Source of the DNA: Bacteroidales bacterium
GTDB lineage: Bacteria; Bacteroidota; Bacteroidia; Bacteroidales; JAADGE01
Length of the DNA stretch: 64,000 bases
NCBI GenBank assembly: GCA_021108035.1
Contig: JAIORQ010000052.1
Location: 1-64,000, forward strand
Direction of reading: 5' to 3'
Translations under genes and position numbers: made by a program
Part shown: positions 1 to 64,000 of the stretch, piece after piece
Layout of the letters: every line of letters starts with the position of its first letter
How positions within the stretch are numbered: the stretch's first letter is position 1
The notes under the pieces: model-generated
What the model was told of the DNA's origin: nothing
The model's database searches: none
What the model saw: the letters and a program-made list of their open reading frames with translations, nothing else

Positions 1-128
1 ACCCTCCATCCTTTCGGATAAAATTTTGTCAAGACTTTATAATCTTCATTTAAAAATATTTATTGCTTCCATAGCACAAATATAAGGTGTTTTAGGCAAT
101 AAAACAAATTTTTAAGTTAGCGTATATG

Positions 129-275
129 CGGGAGTGCCGTGCAGTAAGTTGAATTTGAATAAGTTCCGTAGGAACGAACTTAAACCGGTTTTAGCACGTT
201 CCTACGGAACTTTGAACAATTTCTGCAATATTCACGGCACTCCCGTGCCGTGTTACAAAGAGTCCGTCGCGATGC
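129..275. repeat. Nested inverted-repeat element, copy 1
   Basis: A 13-bp perfect outer inverted repeat (129-141 with 233-245, CGGGAGTGCCGTG and its complement) encloses a 16-bp perfect inner one (161-176 with 197-212, AAGTTCCGTAGGAACG). On the right follow the segment CCGTGTTACAAA and a small hairpin GTCGC-gat-GCGAC with a T-run near 267-284. A related element lies at 22694-22824. No coding potential is visible; a MITE- or REP-like element is the likeliest reading. I see nothing else recognisable in the rest of the first 451 bases. Confidence 0.75.
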
Positions 276-451
276 GACTTTTTTATACCTACATAAAAAT
301 AAATACATATTAAAATTGGAAATTTCAGCGTATTGCATTGTTATTCTGCATATTAATTTCTAAATTGAAGTGTTTAAAACAATTTTAACATCTCAAAATC
401 AGACTGTTATAATGTGCGAAACATGAATTGTAAATCCTGTGTTCTGAATTT

Positions 452-2704
452 TCATTCTTTTAATAAACTCATCAATACCTTTTCATGAGTCATTGGAGCT
501 TTAGAATCAGGTTTAAAGTTTGGGTTAAAAGCCTTAATTGCATTTTGTACGGCAAAGTAACTTCCTGTTCCGTAAATGAAAGGCGGTTCTCCTATGGCTT
601 TTGATTTTAGGATTGCATGTTTATGCCCTTCAGTTTGTAAAGCTTCAATTCTGACAAATTTAGGAGCGGAATTTATATCCGGAACTTTATAGCTTGAAAG
701 TGAGTTAGAAAGAAGGTGTCCTGTTTTGTCGTATCTGATTTCTTCCATTGTTAACCACCCGATACCTTGTATTAAAGCACCCTCAATTTGTCCTTTATCC
801 AATAATAAATTCATACTTTTTCCGAAATCATGAACAATGTCAACAGATTCAATATCATAGGTGCCTCTTATGGTGTCAACTTTTGCAACAGTAATAGCCG
901 TACCGTAAACATGATAGGCAAAAGGATGTCCTTTTTCTTTTGTTTTATCAAACCAAATTTCAGGTGTAGCATAATGCCCCTTTTCTGATAATTTAACGCG
1001 GTTTAAAAAGGCCTTTTCTATAAGCTTTTTCCAAGTAATTTTTGTCTTCTTCTTATTTTGATATACATATTCATTTTTAAGTTGAATATTTTCAATTTTT
1101 GTATTCAACATTTCAGATGCAGTTTGTTTTATCCTTTTTAAAAGGTCTGATGTTGCAATTTCAACAGCTTTACCGTTTAAATCTGCTCCTGAACTTGCAG
1201 CAGTCGGAGAAGTGTTGGCAACTCTTGTTGTATTTGTAGTTTCAAGTTTAATACAGTTAACTGAAACTCCAAAAACATGTGCAGCAACTTGCTTCATTTT
1301 TGTATTTACACCTTGTCCCATTTCAATTGCTCCGGTACTAATTCCTACACTGCCGTCTTGATAGATATGAACCAATGCACGTGCTTGATTCATTACTTTA
1401 TTAGTAAATGAAATTCCGAAACATAAAGGTGTAACAGAAATTCCTTTTTTGAAATTTTTATTTTCTGCATTAAATTGTTTTGCAGTATTAAATTGTTTCT
1501 CAATTGAAAATAATTTATCTGCTGCTTCCCATGAATTAATTGCCTCTGCTTGAATTGCAATTTGACCGTATGGAAATTCATCCCCTTCTTTCAACAAGTT
1601 TGCAAATTGAATTTTATGAGCAGCTACACTTATTTCATTTGCTGCTTGTTGTATAGCTGCTTCAATAGCAAAGATTCCTTGTGGGCCGCCAAAACCTCTG
1701 AATGCAGTATTAGGAGGAGTATTTGTTCTGCAACTGTAAGCTGTTATTTCTGTATTCGGAACAAAGTAACTTCCTGTTCCGTGAAATAGTGTACGTTCCA
1801 TAATTGCCGGAGATAAATCGGCAGAAGCACCTCCGTCCTGAATAAATTCAACTTCGAAAAATTGAATTTTAAGATTTTCTGAAAGACCTATGGTATATTC
1901 AGCAGTATAAGGATGTCGTTTACCGGTCATTCGCAAATCATCATGTCTGCTTAAACTTATTTTTACAGGTTTGTTCAGAATAAATGCAGCAAGTGTTACC
2001 ATTGCGGCCCAAGGTGTTGCTTGGTCTTCTTTACCGCCAAAAGCTCCTCCCAGTCTGTTAACATCAACTTCAATTTTATTCATTGAAATACCCAGAACTT
2101 GCGATGTAATTTTTTGAACAGTTGTAGGTCCTTGTGTTGATGAATATAATGTAATACTACCGTTTTCTTTCGGTACGGCATACGCTCCTTGAGTTTCCAA
2201 GTAAAGATGTTCTTGACCTCCGGTTTTGGAATTACCTTTTATAATATATTTGGATTGTTTTCTTCCTTTTTCAATATTTCCTAATTTAAATATTCTCGGA
2301 GGTATTAAAAAATGTTCTTTTTCTTTTGCAATTTTAGGATCTGTGATAACAGGCAGTTTTTCAAACTCTGTTTCAATCAGCTTTTTTGCATCTCTTGCAA
2401 TACGTTCGGATTCTGCTACAATTAATGCAATGGGTTGCCCGATAAAGTGTACTTCATTTTCTGCAAATAATGGTTCATCTTGAATAATTGCACCAATTTG
2501 ATTTTCGCCCGGTATGTCTTTATAAGTCAGAATTCTTATTACACCCGGTATTGCTTCGGCTTTTTTATAGTTAACTTTTATATTTTTTGCATGAGCAACA
2601 GGTGAATCAAATACTAATCCGTATAAGGTTCCTTGTATTTTCGGTATGTCATCTAAATATATTGATTCTCCTCTTAAATGGCTTTTTGAGTCTGTATTTT
2701 TCAT
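452..2704 (-). CDS. Xanthine dehydrogenase-type molybdenum-binding subunit
   Basis: Large (Moco-binding) subunit of the xanthine oxidase family, which hydroxylates purines or related heterocycles in the cytoplasm. The hammerhead domain covers about residues 10-115 and the molybdopterin-binding domains about 130-750. Visible motifs are GGAFGGKE (219-226), AFRGFGGPQ (334-342), GAIEMGQG (458-465) and GEPP (705-708). Glu226, Arg336 and Glu706 match the substrate-binding Glu, substrate-binding Arg and catalytic Glu of xanthine oxidases, so purine hydroxylation is plausible. The 750-aa length fits a separate Moco subunit. No FAD or [2Fe-2S] subunit is visible; they could lie left of the window. The gene faces away from the cofactor cluster across a 395-bp gap that holds two operator-like palindromes. 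Family assignment is firm; the substrate is inferred. Confidence 0.93.
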   Translation of the reverse strand: MKNTDSKSHLRGESIYLDDIPKIQGTLYGLVFDSPVAHAKNIKVNYKKAEAIPGVIRILTYKDIPGENQIGAIIQDEPLFAENEVHFIGQPIALIVAESERIARDAKKLIETEFEKLPVITDPKIAKEKEHFLIPPRIFKLGNIEKGRKQSKYIIKGNSKTGGQEHLYLETQGAYAVPKENGSITLYSSTQGPTTVQKITSQVLGISMNKIEVDVNRLGGAFGGKEDQATPWAAMVTLAAFILNKPVKISLSRHDDLRMTGKRHPYTAEYTIGLSENLKIQFFEVEFIQDGGASADLSPAIMERTLFHGTGSYFVPNTEITAYSCRTNTPPNTAFRGFGGPQGIFAIEAAIQQAANEISVAAHKIQFANLLKEGDEFPYGQIAIQAEAINSWEAADKLFSIEKQFNTAKQFNAENKNFKKGISVTPLCFGISFTNKVMNQARALVHIYQDGSVGISTGAIEMGQGVNTKMKQVAAHVFGVSVNCIKLETTNTTRVANTSPTAASSGADLNGKAVEIATSDLLKRIKQTASEMLNTKIENIQLKNEYVYQNKKKTKITWKKLIEKAFLNRVKLSEKGHYATPEIWFDKTKEKGHPFAYHVYGTAITVAKVDTIRGTYDIESVDIVHDFGKSMNLLLDKGQIEGALIQGIGWLTMEEIRYDKTGHLLSNSLSSYKVPDINSAPKFVRIEALQTEGHKHAILKSKAIGEPPFIYGTGSYFAVQNAIKAFNPNFKPDSKAPMTHEKVLMSLLKE

Positions 2705-2791
2705 GAAATTTTATCTAAATGAATTTCAAAATTACAAATTATCCGGCATTTGAAAAATATTAGTATCTTTTTAATGTAAAATAATTCAAAT

Positions 2792-2816
2792 AATAAACAT
2801 ATGTTCACTATCTTTG
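2792..2816 (+). promoter_or_regulatory. Second operator-like palindrome joined to a -7 element
   Basis: AATAAACATATGTTCACT (2792-2809) matches 16 of 18 bases of the palindrome at 3035-3052. It runs straight into TATCTTTG (2809-2816), a Bacteroidota -7 box, with the same one-base overlap as the downstream copy. The expected TTG is replaced by TTC near 2785. The transcript would contain only a 21-codon reading frame (2857-2922) before the next promoter. The box also lies about 90 bp upstream of the divergent xanthine dehydrogenase gene, so it may regulate either side. Confidence 0.55.
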
Positions 2817-3028
2817 CGATTTTATAAAATTTATTTGAAAGAGCAAGCATTACGGCATGAAAGATAAACAAATTGTTTTTTATCAATATATTGTCCTAAA
2901 CGAGACAGAAATGTGTTATTAATAATTTTTTAATGAAATTTTTATTAATCATCTGCCAACTTTAAAGCAAACCGGATACTATTTTAAAGGAAAAAAATTA
3001 ATAACTGTTGTAAAACATATTATTAAAT

Positions 3029-3059
3029 TTGCATAATGAACATATGTTCATTATCTTTG
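3029..3059 (+). promoter_or_regulatory. Promoter with an 18-bp palindromic operator in the spacer
   Basis: TTG (3029-3031), a 20-bp spacer and TATCTTTG (3052-3059) form a canonical Bacteroidota housekeeping promoter. The spacer is almost filled by the perfect palindrome AATGAACATATGTTCATT (3035-3052). A protein bound there should block sigma-factor access, so repression is the simplest prediction. The downstream cluster is of the kind usually accompanied by a DUF134 regulator; the one in this window (38523-38957) is the best candidate ligand, by inference only. Confidence 0.75.
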
Positions 3060-3099
3060 TACTGTTATTTTATTATTAACCCTAAAAATGGAGGTAATT

Positions 3100-3411
3100 A
3101 TGCCCGGATTTGACAGAACAGGACCTCAAGGAAGAGGTTCAATGACAGGAAGACGAATGGGGAATTGTAGCGGTAATGCCAATGAAGAGGGTTTTGTTTA
3201 CGGAAGAGGCGGACGCGGATTTGGACGCGGATTTGGACGTGGATTTGGTCGCGGAGCCGGTTTTGGAAACAAATACGGATTTGGCGGAAATCAGCAACAA
3301 TTCTTAACAAACGTTACTGAAAAAACTATGATAGAGAATGATATTAATACTTTAAAGGATCAATTATCTTCTCTTGAAAAACAATTGAATGAATTAAAAC
3401 AAGATGAGTAG
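3100..3411 (+). CDS. DUF5320-type glycine-rich protein
   Basis: Small protein of about 103 residues that opens with MPGFDRTGPQGRGSMTGRR, the signature of DUF5320-like proteins encoded next to NifX and MinD genes in anaerobes. The middle (about residues 25-60) is a Gly/Arg/Phe-rich tract with repeated GRGFGRGFGRG units. The last 30 residues form a predicted coiled coil. I chose ATG 3100 over the in-frame ATG 3088 because the family begins at MPGF and a strong GGAGGT (3090-3095) sits correctly for it; such a Shine-Dalgarno is unusual in this phylum. It is the first gene after the operator promoter and is followed by a terminator, so it probably makes an abundant short transcript. Biochemical role unknown. 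Confidence 0.85.
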   Translation: MPGFDRTGPQGRGSMTGRRMGNCSGNANEEGFVYGRGGRGFGRGFGRGFGRGAGFGNKYGFGGNQQQFLTNVTEKTMIENDINTLKDQLSSLEKQLNELKQDE

Positions 3412-3416
3412 TTTTT

Positions 3417-3449
3417 AGCAGGTCTTAATAAACAGACCTGCTTTTTTTT
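3417..3449 (+). terminator. Rho-independent terminator after the DUF5320 gene
   Basis: A 9-bp stem AGCAGGTCT (3417-3425) / AGACCTGCT (3434-3442) with an 8-base loop is followed by a run of seven T. It starts 6 bases after the stop codon. It could act as an attenuator that sets the ratio of the first gene to the rest of the cluster. Confidence 0.9.
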
Positions 3450-3481
3450 AAGTATTAATCAAACGAATAAAATTTATTAAA

Positions 3482-3709
3482 ATGGGAATTTTTAAAAGCG
3501 GAAAAGGTACAAGACGAGGAGAAGGGAGAGGTTTAGGAAAAGGCGGCGGACAAGGAAGAAATAAAGGTGGTGCATTCGGAACAGGCGGATACTGTGTTTG
3601 TGCAAAGTGCGGTACAAAAACGGAACATCAAACCGGTATTAAATGTACAACAATTAAATGTCCGGAATGCGGACACGCAATGATAAGAGAAGAATTGTTG
3701 AATAAATAA
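3482..3709 (+). CDS. Small zinc-ribbon protein of NifX/MinD clusters
   Basis: 75-residue basic protein. Residues 1-37 are rich in Gly, Arg and Lys. The C-terminal half has CVCAKCG, then HQTGIKC and CPECGHAMIRE. That gives two CxxC pairs plus a central His/Cys suited to binding zinc or an Fe-S centre. This arrangement is typical of small proteins encoded beside DUF5320, NifX-like and DUF134 genes. It lies between a terminator and the first MinD-type ATPase. Function unknown; a metal- or cluster-carrier role is inferred from context only. Confidence 0.8.
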   Translation: MGIFKSGKGTRRGEGRGLGKGGGQGRNKGGAFGTGGYCVCAKCGTKTEHQTGIKCTTIKCPECGHAMIREELLNK

Positions 3710-3789
3710 ATCATCACCGCAGGGACAGACCTGTGTGTCTGTCTGTGTGTTTAATAATTCATCAATTCAACAATTTTTTAAAAAAACAG

Positions 3790-4659
3790 ATGAAAATAGC
3801 AATTGCCAGCGGTAAAGGCGGAACAGGAAAAACGACTGTAGCAACAAATTTAGTATCTTATTTATCAAAGAATAAAAAAGTTGTATTGGTTGATTTAGAT
3901 GTTGAAGAACCAAATTCAGGTCTTTTTATTCAGGGTGAATTAGTTCATGAAGAAGATAAATTCAAAATGATTCCGGAATGGATTCAAGACACATGTACAC
4001 TTTGTGGTAATTGTCAAAAAGTTTGCAACTTTCATGCAGTTATTCAATTAGGAACACAGATATTAGTTTTTCCTGAATTATGCCATTCATGCTATGCTTG
4101 TTCAGAGCTTTGTCCGACTTCTTCTTTGCCTATGAAGAAAAAGAAAATGGGAGAGTTGAAAGAGTATAAAGATAATAATTTGTCATTTATTGAAAGTCGA
4201 TTAGTAATCGGAGAAGAACAAGCCGTTCCATTGATTCATCAGACATTAAAATATGTTGAAGAGAAGTTTGATAATAATATTATTAAGATATTTGATGCAC
4301 CGCCGGGAACATCATGCCCGGTAATTGAAGCAACCAAAGATGCTGATTTTATTTTGTTAGTTACGGAACCGACACCTTTTGGATTACATGATTTGAAACT
4401 GGCAATTGATACAATGAAGGAATTAAAAAAAGAATTCGGTGTAATAATAAACAGAAACGGGGTAGGAAATAACGATGTTGAAAATTTTTGTATAAATGAA
4501 AATATTCCGATTATTGCAAAAATTCCTGACAGCAGAAAAATTGCAGAATTATATTCTTCCGGTAATTTACTATATGATGAAATTGAAGAAGTTAAAGTTG
4601 AGTTAAAGAAAATTGAAGAGTTTATTTCCGGCTTATTTGTCCGGAAAGTCAGGGTTTGA
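3790..4659 (+). CDS. MinD-family ATPase with inserted ferredoxin domain (first copy)
   Basis: P-loop ATPase of the Mrp/MinD/NifH superfamily with a two-cluster ferredoxin insertion (COG1149 type). The deviant Walker A GKGGTGKT (8-15) and switch region DLDVEEPN are followed by CTLCGNCQKVC and CHSCYACSELCP, each able to hold a [4Fe-4S] cluster, then the switch II motif DAPPGTSCP. Such proteins occur in pairs in ORP-type and NifX clusters and are thought to load or transfer metal clusters using ATP. Start ATG 3790 is chosen because it gives MKIAIASGKGG; the longer frame from 3733 adds 19 unrelated residues. The final residues (FVRKVRV) are encoded by the left arm of an inverted repeat (4648-4727), so the original C-terminus may have been replaced. 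Confidence 0.92.
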   Translation: MKIAIASGKGGTGKTTVATNLVSYLSKNKKVVLVDLDVEEPNSGLFIQGELVHEEDKFKMIPEWIQDTCTLCGNCQKVCNFHAVIQLGTQILVFPELCHSCYACSELCPTSSLPMKKKKMGELKEYKDNNLSFIESRLVIGEEQAVPLIHQTLKYVEEKFDNNIIKIFDAPPGTSCPVIEATKDADFILLVTEPTPFGLHDLKLAIDTMKELKKEFGVIINRNGVGNNDVENFCINENIPIIAKIPDSRKIAELYSSGNLLYDEIEEVKVELKKIEEFISGLFVRKVRV

Positions 4660-4727
4660 CTAATATAATAAATAGTAAAAATGTTAAAAGTCTTACTATG
4701 TGCTAATTAGCACAGTCAAGCCCTGAC
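4648..4727. repeat. Inverted repeat overlapping the end of the first MinD gene
   Basis: GTCAGGGTTTGACT (4648-4661) pairs with AGTCAAGCCCTGAC (4714-4727), 13 of 14 positions. A separate perfect palindrome GTGCTAATTAGCAC (4700-4713) touches the right arm. The left arm contains the stop codon and last codons of the upstream gene. The structure may act as a processing or attenuation site between the two ATPase genes, but there is no T-run after it. Confidence 0.65.
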
Positions 4728-4844
4728 TATCTTCTTCAGAGTTGACTTTATGGATAGACTCTAATCAGATAAACAAATAACCGATAAAAAAAAATTATAA
4801 AAAGTTGAATGTCTAATATCTTTTATCTCACATCTAAATAAAGA

Positions 4845-5717
4845 ATGAAAGAAATAGTAATAATATCCGGAAAAGGCGGAACTGGTAAAACATCAATAAC
4901 AGCAGCATTTGCTGTTCTCGGTAAAGATAAAGTTGTGGTTGCTGATTGTGATGTGGATGCAGCAGATATGCATTTGTTAATGAAACCTGATTTTGGAAAA
5001 AGTGAAGAGTTTTTCAGCGGAGAATTAGCTGTAATTAATCAAGAAGATTGTATTCAATGCGGAAAATGTGCAGAAGTCTGTCGTTTTGACGCAATTCCGT
5101 TTGAGAATAATACATATATTGTTGATGAATTAAGTTGTGAAGGTTGCGGATATTGTGCAAGAGTTTGCCCGACTGAAACTATCATAAATATCAGTCAAAA
5201 TGTAGGGCATTGGTATGTATCAAATATTAAGTCAAAAAGTAAAATGGTACATGCAAAATTAGCAATTGCAGCTGATAATTCCGGGAAGTTAGTTGCACAA
5301 GTCAAGAATGAAGCAAAAAAGATTGCAACTGAAGGTAATTATGATTACATCATTGTTGACGGTTCGCCCGGTGTCGGCTGTCCCGTTGTATCTTCCTTAT
5401 CGGGAGCAAATTATGTTGTGCTTGTTACCGAACCGACAGTTTCCGGGATACATGATTTGAAAAGAGTTTATGAATTGGTGCATAAATTTAATTTAAAAGC
5501 CGGATGCATTATTAATAAACATGACTTGAATTCGGAAATGACTGACAGAATTAAAGAATTCTTAAAAGAAGAAGATATAAATCATTTGGCAGATATTCCT
5601 TACAGTAATGAATTTACAAAAGCAATAACAAACGGAGAAACAATTGTTGAGTATGATAAAGGTGATTTGAAATTAATTATTGAGAATACATGGAATGAAT
5701 TAAAAAAATATTGTTAA
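4845..5717 (+). CDS. MinD-family ATPase with inserted ferredoxin domain (second copy)
   Basis: Paralogue of the preceding ATPase. It has Walker A GKGGTGKT (10-17), switch I DCDVDAADMH, ferredoxin motifs CIQCGKCAEVC and CEGCGYCARVCP, and switch II DGSPGVGCPV. The 290-aa length is normal for the family. Tandem, clearly diverged copies suggest a heterodimer, as proposed for the paired ATPases of the Desulfovibrio orange-protein system. A 185-bp spacer containing the inverted repeat separates it from its partner, and it is followed by a NifX-like gene. Cytoplasmic. The role in metal-cluster assembly is inferred from family and context. Confidence 0.92.
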   Translation: MKEIVIISGKGGTGKTSITAAFAVLGKDKVVVADCDVDAADMHLLMKPDFGKSEEFFSGELAVINQEDCIQCGKCAEVCRFDAIPFENNTYIVDELSCEGCGYCARVCPTETIINISQNVGHWYVSNIKSKSKMVHAKLAIAADNSGKLVAQVKNEAKKIATEGNYDYIIVDGSPGVGCPVVSSLSGANYVVLVTEPTVSGIHDLKRVYELVHKFNLKAGCIINKHDLNSEMTDRIKEFLKEEDINHLADIPYSNEFTKAITNGETIVEYDKGDLKLIIENTWNELKKYC

Positions 5718-5889
5718 AAATGCTTCAATGTTATATTGCTGTTTTTAAACTGTTTCGGAAAGTCCCCTTTAGGGGATTTAGGGGCGAAATGATGCGATTT
5801 TAACAATGTAACAATAAAACAATGCAACAATTTCAACAAAACAGATAACTTAATTTATAAATATAATAATTAATATAAATAGTAGAAAG

Positions 5890-6228
5890 ATGAAAATTGC
5901 ATTTACAACAAAAGGAACAAGTTGGGATTCTAAAATGGACCCAAGATTCGGCAGAACCGAATATATTTTAGTATTTGATGAAATTTCTGATGAGTTAATT
6001 CATGTGGATAACAGAGATTCTGCAAATGATGCGCACGGTGTGGGGCCAAAAACAGCTCAAAAATTGTTTGAACTAAAAGCCGATGTGCTGATTACCGGTA
6101 ACGGACCCGGAGGAAATGCCGGAACAGTTTTGGAGAAAGCCGGAATGAAGGTATATGTCGGTGCCGGTGAAATGACAGCAAAAGAAGCATATGATGCTTA
6201 TAAAAACAATAGTTTAATAGAAATTTAG
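5890..6228 (+). CDS. NifX/NifB-C-like dinitrogenase cofactor protein
   Basis: 112-residue single-domain protein of the NifX/NafY/NifB C-terminal family (PF02579), which in nitrogen fixers carries FeMo-cofactor precursors. Homologues outside nitrogen fixation, such as orange protein, bind other metal-sulfide clusters. Visible features are DPRFGRTEYILVFD at the N-terminus, HGVGPKTAQKL in the middle and the glycine turn TGNGPGGNAGTVL. No nif genes occur in the window. It ends 2 bases before the next start codon, so the two are probably translated together. The metal cargo is unknown. Confidence 0.9.
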   Translation: MKIAFTTKGTSWDSKMDPRFGRTEYILVFDEISDELIHVDNRDSANDAHGVGPKTAQKLFELKADVLITGNGPGGNAGTVLEKAGMKVYVGAGEMTAKEAYDAYKNNSLIEI

Positions 6229-6230
6229 TA

Positions 6231-7595
6231 ATGAAAAAATACGATATTATAATAATTGGTGCCGGTCCGGCAGGAATTATAACCGGTGTAACAGCTAAAA
6301 CGCAAAATCCTGATAAATCAATTTTATTGTTTAAAGAAGAAGAAAAAGGATTAGTTCCTTGCGGAATACCTTATATTTTCCATAAACTTGGAGGTGTTGA
6401 AAAAAATGTAATGGGACCGAAACCATTAATTGATTTAGGAGGAGAAGTGGTAAACGAGAAGATTGTTGATGTTGATTTGAAAAATAAATCAGTAAAAACA
6501 TTATCAGGTAAAGAGTTTGCATATAGTAAACTGGTTTTTGCAACAGGTTCAAAAGCAGTTATTCCGGATTTTATACCCGGGTTCGACCTAAACAATGTTT
6601 TTTATATTAAAAAAAGCTTTAAATATATAAAACAATTATATGAAGATTTAAAATCTAAAAGGAATATTGTAGTTATCGGAGGAGGTTTTATCGGAGCTGA
6701 AGTTGCAGAACAACTTGCTCTTAATCCCGATAAAAATATTACTTTAATTGAAAGTGAACAATTTTGTTTTTCAAAAGCATTTTCAAAAGAATTAAGTCAG
6801 ATAGCTACTGAAGCTCTTGCTCGAACTGATGTAAATATCAAAACATCCATACAAGCAGAAAAAATAATCGGACATAACGGTGCTGTTTCATCTGTTTTAC
6901 TTAAAAACGGTGAAGAAGTACAGTGTGATGCAGTTATAATGGCAATTGGTTATAAGCCGAATACAAGTTTAGCAAAAAATGTCGGACTGGAATTGAATGA
7001 AACGGGAGCAATTGTTGTTGATAATTATGAACGTACAAAAGAAAAAGATGTATGTGCTGTAGGTGATTGTTCTCAAACTATAGGATTTTTAACAGGACGA
7101 ACGGATTATGTTATGTTGGCATCAACCGCAACAGCGGAAGCTCGTGTATTGGGGCATAATCTTTTTGGTATTGAAATCAGGAAAAAATTTAACGGAACAC
7201 TTGCTGTTTTTTCAACGGAAATTAACGGTATTGCAATGGCTGCTGCCGGTGTTAATGATAGTAATGCTAAAGATGCATGTATTAAATATATTTCTGCAAC
7301 ATTCAGTGATTTTGATACTCATCCCGGAACTTTTGAACATACATCTCAATTATCTGTAAAACTTTTTGCATCATGCCGTGACGGCTCAATAATCGGCGGC
7401 GAGGTATGGGGAGGAAAATCTGCCGGTGAAATAATTAATATTATCGGTTTGGCAATACAAAAAGGAGTAACAGTTTATGAGTTAATATCTTTTCAAATAG
7501 GAACACACCCTTTATTGACCGGTGCTCCTACTAAACCAATTTTAATTAAAGCGGCTGAAAAAATAATAAAACAAATGAAATTCATGAAGAAATAA
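6231..7595 (+). CDS. FAD-dependent pyridine nucleotide-disulfide oxidoreductase (CoADR/Nox type)
   Basis: 454-residue flavoprotein related to coenzyme A-disulfide reductases and NADH oxidases. The FAD-binding GAGPAG is at 10-15, the redox cysteine lies in VPCGIPY (Cys44), the NAD-binding motif VVIGGGFIGAEV is near 150, and the second FAD contact AVGDCSQ is near 280. A dimerisation domain follows. It reduces disulfides, polysulfide or oxygen with NAD(P)H. Starting 2 bases after the NifX-like gene, it may supply electrons or reduced sulfur for cluster assembly; that link is inferred. The single cysteine rather than CxxxxC argues against lipoamide or glutathione reductase. Confidence 0.9.
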   Translation: MKKYDIIIIGAGPAGIITGVTAKTQNPDKSILLFKEEEKGLVPCGIPYIFHKLGGVEKNVMGPKPLIDLGGEVVNEKIVDVDLKNKSVKTLSGKEFAYSKLVFATGSKAVIPDFIPGFDLNNVFYIKKSFKYIKQLYEDLKSKRNIVVIGGGFIGAEVAEQLALNPDKNITLIESEQFCFSKAFSKELSQIATEALARTDVNIKTSIQAEKIIGHNGAVSSVLLKNGEEVQCDAVIMAIGYKPNTSLAKNVGLELNETGAIVVDNYERTKEKDVCAVGDCSQTIGFLTGRTDYVMLASTATAEARVLGHNLFGIEIRKKFNGTLAVFSTEINGIAMAAAGVNDSNAKDACIKYISATFSDFDTHPGTFEHTSQLSVKLFASCRDGSIIGGEVWGGKSAGEIINIIGLAIQKGVTVYELISFQIGTHPLLTGAPTKPILIKAAEKIIKQMKFMKK

Positions 7596-7634
7596 AAAAG
7601 GTTCTACTGTTATTTTACCGGAACCGGATTAAAT

Positions 7635-7782
7635 AATGCTTCAATGATTAAATGCTTTAATGCTATAATACAACGCAATATGATAAATTATTTTATTTTC
7701 CATTTTAAATAAAACTTATCTTTTAGTAATTAAGTTGTATTTTATTATTCTGAATATTTAAGCATTAAATCATTGAAGCATT
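7635..7782. repeat. Inverted-repeat element between operon segments
   Basis: A 23-bp arm at 7635-7657 (starting AATGCTTCAATGATT) is complementary at 22 of 23 positions to 7760-7782. The 148-bp unit has no reading frame. A shorter AATGCTTCAATG motif also occurs at about 5720. It lies in the 368-bp gap before the ferredoxin-fusion gene; a possible -7 box TAATTTTG (7919-7926) follows. Confidence 0.65.
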
Positions 7783-7963
7783 GGAGCATTTGATAAATTA
7801 TAACAAGTTTTGCAATTTTATTTCAAAATAATTACCAATAGAATAATGGTAGTACAAAAAAAAATATCATTAGTAAAAATCCCAACATGTAGGTATTTAT
7901 ATATATAAATATAATAAGTAATTTTGCTCGAATTATTAATTATTAAAAAATAAATACAAAAAT

Positions 7964-9865
7964 ATGAAACTGAAAAAATATACAGTATCAGAAGAATGCA
8001 TAGGTTGCAGAGCCTGTGTTGAAGTTGCAGAAAATAATTTTGATATGTGCAATCAAAATGTGGCATACATAAAAAAGCAACCTTCAACAAAAGAGGAGGA
8101 AAAAATCAGCGAAGAAGCTATGAATGTTTGTCCGGTTGAGGCAATATCAGTTATAGAAGTTCAAGTTTCCGGTATTGAACCGGTACTTGCAAAGTCGATT
8201 GTCAAAGAAGTTTTGGATGAGCATCCGGATTTAAAACAGATTTTAATTGATTTGTCGCCAAAATTCAAACGCATGCAAAACCCGGTTGTATATAATACTT
8301 TGGCAAAGTTTGCAAGTTTTAAAGATGCTGCAAAAGTTACAGGAGTTTCGATTTGTGAAATTTTACATACCGTTAACAGGTTTTTGGGTGTTGAAGAAAA
8401 GTTGATTAAGAATATGCCGGAGTGTATTTCATCTCAAAAAGATGAAGATATTCTTGAAGGAACAGAACTGAATTGGGAAGAAAGTGCAGAGCGATACATC
8501 TATAATTCAGGCAGTATGGATGAATTATTCGGTAAAATATCTGAACTGAAAGCTCAACAAAATATTGTGATTTTGTCAGTTGAAAAACCTAATGAACTGC
8601 TTAAAACAGTCAAAGGTTTAGGCTTTGAATTTAATTTGGAAAAACATCGTGAATATCGGGTTTCAATTTTCAATCCTGAAAAAGAGGAAATGCAAATTCC
8701 TTGGGAAGAGAGAAAATCTGATTTTGAAGTGATGGATGTCAGAATGATGCAAACTGACCCTTTTGATATCATCATTAAAAAATCATATGAGATTGAAGAA
8801 GACAGTGGTTTTACACTTATTCAAAGGTTTGAACCTACGCCTATGATTAATATGTTGTCTGAAATGGGTTATGAACATATCACAGAGCAAGTAGGGCAGC
8901 AAGAAGTTTGGATATATTTTCATAAAAAAGTAACTGATAAATCCGGAAGTTCAGATGAAGTTTCGGATAAAGTTGATGTTGTTATTCAATCTGCAACACC
9001 TGTTGCTTATCCTGTGATGATGAGATTGTTACAGTCTGAAAAAATCAGAAAGTCAATAAATATTAAAGAACTAAAAGTTTGGGAAGAAACCGAAAAGCAT
9101 CTTGCATGGATTGTAAACGGAAGGGCAGATATAAGTTTCTCGGCATTAATTACTTCTGCCAAATTAAAAGACAGTGATGTTATTATTCCTGCCATGTTTG
9201 TTTGGGATAACTTTGTTATATTAACAAGATACAAAGCAAAGGGTCTAAAAGATATTAAAGGCAAAGAAATTCACACACCTTTATTTGAAGAAGCACCGCC
9301 TGCAAAAATTACTAAATATCTGATTAAAGCAAGCGGATTAAATGTTGATGATTACAAATTTGTTTACGGAACACCTTTCGGAAGACCCGAAAAAATTTAT
9401 GCAGATTTTGTTACAGGTAATGCCGATACTGTTATTTTACGTGAGCCTGAAGCGAGTTATGCCATAAAAATTATGCAAGACAGAGGTGAAGATATATCTG
9501 TTATTTCCTATAATAAAATTTGGAATGAAATTAATCCCGGTTTTGGAAGTTTCCCTAATGCAGGTATTATTTTAAAAGGCGAGTTTGTCAGAAAAAATCC
9601 TGAAATAACCAAAGTTTTGTTAGAAGAATTGAAAAAAGCAATTGATTGGGTAAATAAAAACAGACACGAATCTGCAAAATTATCTTTTGATATGATGAGA
9701 CAGCCTGTTGACAGAGTTGAATTATTTTTAGAAAATGTAAATTTTGAATATGTTGAAGGAGAAAAATTGAATAAAAAAGTAAAAGCATATTTTGATATTC
9801 TTATGGAACAAGGTATTGTTGAAGCTAAAATTGATGATAAATTTTTAAGTATCTTTAAAGTATAG
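7964..9865 (+). CDS. Ferredoxin-DUF1858-DUF2249-solute-binding fusion protein
   Basis: 633-residue protein with an uncommon domain order. Residues 1-62 are a single-cluster ferredoxin (Cys12, Cys15, Cys18 and Cys56-Pro). Residues about 75-135 resemble DUF1858. Residues about 165-325 hold one or two DUF2249-like modules, the second beginning VMDVRMMQTDPFD. Residues about 333-633 have the fold signature of NitT/TauT-type ABC substrate-binding proteins. There is no signal peptide or lipobox, so the binding domain should be cytoplasmic, unlike transporter partners. It may sense or deliver a small ligand to redox-active cluster machinery. The next gene starts 5 bases after its stop codon. Domain calls for the two DUFs are by pattern recognition; the overall function is unknown. 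Confidence 0.85.
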   Translation: MKLKKYTVSEECIGCRACVEVAENNFDMCNQNVAYIKKQPSTKEEEKISEEAMNVCPVEAISVIEVQVSGIEPVLAKSIVKEVLDEHPDLKQILIDLSPKFKRMQNPVVYNTLAKFASFKDAAKVTGVSICEILHTVNRFLGVEEKLIKNMPECISSQKDEDILEGTELNWEESAERYIYNSGSMDELFGKISELKAQQNIVILSVEKPNELLKTVKGLGFEFNLEKHREYRVSIFNPEKEEMQIPWEERKSDFEVMDVRMMQTDPFDIIIKKSYEIEEDSGFTLIQRFEPTPMINMLSEMGYEHITEQVGQQEVWIYFHKKVTDKSGSSDEVSDKVDVVIQSATPVAYPVMMRLLQSEKIRKSINIKELKVWEETEKHLAWIVNGRADISFSALITSAKLKDSDVIIPAMFVWDNFVILTRYKAKGLKDIKGKEIHTPLFEEAPPAKITKYLIKASGLNVDDYKFVYGTPFGRPEKIYADFVTGNADTVILREPEASYAIKIMQDRGEDISVISYNKIWNEINPGFGSFPNAGIILKGEFVRKNPEITKVLLEELKKAIDWVNKNRHESAKLSFDMMRQPVDRVELFLENVNFEYVEGEKLNKKVKAYFDILMEQGIVEAKIDDKFLSIFKV

Positions 9866-9870
9866 ACAAA

Positions 9871-10320
9871 ATGATTAATTATCAACCGATAGCTTATTTC
9901 GAAACTGAATATTCATTGAAATCCAAAGCTCCGAGGCAAGGAATGTTAGCTGATGATGCAAAAGGTGTAATCAAAATTAATGAGGAATATGTACAATGTT
10001 TGGAGTATTTGTCTTCTTTTGAATATATATGGGTAATCTGTCATTTTCATGAATCAAAAGCTTGGAATTATAAAGTAAATCCTCCCGGCAGTAATCATGA
10101 ATTTGGTTTGTTTGCAACCCGAAGTCCGAGAAGGCCGAATCCGATTGGATTATCATTAATAAAACTGGATTCGATTTCAGGTAATAAGCTGTATGTAAGC
10201 AATATAGATGCTTTTGACGGAACGCCTGTTTTAGATATTAAACCGTATTTGCCCTCAATTGATAATGCTGTGAGCATTAAAAATACAGAGGTTGAAGTTT
10301 ATTTGGGGCTTCGTGATTAG
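9871..10320 (+). CDS. trmO: TrmO/TsaA-family methyltransferase-like protein
   Basis: 149-residue YaeB/TsaA (TrmO) family protein. Escherichia coli TrmO N6-methylates t6A37 of tRNA-Thr using S-adenosylmethionine. Hallmarks are FATRSPRRPNPIGLS and DGTPVLDIKPYLP. The protein is shorter than E. coli TrmO (about 235 aa) and lacks its C-terminal domain, as is common in anaerobes. It is separated from the fusion gene by only 5 bases, so it belongs to the cofactor transcript. TsaA-like genes recur next to NifX/MinD genes, which suggests the short form may serve another methylation; that is inference. Confidence 0.85.
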   Translation: MINYQPIAYFETEYSLKSKAPRQGMLADDAKGVIKINEEYVQCLEYLSSFEYIWVICHFHESKAWNYKVNPPGSNHEFGLFATRSPRRPNPIGLSLIKLDSISGNKLYVSNIDAFDGTPVLDIKPYLPSIDNAVSIKNTEVEVYLGLRD

Positions 10321-10410
10321 GATTTTTAAATGATTCGCTTGTGAAAGAATTTGTAGAAAGTAAAAAATAATAACTCTGTCAGTTTTATAACATATTAATT
10401 AGAAATAATT

Positions 10411-10854
10411 ATGAATTTAAGATTTGCATTTGCCGTTAACAAAAGCGGTGATTTTCAAAAGAAACATTTCGGAGATGCCGATAAATATATTATTTATGAA
10501 CACGACTCAAAAGAATTGATTTTTATTGATGAAATCGAAAATACAAAACGAGATATTGATGAAGAAACAGAACACGGTTCAAAACGAAAAGGGAATGAAA
10601 TAATTGAATATCTTAAAAATTTTGATGTTAAAGTATTAGTTTCAATGCAATTCGGTAAAAATATTAAAATGGTTGATAAGCATTTTATTCCGGTTATAGT
10701 ATCAAATAATAAACTGAATGAGGTAATTGATATTATTGAAAAAAATGTTCATTGGATTAATGATGAAGCCAAAAATAAAGAATTTGACTATATGATATTT
10801 AGGATAAATAACGGAATCTTTAAACAAAAGTTTGAAAAATATAAAAATAACTGA
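10411..10854 (+). CDS. Second NifX-like protein with C-terminal extension
   Basis: 147-residue protein with a NifX-type fold. The beta-strand MNLRFAFAVNKSGDF, the HFGDADKYIIYE segment, and a helix-strand pair ending VLVSMQFGKNI correspond to the family core. About 35 extra residues at the C-terminus are absent from the 112-aa copy at 5890-6228. The glycine-rich loop of the first copy is replaced here, so its cargo or partner probably differs. The upstream gap is 90 bases. The assignment is weaker than for the first copy but fits the context. Confidence 0.75.
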   Translation: MNLRFAFAVNKSGDFQKKHFGDADKYIIYEHDSKELIFIDEIENTKRDIDEETEHGSKRKGNEIIEYLKNFDVKVLVSMQFGKNIKMVDKHFIPVIVSNNKLNEVIDIIEKNVHWINDEAKNKEFDYMIFRINNGIFKQKFEKYKNN

Positions 10855-10908
10855 TAATATTGATAAATGTTATGATTTGTTAAATCCCATAAGCTAAATT
10901 TCGTTTAA

Positions 10909-11688
10909 ATGAAACTTTCCGTACTTACAGAGAATACAGCAGGAGCATATTTTTTTGCCGAACACGGTTTATCCTATTTTATTGAATACGATAATAAAAA
11001 GATATTATTTGATGCAGGAGCAAGTGATGTCTTTTTGAAAAATGCAGAAAAACTAAAAATTGATATAAACAGTGCAGATTGCATTGTTTTAAGTCACGGA
11101 CATTGGGACCACGGTAACGGTTTAAAATATTTGAAAGATAAACCCTTAATTTGCCATCCTGATGCTTTTCAAAAAAGATACCGAGAGAACGAAAATAAAA
11201 ATATCGGATTGGAATTGAGCTGTGATGAATTAAATGAAAAGTTTGATATTCGTATAAGTAAAGAACCGGTTTACATTTCATCAAATATTATTTTCCTCGG
11301 AGAAATACCGAGAATAAATGATTTTGAATCACAATCAACATCTTTTGTTAATGAAAAAGGAAATAAAGATTTTGTGCCGGATGATTCTGCTCTTGCAATT
11401 ATTATCGGAGATGAATTAGTCATTGTTTCCGGCTGTGCACATTCCGGAATATGCAATACCACTGAATATGCAAAGAAAGTAACAGGTTTAAAAACTGTAA
11501 AGACTGTTATCGGAGGATTTCATTTAATAAGAAATGACAGGCAAACTAAAGAAACAATAAAATATTTTAAAAGAAATAAAGTTAAACAATTACTTCCCTC
11601 ACATTGCACACAACTTCCGGCACTTGCTGCATTCTATGAGGAATTCAAAATTAATCATGTAAAAACAGGAATGGTTTATAAATTTTAA
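10909..11688 (+). CDS. Metallo-beta-lactamase-fold hydrolase (COG1237 type)
   Basis: 259-residue metal-dependent hydrolase. The ligand motif SHGHWDHGNG places His63, His65, Asp67 and His68; further metal ligands are expected in GCAHSGICN and near the C-terminal HCTQLPAL. It resembles proteins annotated as dihydropterin-ribofuranosyl-aminobenzene phosphate synthase-like (COG1237), which frequently neighbour NifX-type genes in anaerobes. Cytoplasmic, no signal peptide. The substrate cannot be told from sequence; a link to pterin or cofactor chemistry is speculative. Confidence 0.88.
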   Translation: MKLSVLTENTAGAYFFAEHGLSYFIEYDNKKILFDAGASDVFLKNAEKLKIDINSADCIVLSHGHWDHGNGLKYLKDKPLICHPDAFQKRYRENENKNIGLELSCDELNEKFDIRISKEPVYISSNIIFLGEIPRINDFESQSTSFVNEKGNKDFVPDDSALAIIIGDELVIVSGCAHSGICNTTEYAKKVTGLKTVKTVIGGFHLIRNDRQTKETIKYFKRNKVKQLLPSHCTQLPALAAFYEEFKINHVKTGMVYKF

Positions 11689-11745
11689 CCGGTAAATCGA
11701 CACAGTAATAGTATGAAAATATTTAAAAAACCACTAATAAACAAT

Positions 11746-11876
11746 GAGACTACTCCGAAAAGGTGCAAAGCAACTAATTCTGCAAAAATCCAACAACACA
11801 ATAGGCTTATTGTCAGTCAATTAATGAAGTTGCTATGCACCTTTTTTTGCAAGATATTACTTTTCGGAGTGGACTC
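11746..11876. repeat. Terminal-inverted-repeat element, family GAGTCCACTCCGAAAAG
   Basis: Left end GAGACTACTCCGAAAAG (11746-11762) and right end CTTTTCGGAGTGGACTC (11860-11876) are inverted copies with two mismatches. Just inside, AAAAGGTGCAAAGCAACT pairs with AGTTGCTATGCACCTTTT. The 131-bp unit is non-coding. A 61-bp relative with the same termini lies at 43210-43270, which supports a small mobile or MITE-like family. Confidence 0.75.
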
Positions 11877-11950
11877 AACAATTAAACATTAAACACTGTA
11901 CAATTCTCAAAAAAGCCAATTACTTAATAATATAACTAAATTTTTTTCGA

Positions 11951-13111
11951 ATGAATATATCAAACAGAGTAAATCAATTAAAAAAATCTGCCATACACGA
12001 AATGACAAGATTATCAAAACAGTATGAAGATGTTGCTTTTTTATCTTGGGCAAAACCGTCATCCGGAACGCCTTCACATATTAATGATGCAGCAGTTGAA
12101 GCTATCCAAAACGGATTGACATCAGGTTATTCTCAGGCAGAAGGTTTACCTGAACTCAGAGAGCTGATTGTTAGAAAACTTAAAAGAGATAATCACATTA
12201 ATTCCAAGATTTCTGAACTTCTGATAACGGTCGGTGCCATTGAGGGTTTAGCTGCATCTGTTATGGCAGTTATAGATCCCGGAGATGAAGTTATTTTATT
12301 AACTCCGACATATTCAACTCATATCACGCAAGTAAAATTAGCATCAGGTATTCCGATTTTAGTGCCTCTTGATGAAGAAAACGATTTTAAACCAAACTTT
12401 GAAGCAATTGTAGAGTCAATTACAAAGAAGACTAAAGCAATTATGCTTTGTACTCCGAACAATCCTACGGGTACTGTTTTTTCTGAAGATAATCTGAAAA
12501 CGATTGCAAAAATAGCTTTAAAAAATAAACTGACAGTTATAGTTGATGAAGCGTATGAATATTTTGTTTATGATGATAATAAGCATTTTAGTATTGCATC
12601 AATACCCGGAATGGAGAATCATGTAATTACAAATTATACTTTTACAAAAACATATGCTATGACGGGTTGGCGTATCGGTTATTTACATGCAAGTGAAAAT
12701 TTAATTGAGCAAATAAAGAAAGTCCATATTCCAATTTCAATTTGTGCACCCGTTGTATCACAATATGCTGCAATAGCTGCATTAAAGGGAAGTCAGGATT
12801 GTATTAAGGAATTTCGAAATGATTATTTAAGAGCAAGAAATTTAATGTGTGAACGATTAGACAGACTGGATTCATTTTTTCAATATGTTAAACCAAGCGG
12901 TTCATATTTAATGTTTCCTGAAGTTTTGGGTGAGAGAGCAAAAGATTCATTTGCATTCAGCAAAACCTTATTAAAAGAAGCCAAAGTTTCAACAACTCCC
13001 GGAGTTGCATTCGGCCCAAACGGTGAGAATCATGTTCGTTTGTCTTTTTGTGTTCCCGATGATATGATTAACAAAGCATTTGACAGAATAGAATTTTTTT
13101 TCAAAGGATAA
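11951..13111 (+). CDS. PLP-dependent class I/II aminotransferase
   Basis: 386-residue fold-type I enzyme. It has NNPTGTVF around Asn171, VDEAYEYF around Asp199 and the Schiff-base lysine Lys233 in FTKTYAMTGWR, plus a late GENHVRLSF segment with the carboxylate-binding Arg. It transfers amino groups between an amino acid and a 2-oxo acid in the cytoplasm. The substrate is not evident; aspartate- or aromatic-type specificity is possible. It lies in the cofactor cluster after a repeat-containing 262-bp gap, so it may start a new transcript, and it is followed after 61 bases by the DUF89 gene. Confidence 0.9.
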   Translation: MNISNRVNQLKKSAIHEMTRLSKQYEDVAFLSWAKPSSGTPSHINDAAVEAIQNGLTSGYSQAEGLPELRELIVRKLKRDNHINSKISELLITVGAIEGLAASVMAVIDPGDEVILLTPTYSTHITQVKLASGIPILVPLDEENDFKPNFEAIVESITKKTKAIMLCTPNNPTGTVFSEDNLKTIAKIALKNKLTVIVDEAYEYFVYDDNKHFSIASIPGMENHVITNYTFTKTYAMTGWRIGYLHASENLIEQIKKVHIPISICAPVVSQYAAIAALKGSQDCIKEFRNDYLRARNLMCERLDRLDSFFQYVKPSGSYLMFPEVLGERAKDSFAFSKTLLKEAKVSTTPGVAFGPNGENHVRLSFCVPDDMINKAFDRIEFFFKG

Positions 13112-13172
13112 TCTAAAATATAGATTTTTTAATTATTATTAAAATAACAGCAGAACCAAAATTAATATACAA

Positions 13173-14021
13173 ATGAAAACATATTTAGAATGTATCCCTT
13201 GTTTTATGCAGCAAGCATTAAGAGCAGGGCGAATGACTGCAAAAAATGAAGAACAAGTAAAACTGATTTTGGATGAAGTTAGTGAATTGGTTCCGAATTT
13301 CAGTTTAGAAAACACACCTGCAGAATATGGTGCGGAAGTTTATAGAATTATTAAAGAAATAACGGGAGTTGTCGATCCTTATAAACAAATTAAAGAAGAC
13401 AGCATTAATGAGGCATTGGCATTGATTCCTGATTTAAAACAAATAATTGATGAATCTGATAATCGATTATTAACAGCCGTAAGAATAGCCATTGCAGGGA
13501 ATGTTATTGATTTTGGGGTTAATGAATCTTTTAGTCTTATTGAAGACATCGGAAAAATATTAGTTCAGGATTTTGCTGTTTCGGATTTTAATTATTTTAA
13601 ATCGGCAGTTAAAAAAGCTGAAAAAATACTTTATATCGGAGATAATGCCGGAGAATCAGTGTTTGATAAATTATTGATTGAAGAAATGGGAAAGCCTGTG
13701 ATTTATGCAGTTAGAGAAATTCCCGTTATTAACGATTCAACTTATGAAGATGCAGTAAATTCAGGTCTCGCAGATGTTGCAACAATAATTTCTTCCGGTG
13801 TAAAAGCTCCGGGAACAATTTTAAATCAATGTAATAACGAGTTTTTAGAATTATTTAAATCGGCTGATATGGTTATCAGCAAAGGTCAAGGAAATTATGA
13901 AGGTTTGTCGGATGTGAATCGTCCGCTTTTTTTCTTATTAAAAGCTAAATGTGAAGTTATTGCAAAAGATTTGGGTATGAAAAAAAATGATATTATTCTG
14001 AAAGGAATTAATTTAATTTGA
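13173..14021 (+). CDS. DUF89/ARMT1-family metal-dependent phosphatase-like protein
   Basis: 282-residue protein of the DUF89 (ARMT1-like, COG1578) family. Members include metal-dependent damage-control phosphatases acting on phosphorylated metabolites. The diagnostic N-terminal ECIPCFMQQAL (Cys7, Cys10) and the later motifs YIGDNAGES and SKGQGNYEGLS, which carry the metal and phosphate ligands, are intact. The Cys pair may bind a further metal. It ends 7 bases before the CGGC gene, so it is co-transcribed. A role in removing damaged cofactor precursors is an inference from the family. Confidence 0.9.
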   Translation: MKTYLECIPCFMQQALRAGRMTAKNEEQVKLILDEVSELVPNFSLENTPAEYGAEVYRIIKEITGVVDPYKQIKEDSINEALALIPDLKQIIDESDNRLLTAVRIAIAGNVIDFGVNESFSLIEDIGKILVQDFAVSDFNYFKSAVKKAEKILYIGDNAGESVFDKLLIEEMGKPVIYAVREIPVINDSTYEDAVNSGLADVATIISSGVKAPGTILNQCNNEFLELFKSADMVISKGQGNYEGLSDVNRPLFFLLKAKCEVIAKDLGMKKNDIILKGINLI

Positions 14022-14028
14022 TAAACAG

Positions 14029-14478
14029 ATGAAAAACAAAACAAAAATCGGAATTATAATTTGTGATCGTTATCGCAGTTGTGCCGGAGGTAAATGTTTC
14101 AGAGCTTTACAAAACAGGGAAGGAGCATTTGATATTTATGCAAAAGACGAAGATATTGAATTAGTCGGTTATACAAGTTGCGGAGGTTGTCCGGGAGGAA
14201 ATATTGAATATGCACCCGAAGAAATGAAAAATAACGGAGCGGAAGTTGTTCATCTGGCAACAGGTTTTGTTGTCGGTTATCCGCCTTGCCCACGCATTAA
14301 ACAATTCGTAAAAGTAATTGAGATAAAATACGGAATGAAAGCAGTTATCGGCACTCATCCGATACCGGAAAAATATTTAATTACACATACAAAAATGAAA
14401 ACATGGGATTCTTCTGCATGGAATGAAATTACAAAACCGACTATGTCTGATGAAAAAACAAGAATTGCGTATAATTAG
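14029..14478 (+). CDS. CGGC-domain putative metal-binding protein
   Basis: 149-residue protein of the CGGC domain family (PF08821). The motif is YTSCGGCPGG (Cys51-Cys54). Additional cysteines are Cys12, Cys18 and Cys23 in the N-terminal strand-loop, and one in VGYPPCPR. The family is predicted to bind metal or a cluster and is largely confined to anaerobic bacteria and archaea. The gene starts 7 bases after DUF89 and precedes a radical SAM gene. No signal peptide. Precise function unknown. Confidence 0.88.
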   Translation: MKNKTKIGIIICDRYRSCAGGKCFRALQNREGAFDIYAKDEDIELVGYTSCGGCPGGNIEYAPEEMKNNGAEVVHLATGFVVGYPPCPRIKQFVKVIEIKYGMKAVIGTHPIPEKYLITHTKMKTWDSSAWNEITKPTMSDEKTRIAYN

Positions 14479-14489
14479 AAATTTGCATC

Positions 14490-14572
14490 AGTCATCGGAT
14501 GACTATATTGATAAATACCGTAGAAGATCAAAATGTTTATTAGTAATTATTTGACAAAGTCATCCGATGACT
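14490..14572. repeat. Pair of complementary 15-bp hairpins
   Basis: AGTCATCGGATGACT (14490-14504) and its reverse complement AGTCATCCGATGACT (14558-14572) frame an 83-bp spacer just upstream of the radical SAM gene. Each copy can form a 7-bp stem, or the two can pair with each other. The right copy is followed by only a short T-run. Two alternative folds could influence read-through. Confidence 0.7.
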
Positions 14573-14594
14573 TTTATATAAAACGATCAAATTT

Positions 14595-15530
14595 ATGTAT
14601 AAATACTTATTCGGCCCGGTTCCTTCACGTCGTTTGGGCATGTCTCTCGGTGTTGACCTTGTTCCGCACAAAGTTTGCACTTTGGATTGCGTATATTGCG
14701 AATGCGGTGCAACAACAAAGTTGACTGTTGACAGAAAAGAATATATTCTTTATGATCGAATCACAGAAGAATTAACGCATTATTTTGAGCATAATCCCGA
14801 TCCGGAATATATTACTTTTTCAGGTTCCGGTGAACCGACTTTAAATTCAAGGATAGGAGATGTAATTGTATTTATTAAAAGCAAGAAACCAAATATTCCG
14901 ATTGCTGTTTTAACCAACGGTACTTTGCTGAATAATAAATCATTAAGAAAAGAAATTTATAAAGCAGATGTAATACTTCCCTCATTGGATGCTGCTGTAT
15001 CTTCTGATTTTCAAAATATAAACAGACCTCATAATTCCTTAACTGTTGATACCTATATACAGGGATTAATTGATTTAAGAAATGAGTTTTTAGGTAAAAT
15101 ATGGTTAGAAATATTGATTCTTCCCGGTTATAATGATAATCCCGAGAATATAACAGCTTTAAAAGAAGCGATACTTAAAATTAAACCGGATTCAATACAA
15201 TTAAATACATTAGATCGTCCCGGAGTATTGACTGATTTAGAAGCGGCAAGTCAAGATGAATTATTGAAAATTATTAACTCTTGGAATTTGAAGAATGTTG
15301 AGATCATAGCAAAGGTAAAAGACAGGGAAAAAGTAATATCATACAGGGAAGATATTGAAACAGCAATTTTAGAAACCATAAAAAGAAGACCTTGCACTCT
15401 GCATGATCTTTCTTTGCTTTTAGGAACTCATATCAATGAAATTAATAAATATCTGGGTGTTCTCGAAGAAAACGGAAAAATACTGACAAAATCATTGGAT
15501 CGAGGTACTTTTTATCAAATTAAAAAATAG
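14595..15530 (+). CDS. Radical SAM protein (COG0731 type)
   Basis: 311-residue radical SAM enzyme. The N-terminus YLFGPVPSRRLGMSLG is diagnostic, followed by CTLDCVYC (Cys28, Cys32, Cys35) that binds the [4Fe-4S] cluster, SGSGEPTL for SAM contact and ITFSGSG in the barrel. About residues 250-311 look like a winged helix (ETAILETIKRRPCTLHDLSLL). Proteins of this type are commonly encoded beside NifX-like and DUF134 genes in anaerobes. The reaction is unknown. It is the last gene of the co-directional cofactor cluster. Confidence 0.9.
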   Translation: MYKYLFGPVPSRRLGMSLGVDLVPHKVCTLDCVYCECGATTKLTVDRKEYILYDRITEELTHYFEHNPDPEYITFSGSGEPTLNSRIGDVIVFIKSKKPNIPIAVLTNGTLLNNKSLRKEIYKADVILPSLDAAVSSDFQNINRPHNSLTVDTYIQGLIDLRNEFLGKIWLEILILPGYNDNPENITALKEAILKIKPDSIQLNTLDRPGVLTDLEAASQDELLKIINSWNLKNVEIIAKVKDREKVISYREDIETAILETIKRRPCTLHDLSLLLGTHINEINKYLGVLEENGKILTKSLDRGTFYQIKK

Positions 15531-15602
15531 TTATTAATTTTAGCGGTAATTATAAATCACTTTGAGGGAATAATAAATCTGATATGTCATTAATTAAAAA
15601 CT

Positions 15603-16466
15603 ATGAAAACTAAACTTTTAATTTCAGGGTTTTTAATTCTTACATTTAATATTTTCTCACAAAGCAAAGTTATCGGTGTGATTAAAGACTTTGAGGAAAA
15701 TTACTTGCCTTCTGCATATATTCAAGAAGTTGGCACAAAGAATGAGGTTGTTTCAAATGAAAAAGGCAAATTTGTAATAAACACTATAAAAGACACTTGT
15801 TTAATTAGTTTTTCATGGATTGGCTTGGAAACAAAGACAATTGAAATAACAAAAGACACATCAATTAATATAATACTTGAAATTTGGAATTATGAATTCA
15901 ATTGGATAACAATTGGGGCAAACTTTGAAGCAATCAACTCAAATTTTGGTTTTTTAGTAAGTAATGGTTTCGATGAACACCCAATTATTCATTTTGAAGA
16001 CTTCTCTGAATCGTGGATATATAAGGCGAGTGTTACAACAGATTTCAAAAGGGATTATTCAATTGGAGTTAAATTTGGCCGAGATTATATTTTGAGACAC
16101 ATTTACATGCCTACGATTGAGTATAAAAAAACTGAATATTTTTCTAATAACTTTCATCAAACCGATATAAACTTATCTTTTGGTGTTCGTTTTAGAGGCT
16201 TTTGGGGTACAATCTTAATAAAATCCGGATATCAATCATTGAATGGAGATTATAACTTAGGTGGAGGAATTGGTTTTCAAAATAGCCATCGCAGTCCAAA
16301 TTTATACTATGGAATAACGGCAGGATATTGGATTAATTACTTTACTTATAATATCTACTTTCAAAGTTTTATTTACAAGCATAAATTAAGTTTAAGAGCA
16401 AATTATGAGAGAATTGAAAACTTTGATTTTTTAAATATTGGGATAAATTATATTTTTAACAGATAA
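15603..16466 (+). CDS. Outer-membrane protein with CarboxypepD_reg-like domain
   Basis: 287 residues. Residues 1-19 are a signal peptide ending in FSQ. Residues about 20-100 match the carboxypeptidase-regulatory-like beta-sandwich seen at the start of Bacteroidota TonB receptors. Residues about 105-287 alternate aromatic and polar residues like an outer-membrane beta-barrel and end in an aromatic-rich strand (NIGINYIFNR). There is no TonB plug. Its stop codon is followed by a sequence (16474-16496) that resembles those after genes in the 26-34 kb array. A small barrel of unknown function. Confidence 0.7.
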   Translation: MKTKLLISGFLILTFNIFSQSKVIGVIKDFEENYLPSAYIQEVGTKNEVVSNEKGKFVINTIKDTCLISFSWIGLETKTIEITKDTSINIILEIWNYEFNWITIGANFEAINSNFGFLVSNGFDEHPIIHFEDFSESWIYKASVTTDFKRDYSIGVKFGRDYILRHIYMPTIEYKKTEYFSNNFHQTDINLSFGVRFRGFWGTILIKSGYQSLNGDYNLGGGIGFQNSHRSPNLYYGITAGYWINYFTYNIYFQSFIYKHKLSLRANYERIENFDFLNIGINYIFNR

Positions 16467-16492
16467 AAAATAACCGCTAACAAATATATAAA

Positions 16493-16669
16493 ATGCATAT
16501 TTATTATATAACCATTAATTTTTCACCTGTGATTAGAGCCGGTTACCGTTATCAAGGACCGAAGGGTTTATTATTTAGGGCTGCACCTCAATACTTTATA
16601 ACTGAAAACAATGGCGGAGAAATTTATAATAAGTTGTGGTTCGGTTTGTTAATCGGTTATTCATTTTAA
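16493..16669 (+). pseudogene. C-terminal fragment of an outer-membrane barrel protein
   Basis: A 58-codon frame encodes a peptide containing VIRAGYRYQGPKGLLFRAAP and ending in LLIGYSF. The GYRYQ...GLLFR pattern and final aromatic residue are typical of the last strands of Bacteroidota outer-membrane barrels. There is no signal peptide or upstream portion, so this looks like a stranded 3' end of a lost gene, possibly related to its neighbour. Confidence 0.5.
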
Positions 16670-16702
16670 CAGTTAATAAAATTGAAAATAAATTTTACGA
16701 CT

Positions 16703-17080
16703 ATGAATAAGCAAAACAAAATTAAAAGAGGAAACAAATACCTCACATGGACTTTAAGAATATTTTTATTATTAGTAAGTCTGTTTTTCATGCTGTTTTC
16801 CTTCGATGTATTTTCAGGAGAGTACTCTTTTTGGAATAAGGTTTTAGCATTTCTTATGCATAATATATTTACTTTTGCTTTATTAATAATACTCTTCATT
16901 GCTTGGAAACGAGAACATATTGGAGGAATACTACTGCTTGCTGTCGGAATTTTTATGATCTTCTTTTTCGGAGGCCCTTTGAACTTGATGTACGGAACAT
17001 GGATAATGATTGGATTGCCTGTTCTGACAGGAATATTATTCTTGTGCAATTATTATTTGATTAAGAAAAAATCTAATTAA
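16703..17080 (+). CDS. Small integral membrane protein
   Basis: 125 residues from ATG 16703; a TTG 21 bases earlier in frame is less likely. About four hydrophobic helices are visible: LRIFLLLVSLFFMLFSF, FLMHNIFTFALLIILFIAW, GGILLLAVGIFMIFFFGG and IMIGLPVLTGILFLCNYYL. A basic N-terminus and KKKSN tail frame them. No enzymatic motif. It resembles short uncharacterised membrane proteins of Bacteroidota accessory regions. Function unknown. Confidence 0.7.
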   Translation: MNKQNKIKRGNKYLTWTLRIFLLLVSLFFMLFSFDVFSGEYSFWNKVLAFLMHNIFTFALLIILFIAWKREHIGGILLLAVGIFMIFFFGGPLNLMYGTWIMIGLPVLTGILFLCNYYLIKKKSN

Positions 17081-17130
17081 ATTTAGTTGTAGTTTAAAAT
17101 AATTATGTTTTCTGTATAAATTCAAGTTTA

Positions 17131-17222
17131 AGTCGCAGAGTGACGGACTATTTGTAGCTCCCAACAGAAGTTGGAGGTGATGTGAATAATTAGTGAACAA
17201 AAGTCCCGTAGGGATGTCCTGT
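17131..17222. repeat. REP-like intergenic hairpin cluster
   Basis: The gap between 17080 and 17324 contains the hairpins CTCCCAACAGAAGTTGGAG and TCCCGTAGGGA, separated by a short AT-rich stretch. The second is close in style to the GTTCCGTAGGAAC core of the elements at 129 and 22694. Not coding. I assign it to the same general class of small palindromic repeats, with modest confidence. Confidence 0.45.
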
Positions 17223-17323
17223 TTTTTTCGTAATTTGTTTATAATTTTCAATAATGGCATAAAGCAAAAAAATATTTTCACAGTAATATTAATTTAAGTA
17301 CGTTTGTTTACGTTTCTTTAAAA

Positions 17324-19477
17324 ATGTATGTTATGAAATTTTTAGTATTATCGGCAATATTTTTTTTTAACGGTTTAATCGGTTTAAGCCAGATTCCGGA
17401 AGGTTATTATGATGATGCTCAAGGTTTGGGTGGAGATGTTCTTAAAACTGCCCTGTATAATATCATTAAAGGACATAATGAGTATGTATATACAACTGAT
17501 ACTACAGATGTTTGGGATATCTTAAAAGAAACAGACAAAGATCCTTATAACCCGGATAATGTAATTTTAATATACACGGGTTGGTCAGTGGATGCTGCCC
17601 AAGAATGGAATAACGGAGACGGTTGGGAGCGTGAACATGTTTGGGCAAAATCTCGCGGTGATTTTGGTACTGATCTCGGAGCCGGAACTGATGTTCATCA
17701 TTTACGACCTATTGATCCTTCGGTAAATTCTGCACGTAACAACAGATGGTTTGCTGAATGTGATGAAGAATACATAGACAACGGAATACCGACAGGCAGC
17801 TATACAAGCAGTACCGAATGGGTTTGGAAACCTCGAGATGAAGTAATAGGCGATGTAGCGAGAATGATTTTTTATATGGCAACACGTTATGAAGGAGAAG
17901 GCGGAGAACCGGATTTGGAAGTCATTGATTATATTCCTGCTGATAATAATACAGATGAACCTATACATGCTTTATTATCCGATTTATTAATATGGAATGC
18001 GCTGGATCCTGTTTCTGATTATGAGATTAACAGAAACAATATAATTTATTCTTATCAAAATAACAGAAATCCTTTTATTGATTATCCTGAATGGGTTGAA
18101 TGTATTTGGAATAACAATTGCACAGGCATGTGGTTTACGACTGTTCCCGATACTGTATTGACAGACAGAGATACGTATTCTTATTCTGTTTCTGCTTTTG
18201 GCCCCGATGATGTATTGTTAACTCTTTCAGGTGAAATAATTCCTGATTGGTTGATTTTTAGATCTGTAACAAGCAATTTTGGAAGTGCAACAGCTACTCT
18301 TGAGGGTTCTACTGATTTTAATGATATCGGAACTCATGCTGTTTCAATAAAATTAAGCGGAGGTACTGAAACTGTTTTTCAAAATTTTGAAATTCTTGTT
18401 ACGGACGGAAACCCCATTGCATTTACTTCAACACCTGTAACAGACGCAAATGTAGATGAATTATATGCTTATTATATTACTTCAACAGGCGATGAAGGTG
18501 CAACATTTACGCTTACGGGAACAATATTGCCGAACTGGTTAAGTTTGAGTGATAATATAGGTTCAACTGCAACATTGAGCGGCATACCTTTGATTGAACA
18601 TCTTGGTTTAAACACGGTTGAATTAACCCTGACCGATGATACTAAAATGACAATTACTCAAAATTTTGATATTTTAGTTGTTGATCCTAATGATCTCAAT
18701 CAAATCATAATTACTCAATATTACGAAGGAAACAGTAACGATAAATTTATTGAAATAACAAATATCGGAAGTTCAGATGTTGATTTAAGCTCTTATTATT
18801 TAGCACGATGGGGAACAACAGATACTCCTTCGGGTGTTTATACAAACGGAGATGCTCTCACAGGAATTATTGCTGCGGGAGAAACACAGGTTTATAAAAA
18901 TTCGGGAGCAACTGTGCCTGCTTATGCGGTTGCTTTAGCAACAGCTTCTACAAGTGCGACTTATTTTAACGGTGACGATCCTGTAGCATTGTTGAGATAC
19001 GGTGATACATGGGAAGATCGAGTTGATTGCCTTTATGCATCAATTGCAGGCGGTACTAAATGGGGAGATGAAACAGGATTTTACAGAAAAGAAACTGTTA
19101 CATCGGGTAATTTGGAAATGAGTATTTTAGACGGTTCAGGTGAATGGATTGAAGTCAGCATTGAAGAAGTAAATAATGCCGTTTACGGAACAACTGAATA
19201 TCTCGGGTTTCATATAGGACCTCCTGTCGGAACAGAGGATATAAATACTCAAGTTAAACTTTTTCCGAATCCGGTTAGTGATATTTTATTTATTGAAACT
19301 AAAGACCGAATTAATTCAATTGAAGTTATGAACGTAACAGGTCAGTTAATTAAGAAAATAAATAATTTTAATAACACACTTGCTGTAGGACTTTCTGACT
19401 TACAAAGAGGATTGTATTTCATGAAAATAACTGACTGTAACGGAAATGTTTCCTTGTTGAAATTTGTAAAACAATAA
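17324..19477 (+). CDS. Secreted endonuclease I with lamin-tail and T9SS sorting domain
   Basis: 717 residues; ATG 17333 is an equally possible start. Signal peptide about residues 1-22. Residues about 24-265 are an EndA/NucM-family nuclease with the active-site motif REHVWAKS (His105) and DVHHLRPIDPSVNSARNN, which degrades DNA without strong sequence preference. Two Ig/cadherin-like segments follow (about 270-460), then a lamin-tail domain (about 465-610, with KFIEITNIGSSDVDL). The last 75 residues are a type A T9SS sorting domain (LFPNPVSDILF ... FVKQ). It should be exported through the T9SS and held at the cell surface or released, probably for nutrient scavenging from extracellular DNA. 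Confidence 0.93.
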   Translation: MYVMKFLVLSAIFFFNGLIGLSQIPEGYYDDAQGLGGDVLKTALYNIIKGHNEYVYTTDTTDVWDILKETDKDPYNPDNVILIYTGWSVDAAQEWNNGDGWEREHVWAKSRGDFGTDLGAGTDVHHLRPIDPSVNSARNNRWFAECDEEYIDNGIPTGSYTSSTEWVWKPRDEVIGDVARMIFYMATRYEGEGGEPDLEVIDYIPADNNTDEPIHALLSDLLIWNALDPVSDYEINRNNIIYSYQNNRNPFIDYPEWVECIWNNNCTGMWFTTVPDTVLTDRDTYSYSVSAFGPDDVLLTLSGEIIPDWLIFRSVTSNFGSATATLEGSTDFNDIGTHAVSIKLSGGTETVFQNFEILVTDGNPIAFTSTPVTDANVDELYAYYITSTGDEGATFTLTGTILPNWLSLSDNIGSTATLSGIPLIEHLGLNTVELTLTDDTKMTITQNFDILVVDPNDLNQIIITQYYEGNSNDKFIEITNIGSSDVDLSSYYLARWGTTDTPSGVYTNGDALTGIIAAGETQVYKNSGATVPAYAVALATASTSATYFNGDDPVALLRYGDTWEDRVDCLYASIAGGTKWGDETGFYRKETVTSGNLEMSILDGSGEWIEVSIEEVNNAVYGTTEYLGFHIGPPVGTEDINTQVKLFPNPVSDILFIETKDRINSIEVMNVTGQLIKKINNFNNTLAVGLSDLQRGLYFMKITDCNGNVSLLKFVKQ

Positions 19478-19486
19478 ATATTAGGT

Positions 19487-22453
19487 TTAATTTTCTTCCA
19501 CAGGGCATATAAATATTTTAGAATTTTCAGCCAATGAAAATTTTGAAATATTTATAACCGCAGGTGCCGATACTTTTTCAGAACTTCCGGAAAAAATTAC
19601 TTTTCCGATAAGAAGCACAGCAATTTCATTGTTTAATTCAAAATCTTTCTTTTCGGAAGATGAAATGATTTTCCCTTCATCAATCCAACTCTTAAATTTT
19701 TTTGAACGCATATAGCAGTATGGTTCAATAGTTCGTAATTGTCCGGCAGCTATTCTTTTTCCTGCAGCCTTCCATATTGCCCTCCGGAATTCGGCAGATT
19801 CTTCTATCAGATGTTTTAATTGAGAGTTGCTCATTGTAAAAACACTTAAAGGTGAATCTGCAGTAACCGAAGCATTACTGCTTCTTCCGGTTAATATGCC
19901 AATTTCTCCGATAATATTTCCTTCACCTACAATGTCAATTAATTCATCATTGAAAGTAATTGTTACGGTTCCTCTTGCAATAAGATAAACAGTATCGGAA
20001 GATGTACCTTCTTTTATTAATTTATTACCGGTTGAATATATTTTTGCTTTAAACAGCTTTCCGGTTTTTTCTAATGTATTATTATTGACGTTTTGCAGCC
20101 AAGGAAGCTTTGATAAAAATTCGAGTACATCAGGAATCTTAACTTTAGGAGGTGCAAGCAAAAGTTTTTTCATTCTTTCCTCAACACTGTGAATCATTTT
20201 ACTTGCTTCTTCTGAATCTATTCTTCCGTTTTTCTGCAGTCTTTCAATTGTTTTTAATTCATAATTCAGCAAAGAACGTATGGCTTGTCTTGTGGCAATT
20301 GCATCATATATTTCAGGATATGTTTTTCTGATATTTCTGATAAATGTAAGACCTTCAATTTTATTTTGGTTTATTTCTGCCTCAATAATTTCAAGATTCT
20401 TATTTCCTTCATTATCATCAGGGTCTATACTGCGATACATACTTTCGACAAGTTTTATACATTCTTGTTGAGCATCAATAAACCCGCGTGCTGAATCATA
20501 GCTGACAGCTAATCTTTCAAAGAATATATGTCTTGTAACTCTTTTCAGCAAAGAAATTGATTGTAATTTACTTAGAAATTTCGGTGTTTTCATCAGAAGT
20601 TCTAAATCTTTTCTTTCCGATAAGGACTTTAAGCCTCCGTCGTCAAGTATTGTGTCAATACCCTCAGAAAGACTTCTGACAGCAGTAGGGCCGAGAAGTC
20701 CTTCTTTAAACTGATGCCAATAACTGCTTTTCTCTTTTTCAAGTATTCTTTTACGAATTTCTGATATTGTGTCAATTTTTATGTCTTGGTTGCTGTTAAT
20801 AACAGCTTCCGGAGGTAAATATTCTTTCACGGAATTCCAATCGGCATTGCTGATAAATCTGTCTTTTTTAAGTCTTTCAATTGCATTTTCTGTGCTGCTC
20901 CTGAGGTATTGTTTTGCATTAATAATCATTAAGGCTTTGGCAGGAGCAATTTTTGAGAGTCCGAGTTTGTTTACAATAAATTTCATTGTAGTGGCATTAA
21001 CAAGCAAGGTCAGAGTTACAATACCGGCTGTTATAAAGAAGAATTGGTTTCTTATTTCAGCAGAAATATATTTATCGTCTAAATTTACAACAACAAGAGC
21101 CAGGGCCAAACCTATTGCACCTCTTAAAGCACCATACCATAAAACTGTTGCTTCTTTTTTATTAAGCCCGTATCCTATTCTTTTCATTGCAGGGTAGAAC
21201 ATTATTATAATAATTGCTCGTATAATGTGTATGCCAATATAGAATATACCGAGAACAGCAAAATCAATGAGTGTGAACTCAGCTCGTTGTGCAATAACAA
21301 CACCAACAATGATAAAAATTATGGTATTTGCAAAAAATGCCGCCAATTCCCAGAATTTATGTAAAAAATGTTCTACTTTGGGGCTTATTCGTGTTTTTCC
21401 GATTCCTGCCATTGCTAATCCGAAAGCAACAATTGCAAGCACACCGGACATCTGCATAAAATGTTCGGCAACAAAAAAGACAAGATAAGCAGCTGCAATA
21501 ATTATACTTATTTCCACCAAGGCATCGTTGAAAACACGTTTAACCCATGCAATTACAACAGCTCCTATTATTACTCCTATAAGAATTCCGCCTATTGCAA
21601 CTCTGCTGAATTCTAAAACTACATGAGTGTCTGAAGCAGAGCCTGTTATGGCAGTAAAAAACACCATAAAAATTACAATTGCCGTACCGTCATTAAGCAA
21701 TGATTCTCCTTCGATAAGTGTTCCGAGTTTTTTACTTGCTCCCAATTCTTTCAACAGTGCAACAACAGCAACAGGATCCGTAGCACTTATAACAGCACCG
21801 AACATTAGTGCAATATTCCACTCCCAACTTAACAGCCCGACATTCATGGTTTTTAATAATATCGCCAAACCGCCGCTCATTATCAAGGCTAATATAATAC
21901 CCGGCACAGCGAGAATAATTGAATTTGTAACTGTTTTTTTAAAGGTATGCAAATCCATGGCATAGGCAGCCTCAAAAATTAAAATCGGCAGGAATATAAA
22001 TAAAATGGCATGGGGGTTGATATGCCCTGCCCACTTCAGCGACAGGCTGATTGTTTCTCCCCATCCTTCAAATAAGCCGAATCTGTTGAGCAGTCCTAAA
22101 CCTATTCCGAAAAGCAACAGTAAAACTGTGAAAGGTAAAGGGATTTTTCGAAAAAAATGTCTTGTAGCCGCTCCAATTACCAAAGCTATAATTATAAAAA
22201 ACAAAGGCTCCATGCCTCCGTGATGTTCATCTTCGTGCATGTCAGTATCGGAATGCTCCGTAATTTCGGTTTGAGACTGATCAGCTGAAGTTGAATGCAC
22301 AGTGTCAACATCTGTAATAATATTACTTGAAGTATCAATACCTGTATTTTGTGTTGAATCTGTTTTTTCGCGGTGAGTTTGAGCAAATAAATTTTTTGAA
22401 ATACCAATACCGAAACATAAGATTATAATAATCAGAAAGACTTTTTTAATCAT
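19487..22453 (-). CDS. CPA1-family Na+/H+ antiporter with cyclic-nucleotide-binding domain
   Basis: 988 residues. A signal-like helix (1-24) precedes a Ser/Thr/Asp/His-rich segment (25-80). About a dozen membrane helices follow (83-495) with ISATDPVAVV (Asp226) and GESLLNDGTA (Glu250, Asp255), the ion-binding signatures of NhaP/NHE exchangers. A long cytoplasmic tail (500-780) leads to a cNMP-binding-like domain (785-900, GEGNIIGEIGILTGRSSNASV). The layout recalls plant SOS1. It exchanges Na+ or another cation for H+ at the inner membrane. The phosphate-binding cassette has Ser-Ser-Asn where an Arg-Ser-Ala type sequence is usual, so nucleotide binding is uncertain. It converges with the endonuclease gene with only 9 bases between stops. 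Confidence 0.93.
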   Translation of the reverse strand: MIKKVFLIIIILCFGIGISKNLFAQTHREKTDSTQNTGIDTSSNIITDVDTVHSTSADQSQTEITEHSDTDMHEDEHHGGMEPLFFIIIALVIGAATRHFFRKIPLPFTVLLLLFGIGLGLLNRFGLFEGWGETISLSLKWAGHINPHAILFIFLPILIFEAAYAMDLHTFKKTVTNSIILAVPGIILALIMSGGLAILLKTMNVGLLSWEWNIALMFGAVISATDPVAVVALLKELGASKKLGTLIEGESLLNDGTAIVIFMVFFTAITGSASDTHVVLEFSRVAIGGILIGVIIGAVVIAWVKRVFNDALVEISIIIAAAYLVFFVAEHFMQMSGVLAIVAFGLAMAGIGKTRISPKVEHFLHKFWELAAFFANTIIFIIVGVVIAQRAEFTLIDFAVLGIFYIGIHIIRAIIIIMFYPAMKRIGYGLNKKEATVLWYGALRGAIGLALALVVVNLDDKYISAEIRNQFFFITAGIVTLTLLVNATTMKFIVNKLGLSKIAPAKALMIINAKQYLRSSTENAIERLKKDRFISNADWNSVKEYLPPEAVINSNQDIKIDTISEIRKRILEKEKSSYWHQFKEGLLGPTAVRSLSEGIDTILDDGGLKSLSERKDLELLMKTPKFLSKLQSISLLKRVTRHIFFERLAVSYDSARGFIDAQQECIKLVESMYRSIDPDDNEGNKNLEIIEAEINQNKIEGLTFIRNIRKTYPEIYDAIATRQAIRSLLNYELKTIERLQKNGRIDSEEASKMIHSVEERMKKLLLAPPKVKIPDVLEFLSKLPWLQNVNNNTLEKTGKLFKAKIYSTGNKLIKEGTSSDTVYLIARGTVTITFNDELIDIVGEGNIIGEIGILTGRSSNASVTADSPLSVFTMSNSQLKHLIEESAEFRRAIWKAAGKRIAAGQLRTIEPYCYMRSKKFKSWIDEGKIISSSEKKDFELNNEIAVLLIGKVIFSGSSEKVSAPAVINISKFSLAENSKIFICPVEEN

Positions 22454-22693
22454 AACAGCCCGTTTTTTAGAATTGCACTAATTTATAAATTTTTTTTGAT
22501 ATGTTGTTTGTGAGCCGAAAGAATTTCAAAAATTTATGGTTCATCCGTATAATGCGTATTTTTTAAATGAAACTAAAATTAAAATGTCATAAAAAAGTAT
22601 AGTCAAAATATACTTTTGAAATTTATTAATATTTTATGTCAATGATATTATTTTAACAACATAAAGTTTTTGAAAAAATCCGTAGGATTGTTC

Positions 22694-22824
22694 TATTTGT
22701 AACACGGTACGTCAGTGCCGTGACAAATAAACGATTAAAATTTTGAGTTCCGTAGGAACGTTCCTACGGAACTCAAAACCGGTAGTGCTGTATATCACGG
22801 CAGTTCCCTGCCGTGTTACAAATA
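22694..22824. repeat. Nested inverted-repeat element with a 38-bp perfect palindrome
   Basis: Outer arms TATTTGTAACACGG (22694-22707) and its complement (22811-22824) match over 14 bases. At the centre, 22741-22778 is a perfect 38-bp palindrome built on GAGTTCCGTAGGAAC. Intermediate GCCGTG/CACGGC segments lie between. A hairpin GTCCC-aaaa-GGGAC with an A-run follows at about 22829-22850. It shares the TTCCGTAGGAAC core and CCGTGTTACAAA edge with 129-275. Non-coding, MITE- or REP-like. Confidence 0.8.
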
Positions 22825-23009
22825 GTATGTCCCAAAAGGGACAAAAAAAATAAAACAATATAATTTTGAAAGAAACAAAAATACGTATTATCCTGATGAA
22901 CTATATTTATATTCATACATATATTGTATATATTTAATTATCAGTAAATTTTTGTTAGTTGTGCTTCTAATTACCGAAAAAATAATATAATTTGCTGTTC
23001 TTCTTATTA

Positions 23010-23166
23010 AGGAACGGATACGAAATAATTTATAAACCCTTGCTTGTTCTTTTTAGTTTTTTCGAAAAAAAATTTCAAGTAGCTAAGGCTATTATCAGTT
23101 TTTTTGCCTTAAAAAAACAAAAAATAACTTCGCAAAACTGTTATAACTTATTTCGTATCCGTTCCT
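23010..23166. repeat. MITE-like element with 19-bp perfect terminal inverted repeats
   Basis: AGGAACGGATACGAAATAA (23010-23028) is exactly inverted at 23148-23166; pairing continues inward with TTATAA after one mismatch. The 157-bp unit has no reading frame. Its interior contains, on the minus strand, AATAGCCTTAGCTA flanked by A/T runs, resembling the core hairpin of the elements at 37372 and 52732. The 1.1-kb gap 22454-23574 otherwise holds only the neighbouring repeat and a candidate RNA with terminator. Confidence 0.8.
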
Positions 23167-23364
23167 AAATACTTCAAAAATCTTCATTCAATCTCATTTC
23201 AAAAAAAAGTAAAAAAAAGTAAGTTTTTTTTTATAAGCTAATCAGAAGAATATCAACTAATAAGCAATTTTCTTATTTAGAATTAAAAAAAATAAACGAT
23301 TTACCCGGTTATAATTTATCCCTTAAATTAATTAATTATAAGGATACTTGTGTTAATTTTGTAA

Positions 23365-23497
23365 GTAGCTGAATATCAGCAAAATAAATTTGTTTGTTAA
23401 AAATATTATTTATAATATTGCATTGTAATTGATTTTTTACTGAACTCTTTCAATTATAAAATTCTGCCCCGTGAACCCAAAGCGGGGCAGTTTTTTT
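23365..23497 (+). ncRNA. Candidate small RNA or leader ending in a terminator
   Basis: A strong terminator (stem CTGCCCCG 23464-23471 / CGGGGCAG 23483-23490, then seven T) stands alone 78 bases before the protease gene. No gene on the plus strand ends within 3.9 kb upstream. A -7-like TAATTTTG lies at about 23353-23360, giving a possible 130-nt transcript. It may be a free small RNA or an attenuated leader of the protease gene. No known RNA family was recognised. The -33 element is weak. Confidence 0.4.
23464..23497 (+). terminator. Rho-independent terminator upstream of the protease gene
   Basis: An 8-bp GC-rich stem with an 11-base loop, followed by TTTTTTT. It is the most GC-rich feature in this very AT-rich gap. 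Confidence 0.88.
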
Positions 23498-23574
23498 ATA
23501 ATAAATGTTAGCAGTAAATAAAAATAAATAAATAAAAACAAACATAATTACAGGCTAAGTTTCAATTAAATTAT

Positions 23575-25173
23575 ATGAAGATGAGAAAATTCGTTTTACT
23601 TATAATTGCCTTTATGCTTTTAGGCATTACATTAAAAGCACAAAAAAATATATATTTAGAAAATGTAAGTAATTGTGATAAATTCATTATAAATACATCG
23701 CAATTTAAACCAATGCCACTACCTGTATGGTCAGAACCTAAGAATATTATAAATAGCGAAAATCATATCATAAAATATGAAGTAAAAACTAAAAAAGATA
23801 CAATTTATAATATAAATAAATATGATTTAAAAGATTTTGACGTTTCGCCTTGTAATATTGGTTCTGCTAATTTGGAATATTTTAAAAATGTTTCAAACTT
23901 AAAAAACTTCACTGATTTAACTATTGTTAATGATCCTAGTTTATATCCATATTGTTTAACAGTTAAAATGTATATGACTTTTCCAAATGGAGCCCAATAT
24001 GTCGGTTCAGGAACTTTAATTCATTCAAAATTTGTAATTACTGCTGGACATTGTGTTTACTCACATAGTGACGGTGGTTGGGCTACGTCTATAACTGTAA
24101 TTCCAGGTTATAATAACGGTAATATTCCATATGGTGTTTCTAACTCTACTTATTTGTATTCGTGGACAGGCTGGACGCAATCTGGTGGCACAGGCTGGGA
24201 ATGGGATATGGCTTACATACAATTAGATAGAAATATTGGTGGCGTGACTGGTTGGACTGGCTTTGGATACAATGATAATAATAGTTTTTTTACTTCAAAT
24301 ACATTTAACAATCCAGGTTATCCTGCTGCTTCACCTTATAATGGTGAATATATGTATTATTGGTATGGGTATTATGATAATGTATATGATCACATACTTT
24401 ATTTTAATAAACAATCTTATGGTGGACAAAGTGGTAGTGGTGCAATTGATAATAATCTTATTACTTATGCCGAATTATCACATGGCAATGAAACGCAAAC
24501 TGGTTGTGTGCGAATAAATTCCGAAAAATATAATGACATATTAAATAACATAAACTCTACCATTCCATCTAGTATTGATTTAATGCCATTAAATATTCAT
24601 GTCCAGAATAATGTAGAGGCAGGTGAAACATTATCATTTTTTACTTTTTTAATTCATAATTATTCACAAGCAACTTTCAATGACAATTTAAATTACGATG
24701 TTTTTTTATATTCTGAAAATATGGATTATATATTTCTTGGTAATTTTGATTATAATTTATATGTTACATCTCTTCAAACAGCTATGCTTTCAGCAAATCC
24801 AATTATTCCTTCTGAAACACCAACAGGAAATTACAGTATCGGAGTAACTATTAATTTTTTCGATGCAAATATCAGTAATAACACAACTTATTTTTGGGAT
24901 AATGCACCAATAACAATTACTAACACTACAGTAATTTCTGATTTATCAGAAACAAACAACCTCATTTATCCTAATCCTGCAAACAGTATATTGTATTTTA
25001 ACAATTTAAGTAATAATGCAACAATCTCAATTTACGATATTAGCGGAAAATTATTGATAAACTCAAAAGTTGCTAACAACCAGGTAAATATTAATAAATT
25101 AGCAAACGGAATTTATATTGTAAAAATTAATGATAGTTATATAATTAGAACAACTAAATTTGTAAAACAATAA
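23575..25173 (+). CDS. Secreted V8/trypsin-like serine protease with T9SS sorting domain
   Basis: 532 residues. Signal peptide about 1-22 (ending LKAQ). A propeptide-like region of about 100 residues precedes an S1B-type protease domain. The catalytic triad is visible as VITAGHCV (His159), WEWDMAYIQL (Asp211) and GGQSGSGAI (Ser286). Glutamyl-endopeptidase (V8) specificity is plausible from overall similarity but not proven. A CARDB-like beta domain (about 335-440) leads to a type A T9SS domain (LIYPNPANSILYF ... TKFVKQ). The base composition is more AT-rich than in the cofactor cluster, consistent with an accessory gene. Extracellular or surface-attached. Confidence 0.92.
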   Translation: MKMRKFVLLIIAFMLLGITLKAQKNIYLENVSNCDKFIINTSQFKPMPLPVWSEPKNIINSENHIIKYEVKTKKDTIYNINKYDLKDFDVSPCNIGSANLEYFKNVSNLKNFTDLTIVNDPSLYPYCLTVKMYMTFPNGAQYVGSGTLIHSKFVITAGHCVYSHSDGGWATSITVIPGYNNGNIPYGVSNSTYLYSWTGWTQSGGTGWEWDMAYIQLDRNIGGVTGWTGFGYNDNNSFFTSNTFNNPGYPAASPYNGEYMYYWYGYYDNVYDHILYFNKQSYGGQSGSGAIDNNLITYAELSHGNETQTGCVRINSEKYNDILNNINSTIPSSIDLMPLNIHVQNNVEAGETLSFFTFLIHNYSQATFNDNLNYDVFLYSENMDYIFLGNFDYNLYVTSLQTAMLSANPIIPSETPTGNYSIGVTINFFDANISNNTTYFWDNAPITITNTTVISDLSETNNLIYPNPANSILYFNNLSNNATISIYDISGKLLINSKVANNQVNINKLANGIYIVKINDSYIIRTTKFVKQ

Positions 25174-25339
25174 TATGGCAAAGCTACAACTCCGTTCGGC
25201 TTAGGATCAGATATAATTCGTTTTGTTAATTCATATGTATATAAATTGTAATATACGCAGCTTTACACAAAGAGTATTATAAAATAATATTGTAAATTTG
25301 AAACACAGCAACCAACATCTGTTTTTGCGATAATTCCTT

Positions 25340-25665
25340 TTTAATACGATACAGAGGGGAACTACGCAAAGACAGGTGTTGGTGTGCCACGATGCTGTGG
25401 AAATCCAGCAGGTGAAAATCCTGTCAGGGCAATTGACTGTTCACCCTGAAGAAAACGAACAGATAACTCTGTGAGGAGGATGCTGAAGCTTCGTTCTTTC
25501 AAATAATCAAGCCGTAATGCGAAAGCGTGAACCCGTAGTGGTCCGACTGACGGAGAAAACTTCACGTACGGTTTGATGAAGGGGGTACTGACAGTCTTAA
25601 CTATTTTATTATCTTTGGGTAATATTTTAGAATAGGCTATCAGGCTCTACTCTACGCGGTAATTA
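25340..25665 (+). mobile_element. Group II intron remnant without reverse transcriptase
   Basis: The sequence CAGCAGGTGAAAATCCTGTC (25406-25425) resembles the 5' domain I region of bacterial group II introns. CACGTACGGTTTGATGAAGG (25563-25582) resembles the 3' half of domain V with the start of domain VI. The two are about 150 bp apart, so the intron-encoded protein and most internal domains are missing. The likely 5' edge is GTGTGCC at 25382. The 3' edge is unresolved, between about 25605 and 25665 (CTCTACTCTAC). GC content is well above the surroundings. It interrupts no visible gene. Confidence 0.65.
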
Positions 25666-25694
25666 GAAATAAAAATAACCAAAAAATAATCATT

Positions 25695-26486
25695 ATGAAT
25701 ACTTTTCAAAAATCAACAGCTGATATAGCAGCATGGAATTTAGAAGGTTTTCACGGCATTCCCGATGTTCGCATAAGCCGACAAATTGAAGGATTAACAA
25801 TGATGGATGCCGAGGCAGTAACACTTGTTGAAATTAATCCAATTAATGTGTTGGATAAAATCAAGCAAGGACTGTTAGATAACGGAATTGAATATGAATC
25901 TCATTTAGTTCAACAGAACGGGAAACTGCATATGGGAGTTTTATATAAGAAAGGTGTTATTGCATCTAATCCAAGACTAATTGACAATTCCGACCTTGGT
26001 GACGATAGAAAAAGGAAAGCATTTGTCATAGACATGAAAATTAATAAGTTTGATTTCACTCTTATTGTAGTTCACTTAAAATCAGGGAGAGAAATTGAAA
26101 ACCAAAAAATAAGAGATGAACAAGCAAAAATAATTTTCAATTATATTCAAAATTTAAGAAGTAATAGTCGAAGACCTATTATTATTACAGGGGACTTTAA
26201 TATGATACCTGGTCAAGATGTAAGCAATTTTCATCATCTTGGAGGACCAGATGTGTTAGATTTTCTATCAAATTGGGATTTACAAGCAAGATTCTCTCAT
26301 ATTCTTGAGAAAGGTAGAGCAAATCTTTTAGATGGATTTGCTATTACAAGGACTTATACCAAAGAATATATCAGAGGAAGTTTGAGATTGTTTCCAATGC
26401 ATTGGAGTATGGATATAGGGCGAGAAAGATTTAAAGATGATGTATCAGACCATTTGCCGTTTATTGCAACTTTCCGAATTGATTAA
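25695..26486 (+). CDS. Endonuclease/exonuclease/phosphatase-family protein
   Basis: 263 residues with the Mg2+-dependent EEP fold. The family motifs are AAWNLEGF near residue 13, TLVEINP for the metal-binding Glu, VVHLKSGRE, ITGDFNMIPG and the final SDHLPFIATF (Asp-His dyad). Members cleave nucleic acid phosphodiesters or inositol/sphingolipid phosphates; the substrate is not predictable here. There is no signal peptide, so it acts in the cytoplasm. It is the first gene after the group II intron remnant and the first of a run of independent plus-strand genes. Confidence 0.88.
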   Translation: MNTFQKSTADIAAWNLEGFHGIPDVRISRQIEGLTMMDAEAVTLVEINPINVLDKIKQGLLDNGIEYESHLVQQNGKLHMGVLYKKGVIASNPRLIDNSDLGDDRKRKAFVIDMKINKFDFTLIVVHLKSGREIENQKIRDEQAKIIFNYIQNLRSNSRRPIIITGDFNMIPGQDVSNFHHLGGPDVLDFLSNWDLQARFSHILEKGRANLLDGFAITRTYTKEYIRGSLRLFPMHWSMDIGRERFKDDVSDHLPFIATFRID

Positions 26487-26496
26487 TAAAAAGAAA

Positions 26497-26600
26497 ACTA
26501 CCGCCAATAAATAGGCTTCAAACGGCTTGCAAAGCCAAGTTTGATCCGTCAGCTGACAGAGAACTAAATCCGGGAGGTTTGCAAGTTGCTATGGACTTTA
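26497..26600. repeat. Post-gene palindromic sequence
   Basis: After the nuclease gene a GC-richer stretch contains the inverted pair CTTGCAAA / TTTGCAAG around the near-palindrome TCCGTCAGCTGACAGA (26545-26560) and a segment CCAAGTTTGA ... GAACTAAATCC that recurs after the gene ending at 32200. It is a candidate cassette boundary. The rest of the 286-bp gap shows nothing. Confidence 0.5.
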
Positions 26601-26772
26601 AACAGCAATTTTTATATTGTATCTGATTTTGAATGTTCCGGAAGAAGTGGTTTTTGCCTATTTTTTTATGGTTTAATTTATTATTTTTTCTGATTTTATA
26701 CAGTTAAATTTGATCGGTTTTCTTGCTTTTGATATTGAAGCAATTAAAAAAAGTTAATTAGGATAAAAATAC

Positions 26773-27474
26773 ATGAAATTAATTTTTAAAATATTGATTA
26801 TTTTCTTTTTAACAAGCAATTATTGTTTTGGTCAAGAAAATAAAAATTTCTCGTTTGAAATTCCATATATTAAGGACAGTACATTAACACTTTCTTATAC
26901 ACTGATACAACAAAAAGTTGAGCAATTACAACTTGAAAATTTTAAGAAAGGAATTGATTCTTTGGGTATAAGAATTTGGTTTAATTACGGTTCGGAAGCA
27001 ACTTACTTTAATGAACTTGTTGAGATTTGTTATTCAGATTTTAAGTGGACAGGATCATACTATCCGATGCTAATTGAACCTGATAATGACATAAGAACCA
27101 CAAAAATATCAAAATCAAATAAAATATCTGTCAAGCCAAAGTTTGGTTGGGATATCATATTATGCGGATTTAATACATTTGATATTAAGTCACTTCCGTT
27201 AGAGTATAATACTATAATAGAAAAAATTGATGAAGAAACAGGTAAAACTTTAATAACACAAATATTTGGTGGGACTATGTATATAATTGAAATTGCCACA
27301 CCATCAATGTATAGATTCTATGAATACCCTAACCTCGATTATTTTGCTGATATATACCCGGAAGCTAAAAAAATGGAAGAATTTTTGAACTTCATAAAAT
27401 CTCAATTCAGTATATTTGATATGAAATTTAGTTTAAGAGAAAAAAAGATAAAAAAGCAGGCAACACATAAATAA
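26773..27474 (+). CDS. Secreted protein of unknown function
   Basis: 233 residues with a signal peptide (about 1-20, ending CFGQ) and no other membrane segment. The body is mixed alpha/beta without recognised motifs. One cysteine in the mature part lies in WDIILCGFNTFD. The C-terminus is basic (REKKIKKQATHK), and its final codons lie inside the repeated motif GGCAACACATAAATAATACC (27459-27478), so the true end may have been altered by the adjoining boundary sequence. No T9SS domain. Probably periplasmic. Confidence 0.65.
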   Translation: MKLIFKILIIFFLTSNYCFGQENKNFSFEIPYIKDSTLTLSYTLIQQKVEQLQLENFKKGIDSLGIRIWFNYGSEATYFNELVEICYSDFKWTGSYYPMLIEPDNDIRTTKISKSNKISVKPKFGWDIILCGFNTFDIKSLPLEYNTIIEKIDEETGKTLITQIFGGTMYIIEIATPSMYRFYEYPNLDYFADIYPEAKKMEEFLNFIKSQFSIFDMKFSLREKKIKKQATHK

Positions 27475-27550
27475 TACCTATTAAAAACGGGTTTTAATCA
27501 AACCGTATACCATTGCCCCGCTCCCTGCGGGAATGAAATATATGACAAAA

Positions 27551-27572
27551 CAACCGGCATTCGTGCCGGTTG
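27551..27572 (+). terminator. UUCG-tetraloop hairpin after the secreted protein gene
   Basis: A 9-bp perfect stem CAACCGGCA / TGCCGGTTG is closed by the tetraloop TTCG (27560-27563), a very stable RNA hairpin. The following AAATTATTT is only a weak U-tract. It could end the upstream transcript or protect a 3' end. Confidence 0.5.
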
Positions 27573-27629
27573 AAATTATTTATAAATAAATAAGTAATTC
27601 TCTGCTTATATGTAATTCAATATAATAAG

Positions 27630-28763
27630 ATGTTAGGCAATAAAGAAAAAAACAACACGGAACCGGATATATCACCCGATGAGTTTAATGTAAGTCCGGA
27701 ATTATTTCTTAAATGGAGGTCTCCGCGATTTGGCATTAACAATCCGACATGTCATAATAATGCAGTATGGGAATGGTTGATACGCAGTAAAATTAGTGCA
27801 TATCAAGCATCAGAAAAACTAAACGGCCCGTCGTCTTTTAAAAACGGCCCGACATGGTGTTTCGACCGATTTGGCCAATCATCAACATCAACACCGGACG
27901 GGCGCATCATATACATCGGAGGGGAGCATGAAGATTATTATGATCCGGATTTTTGCATATACAATGACGTTATCGTATTGAATCCTGATGATACGACAGA
28001 TATCTTCGGATATCCCCAAGATGTGTTTCCTCCTACTGACTTTCATACGGCTACTTTGGTTGGTGAGGAAATAATAATTATCGGCAATCTTGGTTATTCT
28101 GACAATCGATTGCTTAATGAAACGCAAGTATGTCTCTTAAATATAAAAACATTTGAAATAAAAAAAATCTCTGCTTCAGGTAATCCGCCCGGATGGATTC
28201 ATGATCACACAGCTGTTTTGGCAAATGATAAAAAATCAATAATCATTAAAAACGGTAAATTAGATTTAGATGAAGATCGTTCGTTAACAGAAAATATTGA
28301 TGAATGGAAGTTGAGTTTAGATGATTGGAAATGGGAACGCTTGACTCATCGAAAATGGGCGAGATGGGAAGTAAGACGTTGTGATCGTAATAGAAACAAT
28401 CTTTGGGAAATAAGACAGGCGCTGTGGGATTTTGAGAATAAATGGCAAGATAGTTACAACAAAGCTGTTAATAAGTTAAAAAATAAGATTGGTAAAAAAC
28501 CGGATTTCGAAGTTTTAAAGGTACTTTACAGCCCTGATATTCCACATATGCAATTACCGGAAGATGCGGAAAAATACAATGTGTTTAAAATTAAAATCGC
28601 TGATGTGGTTGTACGTTATGTTGAGGAATCAGATGCTGTTCAAGTAACAGTTGAAGGTGATCTGCCTGATGAAACTATCAGCATTTTAAAATCAGATCAG
28701 CTCGAAAAGACAGCCGTACTTGAAAACACAAAATGTGAGCTGCTGCTCATACAAAATGCATAG
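27630..28763 (+). CDS. Kelch-like beta-propeller protein
   Basis: 377 residues without signal peptide or membrane segment. The first two thirds contain kelch-type blades: GRIIYIGGEHEDYY ... DVIVLNPDD, then FHTATLVGEEIIIIGNLGY and HDHTAVLANDKKSIIIKNG. A Trp/Arg-rich stretch (WKWERLTHRKWARWEVRR) and an alpha-beta tail follow. There are too few blades for a full propeller, so it may dimerise or be truncated. It stands alone in the plus-strand array. Function unknown. Confidence 0.65.
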   Translation: MLGNKEKNNTEPDISPDEFNVSPELFLKWRSPRFGINNPTCHNNAVWEWLIRSKISAYQASEKLNGPSSFKNGPTWCFDRFGQSSTSTPDGRIIYIGGEHEDYYDPDFCIYNDVIVLNPDDTTDIFGYPQDVFPPTDFHTATLVGEEIIIIGNLGYSDNRLLNETQVCLLNIKTFEIKKISASGNPPGWIHDHTAVLANDKKSIIIKNGKLDLDEDRSLTENIDEWKLSLDDWKWERLTHRKWARWEVRRCDRNRNNLWEIRQALWDFENKWQDSYNKAVNKLKNKIGKKPDFEVLKVLYSPDIPHMQLPEDAEKYNVFKIKIADVVVRYVEESDAVQVTVEGDLPDETISILKSDQLEKTAVLENTKCELLLIQNA

Positions 28764-28986
28764 TAAGGCTGATATAAAACAATACAAAAAAAAATATTAT
28801 TTTTGGAAAAAAGGAAAATGTCAACAGGCTGTAAAACAGCAGAAAAAGAATGCAAAAAAATATGCAGATGAAAAATGTTTACTTGATGTAACAATAATTG
28901 ATTTTTTAGTTACGTATATACATCAAGTTCATAAATACAAATGTTGTAGCCAATTACTAATAAATTTGATATTTAAGGATTTTTAA
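28756..28986 (+). CDS. Possible small lysine-rich protein overlapping the kelch-like gene end
   Basis: 76 codons from ATG 28756, which overlaps the kelch gene's stop region. The first 50 residues are strongly basic (YKKKYYFWKKGKC). The last 25 are encoded by the boundary motif at 28902-28951. It could be a genuine coupled gene whose 3' end was replaced, a remnant, or chance. I rate it low. Confidence 0.25.
   Translation: MHSKADIKQYKKKYYFWKKGKCQQAVKQQKKNAKKYADEKCLLDVTIIDFLVTYIHQVHKYKCCSQLLINLIFKDF
28902..28951. repeat. Dispersed boundary motif, copy 1
   Basis: TTTTTTAGTTACGTATATAC and the following base match 63561-63581 exactly; both continue with a diverged segment ending AAATGTTGT. Here it ends in GTTGTAGCC (28943-28951), repeated directly at 29803-29811 on the other side of the next gene. 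A 9-bp inverted pair CTTGATGTA (28882-28890) / TACATCAAG (28919-28927) overlaps it. Both copies lie about 50 bp upstream of a small gene. Confidence 0.6.
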
Positions 28987-28998
28987 AACTTTATAATT

Positions 28999-29751
28999 AT
29001 GAGTTTCAAAACGAAAGTTTTTGTTTTAATCATTTTAAACTTTGTTTTTTCTTGTAATAAAGAAAAAGAGCGTCTAAAATTGAATTTAAGAGTTGGAGAC
29101 AAGCAAACGATTGTTTCAAAAAGTATAATAGATGCTGGTGGATTTAGTATAGAAACTACTCATGAGATAGTTTTTGATTTGCTAAATATTAGTGATAGTG
29201 GTGTATATGAGCTTAATACAAGGATTGTTAATACAGAATCAGTATCGGATTTTAATAATTCAAATACAAATTATAACACAACAGGAGATACATCAAATTT
29301 AAACGACAGTGAGAAAAAAGTGCATGAAGCAATTAGTAATTTTTTGAATAAAGATTACAAATTTCTCATAAATAAAAATGGAGAAATAATAGAACATTTC
29401 AAAGCAAGTGATGGTACTTATCTTAACAGTATTGAGATGGATAAAATTCAAATTATTTTTCCTGAAAAAGAAGTAGGAATAGGAGATGAATGGGAAAATA
29501 CAGTTAAATTACAATTTACTGTAAAGAAATCAACTTACAGGATTAAAAATATTTCTCAAGACAAAATATATATTGATGTCAATTCTGTTACTCCAATGGT
29601 TTTTTTCAAACAAAAAACAAAAGGAGAGTATGTTTTAGATAAAAAGACAAAAAGATTGTTAGAGGCTAATTTAGAGAGCAATATGGTAGGAAACGGTAAG
29701 GCTGTTTATAAAATTTATGAAAAGGATTTTTCAACTTTATCAAAAAAATAA
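28999..29751 (+). CDS. DUF6263-like lipoprotein
   Basis: 250 residues. The N-terminus MSFKTKVFVLIILNFVFSCN is a lipoprotein signal with Cys19. The mature protein begins with LKLNLRVGDKQTI, a pattern typical of DUF6263-family lipoproteins, and is predominantly beta. There is an Asn/Thr-rich loop near residues 85-105. Probably anchored to the periplasmic face of the outer membrane. The gene is framed by direct repeats of GTTGTAGCC, 28943 and 29803. Function unknown. Confidence 0.75.
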   Translation: MSFKTKVFVLIILNFVFSCNKEKERLKLNLRVGDKQTIVSKSIIDAGGFSIETTHEIVFDLLNISDSGVYELNTRIVNTESVSDFNNSNTNYNTTGDTSNLNDSEKKVHEAISNFLNKDYKFLINKNGEIIEHFKASDGTYLNSIEMDKIQIIFPEKEVGIGDEWENTVKLQFTVKKSTYRIKNISQDKIYIDVNSVTPMVFFKQKTKGEYVLDKKTKRLLEANLESNMVGNGKAVYKIYEKDFSTLSKK

Positions 29752-29754
29752 AAA

Positions 29755-29811
29755 GGCTACAACAAATTAATAAACTGCATTAAAATGCAGTTTATTTGGA
29801 CCGTTGTAGCC
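29755..29811 (+). repeat. 57-bp attC-like folded site or terminator
   Basis: Outer 9-bp arms GGCTACAAC (29755-29763) / GTTGTAGCC (29803-29811) enclose an inner perfect stem built on AATAAACTGCATT and its complement, with unpaired bases on each side. The AAC...GTT outer ends, imperfect pairing and total length resemble short integron attC sites. The outer motifs do not fit the strict RYYYAAC/GTTRRRY consensus. A plain transcription terminator is the alternative. Confidence 0.45.
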
Positions 29812-29856
29812 TATTAAGAAAGAACTCCATCTCCATAAAATAAAGATACAATAAAT

Positions 29857-29887
29857 TTGGATTTTGTTCCATTATTCGTTAACTTTG
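29857..29887 (+). promoter_or_regulatory. HigBA promoter, probably leaderless
   Basis: TTG (29857-29859), 20-bp spacer and TAACTTTG (29880-29887) fit the Bacteroidota consensus. The toxin ATG begins only 5 bases after the -7 box, so transcription should start at or next to the start codon. Confidence 0.6.
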
Positions 29888-29891
29888 CATA

Positions 29892-30236
29892 ATGGAAAGA
29901 AAAAGAGAACTGGTATATTTTAAAAATTACTTCGATGATTTCTTTGATTTGCAGACAGAAAAAGTTAAAGATAAAATAGATTATGTATTATTCACGATAA
30001 CTGTTGCAGAAAGAGTTCCCGCAAAATTTCTGAAATACATTACCGGAACTGACGGATTGTTCGAGATAAGGATTAAATATATGAGTAACATTTATCGAAT
30101 ATTTTGCTGTTTTGACAAAGGAAAAATTGTTGTTCTTTTTAATGGATTTCAAAAGAAGTCTCAAAAGACACCAAAAAAAGAAATTGAAAGGGCATTAAGA
30201 ATTAAGGACGAATATTTCAAACAAAAGGAGGTATAA
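29892..30236 (+). CDS. HigB-like (Gp49/RelE superfamily) toxin
   Basis: 114 residues of the phage-derived Gp49-like/HigB toxin family (PF05973), ribosome-dependent mRNA interferases. Visible signatures are KFLKYITGTDGLFEIRIKY, the central strand NIYRIFCCFDKGKIVVLFNGFQKK and the conserved KTPKKEIERA helix. The toxin precedes the antitoxin, as in higBA operons, with one base between stop and start. It lies in the cassette-like array, where toxin-antitoxin pairs are often found as stabilisers. Confidence 0.92.
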   Translation: MERKRELVYFKNYFDDFFDLQTEKVKDKIDYVLFTITVAERVPAKFLKYITGTDGLFEIRIKYMSNIYRIFCCFDKGKIVVLFNGFQKKSQKTPKKEIERALRIKDEYFKQKEV

Positions 30237-30237
30237 A

Positions 30238-30528
30238 ATGGACAATATAACAACATTTGATGAGCATCTTGACAAAAGATACGGAAAAAAAGGAACTAAA
30301 AAAAGGACTGAATTTGAAATAAAAGCAAAGGCATTTGCAATTGGTGAAATTATTAGAGATACAAGGAAAAAAGCAAAGATGACACAAGAACAACTTGCAA
30401 ACAAGACCGGGACGAAAAAAAGTTTTATATCACGCATTGAGAACGGACACAGCGACATTCAATTATCTACTCTTTACAGACTGATTGAAATTGGTTTTGG
30501 TCAAAGACTTAATATATCAATAGTGTGA
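30238..30528 (+). CDS. HigA-like XRE-family antitoxin
   Basis: 96 residues. The C-terminal half is an XRE helix-turn-helix: IRDTRKKAKMTQEQLANKTG, then TKKSFISRIENG and a third helix TLYRLIEIGF. It should bind HigB and repress the shared promoter. The start codon follows a GGAGGT lying inside the end of the toxin gene, an unusually good Shine-Dalgarno for this genome that may favour antitoxin synthesis. Confidence 0.92.
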   Translation: MDNITTFDEHLDKRYGKKGTKKRTEFEIKAKAFAIGEIIRDTRKKAKMTQEQLANKTGTKKSFISRIENGHSDIQLSTLYRLIEIGFGQRLNISIV

Positions 30529-30540
30529 TAAAGACAAACA

Positions 30541-30677
30541 GGTTACAACACCGGCTTAAACATCATGCAGGCAAAGTCGCAAATTGACAGCAAGAATAAG
30601 AAAAAAACACCGCAATCCCGAAAGCTTTCGGGATGGCTGTCAAGCATATTGAAAAGTCGCAGTTTTAAACCCTGCAT
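30541..30677. repeat. Nested folding sequence after HigBA
   Basis: The motif GGTTACAACACCGGCTTAAA (30541-30560) aligns with sequences after other genes of the array. It is followed by three nested inverted pairs: ATGCAGG (30565-30571)/CCTGCAT (30671-30677), TTGACAGC (30584-30591)/GCTGTCAA (30636-30643) and the self-complementary TCCCGAAAGCTTTCGGGA (30616-30633). The 113-nt fold is within the attC size range. It fills much of a 310-bp gap; the remainder shows nothing. Confidence 0.55.
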
Positions 30678-30838
30678 CCCCCTACTGAAAAATTCCGTTG
30701 AATATTTTAGCTAACGAGGGAAGAAAAAGAGAAGAATGAGTACAAATCTGAAAAACTATAAACAATTAATAATCAACAACTAAACTTTGACATTAGTTGG
30801 AATTAGGAATAAAAATCATAATATAAATAAAAATAAAA

Positions 30839-31723
30839 ATGGGATTACTTACAAAATTATTTGGAAAAAAAGAACAAACAGAGAATGTCAGGAAACGCAA
30901 AGATAACCCTGATGTTTATAATATACCAAGTGAAAGCGAAAGAATGAATTGGGGTATAAAAAAAGCAAAATTGACATTACATTATTTTGAAAGCTGCCTA
31001 AAAAATCCAAAAACTAATCAACAATATTTCTCTGTTAAAGTAAAGATTGAAGAAAATGATAAAACAGAACATTTATGGCTCACAGATCCTGATTTTGATA
31101 AAGAAGGAAATTTATTTGGGATTGTAGGTAACGAACCAATTGATATAAAAAAAGTCAAAATTGATCAAAAAATTGGGATTGACAGAAATTTAATATCTGA
31201 TTGGATGATTATTGAAGACGGAAGACTCATTGGCGGATATACGATAAGAGCAATCAGAGAAGGTTTAAAAGGAGAAAGTTTGCAAAATTTCGACAAAAGT
31301 TTAGGCGGAATGTATGTTGATGACGGAGAAGATTATTTCAAACCCAACTTTGAAACACCGGAAGGTGCAATATTATCAATTGAAGAAGCATATGACAATG
31401 ATGATTTAGACAAGGCTGTTAGTTGTAAAAATTTTATAAAGGAAGCTGAATTAATGTTAAAAAAGACATTGAAAACTGAAATAAATAATGATCTTATTGA
31501 TAAAACAGCAGAAGTTTTAAAATTATCATTCATTAAAAGTTTGCAAGATGACGGAATGCCAAAATTTAAAAATATTAAAAGAGCATTTAAAAGACAAAAA
31601 ATATCAGACGACCACTTTGTTATTACTGAAATTTGCTATTATCCTGACGGCAGAAAATCTTCACAGAGATTAAACACTTTTAAAACTGAAAACGGATGGA
31701 AAGTATTGAATCCTGAAAATTAA
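30839..31723 (+). CDS. DUF2314-domain protein
   Basis: 294 residues. No signal peptide; the N-terminus MGLLTKLFGKKE is of a kind seen on cytoplasmic DUF2314 proteins. The DUF2314 domain covers about residues 30-140, with EHLWLTDPDFDKEGNLFG, DWMIIEDGRLIGGYTIR and the terminal AIREGL. The C-terminal part (about 165-294) looks like an NTF2-type alpha-beta domain (TPEGAILSIEEAYDNDDLDKAV). Function unknown. Independent unit in the array. Confidence 0.75.
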   Translation: MGLLTKLFGKKEQTENVRKRKDNPDVYNIPSESERMNWGIKKAKLTLHYFESCLKNPKTNQQYFSVKVKIEENDKTEHLWLTDPDFDKEGNLFGIVGNEPIDIKKVKIDQKIGIDRNLISDWMIIEDGRLIGGYTIRAIREGLKGESLQNFDKSLGGMYVDDGEDYFKPNFETPEGAILSIEEAYDNDDLDKAVSCKNFIKEAELMLKKTLKTEINNDLIDKTAEVLKLSFIKSLQDDGMPKFKNIKRAFKRQKISDDHFVITEICYYPDGRKSSQRLNTFKTENGWKVLNPEN

Positions 31724-31731
31724 AGAAAAAG

Positions 31732-31766
31732 CCGGTAACAAACATCTGTATAAAATGCGGGCAAGC
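31732..31766. repeat. Post-gene boundary motif after the DUF2314 gene
   Basis: CCGGTAACAAACATCTGTAT followed by AAAATGCGGGCAAGCC. It aligns with 16474-16496 (CCGCTAACAAATATATAAAA) and, with gaps, with 30541-30575. It starts 8 bases after the stop codon. Confidence 0.5.
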
Positions 31767-31795
31767 CAGTAAACTGAAAGGAAACGAAATAAATT

Positions 31796-32200
31796 ATGAA
31801 AATAACTAACGGAAAAATTTTAATATTCTTTGGCATTATCCACTCGCTTTTAGGAATATCACCAATTGCATTTGGAAAGCAGTTTTTAAATTTTGCAAAT
31901 AAATACTTTTTTAAGATTAGTGGAGGATTATCTGAATCTCCATTGCTAAACGGACAGATTAATTATGAAAATTTTGCAGCATTTTGGTTTTTTTATTTTG
32001 GAATTTTATTAATCCCCACAGGAATTCTTGTGAATTATGTAGAAAAGGAAAATAAACAAATTCCTAAAAGCTTTATTTGGGCGTATTTAATAGTTGTGTT
32101 AATAGGTGCCTATATGATACCATTTTCCGGAATGACTGTTTTTATGTTACCTCACGCAATTTATATGTTAGTTAAAAGTAAAAAAATATTAGAGAAATAA
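31796..32200 (+). CDS. DUF6463-like membrane protein
   Basis: 134 residues with about four membrane helices: ILIFFGIIHSLLGISPIAF, FAAFWFFYFGILLIPTGIL, FIWAYLIVVLIGAYMIPF and GMTVFMLPHAIYMLV. The early GIIH and late PHAIYML motifs match DUF6463-type proteins. Inner membrane. Function unknown. No neighbour is close enough for an operon. Confidence 0.7.
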   Translation: MKITNGKILIFFGIIHSLLGISPIAFGKQFLNFANKYFFKISGGLSESPLLNGQINYENFAAFWFFYFGILLIPTGILVNYVEKENKQIPKSFIWAYLIVVLIGAYMIPFSGMTVFMLPHAIYMLVKSKKILEK

Positions 32201-32451
32201 AAAATGAACGCACAATAAACAGGTTTTTAAACACCTCGCAGTACCAAGTTTGAAGCAAACAGCCTGTTCCGAAGGATTCTGGAATTGAACTAAATCCGTA
32301 AGTATATCGGTTCATCACAGGAAAAAACAAGAAAGAATGTTCTCTTAACAATTACTTACAAATTATCCGTAAGCATATTTTATTTTCAGTATTTTTTGTT
32401 AATTTTGAGTACTCACATTTTGTTTGTTACAACTATTGACAGAATGCTTTG

Positions 32452-33930
32452 ATGTTACCGGCAATGCAAATGCAAATAGAAAATAAAATAAAATATTCTG
32501 CTCTGATCATATTTATACTGACAGCATATTTTAGCATAGGTCATCATCATTCAGATGAGTATTTTCAAATATTGGAATTCGCACAATATAAGTTAGGCCA
32601 TATTAATGCAAATGAATTGCCGTGGGAGTTTCACGAAAAAATGAGACCCTCCTTTCAACCATGGTTAGCCTGTGCGGCAATAAAATCTCTAAATTTTATT
32701 AAGGTATCCAATCCCTTTACCATTATTACAATTATCAGAATTTTCAGCGCTCTTTTTCTCTGGTTTGTAATTTCCAAATTGAACAAGATTATTTGCAAGA
32801 AATATTTTCCCGACAGAAGATGGTCAAGTTTATTCTGTATCAGTTCCTTTTTCCTGTGGTTTGTTCCTTATATAAGTGTGCGCTTTTCGTCTGAAAATTA
32901 TGCCCAGGTTTTTTTGCTGTTAAGCCTGTGTTTTTTAATGAAGGAACATAAAAGTTATCGGAGTCTTTTAAGTATCGGAGTTTTTTTAGCTTTGTCGGTA
33001 TTGTTCAGATACCAAATGGGAATAGCTGTAGTTGGGATATTTTTTTGGATAATTTTTAAAACAAAAATACCTTTTTCAAAATTGATTTTTTCAATTATTT
33101 CTTTTGCCCTTATTATTGTTGTTGGCGTTTACCTTGATTATTTATTTTATAACGAATTTGTTCTTACTTCATTTAATTACTTGAAATTAAACCTGATTGA
33201 AGGAAAAGCTTCTGATTTTGGTACATCGCCATGGTGGTATTACATTGTTGTTTTTTTGGGAGTCGCCGGACCTCCTATAAGTATTGTTCTGCTGGCTTCA
33301 TTCCTAATTGGAACTAAAAAATTAAGAAATGATTTATCCGTCTGGATTATTATACCTTTTATTCTTGTTCATTTTATCCTTGCACACAAGGAAATGAGGT
33401 TTCTCTTTCCGATAAGTTATCTTTTTATTTTTATTTCAATATATGGATTGAAGGAGTATTTCAAGAACAGAAAAATAAAAAGATTTCACAGAAGGTTGTT
33501 TAATGTGTCTGTTGGTATAAATGTTGTTTTATTACTGTTTATGATGTTTAGACCTGCAAATGAAATGGCAGCTGATTACAGATATTTGTATAACAATTTA
33601 GATATTGGGAATAGGACTATCCTTACCTTAGAAAAGGATATTTATAAATTAATGGCCGGATTAAAATCAACTTTTTATACTCCTGATACATATTTTTCAG
33701 ACTATGTAGAATCCGAGGCTGAACTTATATCTTATCTTGAAGAAAAACGAATTAATTCCTGCTTTTTTGTTTACGGAAAGTTTGATTTTGAAGGTAAGAT
33801 TGAAGAATATAATATTGAAAAAGTTTATTCAGTTTATCCGAATTGGATTAAAAATATAAAATGGATTGATTGGCAAAAAACGTTAAATACCCATAGTGTT
33901 TTTTTATTAACAAGGAAAGAAACGGATTAA
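32452..33930 (+). CDS. GT22-family (ALG9/PIG-B-like) mannosyltransferase
   Basis: About 492 residues from ATG 32452; a preceding in-frame TTG or the later ATGs at 32464 and 32470 are alternatives. Multi-pass membrane GT-C glycosyltransferase. The first luminal loop has HSDEYFQILEFAQYKLG, matching the HPDE catalytic motif of GT22 enzymes with Ser for Pro, then EFHEKMRPSFQPWL. The late HKEMRFLFPI matches the HKExRF signature. Eukaryotic members add mannose to dolichol-linked glycans or GPI anchors; bacterial ones are scattered and of unknown acceptor. A -7 box TAATTTTG lies at 32400-32407. It is a lone gene, not in a glycan cluster. Confidence 0.85.
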   Translation: MLPAMQMQIENKIKYSALIIFILTAYFSIGHHHSDEYFQILEFAQYKLGHINANELPWEFHEKMRPSFQPWLACAAIKSLNFIKVSNPFTIITIIRIFSALFLWFVISKLNKIICKKYFPDRRWSSLFCISSFFLWFVPYISVRFSSENYAQVFLLLSLCFLMKEHKSYRSLLSIGVFLALSVLFRYQMGIAVVGIFFWIIFKTKIPFSKLIFSIISFALIIVVGVYLDYLFYNEFVLTSFNYLKLNLIEGKASDFGTSPWWYYIVVFLGVAGPPISIVLLASFLIGTKKLRNDLSVWIIIPFILVHFILAHKEMRFLFPISYLFIFISIYGLKEYFKNRKIKRFHRRLFNVSVGINVVLLLFMMFRPANEMAADYRYLYNNLDIGNRTILTLEKDIYKLMAGLKSTFYTPDTYFSDYVESEAELISYLEEKRINSCFFVYGKFDFEGKIEEYNIEKVYSVYPNWIKNIKWIDWQKTLNTHSVFLLTRKETD

Positions 33931-34065
33931 TTTATCAATCAAGTAGAAATCAGCACAACAGGCAACACAAAAGTAAAAAGCATTAAAACGCGTTTAATTC
34001 AAGCCGTTTAGGCTTGTATAAATTGAGAAATAAACCAACATTATAAATTCAAAAATTACAATAAA

Positions 34066-34695
34066 ATGAAAAAAATAATCATATTAATCAACTTAACAAT
34101 GATTTTTAGTCTTGTATATTCACAAGAATTTCCAAGTCCCGAAAATTTTGAAATTGAAGTATGTTATAATAATCCTTACGGAACTTGTGGGTTCGAATAT
34201 CCTGAATACTCTTATGTATATACATATCAATTTAATACTCCTGATACTGCCGGAATAGAAGCTGATTTAATAGAGTATAATATTTACTTTGATAACTACT
34301 CTGACACTTCACTTATTCATACAATTTTAGATACTATTTATACAGTAAGTAATTTCGGGATAGGACAATATTATGTTACAGCAGTTTATTCTGATCCTGA
34401 CGGAGAATCTTCTCCATCAAATATTGTTGAATTAACTGATGACGATTTTCCATTATTTATTGAAAATTCTGATTTGCAAAAAGAAATTTTAATTTATCCA
34501 AACCCTACAAACGGAAAAATTAACATTTTAATATCGGAACAAATTGAAAAAATAACTATTTGTGATATATCAGGAAAAGTAATCCTTAAAACAACAAGAA
34601 AAGAAATTAATTTATCCGAACAAAAAACAGGGACATATTTCTTGAAAATTGAAACAGCAACAAGTATTCTGACAGAAAAAATTATTATAAAATAA
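34066..34695 (+). CDS. Small secreted protein with T9SS sorting domain
   Basis: 209 residues. Signal peptide about 1-19 (ending VYSQ). The mature part (20-125) is a fibronectin-III-like beta-domain with PSPENFEIEV, a Cys pair in CYNNPYGTC and YYVTAVYSDPDGESSPS. Residues about 135-209 are a type A T9SS domain (LIYPNPTNGKINI ... LTEKIIIK). Exported and surface-attached. No catalytic motif; it may be an adhesin fragment or a shortened relative of larger surface proteins. Confidence 0.85.
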   Translation: MKKIIILINLTMIFSLVYSQEFPSPENFEIEVCYNNPYGTCGFEYPEYSYVYTYQFNTPDTAGIEADLIEYNIYFDNYSDTSLIHTILDTIYTVSNFGIGQYYVTAVYSDPDGESSPSNIVELTDDDFPLFIENSDLQKEILIYPNPTNGKINILISEQIEKITICDISGKVILKTTRKEINLSEQKTGTYFLKIETATSILTEKIIIK

Positions 34696-34720
34696 AGACA
34701 AATAAACAACAGGAACCAAA

Positions 34721-35347
34721 ATGAAGATAAATAAAGAAATACATTTTGCGCGTTTATGGAAAGTAAATAAAATTGCTAATGATTTTATCTTATGGGATGT
34801 TTGGGAGATACCAATCGTTGCAAATAATTCTGATACCGAAAATTTTCGATCTTTTTATAAAATAGTATTGGAAATATTCAAAAAATTGCAAACAAAAACA
34901 ACATTAGTTAGTTTTCTTTTTACCCTGCGATATTGGATAAGTAAAATTTTCCCTCTTGACAAGAATATTAATACTTTACCCATTCCGGATTGCCGAGAGA
35001 CGACTGTTAAGAGCAGATTAACCGGACAAGATATTGAAAAAAGTAAACCCGGAAAAGCTATTAAAGGCATTGGTACAGATTTAGAATTTCGCCCTGTTTA
35101 TCTGTTCGAGGATGAGAGTTTGCATGAACTTTCTAACGATACCGTACATGCACTTATACATGTTGGTTGGATTAAAAAAAATGATAATTATTACACGGCA
35201 ACAATAGCTGTTTATGTAATTCCGAGAGGCATTTACGGGAAAATATATCTGAAATTGATTGAACCTTTTCGCAGGCTTATTGTCTATCCTGCAATGATGA
35301 AGGCAATTAAGGCACAATGGCAGGAATATATTTTAACGAAAGATTAA
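34721..35347 (+). CDS. DUF2867-like protein
   Basis: 208 residues, no signal peptide. The C-terminal half carries DUF2867 hallmarks: FRPVYLFEDESLHELSNDTV, then TATIAVYVIPRGIYG and LIEPFRRLIVYPAMM. In other bacteria the domain is often fused to an NAD-dependent epimerase; here it stands alone. The N-terminal 100 residues are poorly conserved. It starts 25 bases after the T9SS protein. Function unknown, possibly small-molecule binding. Confidence 0.75.
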   Translation: MKINKEIHFARLWKVNKIANDFILWDVWEIPIVANNSDTENFRSFYKIVLEIFKKLQTKTTLVSFLFTLRYWISKIFPLDKNINTLPIPDCRETTVKSRLTGQDIEKSKPGKAIKGIGTDLEFRPVYLFEDESLHELSNDTVHALIHVGWIKKNDNYYTATIAVYVIPRGIYGKIYLKLIEPFRRLIVYPAMMKAIKAQWQEYILTKD

Positions 35348-35472
35348 ATGAAATATCAATGAACTGAGTGTTAAGGAAAGAATCAATAGATATTAAATCT
35401 TAAAACAAATATAATAAACAGCAAAAAGTAATCAACTCACACAATATCAATTAATTACAAAATTTCAGACAC

Positions 35473-36207
35473 ATGAAAATAAGATTATTAATAGTATTTT
35501 TCGTTTCATTTTTTTTCTTCGGATGCAGCAACGAAATAAACAACGGAGAAGAGTTAATCAAAAAAATTCATAATACTTATGAAGGAAAATGGTTCAAGAA
35601 AATAGCCTTTGAACAAATGGCATATTTTTATAAAAACGAAAGTATATACAAAAAACAGATTTGGTACGAGACGTATCAGTTTCCGGGCAAGTTGGTAATA
35701 AAATACGACAGCATTTCAAGTGGTAACGGACTTTTATTCGCCAACGATACTTTAAGTGTTTTTCAAGCAGGTGAAATTATATCACAAAAACGCAGAATAC
35801 ACGATTTAGTCGTTTTATCAATGGATATATGTTCTCAAGATGTCAATAAAACGATTAGTCAGTTAGATGAACTTGGTTACGATTTAACTAAAATGCATAT
35901 CAATAATTGGGACGGAAAAGAAGCATATGTAGTAGGTGCTGAAAAAGGGGATACCATAAGCAAACAGTTCTGGATAGAAAAAGAAAGATTGATTTTTGTA
36001 AGAATGCTTTCGATTGAAAACGGACAGTATAAAGAAATAATATTTGATGATTATACCAAATTTAACGATTCGTGGATTGAACAAACTGTAATATTTAAAT
36101 TAAACGGCAAAATCTTTATGAAAGAGGAATATTTTAATATAAGAGAATCTGTTACCATCAACCCAAACAATATCAATCCAAATAATTTTACAAATTTAAA
36201 ATGGTAA
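35473..36207 (+). CDS. Lipoprotein with LolA-like fold
   Basis: 244 residues. The lipoprotein signal ends FFFFGCSN, with Cys18. The mature sequence resembles the LolA/outer-membrane lipoprotein-sorting fold: ELIKKIHNTYEGKWFKKIAF at the start, then a run of beta-strands including WYETYQFPGKLVIKYD and KQFWIEKERLIFVRM. Likely in the periplasm, lipid-anchored. Related single-copy lipoproteins in Bacteroidota have no known role. Located 22 bases before the methyltransferase gene, so the two may be co-transcribed. Confidence 0.7.
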   Translation: MKIRLLIVFFVSFFFFGCSNEINNGEELIKKIHNTYEGKWFKKIAFEQMAYFYKNESIYKKQIWYETYQFPGKLVIKYDSISSGNGLLFANDTLSVFQAGEIISQKRRIHDLVVLSMDICSQDVNKTISQLDELGYDLTKMHINNWDGKEAYVVGAEKGDTISKQFWIEKERLIFVRMLSIENGQYKEIIFDDYTKFNDSWIEQTVIFKLNGKIFMKEEYFNIRESVTINPNNINPNNFTNLKW

Positions 36208-36229
36208 TGTGAATAATTAGTTAAACGAA

Positions 36230-37339
36230 ATGCAGAAGAACAAATCAGGATTTGTCGTAACAATTTCAGGAAAGGAAATACAGGTAAATCGACCGGAGCC
36301 TATTATTTCTGATATTGAAGTAGTACCGTATAAACGCCGAGAAAATCCGCAATTTGCTGTTGAGGACATTGTTGCAGGATATTATGTGTTAATCGTTGAT
36401 TTTTACAGCAGCGGGCTTACAATATTAAAAGAGCTGAAAAAATATCTTAATAAGAAATATTCTGATCAATCATATAAGGGACAACGTGATTATCGTTCAG
36501 CATTTCGCAAACTTTCGCATCGATTATTGTTAGAAATAAATAATCATAAATTAAGCGTACGAAAAGCACCTGAAATCGGTTGGCTCAAAATATTATATTC
36601 CGAATTAACCGGATTTTTATTGCCGGTTCCTCAAGTTCAGGGATTAAACAGTTCATGGCAATGGTATAAGAAAGGGATTTTGATTCCGGTTTCAGAAAGA
36701 AAAATACATCCTTGGTTCGGAACTTATTTTCCGACTCGATTTGAACATTTAGAGCTTTTCGATAACTGGTTGAAAAGATACAAAGGAGAAAAAAAATCAG
36801 CTTTTGATATTGGAATCGGCAGCGGAATACTTTCTTTTCAGATGTTAAAACACGGTTTCCGAAAAATTTACGGAACGGATTCTAATCCGAATGCAATTGT
36901 AGGATTATACGAAGATTTGAATAAAAATAACTTGTCTTCAAAAATAGAACTGATACACGGCGACTTGTTTGCCGGCTGCAATGTAAAAACAGAATTAATA
37001 GTATTTAATCCGCCGTGGCTTCCGGCTTCTTATAATTCGGAGGGGATGGATAAAGCCGTATATTACGATGCCGATTTGTTTACACGCTTTTTCGAGCAAG
37101 CAAAAAAATATCTTAAACCGGACGGGAAAGTAGTTTTTATATTTTCAAATTTGGCACAAATAACTGAACTTGTTGAGAGTCATCCTATTGAAACAGAATT
37201 ATCCGGCGGCGGAAGATTCGAAAAGGAATTATTTTTGCAAAAGAAAGTTCGTTCAGCTTCTGAAAATACACGAAGAAACTTGGATAGGCGAAGTTCTGAA
37301 ATGGTAGAATTGTGGGTTTTGAAACCGGCTGAAATATAA
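36230..37339 (+). CDS. SAM-dependent methyltransferase with NPPW motif
   Basis: 369 residues. The methyltransferase core spans about 190-320: AFDIGIGSGILSFQML is motif I, YGTDSNPNAI motif II, HGDLFAG motif III and VFNPPWLPASY motif IV. The NPPW/NPPY type acts on planar nitrogen: glutamine side chains as in PrmC/HemK, or adenine N6. The N-terminal 185 residues are unlike PrmC and could bind the substrate. Cytoplasmic. It ends 33 bases before a 271-bp structured repeat. Exact substrate unknown. Confidence 0.82.
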   Translation: MQKNKSGFVVTISGKEIQVNRPEPIISDIEVVPYKRRENPQFAVEDIVAGYYVLIVDFYSSGLTILKELKKYLNKKYSDQSYKGQRDYRSAFRKLSHRLLLEINNHKLSVRKAPEIGWLKILYSELTGFLLPVPQVQGLNSSWQWYKKGILIPVSERKIHPWFGTYFPTRFEHLELFDNWLKRYKGEKKSAFDIGIGSGILSFQMLKHGFRKIYGTDSNPNAIVGLYEDLNKNNLSSKIELIHGDLFAGCNVKTELIVFNPPWLPASYNSEGMDKAVYYDADLFTRFFEQAKKYLKPDGKVVFIFSNLAQITELVESHPIETELSGGGRFEKELFLQKKVRSASENTRRNLDRRSSEMVELWVLKPAEI

Positions 37340-37371
37340 ACCAAAGCTTCAGCCCAATATCAGAAATAATT

Positions 37372-37642
37372 TAAGGGCACTCCTAAAAACTCATTTCTTT
37401 CAAAAAACAAATAGAACAAATGAGATGCAAGTCATATTTTTTTTTGGAATAGCATTAGCTATTTCAAAAAAAATTGACGAAGCAGATTATTTGTTATCTT
37501 TGTTCCCAAAGGGTTTCCATAGCTTTTCATATACTTCACCATCCGTCAGCTGACGGAATCCCTATAGTGTTTCATAAATTTGGTGAAGTATATGAAAAGC
37601 TATGGAAATTTTGATGCGAATGAGTTTTTAGGAGTGCCCTTA
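37372..37642. repeat. 271-bp structured element A with 24-bp perfect terminal inverted repeats
   Basis: The left terminus (37372-37395, beginning TAAGGGCACTCC) is exactly inverted at 37619-37642. Inside are a hairpin GGAATAGCATTAGCTATTTC flanked by T and A runs (about 37430-37470), the segment TTGTTCCCAAAGGG, and a second hairpin with a 27-bp perfect stem (37514-37540 with 37582-37608) whose loop contains TCCGTCAGCTGACGGA (37542-37557). No coding frame. Element B at 52732-53001 has the same length and internal order but different termini. Confidence 0.9.
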
Positions 37643-37726
37643 ATCTAAAATTATGAAATACATCATTTGCTTGCTTTCAATTTGTGATTTTGTCTGCATG
37701 ATTTTTTAGCCGGTATTATGGGCTTT

Positions 37727-37978
37727 TTATTTTTGTGCAGATGCTAATTCATGAAGAAATTCGGGAGCTAAATCAACACCATTATTCCATTCGATTGTCC
37801 AACGATTTTGCGTGAAATTTTTAAAATACTCTACGTTTTGTAATGCTTTAAAAATACTCCTGTGGTCAGTGAAAATTTTACTTTTTAAATCAACAATACC
37901 TCTGAAACCATCATTAAAAGATAAGTCAAGTTTATAGTTTTCAATATATTTAGCTTTTATGATTTTTAAAAGTATCAT
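37727..37978 (-). CDS. DUF2442 protein, second gene of a two-gene module
   Basis: 83 residues. DUF2442 features are KAKYIENYKLDLSFNDG near the start, GIVDLKSKI, and the C-terminal TIEWNNGVDLAPEFLHELA. It sits 5 bases downstream of a DUF4160 gene. This pair is widespread in bacteria and has been suggested to behave like a toxin-antitoxin module; which partner is toxic cannot be told from sequence. Probably a DNA- or partner-binding small protein. Confidence 0.88.
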   Translation of the reverse strand: MILLKIIKAKYIENYKLDLSFNDGFRGIVDLKSKIFTDHRSIFKALQNVEYFKNFTQNRWTIEWNNGVDLAPEFLHELASAQK

Positions 37979-37983
37979 TATTC

Positions 37984-38241
37984 TTATTTTAGAGGTTCAA
38001 TTTTTTTAAATTCTCCTGTTTTTTGTATCGAAATCCAATTTTCTATCAATTCATCTTTATGTAAATCTAACCAGTCAAATACAAGTCTCAATGCCCTTCT
38101 GGGTATTTCGCCTTTTACAACTCCGTCTTCAATATTAATAGATGCCTCATAATCTTGGTATTCAATATGAAAATGTGGTGGATTATGGTCATCAAAAAAC
38201 ATTCTGACAATAATTCCGTAAAATCTACAAATTTCCGGCAT
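37984..38241 (-). CDS. DUF4160 protein, first gene of a two-gene module
   Basis: 85 residues. The DUF4160 hallmark MPEICRFYGIIVRMFFDDHN with the following PPHFHIEY is complete, as is ALRLVFDWLDLHKDELIENW. It is the upstream member of the pair with DUF2442. The two genes read toward the structured element at 37372-37642. Function unproven. Confidence 0.9.
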   Translation of the reverse strand: MPEICRFYGIIVRMFFDDHNPPHFHIEYQDYEASINIEDGVVKGEIPRRALRLVFDWLDLHKDELIENWISIQKTGEFKKIEPLK

Positions 38242-38420
38242 AGTACAAAGTTACAAAAATAAGATAACAATTTCAAGCTGTTATCTGATTTTTTAATAAG
38301 AAATTCATCGTTATTATTATTGTCAGTTACCCTATGTTTGTTTATAATACTGAAATAAATTCAGCACAAGTTTTTCAGTAACGGTATGCTGTTTAACAGG
38401 ACAGTAACACTCTTTAGCCG

Positions 38421-38433
38421 GAACATTATGTTC
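38421..38433. promoter_or_regulatory. Possible variant operator upstream of the DUF134 gene
   Basis: GAACATTATGTTC is an inverted repeat of the same 6-base arms as the palindrome at 3035-3052 (GAACATATGTTC) but with one extra central base and no outer extension. It lies 90 bp before the regulator's start codon. It could mark autoregulation or be coincidence. Confidence 0.25.
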
Positions 38434-38522
38434 GTGAAGGTCTAACAGCCCTTTTTTCCCTTTTTATTTTCCAAAATATTTGATTACTATTGTATTCTGT
38501 AAAAAAGTATATTGTAATTTTT

Positions 38523-38957
38523 ATGCCCAGACCCAAAAAAGAACGAAGAGTTCATAAACCTCCTTTTTATACCCGATTTAAACCTACGGGTATTGCAGCA
38601 AAAGATTTAAAACAATTAACGCTTTCATTGGATGAATATGAGGCTATTCGTTTAGCTGATTTTTACGGAATGTCGCAAGAAGAAGCTGCTGAGGAAATGG
38701 AAATTTCCAGACCTACTTTTACGCGTTTAATAGAACAGGCAAGAAAAAAAATGGCTGACTTTTTAATAAACGGAAAAGTGTTAATTCTTGAAGGCGGAAA
38801 CATTCATTTTAAAAACAACGTGATTCGTTGTGAAGATTGCGGACATATGTTTACAACTTCATTACAAACAATTATTCAAAACTGTCCTAATTGTGATTCT
38901 TCAAATTTAACAAATCTTGCCGGCGGTTTCGGGCACGGCAGATGTTGTATTAAGTAG
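38523..38957 (+). CDS. DUF134-family DNA-binding regulator
   Basis: 145 residues. Start ATG 38523 gives MPRPKKERRVHKPP, the family's standard N-terminus; the frame open from 38490 adds 11 unrelated residues. Residues about 40-90 are a sigma-70 region 4-like helix-turn-helix (LDEYEAIRLADFYGMSQEEA, then ISRPTFTRLIEQARKKMADF). The C-terminal part has CEDCGHMF and CPNCDSSN, a zinc ribbon, then a Gly/His/Cys tail GHGRCCIK. DUF134 genes are regularly found next to NifX-like and MinD-type genes, so this is the best candidate to bind the palindromic operators at 2792 and 3035. Metal- or redox-responsive binding through the Cys residues is plausible. Confidence 0.9.
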   Translation: MPRPKKERRVHKPPFYTRFKPTGIAAKDLKQLTLSLDEYEAIRLADFYGMSQEEAAEEMEISRPTFTRLIEQARKKMADFLINGKVLILEGGNIHFKNNVIRCEDCGHMFTTSLQTIIQNCPNCDSSNLTNLAGGFGHGRCCIK

Positions 38958-39013
38958 ATTTATTTGGCACTGCCATTATTTTAACGGAATTGTATTTTTT
39001 ACAAATGCAGCTA

Positions 39014-40642
39014 TTATTTCAATAACTCTTTTAAAACTTTACCAGTTGACGCATTAGGATATGCAATTTGCAAAAAACGTGCAAGGGTAGGGGCTACATC
39101 AGTCATTGAAACGGGTTCGTAACTTTCTCCGGCTTTTATTTTCCAACCGTAAAAAATCAACGGAACATGTGTGTAGTTTCTGTATCCTGACCCGTAATTT
39201 TTATCACTGCCGGGAATATAGCCCGGTTCTAATATTACTGAAATATCTCCTGAACGCTTTTTATGATAACTGTTTTGTGCTCTCATTAACATACCTGAAG
39301 TATAATTTCTGCTTTCGAGATCTGCGGAAGTAACCGAATTTGCAACCCCCGTAAAATTTACCAAAAAATCAGAAATTTTTCGTTGAATTTCATTCAAATC
39401 AAAATTCTCATCTTCAATTTTATTTCTGTTAAGATATAAATAAGAACCGTCAAAATATTCTATTAAATTATCGGTATGATAAATTGCTCTGAGAAAACTT
39501 TGTAACAGAGTTTCTGCATTTTTGTCCTTGAAATAACCTCCGGGCATATTTATACTTTTTAAAAGTTTCGGGGAATCTGTAGATCCTCTGTCGGAACTTA
39601 ATATGATTACAGTATTTTCAATTCCGACATAATCATTAATAAAATTCAGAAAATGCTCAATGTCTCTGTCTAATCTGATATATGCATCTGCAATTTCTAC
39701 TGATCTGATACTGAATTTTTTTGTGATATTATAATTAGCTGTGAAACTTACATTTAAATAATCGCAATATTTATCACTGCCGAGTTCTTCATTAACAATT
39801 GCAGAAACTGCAAAATCTTTTGTATAAGTATTTCCGAAAGGTGTATAATTTAATATGTCGTATGTTTCGGCATCAGCTTTAATTTCAATAAGATCATAAG
39901 GGAATGTAGTATGTCCGCCTAAATATCCTGTTTCAAATGAATTATTATCGGCAAGGCTTTTATCGTATTTCTCAACAGGAAGATAAGTATTCCATATTTT
40001 GCTTAAATAAATATCCGGAAATTTTTTATTGTTGAAACGATTAACCCATTCAGGTAATTCTGAAAAGTAATACGAACTTGACATCCAGTTTCCTGTTTCT
40101 TTATCTAACCAATAAGCAGCATTTCCGAGATGTCCTGCCGGTAAAACAGCTGCGTAATCTTTTGGTGAAATGCTTATTACTTTAGATTGTTTATAATTTG
40201 ATAATCTTAATTCATCTGAAAAAGTTGATGCTAAAAGTGAAGCAGGAGAGCTTTTATCGTTATAATCAGAAGAGCCTAAAGGTTTAGAATTTTTGTCGTA
40301 TATACAGTATTCTTTCTTATTAGACAGCCTTAAATACCTGTAATCATTAACAATTCCGTGTTGCGACGGGTTTGCTCCTGTAACAAAAGTTGCATAAGCT
40401 GAAGAGGATTTTGTATATAAATAATTGTATTCTGCATTTTTATAGAACATTCCCTCTGATACTAATGCTTTAAATCCTCCTTTGGTGAAATAATCCCAAT
40501 ATTTATAAAGATAATCGTATCTCATTCCTTCAACAAAGATACTGACAATAAGTTTAGGTTTTTCAGGAGCTGTTTTTTTTTGCCCTGAAGCAAAAACTGT
40601 AAATAGTGTTAAGCTTATAAATATTATTATTATTTTTTTCAT
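39014..40642 (-). CDS. PafA-like alkaline phosphatase superfamily protein, catalytically degenerate
   Basis: 542 residues; signal peptide about 1-20 (FASGQ). Overall sequence follows PafA-type periplasmic phosphatases: FVEGMRYDYL, YATFVTGANPSQHGIVND, KDYAAVLPAGH, RLDRDIEHFL and the terminal THVPLIFYG. Several active-site residues known from PafA are changed. The first metal Asp is Glu38; the nucleophile Thr is Ser79 in KSSSAY, and the nearby His is Tyr83; the catalytic Arg is Tyr163; the DxxxH zinc pair is missing from SFTANYNITK (299-308); the Asp-His ligand pair is Asp351-Arg352. The frame is intact, so it is probably a maintained pseudoenzyme rather than decay. Periplasmic. Confidence 0.85.
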   Translation of the reverse strand: MKKIIIIFISLTLFTVFASGQKKTAPEKPKLIVSIFVEGMRYDYLYKYWDYFTKGGFKALVSEGMFYKNAEYNYLYTKSSSAYATFVTGANPSQHGIVNDYRYLRLSNKKEYCIYDKNSKPLGSSDYNDKSSPASLLASTFSDELRLSNYKQSKVISISPKDYAAVLPAGHLGNAAYWLDKETGNWMSSSYYFSELPEWVNRFNNKKFPDIYLSKIWNTYLPVEKYDKSLADNNSFETGYLGGHTTFPYDLIEIKADAETYDILNYTPFGNTYTKDFAVSAIVNEELGSDKYCDYLNVSFTANYNITKKFSIRSVEIADAYIRLDRDIEHFLNFINDYVGIENTVIILSSDRGSTDSPKLLKSINMPGGYFKDKNAETLLQSFLRAIYHTDNLIEYFDGSYLYLNRNKIEDENFDLNEIQRKISDFLVNFTGVANSVTSADLESRNYTSGMLMRAQNSYHKKRSGDISVILEPGYIPGSDKNYGSGYRNYTHVPLIFYGWKIKAGESYEPVSMTDVAPTLARFLQIAYPNASTGKVLKELLK

Positions 40643-40751
40643 TCAAAATAATTTAGTTAAGTTTTTGATTATTTCTTTAATCCTCAACTTTGGTTTTGAC
40701 TTTTTTTATATCAGGTTTTTATACTTGCTGCAGTGGTTTCAAGTATTATTT

Positions 40752-40788
40752 AAAACCCGAAAATTTGTATAAAGAATTTTCGGGTTTT
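40752..40788. terminator. Bidirectional terminator between CdsZ and phosphatase genes
   Basis: A 14-bp perfect stem AAAACCCGAAAATT (40752-40765) / AATTTTCGGGTTTT (40775-40788) with a 9-base loop. It lies just downstream of the minus-strand CdsZ gene and should end that transcript. The A/T ends of the stem serve as U-tracts in either direction. Confidence 0.85.
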
Positions 40789-40809
40789 ATACTTATATTG
40801 AATTTTTTT

Positions 40810-41559
40810 TTATTTGATTTCATCAGCCATCATAGGATCTATGATGATTCTTCCGCAATGTTCGCAAACGATAATCTTTTTTCTTGTAGCAATGTCTAAT
40901 TGTCTTTGAGGCGGAATTTTATTATGACAACCACCGCATGCACCTCTGTCAATCGGTGATACAGCAAGTCCGTTTTTTACATTATTTCTGATTCTGGTAT
41001 ATGCATTAGTTAATCTTTCTTCAATTTTACTTTTAATAGTTTCAGATTTTTTTTGTAAGTTTTCCACTTCAATCTTTGTTTTTCCTTTAATATCATCTAA
41101 TTCTTTTTTCTTTTCTTTAAGATCAAATTTCTTATCTTTAATTATTTCTTTAATTTCTTTTATTCGATCTTTTTCTTCTTTATTTTTCAGTTTATATTCT
41201 TTAATTCTTTTTTCACTAAGCTCAATTTCAAGCTTTTGAAATTCAATTTCTTTGTTTAAAGAATCAAATTCCCGATTATTTTTTACGGTCATTTGTTGTT
41301 TTTCAAATTTTTTAATTTTTTCTTCGGCATCAACAATTTGATTTTTTCTGTCGTTTGTTGCTTGTGTTAAGTTATCAATTTCTTCTTTTATTTTGTCGTT
41401 TCTTGTATTAAGTCCGACAATTTCGTCTTCCAAATCTTTTACTTGCAACGGAAGTTCTCCTCTTAATGTATTTATTTCATCAATTTTTGAATCAATTGTT
41501 TGTAATTGAAACAATAGCTTCAGTTTTTGTTCTTCTGATTGATTAGTGATATCTGCCAT
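40810..41559 (-). CDS. CdsZ-like coiled-coil protein with C4 zinc ribbon
   Basis: 249 residues. About 1-185 is one long, highly charged coiled coil (FQLQTIDSKIDEINTLRGEL onward). The end is a C4 zinc ribbon: CGGCHNKIPPQRQLD and CEHCGRIIID. This matches the CdsZ/zf-RING_7 family, widespread in Bacteroidota; studied homologues are scaffold- or nucleic-acid-binding proteins. It starts 3 bases after the Nif3 gene and forms a conserved pair with it. Cytoplasmic. Exact role unsettled. Confidence 0.88.
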   Translation of the reverse strand: MADITNQSEEQKLKLLFQLQTIDSKIDEINTLRGELPLQVKDLEDEIVGLNTRNDKIKEEIDNLTQATNDRKNQIVDAEEKIKKFEKQQMTVKNNREFDSLNKEIEFQKLEIELSEKRIKEYKLKNKEEKDRIKEIKEIIKDKKFDLKEKKKELDDIKGKTKIEVENLQKKSETIKSKIEERLTNAYTRIRNNVKNGLAVSPIDRGACGGCHNKIPPQRQLDIATRKKIIVCEHCGRIIIDPMMADEIK

Positions 41560-41562
41560 AGT

Positions 41563-42657
41563 TTATAAGTAATTTATTGGATTTGTATTTATTTTTGATA
41601 AAAAACATGCAAAGTTATTAAATTTTTTCTTTAGTGTATCATAAATTAATTCTTTTGTAAATTGTTCTGTTTCATAATGCCCTGCATCAACTATAATGAT
41701 CTTATTATCAGCATCAAAAAATTCGTGATATTTAAAATCACCTGATATAAAAATATCTGCTTTTTGTCTTATTGCCTCACATAATAAGAAACTTCCGGCA
41801 CCGCCGCATAATGCAACTTTTTTAATTGGTTTATCCGATAAGTTTGTATGCCTTATCACTTTTGCATTCAATGCTTTTTTAATTTCCTTAAGAAATGATA
41901 AAACATCTGTAGGATTTTCAGTTTCACCAATCATTCCTGCCCCTACTTTTTCATATCTGTTTTCAATCGGGTAAATATCATAAGCAACTTCTTCGTAAGG
42001 ATGTGCTTCTGTTAAAGCATGAATAATTTTCTGTTCAATTGCTTTAGGATAAACTGTTTCGGTGCGAATTTCTTCTTCAAAATGAACTTTATGTTTTTCG
42101 CCTGCAAAAGGATTAGTGTTTTCTCCGGCTTTAAATGTACCTGATCCTGTTAAATTAAAACTGCAATTGTCGTAATTTCCTATATGTCCTGCACCGGCTT
42201 TGAATAAAGCATTTCTTACAGTATCTGCATGATTAATCGGTACAAATGTTACAAGTTTTCTCAGTTCGTTTGTTACAGGTTTAAGAATTCTGCAATTTTT
42301 AAGTTTTAATTTATCACAAAGCACGGAATTAACGCCTGTTATTATATTATCAAGATTTGTATGGACGGCATATATTGCAATGTCATTTTTAATTGCCTTA
42401 ATTACAGTGCGTTCAATATAATTACTTCCGGTAATTTTTTTTAAACCTTTAAAGATGACAGGATGATGTGCTATAATTAAATTTGCACCTTTTCGGAGGG
42501 CTTCTTCAACAACTTCTTCTGTAGAGTCAAGAGTTATAAGAACACCTGTAAGTTCAATATCTTTATTCCCGGTAATAAATCCGGTATTATCATATGATTC
42601 TTGATATGAAAGCGGAGCAATACTTTCTAAATAGTTTGTTATGTCTTTTATTTTCAT
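41563..42657 (-). CDS. Nif3-like dinuclear metal-centre protein
   Basis: 364 residues of the Nif3/YbgI/DUF34 family. Metal ligands are visible in IIAHHPVIFKGLKK (two His) and near the end in DAGHYETEQF; a third set lies in YAVHTNLDN. The middle (about 125-225) is the PII/CutA-like insertion found in longer members, including HPYEEVAYDIYPI. These toroidal hexamers bind two metal ions; annotations as GTP cyclohydrolase 1 type 2 are not well supported. It forms an operon with CdsZ and the HsdR_N protein. Confidence 0.9.
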   Translation of the reverse strand: MKIKDITNYLESIAPLSYQESYDNTGFITGNKDIELTGVLITLDSTEEVVEEALRKGANLIIAHHPVIFKGLKKITGSNYIERTVIKAIKNDIAIYAVHTNLDNIITGVNSVLCDKLKLKNCRILKPVTNELRKLVTFVPINHADTVRNALFKAGAGHIGNYDNCSFNLTGSGTFKAGENTNPFAGEKHKVHFEEEIRTETVYPKAIEQKIIHALTEAHPYEEVAYDIYPIENRYEKVGAGMIGETENPTDVLSFLKEIKKALNAKVIRHTNLSDKPIKKVALCGGAGSFLLCEAIRQKADIFISGDFKYHEFFDADNKIIIVDAGHYETEQFTKELIYDTLKKKFNNFACFLSKINTNPINYL

Positions 42658-42670
42658 AAGTAACTCATTT

Positions 42671-43126
42671 TTAGGTTAAAACCTCATAATTCGGAATGTC
42701 TTTCAAAAATTCATAACTTCCGGTTATGTAATCAGGTTTGCAGCAATAGTGATTCATTCCGTTAGTAACTATCAAATATTTTGCTTTAAAGTTCATATTA
42801 TATCGAGCTATTTGATCAAATGTTTGTTGAGAAATTTTTATTGTCGGTGCTTTACATTCAACAATAACACTTACGTTTCCTTTTTTATCGTACAATACAA
42901 TATCAGTTCTTTTAACTAAATTAAAAATTTTTAATTGTGTTTCTACAGCTAACAGTCCTCTTGGATATTTTTTTTCATTAATCAGAAAATGAATAAAAAG
43001 TTGCCTTACTTCTTCTTCAGGGCTTAACAATATGTATTTTTTTCTGATTATGTCAAAAACTGATATTCCTTTTTCGGTTTTTTTTATTTTTAAAGAATAC
43101 TCGGGAAGATTAAGTTTCTGAAACAT
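42671..43126 (-). CDS. HsdR N-terminal-like PD-(D/E)xK protein
   Basis: 151 residues of the HSDR_N_2 type (PF13588). The nuclease core reads RTDIVLYD followed by VIVECKAP, giving Asp, Glu and Lys of the PD-(D/E)xK motif, and YLIVTNGMNHY in the last strand. It is far too short to be a restriction enzyme, and no methylase or specificity gene is near. Free-standing copies in this chromosomal position are common in Bacteroidota and seem to be housekeeping genes of unknown role. It starts 13 bases upstream of the Nif3 gene. Confidence 0.88.
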   Translation of the reverse strand: MFQKLNLPEYSLKIKKTEKGISVFDIIRKKYILLSPEEEVRQLFIHFLINEKKYPRGLLAVETQLKIFNLVKRTDIVLYDKKGNVSVIVECKAPTIKISQQTFDQIARYNMNFKAKYLIVTNGMNHYCCKPDYITGSYEFLKDIPNYEVLT

Positions 43127-43209
43127 TCAACAAAGATAATTCTTATTTGTTTATTTGTTTAATTGTTTATCTGTTTATCTGCCATGCAGGTTTTGTAACT
43201 TTGAACTTT

Positions 43210-43270
43210 GAGCCCACTCCGAAAAGTGTTTTAGCGGCATCTTCATTTATTAACTTTTTGGAGTGAACTC
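43210..43270. repeat. Short copy of the GAGTCCACTCCGAAAAG inverted-repeat family
   Basis: GAGCCCACTCCGAAAAG (43210-43226) and CTTTTTGGAGTGAACTC (43254-43270) are inverted copies with two mismatches, with termini shared with 11746-11876. Only 27 bases separate the arms. It ends just before the stop codon of the Memo gene. A degenerate tract of TTTGTTTAT-type units lies at about 43143-43180. Confidence 0.7.
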
Positions 43271-43279
43271 TAATTTTGT

Positions 43280-44110
43280 TTATTCATAAACTAATATTGA
43301 AGCATAATCAACTACGTCATTTGAATAATGAACTTCTCCTGAATGTCCGAATTTAAGCAGTTCGGCTTTTGGTTTGTCTGATACGATTTGGGCATATTCC
43401 GTTAATGTTGCAACAGGCCCGTAGCCGCACATTGAAATATTATTAGTTTTAACGGTTTTAATAATATCTTCGGATTGAAACGCTAAAATTTTTTTAATAA
43501 CTTTAAAATCTTGTTTTTTACCGAATTCAGGATCAACAAAATGAGAGAAGTCTGATGATGCAATGAAACATATTTTGCGATTAAGTTTTTTTGCTGCAAA
43601 ATAGATCCGATTTGCAATGAGTTGTGAATTATAGAAGTTTTGAACTGACATAGTAACGGGAAGAATTTGAAAATCGTACTGAATAAAATGTTGTAACAGA
43701 GGTAACATAACTTCACCTGAATGCTCGTATTTATGTGCATCAGATGAAAATGTAAAGTCGGTTAATTGAGCTAATTCTATATCAACATCAACTATTCCGA
43801 GAGGTGTTTCCCACTGATCGTTATTATCAATAGAAATTTCAGTTCCGTAACCTGTATGGTTTGGATTTAATATAATAAACGTATCAAATGTTTGATTGCT
43901 TGATTTTAAAATTTCAAAAAAATGTACTGCTTGATATGCAGAATAAATATAACCTGCATGTGGTACAACACCACCTATAATTCGTTTTTCATTTAGTTCA
44001 GTTTTAATATTTCTCTTTTCTGAATTTAGAATTCTGTCTAATAATTTTCTTAAATCTTTTTTATCGGAAGGATAAAATTTGCCTGAAACAGTCGGTTTTC
44101 TTATCTTCAT
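43280..44110 (-). CDS. amrB: AmmeMemoRadiSam system protein B (MEMO1 family)
   Basis: 276 residues of the Memo-like family, structurally related to extradiol dioxygenases. Typical segments are RKPTVSGKFYPSD at the N-terminus, GGVVPHAGYIYSAYQAVHF (metal-binding His), ILNPNHTGYG, IASSDFSHF and the late MCGYGPVATL. In many bacteria and archaea Memo, AMMECR1 and a radical SAM protein form a conserved set thought to modify an unknown substrate. The radical SAM partner is at 45169-46176 on the same strand; a toxin-antitoxin pair and a gene fragment lie between. No AMMECR1 gene is in the window. Confidence 0.92.
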   Translation of the reverse strand: MKIRKPTVSGKFYPSDKKDLRKLLDRILNSEKRNIKTELNEKRIIGGVVPHAGYIYSAYQAVHFFEILKSSNQTFDTFIILNPNHTGYGTEISIDNNDQWETPLGIVDVDIELAQLTDFTFSSDAHKYEHSGEVMLPLLQHFIQYDFQILPVTMSVQNFYNSQLIANRIYFAAKKLNRKICFIASSDFSHFVDPEFGKKQDFKVIKKILAFQSEDIIKTVKTNNISMCGYGPVATLTEYAQIVSDKPKAELLKFGHSGEVHYSNDVVDYASILVYE

Positions 44111-44297
44111 CTAACAATTATTAATTTGTTTCGGAATTATAAAATAATTGGGCATTAGTGTTTTTATAGCTGTTTTAGTATTTTTAATCTAAAATACAAA
44201 GCTATGAAAAATATTAAATTATCAGGTTCTTTAATAATAATGTTTTTAACAAGAGTTGAATCAATTACTTTATAATTCCAATGAAGAATATACGTTT

Positions 44298-44328
44298 TTG
44301 TTTTATTAAGTAAATTGTCGTATCTTTG
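44298..44328 (+). promoter_or_regulatory. Promoter of the YafQ-type toxin-antitoxin pair
   Basis: TTG (44298-44300), exactly 20 bp, then TATCTTTG (44321-44328). It fits the Bacteroidota consensus perfectly and points to a transcription start about 20 bases before the antitoxin ATG (44354). No clear operator palindrome is seen. Confidence 0.7.
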
Positions 44329-44353
44329 CACATACACAAACACTGAACACTAT

Positions 44354-44563
44354 ATGGAGTTTTTAATTAAAATTGATACAAGAACAAAAGCCGGTACACA
44401 GCTTATTGATTTTTTAAAATCTTTGTCTTTTGTAAAAGTTAAAGCAAAAATAAGTTCTAAACCTTCAAAATATTTAGAAAATGCTGTTAATGATTACAAA
44501 AAAGGTAGGGTTCATAAATTGACAGGTAAAGACAGGCTTGGTAAAATGCTGAAAAATGTCTGA
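44354..44563 (+). CDS. Antitoxin of a YafQ-type pair
   Basis: 69 residues from ATG 44354, giving MEFLIKIDTRTKAG; the frame open from 44315 would start before the predicted transcript. The short beta-alpha N-terminus and a basic C-terminal tail (KGRVHKLTGKDRLGKMLK) that could wrap the toxin fit the antitoxin position. The toxin gene starts 8 bases before its stop codon. DNA binding is likely but no ribbon-helix-helix motif is certain. Confidence 0.75.
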   Translation: MEFLIKIDTRTKAGTQLIDFLKSLSFVKVKAKISSKPSKYLENAVNDYKKGRVHKLTGKDRLGKMLKNV

Positions 44564-44894
44564 AAAGAAAAACAAAAAAAAGGATTATCTAAACACAAAT
44601 TGCCTTTCCGAAGATTATAATTTTGAAATTTATTATACTTCTTCTTTCCTTAAAAACCTGAAAAAATACTTTAAAACAAAAAGTGATTTATCAAGATTAT
44701 GTGAAGCTGTAAAAGAATTAAGCAAACATGGTAACTTAATAAATCCGAAGTATAAAGCTCATAATTTAAAAGGTAAATTAAAAGAATACAGAGAAGCACA
44801 CCTAAAAAATGATCTTCTTATTGTCTGGAAAATTGAAAATGACAGTATTGTTATGATTATCGCTGCAGGCACTCATTCAGATTTATTTGATTAA
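44556..44894 (+). CDS. YafQ/RelE-superfamily toxin
   Basis: 112 residues. After a Lys-rich start the fold motif is clear: IYYTSSFLKNLKKYFK, then KAHNLKGKLKEYREAHLKND, LLIVWKIENDSIVMIIAAGT and HSDLF. This matches YafQ-type mRNA interferases, including the catalytic His of the C-terminal HSDLF. Overlapping start with the antitoxin indicates translational coupling. The pair is inserted in opposite orientation between two AmmeMemoRadiSam genes. Confidence 0.88.
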   Translation: MSEKKNKKKDYLNTNCLSEDYNFEIYYTSSFLKNLKKYFKTKSDLSRLCEAVKELSKHGNLINPKYKAHNLKGKLKEYREAHLKNDLLIVWKIENDSIVMIIAAGTHSDLFD

Positions 44895-44899
44895 AAAAG

Positions 44900-44922
44900 A
44901 CCCCGATAATTTCGGGGTTTTT
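44900..44922 (+). terminator. Terminator after the YafQ-type toxin
   Basis: The 7-bp stem ACCCCGA / TCGGGGT with a 5-base loop is followed by a T-run, 6 bases after the toxin stop codon. Confidence 0.9.
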
Positions 44923-44926
44923 ATTA

Positions 44927-45090
44927 TTATTTTGGAAGATATTTTTCTGTAAAATAATAATCATATAAATACATAAATAACTTAGGTACATCTTTTATTG
45001 CTTCTAAATTTTTACCTTCAACTTTAGTCCAATTTGTATTCTGAATATCATCTTTATAATAAGCAGAATATATTACATATTTCACATCTT
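44927..45090 (-). pseudogene. C-terminal remnant of an unidentified gene
   Basis: On the minus strand 53 codons read open to a stop at 44927. The peptide contains VKYVIYSAYYKDDIQ and ends YDYYFTEKYLPK, with protein-like composition. An in-frame stop (45089-45091) precedes it and there is no good start codon. It looks like the tail of a gene lost from the interval between Memo and its radical SAM partner. It does not resemble the C-terminus of AMMECR1 that I would expect. Confidence 0.4.
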
Positions 45091-45168
45091 ATTTCTTACC
45101 ATAATTTTATTGTCTTAAAACAAAATTTAAAAAATTTGTTTTATATTACGAATTTAAATTATGTAAAT

Positions 45169-46176
45169 TCAACTGATAATCGGGATTTCTGTTTTGCAAT
45201 TTAAGCATCTTTGATTACTCATTCCGTTTATTTGTGTATAATACATTGTTCTTGAAATAACTTTATTGTTACATTCGGGACAGTATGTATTTTGACCTCT
45301 GTCAGTTATAATGTTTCCGAGATATACATAATTGAGATGTTTTTTTGCAATATCGAATAATTCGTTCATTTTACTTTTACCGGTAGCATTTAATGTCATT
45401 TTATAGGAAGGAAAATATCTTGATAAATGGGTTACAGTGTTTTTCCCTGAAATACTTACAATTTTTTTGATCATATCTTCAAAGATATGTTTATCATCAT
45501 TTAATCCGGGTATTATTAGATTAGTAATTTCTATGTGTTTATTGTTATTTTTTATAATTTCAATATTTTTAAGAACAGGTGCAAGAGAAGAGTTTGTTTG
45601 TTTTTTATAAAAATCTTCTGTAAATGCTTTTAAATCAATATTGAAAGCATCTATATACGGAATAAGTTCATTTAAAGGTTCTTCGTTAATATATCCGTTT
45701 GTAACAACAACATTTTTCATTTTTTCATCTTTTGCTTTTTTTGCTGTTTCAAGCATAAATTCATACCATACTATTGGTTCATTGTATGTATAGGCAATAC
45801 CGATATTGTTTCTTGTACGTTTTGCTTCTTTAATGATAATTTCCGGATAAATTATTTTAGCATGTTTGAATTCTTCAACCGAAGATTGAGATATGCTGGA
45901 ATTTTGGCAAAACTTGCATTTTAAATTACAACCGACACTTCCTATTGATAATATATTCTTTCCGGGATAAAAATGATATAAGGGTTTTTTTTCAATGGGA
46001 TCAGAATGAAAAGATGAAATAACTGCATAGTTTTCAGAAATTAATTTGCCGTCAATATTTTTACGAACTCTGCATTTCCCGAATTTATTTATATTTATAA
46101 TGCAATTATGCGGACATAGTAAACATTGAACTTTTTGGCTGTCAAGTTTTTTATAGTATTGAGCTTCTTTTATCAT
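45169..46176 (-). CDS. amrS: AmmeMemoRadiSam system radical SAM enzyme
   Basis: 335 residues from the ATG at 46176 (MIKEAQYYKKLDSQKVQCLL); the frame from 46215 adds 13 unlikely residues. The N-terminus has CLLCPHNC and a GKCRVRKN motif typical of this family. The radical SAM cluster motif is CNLKCKFC. The C-terminus has CPECNNKV and CLNCKTEI, a zinc-ribbon-like pair. It resembles PFL-activase-like proteins but belongs with Memo (43280-44110). The reaction is unknown. The minus-strand neighbour upstream is coaD, 96 bases away. Confidence 0.9.
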   Translation of the reverse strand: MIKEAQYYKKLDSQKVQCLLCPHNCIININKFGKCRVRKNIDGKLISENYAVISSFHSDPIEKKPLYHFYPGKNILSIGSVGCNLKCKFCQNSSISQSSVEEFKHAKIIYPEIIIKEAKRTRNNIGIAYTYNEPIVWYEFMLETAKKAKDEKMKNVVVTNGYINEEPLNELIPYIDAFNIDLKAFTEDFYKKQTNSSLAPVLKNIEIIKNNNKHIEITNLIIPGLNDDKHIFEDMIKKIVSISGKNTVTHLSRYFPSYKMTLNATGKSKMNELFDIAKKHLNYVYLGNIITDRGQNTYCPECNNKVISRTMYYTQINGMSNQRCLNCKTEIPIIS

Positions 46177-46271
46177 ATCGTTGCTCAATATACAAAATAT
46201 TGTACATATAAGCAAATATTATTACTCTGTAAAAACTTGTTTTTAACAAAGTTTTGATTTTGAATGAAAAA

Positions 46272-46739
46272 TTATAAATATTTTTTCAGATCAATGCATT
46301 TCGGAATAAATTTACATACATCACCCTTATGTTTCAGAATTTCTCGCAATATAGTTGAGCTTACGGGTGTATGTTCTGCTTCTGTCAACAGGAAGATTGT
46401 TTCTATATCATTTTCCATGAAATGATTCATTTGGGCAATTGCTCGTTCATATTCAAAATCAGATGCAGTTCTTAAGCCCCTGAGTATAAACTTGATATTT
46501 TTTTCTTTACAAAAATCAACGGTAAGCTTATTGTACTTTTCAACTTTTATACAATTTTTATTTTCAAAAACTTCTTCAATAATTTTTATTCGATTATCAA
46601 TTGTAAAAAATCCTTTTTTTTCTGAATTATAACCGATTGCAATTAATATTTCATCAAATAAATGTAAAGCTCTTCTTACAATTGATTCATGTCCGATAGT
46701 AAACGGGTCAAAAGAACCGGGAAATATTGCTCGTTTCAT
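46272..46739 (-). CDS. coaD: Phosphopantetheine adenylyltransferase
   Basis: 155 residues, the normal length. CoaD transfers AMP from ATP to 4'-phosphopantetheine to form dephospho-CoA, the fourth step of CoA synthesis. Nucleotidyltransferase signatures are PGSFDPFTIGHESIVRR (catalytic His18), then ILRGLRTASDFEYERAIAQM and TPVSSTILREI. Its ATG overlaps the TGA of the upstream T9SS protein gene (ATGA), so the two are translationally coupled. Cytoplasmic, essential housekeeping enzyme. Confidence 0.96.
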   Translation of the reverse strand: MKRAIFPGSFDPFTIGHESIVRRALHLFDEILIAIGYNSEKKGFFTIDNRIKIIEEVFENKNCIKVEKYNKLTVDFCKEKNIKFILRGLRTASDFEYERAIAQMNHFMENDIETIFLLTEAEHTPVSSTILREILKHKGDVCKFIPKCIDLKKYL

Positions 46740-48595
46740 TGTTTAATAAATTTTGAATAATAAACATTAGACAGTTCATCAATAATTCTAATAATATATA
46801 CTCCGTTTATAAGATTATTAATATCAACATAATTTTGGTTATTGTTTGAATCTGACTTTATTAATCTTCCTTGAAGGTCAAAAATCTCAACAGAATAATT
46901 AATTTCTGATATATTATTGAAATTTATAAAAATTCTGTCTTCAGCAGGATTGGGATATACAACAAATTCATTTTTTTTGATTTTAGGAACATCTTCGTAA
47001 AAGTCTCCGAAAGCAGGTCTTATCATAACAGAGCCTTCAATATTTGATTGAATCCATTCGCCGGATAGATTAATAAACAGCTTATCGTTATTAACGGTAT
47101 TGTAGTCGAATCCGATATTAAGCTTATCATCAGTGGTTTGAGTCCATCCTATAAAAAAAGGAGCATCTATGGAAATTGGTTCATCAAACTCGTATAAATG
47201 AAACTTATTGAGTTCATCTTCATATTCAGGAAGAATACCTTCAATTGTTTTGATTGTATCTCCGGGCAATCCGTCAGTTCCTTGTTCCCAAATATATATC
47301 CAAAAATAATTTTGACTTGCTTCATTATATGCATGTGTAAAATACATATAAACACCTGTTAAATTATCTGAAGTTAAGGGATCGAAAAAATATGCAACAG
47401 ATCCGAATTTAGCACCACTGCCGTATATCCCGTAACCGGCTTCCGCATTACCGTCATCATAAGCATAATAATCTCGGAACTTTTGAGTATATGATATTGA
47501 ATTGTTTTGAGTTGAATCATATGAATCAGTAACAATTCTTGCATTAAAATTAAAATTACAAAAATCATCAGAGTTTACCGGAAAATTAAAAGGTTGATTA
47601 GGATAACTGAATGTAAACTGTTCGAATGGCGGAGTAATTGAAGCACCGCCTAAACCAATTTGAGTTTCTGAATTTCCGGAAAGATCAGTAAGAGTAAAAT
47701 TTAAGCTGTCAATAAGTCTTGTAGCATTATCATTATTTTTATATTCAACACTAATGGTATTCTTTAATGCTAATGAAGGGTATTCCTTAAAATGTGACCA
47801 AGGTACGGCATCGTAATCGTTTAATAAAGAAATTAAAGGTTTATTGAATGCTATATCATGAAACACACTATCGTTTGCGGTTCTGTTTTTGTTTAGATAC
47901 ACATAATCGATATGCCAAAAATCGCAATTACAAGCTAAACTCGGATAAGTAGAAGATCCAAGACTTGCATAATTTTTAAATCTGAATTGAAATCCGTCTT
48001 TTAAATATTTATCATCACTTATTTGTATAATAACAAATTCAAAACTTCCCGGATCTGAACTTCCTTCGGCAAACCAAACTGAATCCCATTGTTCGTCTTC
48101 AGGAGCATAAAATTCTAATATTAAAAAATCTTCAGGTTCCGGTGCTTCTGCTATGCCTTGCGGTCTGTAATAAAAACTTAAGTAAATTGTATTATCATCG
48201 GGATAATTAAGGTTGATTGATTGAGAAGTAAGAGAATCTGCAATAAATGGAGTTTCATACCCTACATCACTGTATATTTCACCTTCAGCATTTGCTGCAT
48301 CAAAAGTGGCTATTCCGATTGAGGGTGGTTCTTCTGCTAATGTTGAATTTATATAAACATAATTATCCAACCACAGCTCCTTTTTAGGATAAATATGTGA
48401 ATCTGAAAAATCATCCCAAAACGGCAGCTCAAGTGTTGCTTTATTTTTATTATACTTGAGAGTGTAATTCGGATTATCTTTCAAAAAAGACTTTATTTCA
48501 GCATTAACCGCAATACCTGTTGTAAATTCTTGGGCAGTTGATTTAAAATAAATTAAATTAATTAATATAAGGATATAAAAAATATATTTTTTCAT
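46736..48595 (-). CDS. Large secreted protein with T9SS sorting domain
   Basis: 619 residues. Signal peptide about 1-21 (STAQ). The mature protein is beta-rich with a MAM/jelly-roll-like first third (LPFWDDFSD, FADIIYLSFYYRPQG-like strands) and no catalytic motif. Residues about 545-619 are a type A T9SS domain (VVYPNPAEDRIFINF ... YYSKFIKQ). Proteins of this length encoded just upstream of coaD recur in Bacteroidales, suggesting a core rather than accessory role. Surface-attached. Function unknown. Confidence 0.85.
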   Translation of the reverse strand: MKKYIFYILILINLIYFKSTAQEFTTGIAVNAEIKSFLKDNPNYTLKYNKNKATLELPFWDDFSDSHIYPKKELWLDNYVYINSTLAEEPPSIGIATFDAANAEGEIYSDVGYETPFIADSLTSQSINLNYPDDNTIYLSFYYRPQGIAEAPEPEDFLILEFYAPEDEQWDSVWFAEGSSDPGSFEFVIIQISDDKYLKDGFQFRFKNYASLGSSTYPSLACNCDFWHIDYVYLNKNRTANDSVFHDIAFNKPLISLLNDYDAVPWSHFKEYPSLALKNTISVEYKNNDNATRLIDSLNFTLTDLSGNSETQIGLGGASITPPFEQFTFSYPNQPFNFPVNSDDFCNFNFNARIVTDSYDSTQNNSISYTQKFRDYYAYDDGNAEAGYGIYGSGAKFGSVAYFFDPLTSDNLTGVYMYFTHAYNEASQNYFWIYIWEQGTDGLPGDTIKTIEGILPEYEDELNKFHLYEFDEPISIDAPFFIGWTQTTDDKLNIGFDYNTVNNDKLFINLSGEWIQSNIEGSVMIRPAFGDFYEDVPKIKKNEFVVYPNPAEDRIFINFNNISEINYSVEIFDLQGRLIKSDSNNNQNYVDINNLINGVYIIRIIDELSNVYYSKFIKQ

Positions 48596-48609
48596 CTGTT
48601 TATTTTTTA

Positions 48610-48720
48610 TTATTTTAAAGGTCAGATAGGAACGCCCTTGCTACTGTGTGCAGTAAATTTACCTTACTCCACAAATAATCATGCTTGGGTGTGTTAAAAG
48701 TCTTTATCATGGGCGTTTCA
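48610..48720 (-). promoter_or_regulatory. Structured leader upstream of the T9SS protein gene
   Basis: Read on the minus strand, GAAACGCCCATGA and CAAGGGCGTTCC form the ends of a roughly 100-nt fold, with internal CTGCACACAGTAG. The region is less AT-rich than its surroundings and lies 20-130 bases before the start codon. No riboswitch family could be recognised. It could be a cis-regulatory leader or a dispersed repeat. Confidence 0.35.
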
Positions 48721-48792
48721 TAAATTTAAAAATCAGAAATGTTAATTTTAACTTTAATTGAGAAACGATAATATTTATATAATATTACAATT

Positions 48793-49584
48793 CTATTCAG
48801 TTATTGTATCGCTAAGCATACTTAACCAAATGTCTATTTCATCCCCGGGTTGAATTGAAATTCCCTTTTCGGGTCTTTGCCTGCGTACTTTTGAATTCAC
48901 GGTATCATTATATGATATAACCGTTTTATCATATATTACAGTTCCAATATTTAACATAAAATCTGCTGCTTCAAGCTCTGCTTCTTCCCTTGTCAGGTCC
49001 GATAAATCCGGTATAACTGTATTCCCCATATCTTGTGATTGACCTAAAACAAGTTCAATTTCAGCTCCTTGAGGAATAGGAGTTCCGGCAGTTATTTCAA
49101 TGTTTTTATACTTTTGTTTTAATACAACATTATCATAAATAGAAGGCTCATAACTTAATTTTCCAATTCTTAAGCCGTATGTTTCTATATCTGCTTTTGC
49201 TTGTATTAATGTAGTATGAATAAAATCAGGCATTTTAATAAGCTTCGGAGAAACAGACTTTATGGTTATAAAAATTTTTCTGTTTGATTTAACTTTAAAA
49301 TCAGGCGGAGGGTTTTGGTCAATAACTGTACCCCTGCTACCGGGTCCGCTGTATACTGAATCAATAATTTCAATTCTGATATCTTTTTCTTTTGCCAATT
49401 CTTCGGATTGTGTAACTGTTAAACCTGTAAAATCAGGAACTGAAAATGCTTCTCCGTGATTTGTCCTTATTCTTATTGCTAAAAAAGTAAAAGAAATAAC
49501 AGCAATTATTAAAAGTAGGGCAATGCTATAGTGTATAAGGAATTTTTTCCTTGTTACAGTTTTAAAAAATCGTTTAATATTCAT
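48793..49584 (-). CDS. PASTA-domain membrane protein
   Basis: 263 residues. A short basic N-terminus, one membrane helix (about 19-38, HYSIALLLIIAVISFTFLAI) and three PASTA repeats (about 44-112, 113-183 and 190-258), each beginning with a VPDFTGLT-, MPDFIHTT- or IPDLSDLT-like segment. PASTA modules bind peptidoglycan stem peptides or lipid II. No kinase or penicillin-binding domain is attached, as in the Bacteroidota orthologues usually encoded near D-Ala-D-Ala ligase. The repeats face the periplasm. Likely linked to cell-wall synthesis. Confidence 0.92.
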   Translation of the reverse strand: MNIKRFFKTVTRKKFLIHYSIALLLIIAVISFTFLAIRIRTNHGEAFSVPDFTGLTVTQSEELAKEKDIRIEIIDSVYSGPGSRGTVIDQNPPPDFKVKSNRKIFITIKSVSPKLIKMPDFIHTTLIQAKADIETYGLRIGKLSYEPSIYDNVVLKQKYKNIEITAGTPIPQGAEIELVLGQSQDMGNTVIPDLSDLTREEAELEAADFMLNIGTVIYDKTVISYNDTVNSKVRRQRPEKGISIQPGDEIDIWLSMLSDTITE

Positions 49585-49709
49585 AATTATAAATCATAAT
49601 ATTGCAGGGCACAATTTTACAAAAAAATATTAAATAAATCGAATTTGATTTTTACTAAATTCAAATAGTTTCTCAAAAAGAATAAGTTTATATAAATTTG
49701 CAAAAAAAA

Positions 49710-50669
49710 ATGCCTGATAATAAATATAAATTTAATCCAAACACTCTGGAATTTGAGCATAAAGGTCGTTCAAAGATTGAAAAAATGCTTGTCTCCGGAA
49801 TATCAATTTCAATTGGCGGTGTTTTTATTTTTTTATTGATTTTTATAATATTTTCATTCATTTATGATGCTAAAAATAAGCGAGAGAGTGATAATGAATA
49901 TAAAATACTGAATGAACAATATCAAGTTTTATCAGAACGTAAGTCGCAAAATGATAAATATCTTGAAGAATTGATAGAGAAAGATAAAGCAATTTATTTG
50001 GCTGTTTTTAAAACAATGCCGGATAATAGTGTATTTGATAAAAAAAACCCGTTTGCAAAATTTTCAGATAAGGACCTAAGAACAATTTTTGATGAAAATT
50101 CTTTAAGAATTTCCGGTTCTGAAAAGGTTTTACAAAATCATAAAAAACAATATTCAGAAATCATAAAGATACTGAAAAAGAAAGAATCGAAAAATTTAAA
50201 AGCCATACCTGCAATTCAACCTATTTTTAATAATAACTTGAAGTATCCGGTTTACGGTTTTGGTAATAAAATTGATCAAGTATATAAATCTTTAGTGTTT
50301 CATCCCGGAATTGATTATGCTGCACCCGAAGGCACTGTTGTATTTGCTACAGCAAATGGTAAAGTGAAGAAAGCAGGAAGAGTAAGAGGGCACGGAAACA
50401 GGATTATTATTGATCACGGTAACGGATATAAAACATTATATGCACATTTGGATGATATAAATGTTTTTCAAGGGAAGAAAGTTGAAAGAGGTGACAAAAT
50501 TGCTACAGTCGGTTTAACCGGAAAAGCTTTAATACCTCATTTGCATTACGAAGTTATTTATAAAGGAAAACCGGTAAATCCGGTTAACTATTTCTTTTTG
50601 GATTTAAATCCTGATAAGTTTATTAAGATCAATGAAATGGCTTCAAAATCGGGAATAAGTTTGGATTAA
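49710..50669 (+). CDS. M23-family peptidoglycan endopeptidase
   Basis: 319 residues from ATG 49710; the frame also opens at TTG 49698, but that overlaps a TAAATTTG -7 box (49693-49700), so a very short leader is likely. One membrane helix (about 30-55) precedes a coiled-coil region (about 60-165) and an M23 domain (about 185-300): FHPGIDYAAPEGT, YKTLYAHLDD and PHLHYEVIYKG hold the zinc ligands and catalytic His. It cleaves peptidoglycan cross-links in the periplasm or activates amidases. It converges with the LRR gene; the two stop codons overlap. Confidence 0.92.
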   Translation: MPDNKYKFNPNTLEFEHKGRSKIEKMLVSGISISIGGVFIFLLIFIIFSFIYDAKNKRESDNEYKILNEQYQVLSERKSQNDKYLEELIEKDKAIYLAVFKTMPDNSVFDKKNPFAKFSDKDLRTIFDENSLRISGSEKVLQNHKKQYSEIIKILKKKESKNLKAIPAIQPIFNNNLKYPVYGFGNKIDQVYKSLVFHPGIDYAAPEGTVVFATANGKVKKAGRVRGHGNRIIIDHGNGYKTLYAHLDDINVFQGKKVERGDKIATVGLTGKALIPHLHYEVIYKGKPVNPVNYFFLDLNPDKFIKINEMASKSGISLD

Positions 50670-52696
50670 TCTATACTAAATCTTACTTCGGCACCTTCAA
50701 CGTATCTTCTTATCTTATATTTATCATCTTCGATTATTGGATTCATTTTCAGATCAATCATTCTGATGTTTCTGCAATTAGCAATTTCGGGTGGCAAACT
50801 TGTGAGTTTGTTTCCGAACAAATTCAGAATTGATAATGATTCCATTCCTCCGATTTCGGGCGGTAACTTTGTTAGTTGATTTCCAAATAAATTAAAATCT
50901 TCTAAAAAGATTAGATTTTGAATTCCGGGTGGTAATGTTTTTAGTTTATTATCACTGATTGATAATTTGTTTAATGCCGGTATTTTTGTAATACTTAAAG
51001 GAAATTCTTCAAATTTATTGGAACTTAAGTCAATAATGATCAAATATTGAAGATTTTCAATGCTTTCCGGTAATTTGCTTAAGAAATTTCCCCTTACATT
51101 AATATCCGACAGATTTGGGATGTTACCTATTTCAGCAGGTAGTTCAGAAATATTATTGTTACCTGCAGATAATTTTATCAGATTACCCATTTTGCTTATT
51201 TCCGGAGGTATAATGCTCAAATTAATATTTTGGCTTACATCCAGTTCTGTTACATTTATTAATTTTCCGATGCTTGCCGGAAGAGTTTCCAATTTATTCT
51301 TCTTTGCATATAGTGTAAGCAAATTTGTAAGATTACCAATTTCATTCGGTAATTTAACAATACTGTTTGATTCTATGCTTAATACTTCAAGATTTTTCAG
51401 ATTGCAGATTTCTTTAGGTAAAGAACTTAAATTGTTTTGTCTGAAATCAACATATTGAAGTTCTGTAAGTTCTCCAATTTCAACAGGTATTTCATCCAAT
51501 TGATTATCTCTTAAATCAAGCATTTTCAGATGTTTAAGATTTTTTATGGATTTTGGTAAATAACTTATACTGTTTCTTGCAAGTTTTAATATTTCTAAAT
51601 TAGACAGTTCTCCAATCTCACTTGGTATTTTACTGATATTATTTTCTTCAAGATTTAAAGATTGCAAATTGTATAATTCTGTTAGTTCCGTTGGTATAAC
51701 CGGGGTATTTATTAATGTTAAAATATATACTTTTCCGGGATTTTTAAGTGCCTCATCCATAGATGTATATTCCAGGGCTTCTTGTAACTCTCGGGTATTT
51801 AATTTCAAATTAATATCACAATCTTTCAAAGAATCTTTTAATTCTTTAATTGCAATTGCAGTAATACGATTTCCCCTAAGATCAATATACCTTAAAGCAT
51901 CCATTTCTAATAATCCTTCCGGAATATCTTTAATTTTGTTAAATCCGAAGTTAATATAAGGGATTTTTGTTTCTTCATAAATTACCGGGTGAATGGCATC
52001 AATTTTATTATACTCAATCTCAAGTTTCTCAAGATTAGTCATATCTTTGATCTTATCACTTAAAGAATAAATTCTGTTATCATTTAAATATAGTTCTTTC
52101 AAATTCTTATTTTTAGTGATATTTTTCGGAAATTCTTCTAATTTGTTATTATTAAGATATAATACTTCAAGTCCAATCATTTTAGTTAATGAAGGAACAT
52201 CAACGATTTTATTTTCAGAAAGGTCAAGATAAATAAGATTTTCAAGTTTTTGAATTTCTTTAGGTATCTCTATAATCCTGTTTTTTCTTAAATTCAGTTT
52301 TTCCAGAGATACTAATTCCGGGAAATCACTTGGGAGTTCTTCTATTTTATTATTTCTTAAATTAAGTTCTCTTAAATTTTTTAATTTACCGAAGTTTTTC
52401 GGCAATTCTTTAATTCTGTTATTTTCTGCAATAATGGTTTCTAAATTTGTTAACTTTGAAAAACTTGCAGGTAGTTTTTTTAAATTATTAAAACTGATAT
52501 TTAAATACTTGAGATTAACTAACTTTCCTATATCTTTCGGCAGTTCATCAAGAAAAGCACTGTTAAGGTTTAATGAATCTACATTTTCAGGATCAGCAAG
52601 AGCTATATTGATATTATAATACACTTGCGAATTGAGATAACTGCTTATGCTTAAGCTGATTGCAAGTGCTATTAATACTTGTTTGTATTTTTTCAT
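50666..52696 (-). CDS. Leucine-rich repeat protein
   Basis: 676 residues. Signal peptide about 1-24. Nearly the whole mature protein consists of roughly 23-residue LRRs of the LxxLxLxxNxLxxLPxxIxxL type; examples are LKYLNISFNNLKKLP and LEILKLARNSISYLP. A break near residues 300-345 (DINLKLNTRELQEALEYT) separates two LRR blocks, giving about two dozen repeats. No T9SS tail, so it is probably periplasmic or bound to the outer membrane. Ligand unknown; such proteins usually bind other proteins. Confidence 0.92.
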   Translation of the reverse strand: MKKYKQVLIALAISLSISSYLNSQVYYNINIALADPENVDSLNLNSAFLDELPKDIGKLVNLKYLNISFNNLKKLPASFSKLTNLETIIAENNRIKELPKNFGKLKNLRELNLRNNKIEELPSDFPELVSLEKLNLRKNRIIEIPKEIQKLENLIYLDLSENKIVDVPSLTKMIGLEVLYLNNNKLEEFPKNITKNKNLKELYLNDNRIYSLSDKIKDMTNLEKLEIEYNKIDAIHPVIYEETKIPYINFGFNKIKDIPEGLLEMDALRYIDLRGNRITAIAIKELKDSLKDCDINLKLNTRELQEALEYTSMDEALKNPGKVYILTLINTPVIPTELTELYNLQSLNLEENNISKIPSEIGELSNLEILKLARNSISYLPKSIKNLKHLKMLDLRDNQLDEIPVEIGELTELQYVDFRQNNLSSLPKEICNLKNLEVLSIESNSIVKLPNEIGNLTNLLTLYAKKNKLETLPASIGKLINVTELDVSQNINLSIIPPEISKMGNLIKLSAGNNNISELPAEIGNIPNLSDINVRGNFLSKLPESIENLQYLIIIDLSSNKFEEFPLSITKIPALNKLSISDNKLKTLPPGIQNLIFLEDFNLFGNQLTKLPPEIGGMESLSILNLFGNKLTSLPPEIANCRNIRMIDLKMNPIIEDDKYKIRRYVEGAEVRFSID

Positions 52697-52731
52697 TAGT
52701 GAGGTATTAAAATGACAGAATTATATAAGTA

Positions 52732-53001
52732 ATATGGCAACCTCTAATAATTAATTTCTTTCAAGAAACAAATATAATGACCAAGATGCAAGGCATATTT
52801 TTTTTGGAATAGCCGTAGCTATTGCAAAAAAAATTAACGCAGTCAGATTGGTCATTATATTTGTTCCCAAAGGGTTTTCAGAGTTTTCCATATACTTCTT
52901 CAAATTTTCTTGAATTATCCCGATAGTGCTTCAAAAATTTTCATCGTCTATGAAAAACTCTGAAAATCTTGATGCAAATTAATTTTTAGAGGTTGCCATA
53001 T
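52732..53001. repeat. 270-bp structured element B, sister of the element at 37372
   Basis: The left arm (52732-52757, beginning ATATGGCAACCTCTAA) pairs with 52976-53001 at 25 of 26 positions. The interior follows element A in order: TTTCTTTCAA-AAACAAAT, a T/A-flanked hairpin GGAATAGCCGTAGCTATTGC, TTGTTCCCAAAGGGTTTTC, then a second hairpin with TTTTCAGAGTTTTC and its complement. Arm sequences differ from element A, but within each element both arms agree. It fills most of the 350-bp gap; no gene is present. Confidence 0.88.
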
Positions 53002-53046
53002 GTAAAACTATCTTCAAATAACGAAAGTAAAGAAAATTTTTAAATA

Positions 53047-55791
53047 CTATTCAATTTTTATGCCTAAAAAAGTAATATCATCTCTTTGGTTAACATCTTT
53101 TTTATGCGAATTAAAGGTTTTTAAAAGATATTCTTTTTGTTCAGATAATGGTAATGATGCAATTTTACTTAATATTTCGGCTAAATTCACTGAACCTATT
53201 TTTTTACCTGAAGGAGAATCTTGGTCAATATATCCGTCAGTAAAAAGATAAAGAATATCGTTTGAAGAAACTTTAATTTTTTTATCAGTAAAATTAATTT
53301 TATCATAATAATGACCGCCTATTGTTTTAATATCTCCTCTTAATTTATTAAGTATATTTTTTTTTGAATTATAGTGAAAAACTGTTTGTTTAGCACCGCT
53401 AAAAACAATCTCTTTTACACCCTTGCCTTTTTTTTCTATTCGACATAAAGAGATATCCATACCGTCTCTGTTTCCTGTTATCTTTTGTTTAAGTGTAATT
53501 TTTACGGATATATGCATTTCTTCGAGTATTTTTGAAGGCATAGTAATGCTTTTCTCATTAACAACAGAATTTAATATTCTTGCTCCTATCATACTCATAA
53601 ATGCACCCGGAACTCCGTGTCCGGTACAATCAATAACGGCAAAATAAGTATATGGGCTTTCTTTTTTATCAGAAAACCAGTAAAAATCACCTGATACAAT
53701 ATCTTTGGGTAAATATATAAGGAAAAAGTCATTATTTTTTCGCATGTTTAAGGGAGCAGGAAGTATTGCTTTTTGTATGTTTTGGGCATATCTTAAACTC
53801 GCATTGATTTCTTCTCTTTGTTTTTCTAATTCATAACTTTTCATTATCATTAAACGATTGTTTTTAACTTTTTCAGAAATATCAGTATCAATAATAATTA
53901 TATTTTGAATATCTCCTGAAAGATCAGTAATTGCTTTTATATTTGTTTGTATCCAAATTTTTTCACCTGCCGGATTGAATGTAGAAAACTCATAGCTGCC
54001 CGATGTTTTATTTTTAATGCATTTTTTAATTACTTTTAAGATTTCTTTATAATTGCTTGACTTTTTTAATGCATCAAAAATATTCGGATATATTTTTATA
54101 AATTCATTAAACGGAATATCATATAAGTTGTCAAAACCCTTATTTCCCCATTCAAAATTTCCGTGTTTATCAAGAATAACAACTGCATTATCGGTCTCAT
54201 CAACTGCAGTTTTTAATCGCAATAAATCTTCATTAATCTCAAATAATTGATCTGTTTGAGCCTTAATTTCTTCATTTTGTTGAGTAATCTCATTATTCTT
54301 CTCTAAAATGGCTTTTCTGTTTTTATTAAGTGCTGAGTTTATTCTTTTTTTATGTCTCAGTTGTCTTAAAATCAAAAACATAAAAAATAAACCTATAAGT
54401 ATAATTATAAAAATTCCTAAAAAGATATATTTATTAAATTTTAAACGTTGCTTTTGTTTTTCAGATTTTATTCTGTTTAATTCATTTTCTGTTTGTAGTT
54501 TATTAATTTCATATTCTTTTGTATCAATATCAAATAAAATCTTTTGTTCAGCAATTTTATCATTTAATTCACTTGTATACAGACTGTCATTAATTTTTTT
54601 TATCAGCCTTGAATATTTCAATGATTCTTTATAATTCTTTGTTTTTTCATAATATAACAACAGCACTTCATAACTTTCTATAGAAAGATGCAGATTTTGA
54701 TTATTGCCGGCATCCAATATTTCCGATACCTTACGAATGTGTATCTTGGCATTATTAATTTGGTCTGCCAGAATATAAGCCTTTGCAATATCACAATGAA
54801 CAGATATTTTGTCTTTTAAACTGCCCTTGATTTCATAAATTTCAACAGCTTTTAAATAATATTGTATTGCTGAATTATATTTTTCTGTATTAATATAAAC
54901 CTCAGCGATATCGGAATAATTTATTGCTAATCCGTATTCATCTTTAATGATTTTTTGTAATTTTAATGCTTTTTGAAAATAATTTAATGCTGTATCATAA
55001 TCTTCTTGAAGTTGATACAGAACACCTAAATTAATATAAAGTATTGATTTTTTTTTAATATTATTTTTAATATTTGCTAATGCTAAAGCTTTAAAATAAT
55101 ATTTCAATGCCTCGTCATAATCTTTGATATCTTTATGTATCAATCCTAAATTATTGTATATTGTTATAATAGTAAGTGTATCATTTAATTCAGAATATAA
55201 TATATATGCTTTTGACATTGATTCCAAGCTCTTATTATAAAATCCTAATTCTTTGTATATCAATCCAAGATTATTGAGTGATGCAGCTTCTCTGTCTTTA
55301 AGTTTATATTCTTTTGACTTCTCATAACTCTGTTGCATATAGTCAATTGCATTTTTATAGTTCCCTTTATTAAGATATACAATAGCTATGTTATTTAAAG
55401 ATTTTGTCTCATGAATTTTATCATTATTAGCGATACTGATATCATGCAAGATATTCATGAAGTGAAATGCACTGTCACAATCTCCGGCATATAAAAATCC
55501 TTTGCCTTTAATATCCAAAGCTTTCAAATAAAGTTCATTATTAGTATCTTTAATCAGTAAAAGTGCTTTGTTTGATAAGTAAACTGATGAATCGGAATTG
55601 CATTTTAAATATGATTGTGCAAGTTTAATAAGGTTTATAATTTCTGTAGTATCTTGCAGATCATTATTTTTATGTAATGTAGTTTTGTTATTTTGAGAAT
55701 AATTCTCAGAATAAAAAAGAAATATTAATGCAAACAATACAATGATATTTCCGGTATAATATTTTAAATTAAGAAAAGGCATTATATACAT
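53047..55791 (-). CDS. TPR-PAS-PP2C (SpoIIE-type) sensor phosphatase
   Basis: 914 residues; ATG 55782 is an alternative start. Signal/anchor about 10-30. Tetratricopeptide repeats fill about 50-410 (for instance SLNNLGLIYKELGFYNKSLE). One membrane helix (about 456-476) leads to a coiled coil (480-530), a PAS domain (about 525-640) and a second coiled coil. The C-terminal SpoIIE-like PP2C phosphatase spans about 685-914 with VSGDFYW (Asp702), DCTGHGVPGAFMS (Asp721), GMDISL and FTDGYIDQ. The TPRs should be periplasmic and the phosphatase cytoplasmic. It probably dephosphorylates an anti-sigma-antagonist type partner; none is encoded nearby. Confidence 0.92.
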   Translation of the reverse strand: MYIMPFLNLKYYTGNIIVLFALIFLFYSENYSQNNKTTLHKNNDLQDTTEIINLIKLAQSYLKCNSDSSVYLSNKALLLIKDTNNELYLKALDIKGKGFLYAGDCDSAFHFMNILHDISIANNDKIHETKSLNNIAIVYLNKGNYKNAIDYMQQSYEKSKEYKLKDREAASLNNLGLIYKELGFYNKSLESMSKAYILYSELNDTLTIITIYNNLGLIHKDIKDYDEALKYYFKALALANIKNNIKKKSILYINLGVLYQLQEDYDTALNYFQKALKLQKIIKDEYGLAINYSDIAEVYINTEKYNSAIQYYLKAVEIYEIKGSLKDKISVHCDIAKAYILADQINNAKIHIRKVSEILDAGNNQNLHLSIESYEVLLLYYEKTKNYKESLKYSRLIKKINDSLYTSELNDKIAEQKILFDIDTKEYEINKLQTENELNRIKSEKQKQRLKFNKYIFLGIFIIILIGLFFMFLILRQLRHKKRINSALNKNRKAILEKNNEITQQNEEIKAQTDQLFEINEDLLRLKTAVDETDNAVVILDKHGNFEWGNKGFDNLYDIPFNEFIKIYPNIFDALKKSSNYKEILKVIKKCIKNKTSGSYEFSTFNPAGEKIWIQTNIKAITDLSGDIQNIIIIDTDISEKVKNNRLMIMKSYELEKQREEINASLRYAQNIQKAILPAPLNMRKNNDFFLIYLPKDIVSGDFYWFSDKKESPYTYFAVIDCTGHGVPGAFMSMIGARILNSVVNEKSITMPSKILEEMHISVKITLKQKITGNRDGMDISLCRIEKKGKGVKEIVFSGAKQTVFHYNSKKNILNKLRGDIKTIGGHYYDKINFTDKKIKVSSNDILYLFTDGYIDQDSPSGKKIGSVNLAEILSKIASLPLSEQKEYLLKTFNSHKKDVNQRDDITFLGIKIE

Positions 55792-55894
55792 CTGAATTGC
55801 AATATAATAAAAAATTTAATAAGAACATATTTTTTTTTATTAATGTTCGATTTTTTTTGACCTTTCTAAATAATAATATGCTTGAACAAATGTT

Positions 55895-56034
55895 ACGGGT
55901 ACTCCTAAAAACTCAAAAATTAAGGCTTTTTGTCCGTCAGCTGACGGATAATACCGGAGTTCCGAAAGCATTCGGAATGAGGATTTTAAAATTTCAAAGT
56001 AACGCAAAGATTTGGGTTCTTAGGAGTGCCCTTA
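55895..56034. repeat. 140-bp element with termini of the 37372 type
   Basis: Left end ACGGGTACTCCTAAAAACTC (from 55895) and right end TTGGGTTCTTAGGAGTGCCC (56012-56031) are inverted copies, 19 of 23 positions over the longer match, and match the termini of element A. The interior has two hairpins instead: TCCGTCAGCTGACGGA (55933-55948) and TTCCGAAAGCATTCGGAA (55960-55977). The last bases of the right end supply the stop codon of folC. A spurious 85-codon frame crosses it. Confidence 0.82.
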
Positions 56035-57318
56035 TATTATTTCTGCCACTATAAATGTACTCCCGCAAATCAAAATCATATCAGAACTGTTTGCTTGTTC
56101 TTTTGCTTTTTTTATAGCCTGATTTACTGTTGAGTATGTTTCACCATAGAGTTGAAATTTTTTAGCTTTACATTGTAATTCAGTTTCATCCAATGCTCTC
56201 GGTATATTTGCCTGTGTAAAATAGTATACGGCAGTTCTCGGTAAAAGGTTCAGTATTGTATCAATATCTTTATCATTTACAGTTCCGAAAATAAAATGAA
56301 GTTGCTTATATGCTGTTGTTTTTAATTGATTTAAAATTTCATTAATACCGGCAATATTATGCCCTGTATCTGCAACAATCAGAGGGTTATAACCTAAAAT
56401 ATGCCACCTGCCTGCAAATCCGGTATTGTTATGAACATTTAATAATCCCGAATATATATTATCTTCTGAAATTGAATATTTTTCAGACAAAAAATCAATA
56501 ATTTTTAATGATGTAATAATATTTTTCTTTTGATACAATCCGATTAAGTCCGTTGTTAAATTTTTAAATATTAGTTGATGATTCTTTCTTACATTGAATA
56601 CTTGTTTATAATCTGTATTAAGAAGCGAACAGTCAATATTATATTCCGAATCGGCAAAATAAATGTCAGAGTCATTTTTTTTTGCTTTTTTAATGAATAT
56701 ATCTGATGTTTTTTCATCTTTTTCACCTATAACAACAGGAATATTCGGTTTAATGATACCCGCTTTTTCTTGTGCGATTTCTTCTGTTGTATTTCCCAAA
56801 AACTGTGTATGGTCTATGCTTATATTTGTAATAACCGATAATATTGGTGTAATAATGTTTGTAGAATCTAATCTGCCGCCGAGACCGACTTCAATAATCG
56901 CAAAATCGACTTTATTTTCAGCAAAATGATCAAAAGCCATTGCAACAGACATTTCAAAAAAAGACGGTTTAATTTTTATGAAATCAGGCATAAATCGTTT
57001 AACGAAATTAATCACACTTTCTTCAGAAATCATTTTCCCGTTGATTCTTATACGTTCTCTGAAATCTTTCAAATGTGGTGATGTATATAAACCTGTTTTA
57101 TAACCGGCAGTTTGTAATACAGAAGAAAGAATATGAGATACAGAGCCTTTGCCGTTTGTGCCGGCAATATGGATGCTTTTAAATTTATTTTGCGGATTGT
57201 CATTAAGTTTACATAAAGCCGTAATATTGCTCATGTCTTTTTTATAAGCAATTTTCCCTTGTCTTTGAAACATAGGCAGCCGGCTGAATAGCCATTCAAT
57301 TGTTTCTTGATAATTCAT
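56032..57318 (-). CDS. folC: Folylpolyglutamate/dihydrofolate synthase
   Basis: 428 residues of the Mur-ligase-like FolC family. It joins glutamate to dihydropteroate or folates with ATP. Visible motifs are AGTNGKGSVSH (P-loop), YTSPHLKDFRERIRING, IIEVGLGGRLDSTN and SIDHTQFLGNT, and the C-terminal domain has DTGHNIAGI. The gene's TAA lies at the edge of the repeat element at 55895-56034, so the C-terminus may have been reset by insertion, though the length is near normal. Cytoplasmic housekeeping gene. Confidence 0.95.
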   Translation of the reverse strand: MNYQETIEWLFSRLPMFQRQGKIAYKKDMSNITALCKLNDNPQNKFKSIHIAGTNGKGSVSHILSSVLQTAGYKTGLYTSPHLKDFRERIRINGKMISEESVINFVKRFMPDFIKIKPSFFEMSVAMAFDHFAENKVDFAIIEVGLGGRLDSTNIITPILSVITNISIDHTQFLGNTTEEIAQEKAGIIKPNIPVVIGEKDEKTSDIFIKKAKKNDSDIYFADSEYNIDCSLLNTDYKQVFNVRKNHQLIFKNLTTDLIGLYQKKNIITSLKIIDFLSEKYSISEDNIYSGLLNVHNNTGFAGRWHILGYNPLIVADTGHNIAGINEILNQLKTTAYKQLHFIFGTVNDKDIDTILNLLPRTAVYYFTQANIPRALDETELQCKAKKFQLYGETYSTVNQAIKKAKEQANSSDMILICGSTFIVAEII

Positions 57319-57648
57319 TGTTTACATTGAATACATTGTTAAATTGTTTCATTGCTAAATTGTTAAATTGAAGCAATACATAAATATAAACACAAAAATA
57401 AAATAATACAGTAAATAGTTTGACAACGGAAAAAGATTATTTATTTTTGAGTTTTCAGACAGGCAGTAAAAGGGGTATTCAAGAAAAATAATTTTACAAA
57501 TACCCGGCAATCGATTTATGCAGTATGAAGACTATTGTCTGTGGACTGCTGACTGTGTACTGAATACTACTGACTAAAAATCATAAAATTAAACAAACCA
57601 AAAAATTTGTTAAAAAATAATTTATAAATACTAAATTTTACATACGCT
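57319..57648. other. Divergent intergenic region folC/phoH
   Basis: 330 bases between divergent housekeeping genes. It contains loosely repeated ATTGTTAAATTG-type and GACTG/CTGACTG-type words (about 57320-57375 and 57530-57570) but no palindrome, terminator or convincing promoter box that I can support. Confidence 0.5.
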
Positions 57649-58971
57649 ATGGCAAAAAAAACTTTTATACTTGATACAAATGTAATTCTTCATGATTTCA
57701 GAAGTTTATTACAATTTGAAGATAATGATGTTATTATTCCTATTACCGTTCTTGAAGAATTGGATACTTTTAAAAAAGGAAGTACTGAAATTAATTTTCA
57801 TGCGAGGGAGTTTATGCGGGAGTTGGATAAACTGGCAGGTGATAATCTTTTTAACGGGGGAATTTCTCTCGGTGAAGGCAGAGGGACTTTAAAAATCGAA
57901 CTTGGTAAAAAGTTCTCTGAAGAAATGGAAGTATCATTCAGTGAAAAAAAACCGGATCACAGGATTCTGGCAGTTGCTGATTACTATCAGCGTAATTTTC
58001 CTGAAAAGGATATTGCTTTGGTAAGTAAGGATATTAATTTAAGAATGAAAGCAAAATCTTTGGGAATTAATGCCCAAGATTACGAAACCGGAAAAGTCAG
58101 AAATATTGATGAGCTTTATAAAGAGGTTCATACATATGACGGAATTGATGATAAATTAATTTCAAGATTATTCCAAGAAGATAACGGAATTGATATTAAC
58201 GAATTCAATTTTGAGCATGAACCTAAAGTAAATTCATTTTTTATCTTAAAAGGAAGTAATTCAAGTGCTCTCGCTAAATTTAAAAATATTGAAAAAACGG
58301 TTGTAAAGGTCAGCAAAAGAGCAGCATACAATATAAAACCAAGAAATGCCGAGCAAACATTTGCCATGGAGGCATTGTTGGATTCTCATATAAATTTAGT
58401 ATCAATAACAGGTAAAGCCGGAACCGGAAAAACATTATTGGCACTCGCAGCAGCTTTACAACAAAGAAGAGACTATGAGCAAATTTTGTTAGCAAGGCCT
58501 ATTGTTCCGTTGTCAAACAGAGATCTCGGATATTTGCCCGGTGACGAACAGCAAAAGATAGGGCCTTATATGCAACCTTTATTTGACAATTTAACAGTAA
58601 TTAAGCATCAATTCGGCAGGCAAAGTAAAGACCATGCTCGAATAGATGATATGCTTAAAGACGAAAAGTTGGTAATTACGCCCTTAGCATATATCAGAGG
58701 AAGAAGTTTATCCAAAGCTTTTTTTATTATTGATGAAGCACAAAACCTTACTCCGCATGAAGTAAAAACAATAGTAACCAGAGCAGGAGAGGGCACAAAA
58801 ATGATCTTTACCGGAGATATTAATCAGATAGATTCTCCCTATTTAGATACAAAATCAAACGGATTATCATATCTAACCGACAGAATGAAAGGACAAGACA
58901 TTTTTGCCCACATTAATTTAACAAAAGGAGAAAGAAGTTATTTGGCTGAATTGGCGAGTGATCTTTTGTAA
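57649..58971 (+). CDS. PhoH2-type PIN-PhoH protein
   Basis: 440 residues. The N-terminal PIN ribonuclease domain (about 1-150) has FILDTNVILHD and later acidic residues in DHRILAVADYY and LVSKDINLR. The PhoH ATPase domain (about 225-440) has Walker A GKAGTGKT (255-262), Walker B FFIIDEAQ (358-365) and MIFTGDINQID. PhoH2 proteins of this layout act as ATP-dependent RNA-unwinding ribonucleases. It is a lone gene followed by a strong terminator. Cytoplasmic. Confidence 0.95.
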   Translation: MAKKTFILDTNVILHDFRSLLQFEDNDVIIPITVLEELDTFKKGSTEINFHAREFMRELDKLAGDNLFNGGISLGEGRGTLKIELGKKFSEEMEVSFSEKKPDHRILAVADYYQRNFPEKDIALVSKDINLRMKAKSLGINAQDYETGKVRNIDELYKEVHTYDGIDDKLISRLFQEDNGIDINEFNFEHEPKVNSFFILKGSNSSALAKFKNIEKTVVKVSKRAAYNIKPRNAEQTFAMEALLDSHINLVSITGKAGTGKTLLALAAALQQRRDYEQILLARPIVPLSNRDLGYLPGDEQQKIGPYMQPLFDNLTVIKHQFGRQSKDHARIDDMLKDEKLVITPLAYIRGRSLSKAFFIIDEAQNLTPHEVKTIVTRAGEGTKMIFTGDINQIDSPYLDTKSNGLSYLTDRMKGQDIFAHINLTKGERSYLAELASDLL

Positions 58972-58997
58972 TTAATAATAACATGTAACAACATAAC

Positions 58998-59032
58998 AAA
59001 GGAATAATTCACAACAGTTATTCCTTTTTTTT
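58998..59032 (+). terminator. Terminator after the PhoH gene
   Basis: A 10-bp perfect stem AAAGGAATAA (58998-59007) / TTATTCCTTT (59018-59027) with a 10-base loop, running into a T-run. Confidence 0.9.
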
Positions 59033-59086
59033 ATTCAAATACGAATTTTTTTTCTTAAATTTACATAAAATTAAATACTCAATCTT

Positions 59087-61912
59087 ATGAAAAAATTTTT
59101 CAAAATCTTTGCAATTGTACTAATTGTTTTAATTGCAGTAATTATCTTAATCCCGATTATTTTTAAGGGTAAGATCATTGAAATGGCACAAGAAGAAGCC
59201 AATAAAAATCTTAATGCAAAAGTTGAATTTGCTGATCTCAATGTTTCATTAATTAAAAACTTTCCAAACATAAGTGCCGAGATTGAAGACTTGAGCATTG
59301 CCGGAGTTGACACTTTCAGAAATGATACACTTGTAACTTTTAAAAAGTTTAAAGCTGTGCTTAATCTAATGAGCGTAATATCGGGCGATGAGATTAAAGT
59401 AAAACGTATTTTATTGGATGAACCCAATATCAATGTAATTGTGTTGGAAGACGGTACGGCAAATTACGACATTGCTCTTGAAGATACAACAGCAACTGAA
59501 GAAGAAGTTCCGACAGAAACAGATACAACTGAATCGAACTTTCAAATTGCACTGAAGAAATTTGAAATAAAAAATGCAAATATTAAATATGATGACAGAC
59601 AAGGTGATGTTTATGCCGAATTAGAGAATTTGAATTTCCTTTTAAAAGGAGATATGACGGAAGATTTAACAAATCTTGATTTATTGTTGCAAATTGATTC
59701 TGTAACAGTTAAATCAGGAGGAGTCAGGTATTTAAAGAAAGCAAAAGTTGTATTCGATTCAGAATTAAAAGCAGATCTTGAAAATTCAATTTACACATTT
59801 AAAGAGAACGAGTTTCAATTAAATGAGATAAAACTCGGTTTTGACGGTTTTGTTGAAATGCCGGCAGAAGATATTATTATGGATATGACATTTGAAACCA
59901 AAGAATCAAATTTTAAAGATGTATTATCTTTGGTTCCTGCTGTTTATATGACGGATTTTGAAGGTGTGGAAACTTCCGGAGAATTTAAATTCAGCGGCTA
60001 TGCAAAAGGAACATATAATGATTTAATAATGCCTGCTTTCGGTATTGATTTATTGGTTAAAAACGGTTATTTTAAATATCCTGATTTGCCGAAATCGGTT
60101 AAAGATATTAATATTTCAGTTAAAGTGGATGCTAAAGAAGGAACAGGAGATGATATGACAATTGATCTTAAAAAAGCTTCGATAACAATGGCAGGTAACC
60201 CGGTAAGTATGTTTGCTTTTATAAATATGACGGCTGCTGATGTAAGTATGAACGGAAATGTCAAAGGAAAAATTGATCTGAATTCTGTAAAAGATGTTGT
60301 ACCTGTTGATGATACCGAGCTTTCAGGAATTGTTAAAGCAGACCTAAATTTTAAAGGTAATTTATCAGATATCGAAAATGAAAATTATGAGAAATTTGAT
60401 GCAAACGGAAATCTTACCCTTGAAAAAATTTCTGTTACTATGGAAGATGTACCTAAAGTTGATATTAAAAAAGCAGATATGGATTTTTCTCCTCAATTTG
60501 TTGATCTTAAGCAATTTGATGCTACAGTCGGGAAAAGTGATCTGCATTTGAAGGGAAGAATTGATAACCTTATTTCATATGTGTTTAAAGAAGAATTATT
60601 GACAGGAACATTTAACTTTACGTCAAACCTGCTTGACCTAAATGAGTTAACTGCATCAAGTTCAGAAGAAGGAGCCGGTGGAGAAGAAGCTTCCGGAGGA
60701 GAAAGTTCAGGAGACGAAACCGGTGCGGATTCAGAGATTGTTGAAATACCGGATAATATTGATTTCACACTTAATTCATCATTAAAGAAGGTGTTGTATG
60801 ATGAACTGACTATTACTAACCTTGTTGGCTTGATTATTATTAAGGACAGCAAATTAGATATGAAACAATTGCGAATGAATATGCTCGGAGGAAGTATGAA
60901 TTTGAGCGGATCTTATGATACTAAAAAACTTGACAAACCTGTTGCTGATTTGAGTATGAATATTTCAAATTTTAATATTCCGCAAGTTTATCAGGCTTTT
61001 ATGACAATTCAAGATTATGTTCCTATTGCTGAAAACTGTACGGGAGATATTTCTGCAAATATTAATTTAAATACAATATTAGATAATGAAATGATGCCTG
61101 TTTTAAATACATTAAACAGTTCAGGAAATTTAAACTCAAATAATATTTCAATTAAAGATAATCGCTTATTTAATAATTTAGCAAAAGTTACCAAGCAAAA
61201 TAAATATAAGTCACCGCGCTTAAGTAATTTTGATATTGCATATACTGTTAAAGACGGTAATTTAACTGTTGAAGAATCAGATTTTAAAATTGCCGGAACA
61301 GAAGTTACATTAGGAGGCACACAAAATATTGACAGGTCACTTGATTTTGATCTCGGAATGATAATACCTAACAGTATAGCAGGAAATTTAATATCAAATA
61401 TCCCTGTCGGCAGTTCAAAAAAAGATGTTGATGTTACGGCAAATATCGGCGGCACCTCAACCGATCCTAAAATTGTTGGTTTTACAAGTTCATTAACAGA
61501 AGATATTATAGATGAAGTGAAGGAAAAGGTTGAAGAAAAAATTGAAGAAGTTAAGGAAAACGTAAAAGAAAAAGCTGATCAGATACTCAAAGATGCAAGA
61601 AAAAAAGCAGACCGTGTAATTGCTGAAGCAGAAAATCAAGCCAAAAATATAAGAAGTAATGCAAAGAAAGCCGGCGACAGATTAATATCCGAAGCCGGAA
61701 GTCAAGGAGATAAACTAATACGTGAAGCAAGAAATCCGATTGCTAAAAAAGCTGCTGAACTTTCGAAGAAAGAATTAGTTAAAAATGCAAAAAATCAAGC
61801 AACGAATCTTAATAATAAGGCAGATAAAGAAGCGAACAATGTAATTAAAGCAGCAAATACCAAAGCTGATAAAATAATGTCGGATGCTAATACCAGAGCA
61901 AATAAGTTGTAG
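59087..61912 (+). CDS. AsmA-family protein with charged helical tail
   Basis: 941 residues. One N-terminal membrane helix (about 8-28, IVLIVLIAVIILIPIIF) is followed by a long AsmA/YhdP-like beta-groove region (about 30-800), including typical AsmA strands such as NISAEIEDLSIAGVD and GTANYDIALED. AsmA-type proteins span the periplasm and move phospholipids to the outer membrane. A Ser/Gly/Glu-rich linker (about 524-550) interrupts it. The last 115 residues are helical and rich in Lys, Ala, Glu and Asn, with roughly 11-residue periodicity (KADQILKDARKKADRVIAEA and similar), suggesting an amphipathic or coiled-coil tail. Confidence 0.88.
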   Translation: MKKFFKIFAIVLIVLIAVIILIPIIFKGKIIEMAQEEANKNLNAKVEFADLNVSLIKNFPNISAEIEDLSIAGVDTFRNDTLVTFKKFKAVLNLMSVISGDEIKVKRILLDEPNINVIVLEDGTANYDIALEDTTATEEEVPTETDTTESNFQIALKKFEIKNANIKYDDRQGDVYAELENLNFLLKGDMTEDLTNLDLLLQIDSVTVKSGGVRYLKKAKVVFDSELKADLENSIYTFKENEFQLNEIKLGFDGFVEMPAEDIIMDMTFETKESNFKDVLSLVPAVYMTDFEGVETSGEFKFSGYAKGTYNDLIMPAFGIDLLVKNGYFKYPDLPKSVKDINISVKVDAKEGTGDDMTIDLKKASITMAGNPVSMFAFINMTAADVSMNGNVKGKIDLNSVKDVVPVDDTELSGIVKADLNFKGNLSDIENENYEKFDANGNLTLEKISVTMEDVPKVDIKKADMDFSPQFVDLKQFDATVGKSDLHLKGRIDNLISYVFKEELLTGTFNFTSNLLDLNELTASSSEEGAGGEEASGGESSGDETGADSEIVEIPDNIDFTLNSSLKKVLYDELTITNLVGLIIIKDSKLDMKQLRMNMLGGSMNLSGSYDTKKLDKPVADLSMNISNFNIPQVYQAFMTIQDYVPIAENCTGDISANINLNTILDNEMMPVLNTLNSSGNLNSNNISIKDNRLFNNLAKVTKQNKYKSPRLSNFDIAYTVKDGNLTVEESDFKIAGTEVTLGGTQNIDRSLDFDLGMIIPNSIAGNLISNIPVGSSKKDVDVTANIGGTSTDPKIVGFTSSLTEDIIDEVKEKVEEKIEEVKENVKEKADQILKDARKKADRVIAEAENQAKNIRSNAKKAGDRLISEAGSQGDKLIREARNPIAKKAAELSKKELVKNAKNQATNLNNKADKEANNVIKAANTKADKIMSDANTRANKL

Positions 61913-61929
61913 TTGTTAACTTTTAAAAA

Positions 61930-61954
61930 AGGAGGAATTATGAAACACCCGTGA
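61930..61954 (+). other. Four-codon reading frame with a strong Shine-Dalgarno
   Basis: GGAGG (61931-61935) stands at ideal spacing before ATG AAA CAC CCG TGA (61940-61954, Met-Lys-His-Pro). Such ribosome-binding sites are rare in this window. It may be the decayed start of a lost gene, a leader minigene, or chance. Confidence 0.3.
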
Positions 61955-62107
61955 CAAACAAGATTTACACAAAATAACTTGAGTAAAACCGTGTTAATTA
62001 CTTGCAGTTAAATGCAGGTGTTACTCTACGCAAAGCAAAATTGATATAATAAACCATGAAAAGCATCCAACTTGTAAAACATTTATTAATTATAAAATTT
62101 TAAACAA

Positions 62108-63217
62108 ATGAAAACAAATTATTTACAATTAATGGTTTTTTTAATGGTCATTGCTGTTTCAATCGGAGCTTGCAAGAAAGATAATGTTGTTGAACCTGAA
62201 GATAATGAGGACGATATTATAAAGAGTTATTCCGGATCCGGATCAGAAGGTGATTTAGTAACATTTGAGATAAATCATACAGACGGCTCATATACTATTC
62301 ATAATGAAACAACCGGGGAAGATGAAAGCGGGAATTATACAATTATAACAGATAATGATTTAACCGGAATTTATGAAATTAATATTGGTGCATCTAATTT
62401 TTATGCTGTTGAACTTGATGATAAGATTATTGCAGCTAATTTTCCGACCGGTAACCCAAATAACAATATATCTGTCGGAGTTTCCTCAAGTATTGACAAT
62501 TCATCAAATATGAATAATATACATGGTAATTATGCCTATATTATTATGGATAATGACGGAATTATGGATGATCCCAAAATAAAGGAATGGGGTATCTTGA
62601 ACGTAAAAGATGATAATACTTGGATAAAAAAAGGATATGCTACTAATACCGGAGACGGTTCAATACCGGAGTTATCTCCTGATCAATATGCAGGAACTTT
62701 ACCAATTACCAGTGGGGATGAAACAGGAACTTGGGTAGTAAACGGCGAAAATAAAGAACGTTTAGATGTTTCAATTGACGGAAGTTCAGAAAGTCTGTCA
62801 GGATTTGTATATGCAGATGTTGAAGAAGCAGCTTTTTTACTTGATTTAGGAGCAGGAAACGGATTTTTAATAGGTCTTCGTATTACTGATAATTCTTCCT
62901 TTAGTATAATTGCAGATGATTATAAGTTTATAAACGTATGGGACAACGGATACGGAGCAGGAAATTATTCAATCAGTAATACAGGTGTGGTGAATTGGGT
63001 GCATCAAGGAAGTGATGGTTCGTCTGACGGTAATTTTCAGTTAACTCAATGCACAAATGTGTTAAATAATTTTTTTTATTGCAATAATGTTGATCTCGGT
63101 GATGATTATTTTGAATCAATTTATTGTATTGTTGTCGGAGATATAATATTACAATTTGGATTTGATAATTCAAACGGAGATTTTGCTCAATATGGGATTG
63201 GGGCAAAAATTAATTAA
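62108..63217 (+). CDS. Lipoprotein of unknown function
   Basis: 369 residues. The lipoprotein signal ends SIGACKK, with Cys22, followed by an acidic linker (EPEDNEDD). The mature protein is beta-rich with many Gly, Asp and Asn residues. Segments such as GSYTIHNETTGEDESGNYT and TWVVNGENKERLDVSIDGSS suggest repeated beta-strands around calycin-like folds. Probably exposed at the outer membrane. No catalytic motif and no family recognised. Confidence 0.65.
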   Translation: MKTNYLQLMVFLMVIAVSIGACKKDNVVEPEDNEDDIIKSYSGSGSEGDLVTFEINHTDGSYTIHNETTGEDESGNYTIITDNDLTGIYEINIGASNFYAVELDDKIIAANFPTGNPNNNISVGVSSSIDNSSNMNNIHGNYAYIIMDNDGIMDDPKIKEWGILNVKDDNTWIKKGYATNTGDGSIPELSPDQYAGTLPITSGDETGTWVVNGENKERLDVSIDGSSESLSGFVYADVEEAAFLLDLGAGNGFLIGLRITDNSSFSIIADDYKFINVWDNGYGAGNYSISNTGVVNWVHQGSDGSSDGNFQLTQCTNVLNNFFYCNNVDLGDDYFESIYCIVVGDIILQFGFDNSNGDFAQYGIGAKIN

Positions 63218-63273
63218 ATCTGTAAAGTTTTTTTAGGACGATACAAATTTAATAATAAAAATCCCGGATTGAT

Positions 63274-63303
63274 AAGCGTAGTTTTTTTTTAACTACGCTT
63301 TTT
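63274..63303. terminator. Bidirectional terminator after the lipoprotein gene
   Basis: A 10-bp perfect stem AAGCGTAGTT (63274-63283) / AACTACGCTT (63291-63300) with a T-only loop and T-run on the plus strand. Confidence 0.85.
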
Positions 63304-63544
63304 CATTTTCAGAAAGTTTCTTCAACAGACATGAAGTTTTCATTTGGTATGATTGAGTAATTTTTAACAAACCCGTCCGACCGCTTGAGCGGTCATACGG
63401 ATTAAGATTACAATGTACCTCCTTATAATAAGTAAACAAGGTGTAATATGCTGTTTGTAAATAAATTTGGAGAGTTTTTGAGGACTTGGTATATTTGAGA
63501 AAATATTTTTGAAATATAAATAAACAATTTTGCACAATGCAGAT

Positions 63545-63607
63545 ATATATGTAACTATGTTTTTTTAGTTACGTATATACACTAAGTACGTTAACATAAA
63601 TGTTGTG
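63545..63607. repeat. Dispersed boundary motif, copy 2
   Basis: TTTTTTAGTTACGTATATAC with the next base (63561-63581) repeats 28902-28922 and continues to AAATGTTGTGG (63597-63607). The inverted pair ATATATGTAACTA / TAGTTACGTATAT lies around its T-run (63545-63579). It precedes the small membrane protein by 50 bp. The remaining gap 63304-63540 shows nothing convincing. Confidence 0.6.
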
Positions 63608-63656
63608 GTGCATTATAAAAGAATAGATATTTAAAATGATGATAGAATAATCAGTT

Positions 63657-63956
63657 ATGAATAAAATAAACTTTAGAGACTTAGCATTAGTTAACTTAGT
63701 ATTTGTTATTGTTATAAATTTATTAATCGCTTATTTATTAACTAGGATCCAAGTAGTTCTCATCAACGAACAGCTTAACGATGGTTCACAACTGTTTTTT
63801 TTGACAATCATAGCAACAATATTATTGATCTTGGGAATTATTTTTACAGTAATAAGTATTGTGAGAAAAGAGCGAAAGGATTTCAGATACAAATTTTGTA
63901 TTTGGGGTTACCCAATTTTCATTTTGTTAACATTAATATCGATATATCTAGCTTAG
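63657..63956 (+). CDS. Small membrane protein
   Basis: 99 residues with three predicted helices: LALVNLVFVIVINLLIAYLL, LFFLTIIATILLILGIIFTV and FCIWGYPIFILLTLISIYL. Basic loops (VRKERKDFRYK) suggest inner-membrane orientation. No family recognised. It is associated with the same upstream motif as the lipoprotein gene at 28999. Function unknown. Confidence 0.6.
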   Translation: MNKINFRDLALVNLVFVIVINLLIAYLLTRIQVVLINEQLNDGSQLFFLTIIATILLILGIIFTVISIVRKERKDFRYKFCIWGYPIFILLTLISIYLA

Positions 63957-64000
63957 GTGAATACAAAAACGTACCACAACACAAAGTTAAAAACCATAAG

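Follow-up and report, generated by a model that had tools for sequence, protein, structure and literature searches.

Gene content and domain layout

The window, i.e. the whole 64,000-nucleotide stretch of contig JAIORQ010000052.1 analysed here, contains a row of forward-strand genes around a reading frame of 633 codons, whose product begins with a ferredoxin and ends in a solute-binding-protein (SBP) domain. Counts of neighbours refer to 81 loci, nearly all of them MAG contigs, with one member scanned per neighbour cluster.

3088..3411, + strand: DUF5320 protein (same neighbour cluster in 8 of 81 loci)
3482..3709, + strand: small Cys-motif protein of 75 aa, zinc-ribbon-like by eye (gene call only; cluster in 8 of 81 loci)
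3733..4659, + strand: MinD/Mrp-type ATPase with inserted ferredoxin motifs, Orp3/Orp4-like
4845..5717, + strand: second MinD/Mrp-type ATPase with ferredoxin insert, Orp3/Orp4-like
5890..6228, + strand: Nitro_FeMo-Co (Di-Nase) protein, weak match to the C-terminal part of MrpORP
6231..7595, + strand: pyridine-nucleotide flavoprotein of the CoA-disulfide reductase group
7878..7897, no strand: 20-bp palindrome AATCCCAACATGTAGGTATT, centre 77 bp before the ATG, common to relatives
7964..9865, + strand: ferredoxin-DUF1858-TusA-like x2-SBP protein, 633 aa, single uninterrupted ORF (94 relatives)
7991..8152, + strand: single [4Fe-4S] ferredoxin domain, residues 10-63 (Pfam Fer4_13; ligands C12, C15, C18, C56)
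8195..8437, + strand: DUF1858 helical domain, residues 78-158 (Pfam, model; C131, H135, C154 invariant)
8492..8671, + strand: first TusA/DUF2249-like alpha-beta domain, residues 177-236 (models; relative L110 with two DUF2249 stretches)
8726..8926, + strand: second TusA/DUF2249-like domain, residues 255-321 (Pfam DUF2249 at 257-320; PDB comparison)
8969..9862, + strand: two-lobed SBP domain, residues 336-633 (model, PDB matches, conservation)
9871..10320, + strand: TrmO-family tRNA methyltransferase, 5 bp downstream of the 633-aa gene and probably co-transcribed with it
10411..10854, + strand: second Nitro_FeMo-Co/NifX-like protein
10909..11688, + strand: metallo-beta-lactamase-fold protein

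The original prediction had placed ferredoxin, DUF1858, DUF2249 and a NitT/TauT-type binding domain in one protein, and all four indeed lie in the single ORF and are backed by relatives. Pfam detects Fer4_13 at residues 10-63 (E 5.8e-13), DUF1858 at 78-133 (E 2e-12), DUF2249 at 257-320 (E 5.6e-6, under the gathering score with 26.5 vs 29.5 bits) and NMT1 at 416-566 (E 1.6e-4, slightly over it with 22.1 vs 20.5 bits), and NCBIfam adds a weak SsuA_fam match at 426-624, far under the cut-off; the weak DUF2249, NMT1 and SsuA_fam matches are backed by structure and relatives. Among 70 aligned sequences, the ferredoxin ligands C12 and C15 are present in 64 rows and C18 and C56 in 65, the remainder being gaps, and C131, H135 and C154 of the DUF1858 domain are conserved in all 70.

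AlphaFold2, run with the 70-row alignment, modelled the whole protein with a mean pLDDT of 84.5 and a pTM of 0.58, a value that leaves the mutual placement of the domains uncertain. From residue 341 onward, 10-residue blocks range between pLDDT 79 and 96 (at least 90 in 19 of 30 blocks). The claimed NitT/TauT-type domain is confirmed as two-lobed in this predicted structure by PDB comparison, residues 336-633 aligning with 3hn0 at Z 26.1 (rmsd 2.5, 268 aligned), PqqT at Z 25.7, SsuA at 23.6, Thi5 at 22.5 (4esx), the CmpC/NrtC domains at 21.5 (9uai) and 20.1 (8wm7), MqnD at 20.5, DszB at 18.4 and MqnA at 17.6; Foldseek matches it to Thi5 4h6d with E 5.9e-14. The second TusA-like domain resembles TsuB/YeeD (Z 9.0) and TusA (Z 7.8), and the first found only Alba/IF3-C/SepF-like PDB matches (Z <=7.0). 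For residues 72-332, Foldseek gave no match with E <0.001 and no DUF1858 structure was found among the PDB matches listed; a profile search matched 2fi0, a conserved domain protein, over residues 73-137 (E 0.001).

As the original prediction held, an export signal is not apparent: a crude hydropathy scan, as opposed to a dedicated signal-peptide predictor, showed the window protein to be free of hydrophobic segments, and the ORF starts with the ferredoxin. In five relatives the protein is preceded by a fused four-helix PepSY_TM anchor (Pfam checked for L093), whose predicted topology puts the ferredoxin-SBP part inside. Judged from these sequence features, the protein is probably cytoplasmic.

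The family and its gene neighbourhoods

Searches yielded 94 relatives, of which 80 were retrieved and kept, with identities of 41-75%. Many of the carriers' record names refer to sediments, vents and sulfidic caves. The alignment combines the window with 69 of the 80 loci; excluded were L064, whose match contains one stop, L103 and L104 for their broken frames, and eight copies of partial length. It contains 74 invariant columns, and the architecture is constant except that the ferredoxin part is present or absent. The SBP domain is the most conserved part, with 47-83% identity vs 34-70% for residues 72-332; WEETEKH, PFGRPE and LREPE are among its conserved segments. That the frame could be a misassembly of two genes is rejected by a full-length homologue from another genome with 59% identity and by the 94 relatives, and the conserved architecture leaves practically no room for an artefact or a chance fusion without function. 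The family is real, widespread and, as far as our literature searches reach, undescribed: queries on its architecture (DUF1858, DUF2249, cytoplasmic SBP, ferredoxin, NMT1) found no description. Among 296 Bacteroidota genomes, an SBP-only search for free-standing kin gave only two full proteins at 1e-6.

The proposed location inside a cofactor operon holds for the window but not for the family at large. With two Orp3/Orp4-type MinD ATPases carrying ferredoxin inserts and two Di-Nase proteins, the window follows the pattern of the orange-protein (ORP) operon, for which the available text of PMC6345978 offers a precedent in Desulfovibrio (Orp3, Orp4, Orp8 and Orp9). Across the family, such ATPases occur in 14 of 81 loci and a Di-Nase protein in 13. 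At 13 of the 14 ATPase loci the family gene follows a same-strand gene at less than 100 bp; the window is the exception, with a gap of 368 bp that holds the palindrome. In a tree of 82 rows, built by a quick method that gave long-branch warnings, 13 of 15 ORP-type rows fall in one part of 20 rows. The cofactor operon is mainly a habit of one clade, the window copy included.

Genes for nitrogen-oxide metabolism form another recurrent surrounding. Quinol NO reductase (qNOR) is found in 10 of the 81 loci, Rrf2 in 12 and a hemerythrin-PAS protein in nine, with at least one of them in 19. This label needs at least eight changes on the tree, some of which may be missing data since rows on short contigs were counted as being without the neighbour. 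Of 27 genomes that carry the gene, 12 have qNOR above the cut-off, vs 50 of the 268 genomes that lack the gene (Fisher p 0.0047, kinship ignored); qNOR is absent from the window genome. Hybrid cluster protein (Hcp) is encoded on the same strand beside all four ferredoxin-less members found in the order (L122-L125), as the next gene in three of them; in L124 a gene with an Fe-S motif and a 62-aa opposite ORF lie in between, and in L125 the neighbouring Hcp scores 772 bits (genes scanned). Upstream of L123-L125 lies a gene for a 62-aa ferredoxin, with a Crp gene opposite, and the contig of L122 ends there. Free-standing SBP relatives adjoin NnrS or Hcp in five of seven plasmid records examined; NnrS stands beside them in all four Campylobacterota records examined, of seven listed, and the Paraclostridium protein has Hcp, hemerythrin, ferredoxin and cupins nearby. 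DUF2249 is presumably the same as COG4309. Relevance to NO reductase has been proposed for COG4309 (PMC1274295, available text). Two of the 19 loci also hold an HCO homologue (gNOR-like reductase) with DLIADG in place of the qNOR motif HLWVEL, and Asp is the active-site residue of gNOR according to Table A4 of PMC8756737. The recurrent family partners of known role are nitrogen-oxide reductases and their regulators, and the window copy is linked to NO by way of its family only.

PepSY_TM is fused to the protein in five of 81 loci and lies nearby in six more. Three of its His motifs are present in all 11 proteins and a fourth in eight; the fused relatives carry KKYH/NHR/[IV]HSG/WHN, and the window copy lacks the four helices with paired haem His. 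Of the 81 loci, 46 have no Rrf2/qNOR/hemerythrin, orange-protein or PepSY neighbours, many of them on short contigs, and among 96 of their 127 listed neighbours nothing recurs except four flavoproteins and three methyltransferases.

Sites upstream of the family genes

The palindrome in the window has one mismatch to AATACC-N8-GGTATT. With up to one mismatch allowed, this box stands in 10 of 67 upstream regions vs 0.05 expected from Markov shuffles. Over the 81 loci there are 19 such sites, 13 of them before the family gene or a PepSY gene; this is where all six exact ones lie. The window genome contains 24 box sites vs eight for a reversed control. Of 15 examined, four precede genes (feoAB, a TonB receptor, mntP and the 633-aa gene) and 11 lie inside ORFs, one of these being an exact copy; given the first three, metal control fits as well. 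A refined pattern, AATACCNANNNNTNGGTATT, which the feoAB site does not match, gave one or two sites per genome in five genomes and zero in the reversed control, the four non-window genomes having been selected for carrying the box at their copy of the gene. A tandem DUF2249 protein and a COX1-like protein follow the other site in G250; the second sites of G446 and G246 show nothing telling, and G396 has one site only. No DtxR-type repressor (PF01325) was found in the window genome. The idea that the box is an Rrf2 operator was set aside because Rrf2 genes show a different palindrome near their own starts (by eye); the dyad count upstream of these genes is weak, with at most three of 13 sharing one dyad.

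A different site precedes other members. The consensus of the HcpR2 operator, GTAACnnnnGTTAC in the available text of PMC1274295, occurs in six exact copies within 971,668 bp of loci, five of them directly before family transcription units, vs 0-1 copies in 12 shuffled sets. The site stands before family units in L096, L100, L104, L110 and L111 and also occurs in L124 and L125, its carriers including Marinitoga and Eubacteriales. One of them is Marinitoga lauensis, whose copy has a broken frame in the assembly used. In the dyad search its count of four is not above that of the best shuffled dyad (mean 4.5, top 6), and its weight comes from the match to the published consensus. Upstream of the window gene the site is absent, the best candidate having three mismatches.

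Relation to known proteins and possible role

The SBP domain shares the two-lobed fold and a weak SsuA_fam/NMT1 sequence match with periplasmic NitT/TauT proteins (SsuA, TauA, NrtA, 3hn0), but the window protein has no visible export signal and is fused to a ferredoxin and three other domains. ABC permeases and ATPases are absent among the scanned window neighbours and the annotated recurrent neighbour clusters, and one ABC_membrane protein occurs among the 96 other neighbours. In our reading the protein is not part of a transporter. The regulatory domains of CmpC/NrtC, which likewise have the SBP fold, are cytoplasmic and belong to the ATPase chain of a transporter; unlike these, the window protein lacks an ABC ATPase domain in Pfam. 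Thi5 (HMP synthase), MqnA/MqnD and DszB are enzymes on the SBP fold that act in the cytosol, and none is known to have a ferredoxin. In a weak alignment, the Cys-rich metal motif CCCFC of Thi5 (CLGCCCFC) falls on a part of the family profile that contains no Cys. TusA sulfurtransferases have their catalytic Cys in a CPxP motif; this Cys is absent from the DUF2249-type stretch of the window protein, which reads DVRMMQTDPFD. The best free-standing matches in the plasmid collection (22-28% identity) are the SBPs of the SBP-ABC-NnrS clusters of Campylobacterota and the SBP-ABC-cupin-hemerythrin-Hcp cluster of Paraclostridium, which share the nitrogen-oxide neighbourhood and Trp, EP and PxAG motifs with the family but have ABC partners and N-termini that by eye resemble signal peptides. 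The TusA-like domain, which the available texts of PMC1274295 and PMC6282519 link to norB and nitrate respiration, is also present in Thermus DrpA and the DUF2249/COG4309 proteins of NO regulons, but these proteins are mostly small and without SBP or ferredoxin.

At roughly even odds (probability about 0.5), we read the protein as a ferredoxin-dependent cytosolic redox protein, a reductase or a repair protein, of the nitrosative-stress and iron/Fe-S response of anaerobes, with the SBP domain closing on a small molecule. Soluble reductants, possibly the neighbouring flavoprotein (6231..7595), would supply electrons to the [4Fe-4S] cluster, or, where the PepSY_TM anchor is present, the cluster would exchange electrons with its haems; the electrons could then pass via C131, H135 and C154 of DUF1858 and the TusA-like modules to the ligand in the SBP cleft, where they would reduce a small molecule, either metal-bound or derived from a nitrogen oxide, or drive a repair. 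Since the gene moved into an orange-protein-like operon in the clade of the window, it may there serve the upkeep of Fe-S or metal clusters under the same stress. Tentatively, and with the odds somewhat against it, the family might even be a new class of cytosolic ferredoxin-driven enzymes on an ABC-binding-protein fold, at the core of the anaerobic NO response and wired in some lineages to a PepSY_TM haem cytochrome as its missing cytosolic electron partner. Of the original suggestion of a new protein class, the fusion family stands as undescribed in the literature searched, but a cytoplasmic NitT/TauT-type fold is in itself not new.

Other readings of the same data appear improbable to us. 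The SBP domain could bind cytosolic nitrate, nitrite, bicarbonate or a similar anion and switch a partner while the ferredoxin reports the redox state, as the structural match to the CmpC/NrtC regulatory domains (Z 21.5 and 20.1), the proposal of the DUF2249/DUF1858 proteins DrpA/DrpB as regulators (PMC6282519, available text) and the place of bsl7085 in the NnrR regulon (PMC6710368, available text) would allow; such a sensor is unlikely, as no kinase, DNA-binding, cyclase or transporter domain was found in the window protein, L093, L095, L098 and L110, which were scanned whole, and both the PepSY_TM anchor and the separate ferredoxin genes favour electron flow over signalling. Alternatively, the protein might deliver the electrons or a ligand with which the MinD/Mrp ATPases and the Di-Nase proteins assemble Fe-S or Mo-Cu clusters. 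The Desulfovibrio precedent (PMC6345978, available text) and the close spacing at 13 of the 14 ATPase loci agree with such a metallocofactor role, but such an ATPase is missing from the examined DNA of 67 of the 81 loci, the ORP-type rows crowd into one part of the tree and the window, with its palindrome, has the single large gap, which together make this role doubtful.

It is similarly questionable whether the protein, together with PepSY_TM, supplies cytosolic electrons for the reduction of iron or copper chelates, its SBP domain binding a chelator or haem-like ligand. PepSY_TM proteins include ferrisiderophore reductases, and the electron donor of one of them, FoxB, is unknown according to the available text of PMC13038864, which does not describe a ferredoxin-SBP part; the conserved His motifs of the 11 PepSY_TM proteins and the boxes before feoAB, mntP and the TonB receptor point in the same direction. 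However, PepSY is absent from the examined DNA of 70 of the 81 loci, periplasmic metal reduction needs no extra cytosolic SBP domain, and Hcp and qNOR are left unexplained.

If the reading as a ferredoxin-dependent redox protein is true, anaerobes would have recruited an SBP fold, fused to an iron-sulfur carrier, for redox work inside the cell as part of their response to nitrogen oxides. With the SBP domain so strongly conserved, identifying the ligand is a direct experiment. DUF1858 and DUF2249, which are tied to NO biology in print (no mechanism was found there), would gain a concrete multidomain partner, and the family would offer a testable electron partner for PepSY_TM cytochromes, among them FoxB (PMC13038864, available text).

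Architecture, fold and spread of the family

The original prediction placed ferredoxin, DUF1858, DUF2249 and solute-binding protein (SBP) modules in one protein, and this architecture is borne out by a single frame, Pfam, an AlphaFold2 model and the loci of relatives. The window features concerned are:

452-2704 (-), large subunit of the molybdopterin xanthine-dehydrogenase/aldehyde-oxidase type, just 5' of the orange-protein-like operon
7635-7649 and 7768-7782, the two 15-base arms of an inverted repeat, within the 368 bp that separate the gene from the one upstream; it may be a terminator or repeat element
7878-7897, palindrome of the AATACC-N8-GGTATT type (first box) with one mismatch, its centre 77 bp before the ATG
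7964-9865 (+), the family gene, one unbroken frame of 633 codons
25406-25522 (+), region matching the Rfam model for group II intron D1-D4-4 (52.1 bits, against a gathering score of 49), beginning 233 bp past ORF 23575-25173, whose sole Pfam match is a secretion-sorting tail

Pfam assigns Fer4_13 to residues 10-63 and DUF1858 to 78-133; its DUF2249 hit (257-320) is below threshold and its NMT1 hit (416-566) is weak. The AlphaFold2 model, derived from an alignment of 70 rows (mean pLDDT 84.5, pTM 0.58), comprises the ferredoxin, the DUF1858 part in helical form, a pair of beta-alpha-beta-alpha-beta-beta domains (residues 177-236 and 255-321) and, from residue 336 to the end, the two-lobed fold expected of a binding protein. 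Among solved SBP folds this last domain matches 3hn0 (Z 26.1, rmsd 2.5, 268 aligned), PqqT (Z 25.7), SsuA (23.6), Thi5 (22.5) and the CmpC regulatory domain (21.5); MqnD (20.5), NrtC (20.1) and DszB (18.4) are further structural matches, and Thi5 is the top match in Foldseek (E 5.9e-14). When residues 72-332 were modelled separately (pLDDT 88.5), the second alpha-beta domain resembled TsuB (Z 9.0) and TusA (Z 7.8). The first corresponds to a DUF2249 stretch only in relative L110, which has two such stretches.

A scan of genome contigs found 94 relatives, of which 80 loci (L032-L111; 41-75% identical) were kept. The observation itself is confirmed, and the family is real and, as far as the literature was searched, undescribed. 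Bacteroidota are named in 50 of the 80 record titles (a hand count, in which titles of metagenome-assembled genomes may be mis-binned); the remainder include Marinitoga, Spirochaetaceae, Eubacteriales, Desulfurellales and more. Within the window's order the gene occurs in 27 of 295 genomes, and it is absent from all three other listed genomes of the window's genus. Conservation is highest in the SBP part (47-83% identity to the window protein, against 34-70% for residues 72-332 in an overlapping, non-identical row set), whose segments QSATP, WEETEKH, WDNF, PLF, APP, PFGRP, LREPE and PNAG are invariant or almost so. C131, H135 and C154 are kept in 70/70 rows, and the ferredoxin cysteines in all rows with letters at those columns. 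In the Marinitoga lauensis assembly (L104, 9977-11853) the gene is split into frames of 252 and 373 aa, by sequencing error or a real break. An orange-protein-like operon in a record titled Thermoplasmatales archaeon (L049) includes a copy with 67% identity, reflecting mis-binning or transfer.

Two genomic contexts and a split form

Neighbouring genes clustered over 81 loci (the window and its 80 relatives) fall into two contexts, orange-protein-like versus nitrogen-oxide, without overlap in the DNA read. The cofactor operon originally proposed is of the former type, seen in 13 or 14 of the 81 loci, the window included, according to the marker gene: MinD/Mrp ATPases with ferredoxin inserts (14) or a Nitro_FeMo-Co protein (13). 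Such loci are comparable to Desulfovibrio Orp3/Orp4/Orp8/Orp9 (PMC6345978). The nitrogen-oxide context comprises quinol NO reductase (qNOR, 10 loci), Rrf2 (12) and hemerythrin-PAS proteins (9), at least one of them in 19 loci; a YtfE-like hemerythrin-PAS protein of D. desulfuricans is NO-induced (PMC5701242). The HLWVEL motif is present in 10/10 qNOR members, and the one scanned matches NorB_cytochrome_c-like and COX1. Two loci from records titled Bacteroidales (L094; L097, 7845-9476) combine Rrf2 with a 182-aa partner and with a COX1 homologue that reads DLIADG in place of HLWVEL, so that metal-ligand His and active-site Glu are both Asp; we term this homologue gNOR-like because Asp is the residue listed for gNOR (Table A4 of PMC8756737). 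Two others (L067, L086) encode an octaheme cytochrome that belongs to the tetrathionate-reductase family (by cluster; L067 scanned). None of these neighbours, nor PepSY, occurs in 46 of the 81 loci; among 96 of their 127 listed neighbours scanned, nothing was seen more than twice except flavoproteins (4) and histidine-specific methyltransferases (3).

With starred branches counted, an 82-row tree requires at least 8 changes of the nitrogen-oxide label and 5 of the orange-protein label, numbers that are inflated because short-contig rows count as label-free. A single set of 20 rows (support 85, unstarred) contains 13 of the 15 orange-protein rows, the window among them. Of the 27 genomes that carry the gene, 12 have a qNOR above the cut-off, versus 50 of the 268 that lack it (p 0.0047, kinship not corrected); the window genome possesses hybrid cluster protein (Hcp) and no qNOR over its cut-off.

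Members lacking their own ferredoxin (L107-L111, L122, L124, L125) form one deep branch (support 100 by a quick method, with long branches). In L123 (same contig as L110), L124 and L125, a gene for a 62-aa Fer4_13 ferredoxin lies 5' of the family gene, just preceded by a Crp-type gene on the opposite strand, with an extra opposite ORF between in L123. Hcp directly follows the family gene in L122 (cut off upstream of the family gene), L123 and L125 (genes domain-scanned); in L124 two genes intervene, a 62-aa ORF on the opposite strand and one with Fe-S motifs (by eye). L111 has Crp, ferredoxin and core, the family protein without ferredoxin, with Hcp not found among the genes read. L107 has a thioredoxin-reductase-like gene (flavoprotein cluster) directly upstream, preceded by a 113-aa gene, thioredoxin-like by eye. 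Since the ferredoxin gene adjoins the core in one branch and is fused to it in the other, gene arrangement offers good evidence that the two work together.

The best separate SBP matches in a plasmid collection are about 22-28% identical, with signal-like N-termini by eye. In Campylobacterota, ABC genes and NnrS adjoin the SBP in all four records read of seven listed (L120, L148, L149, L150, on plasmids; in two, the stretch read also includes a TonB-dependent receptor), and we think that these clusters encode an NO-linked importer. A Paraclostridium record joins SBP and ABC genes with two cupins, hemerythrin, ferredoxin, Hcp and an exact HcpR2 site; Azospirillum and Pseudomonas records have ABC permeases, with NnrS or Hcp not found in the stretch read. 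Given these neighbours, the nitrogen-oxide link may lie in the history of the SBP branch itself, as seen in few records of one collection.

Upstream palindromes

A de novo dyad search of 67 upstream regions against 60 shuffled sets recovered ATACC-N8-GGTAT in 7 and GTAAC-N4-GTTAC in 4, each averaging 0.0 when shuffled. Because the best dyad of any kind per shuffled set averaged 4.5 and reached 6, the former alone stands out by count. The latter is identical letter for letter to the published HcpR2 consensus (PMC1274295), which has 6 copies in 971,668 bp versus 0-1 (mean 0.5) in 12 shuffled sets. Three copies lie upstream of the gene (L096, L100, L104) and two upstream of ferredoxin-core (L110, L111); the sixth is at another place in L111. 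The consensus also occurs in L124 and L125 and, as a yardstick, 81-95 bp before the matched stretch of the window genome's hcp (L153); upstream of the window gene no HcpR2 site was found, the best having 3 mismatches.

At 12 of the 13 sites found upstream of the gene or PepSY-gene, the first box is 59-192 bp from the start called by script; the exception is L032 (11 bp), where the called start is apparently too long. The four exact copies in the window genome precede feoAB, mntP and a TonB receptor or lie inside an ORF; in genome G250 a copy of the box precedes a tandem DUF2249 protein. In L169 (1580-3018) a 20-bp palindrome of the first-box kind stands ahead of genes for a tandem DUF2249 protein and then a COX1-like membrane protein. 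Through the first box the window gene is linked with metal homeostasis no less than with NO.

Cellular location and proposed role

A hydropathy scan of the window protein found no hydrophobic segment, in keeping with the predicted lack of an export signal. In L033, L036, L039, L040 and L093 the family protein makes up the C-terminal half of a longer fusion (1143-1164 aa). The N-terminal half matches Pfam PepSY_TM in L093, the one scanned, and a hydropathy scan gives four transmembrane segments in each of the five. The stretch after the second segment is positive in 5/5 (4-7 K/R versus 1 before), which places both ends inside; the charges that follow the last segment point the same way in L033, L040 and L093 and are uninformative in L036 and L039, where the segment is placed too early. 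PepSY_TM is a separate gene in six further loci (L062 scanned). The motifs NHR, [IV]HSG and WHN occur in 11/11 PepSY parts and KKYH in 8/11, all placed by the hydropathy scan at the membrane edges like the haem-binding His of FoxB, whose electron donor is stated as unknown (both from PMC13038864).

Across the family, the protein is probably cytosolic, ferredoxin-bearing and tied to the nitrogen-oxide response; the window copy has its NO link through the family and not from its own neighbours. More tentatively, the protein could serve as a ferredoxin-dependent reductase or repair protein for a small molecule bound in the cleft. We give this reading as a whole a probability of 0.5.
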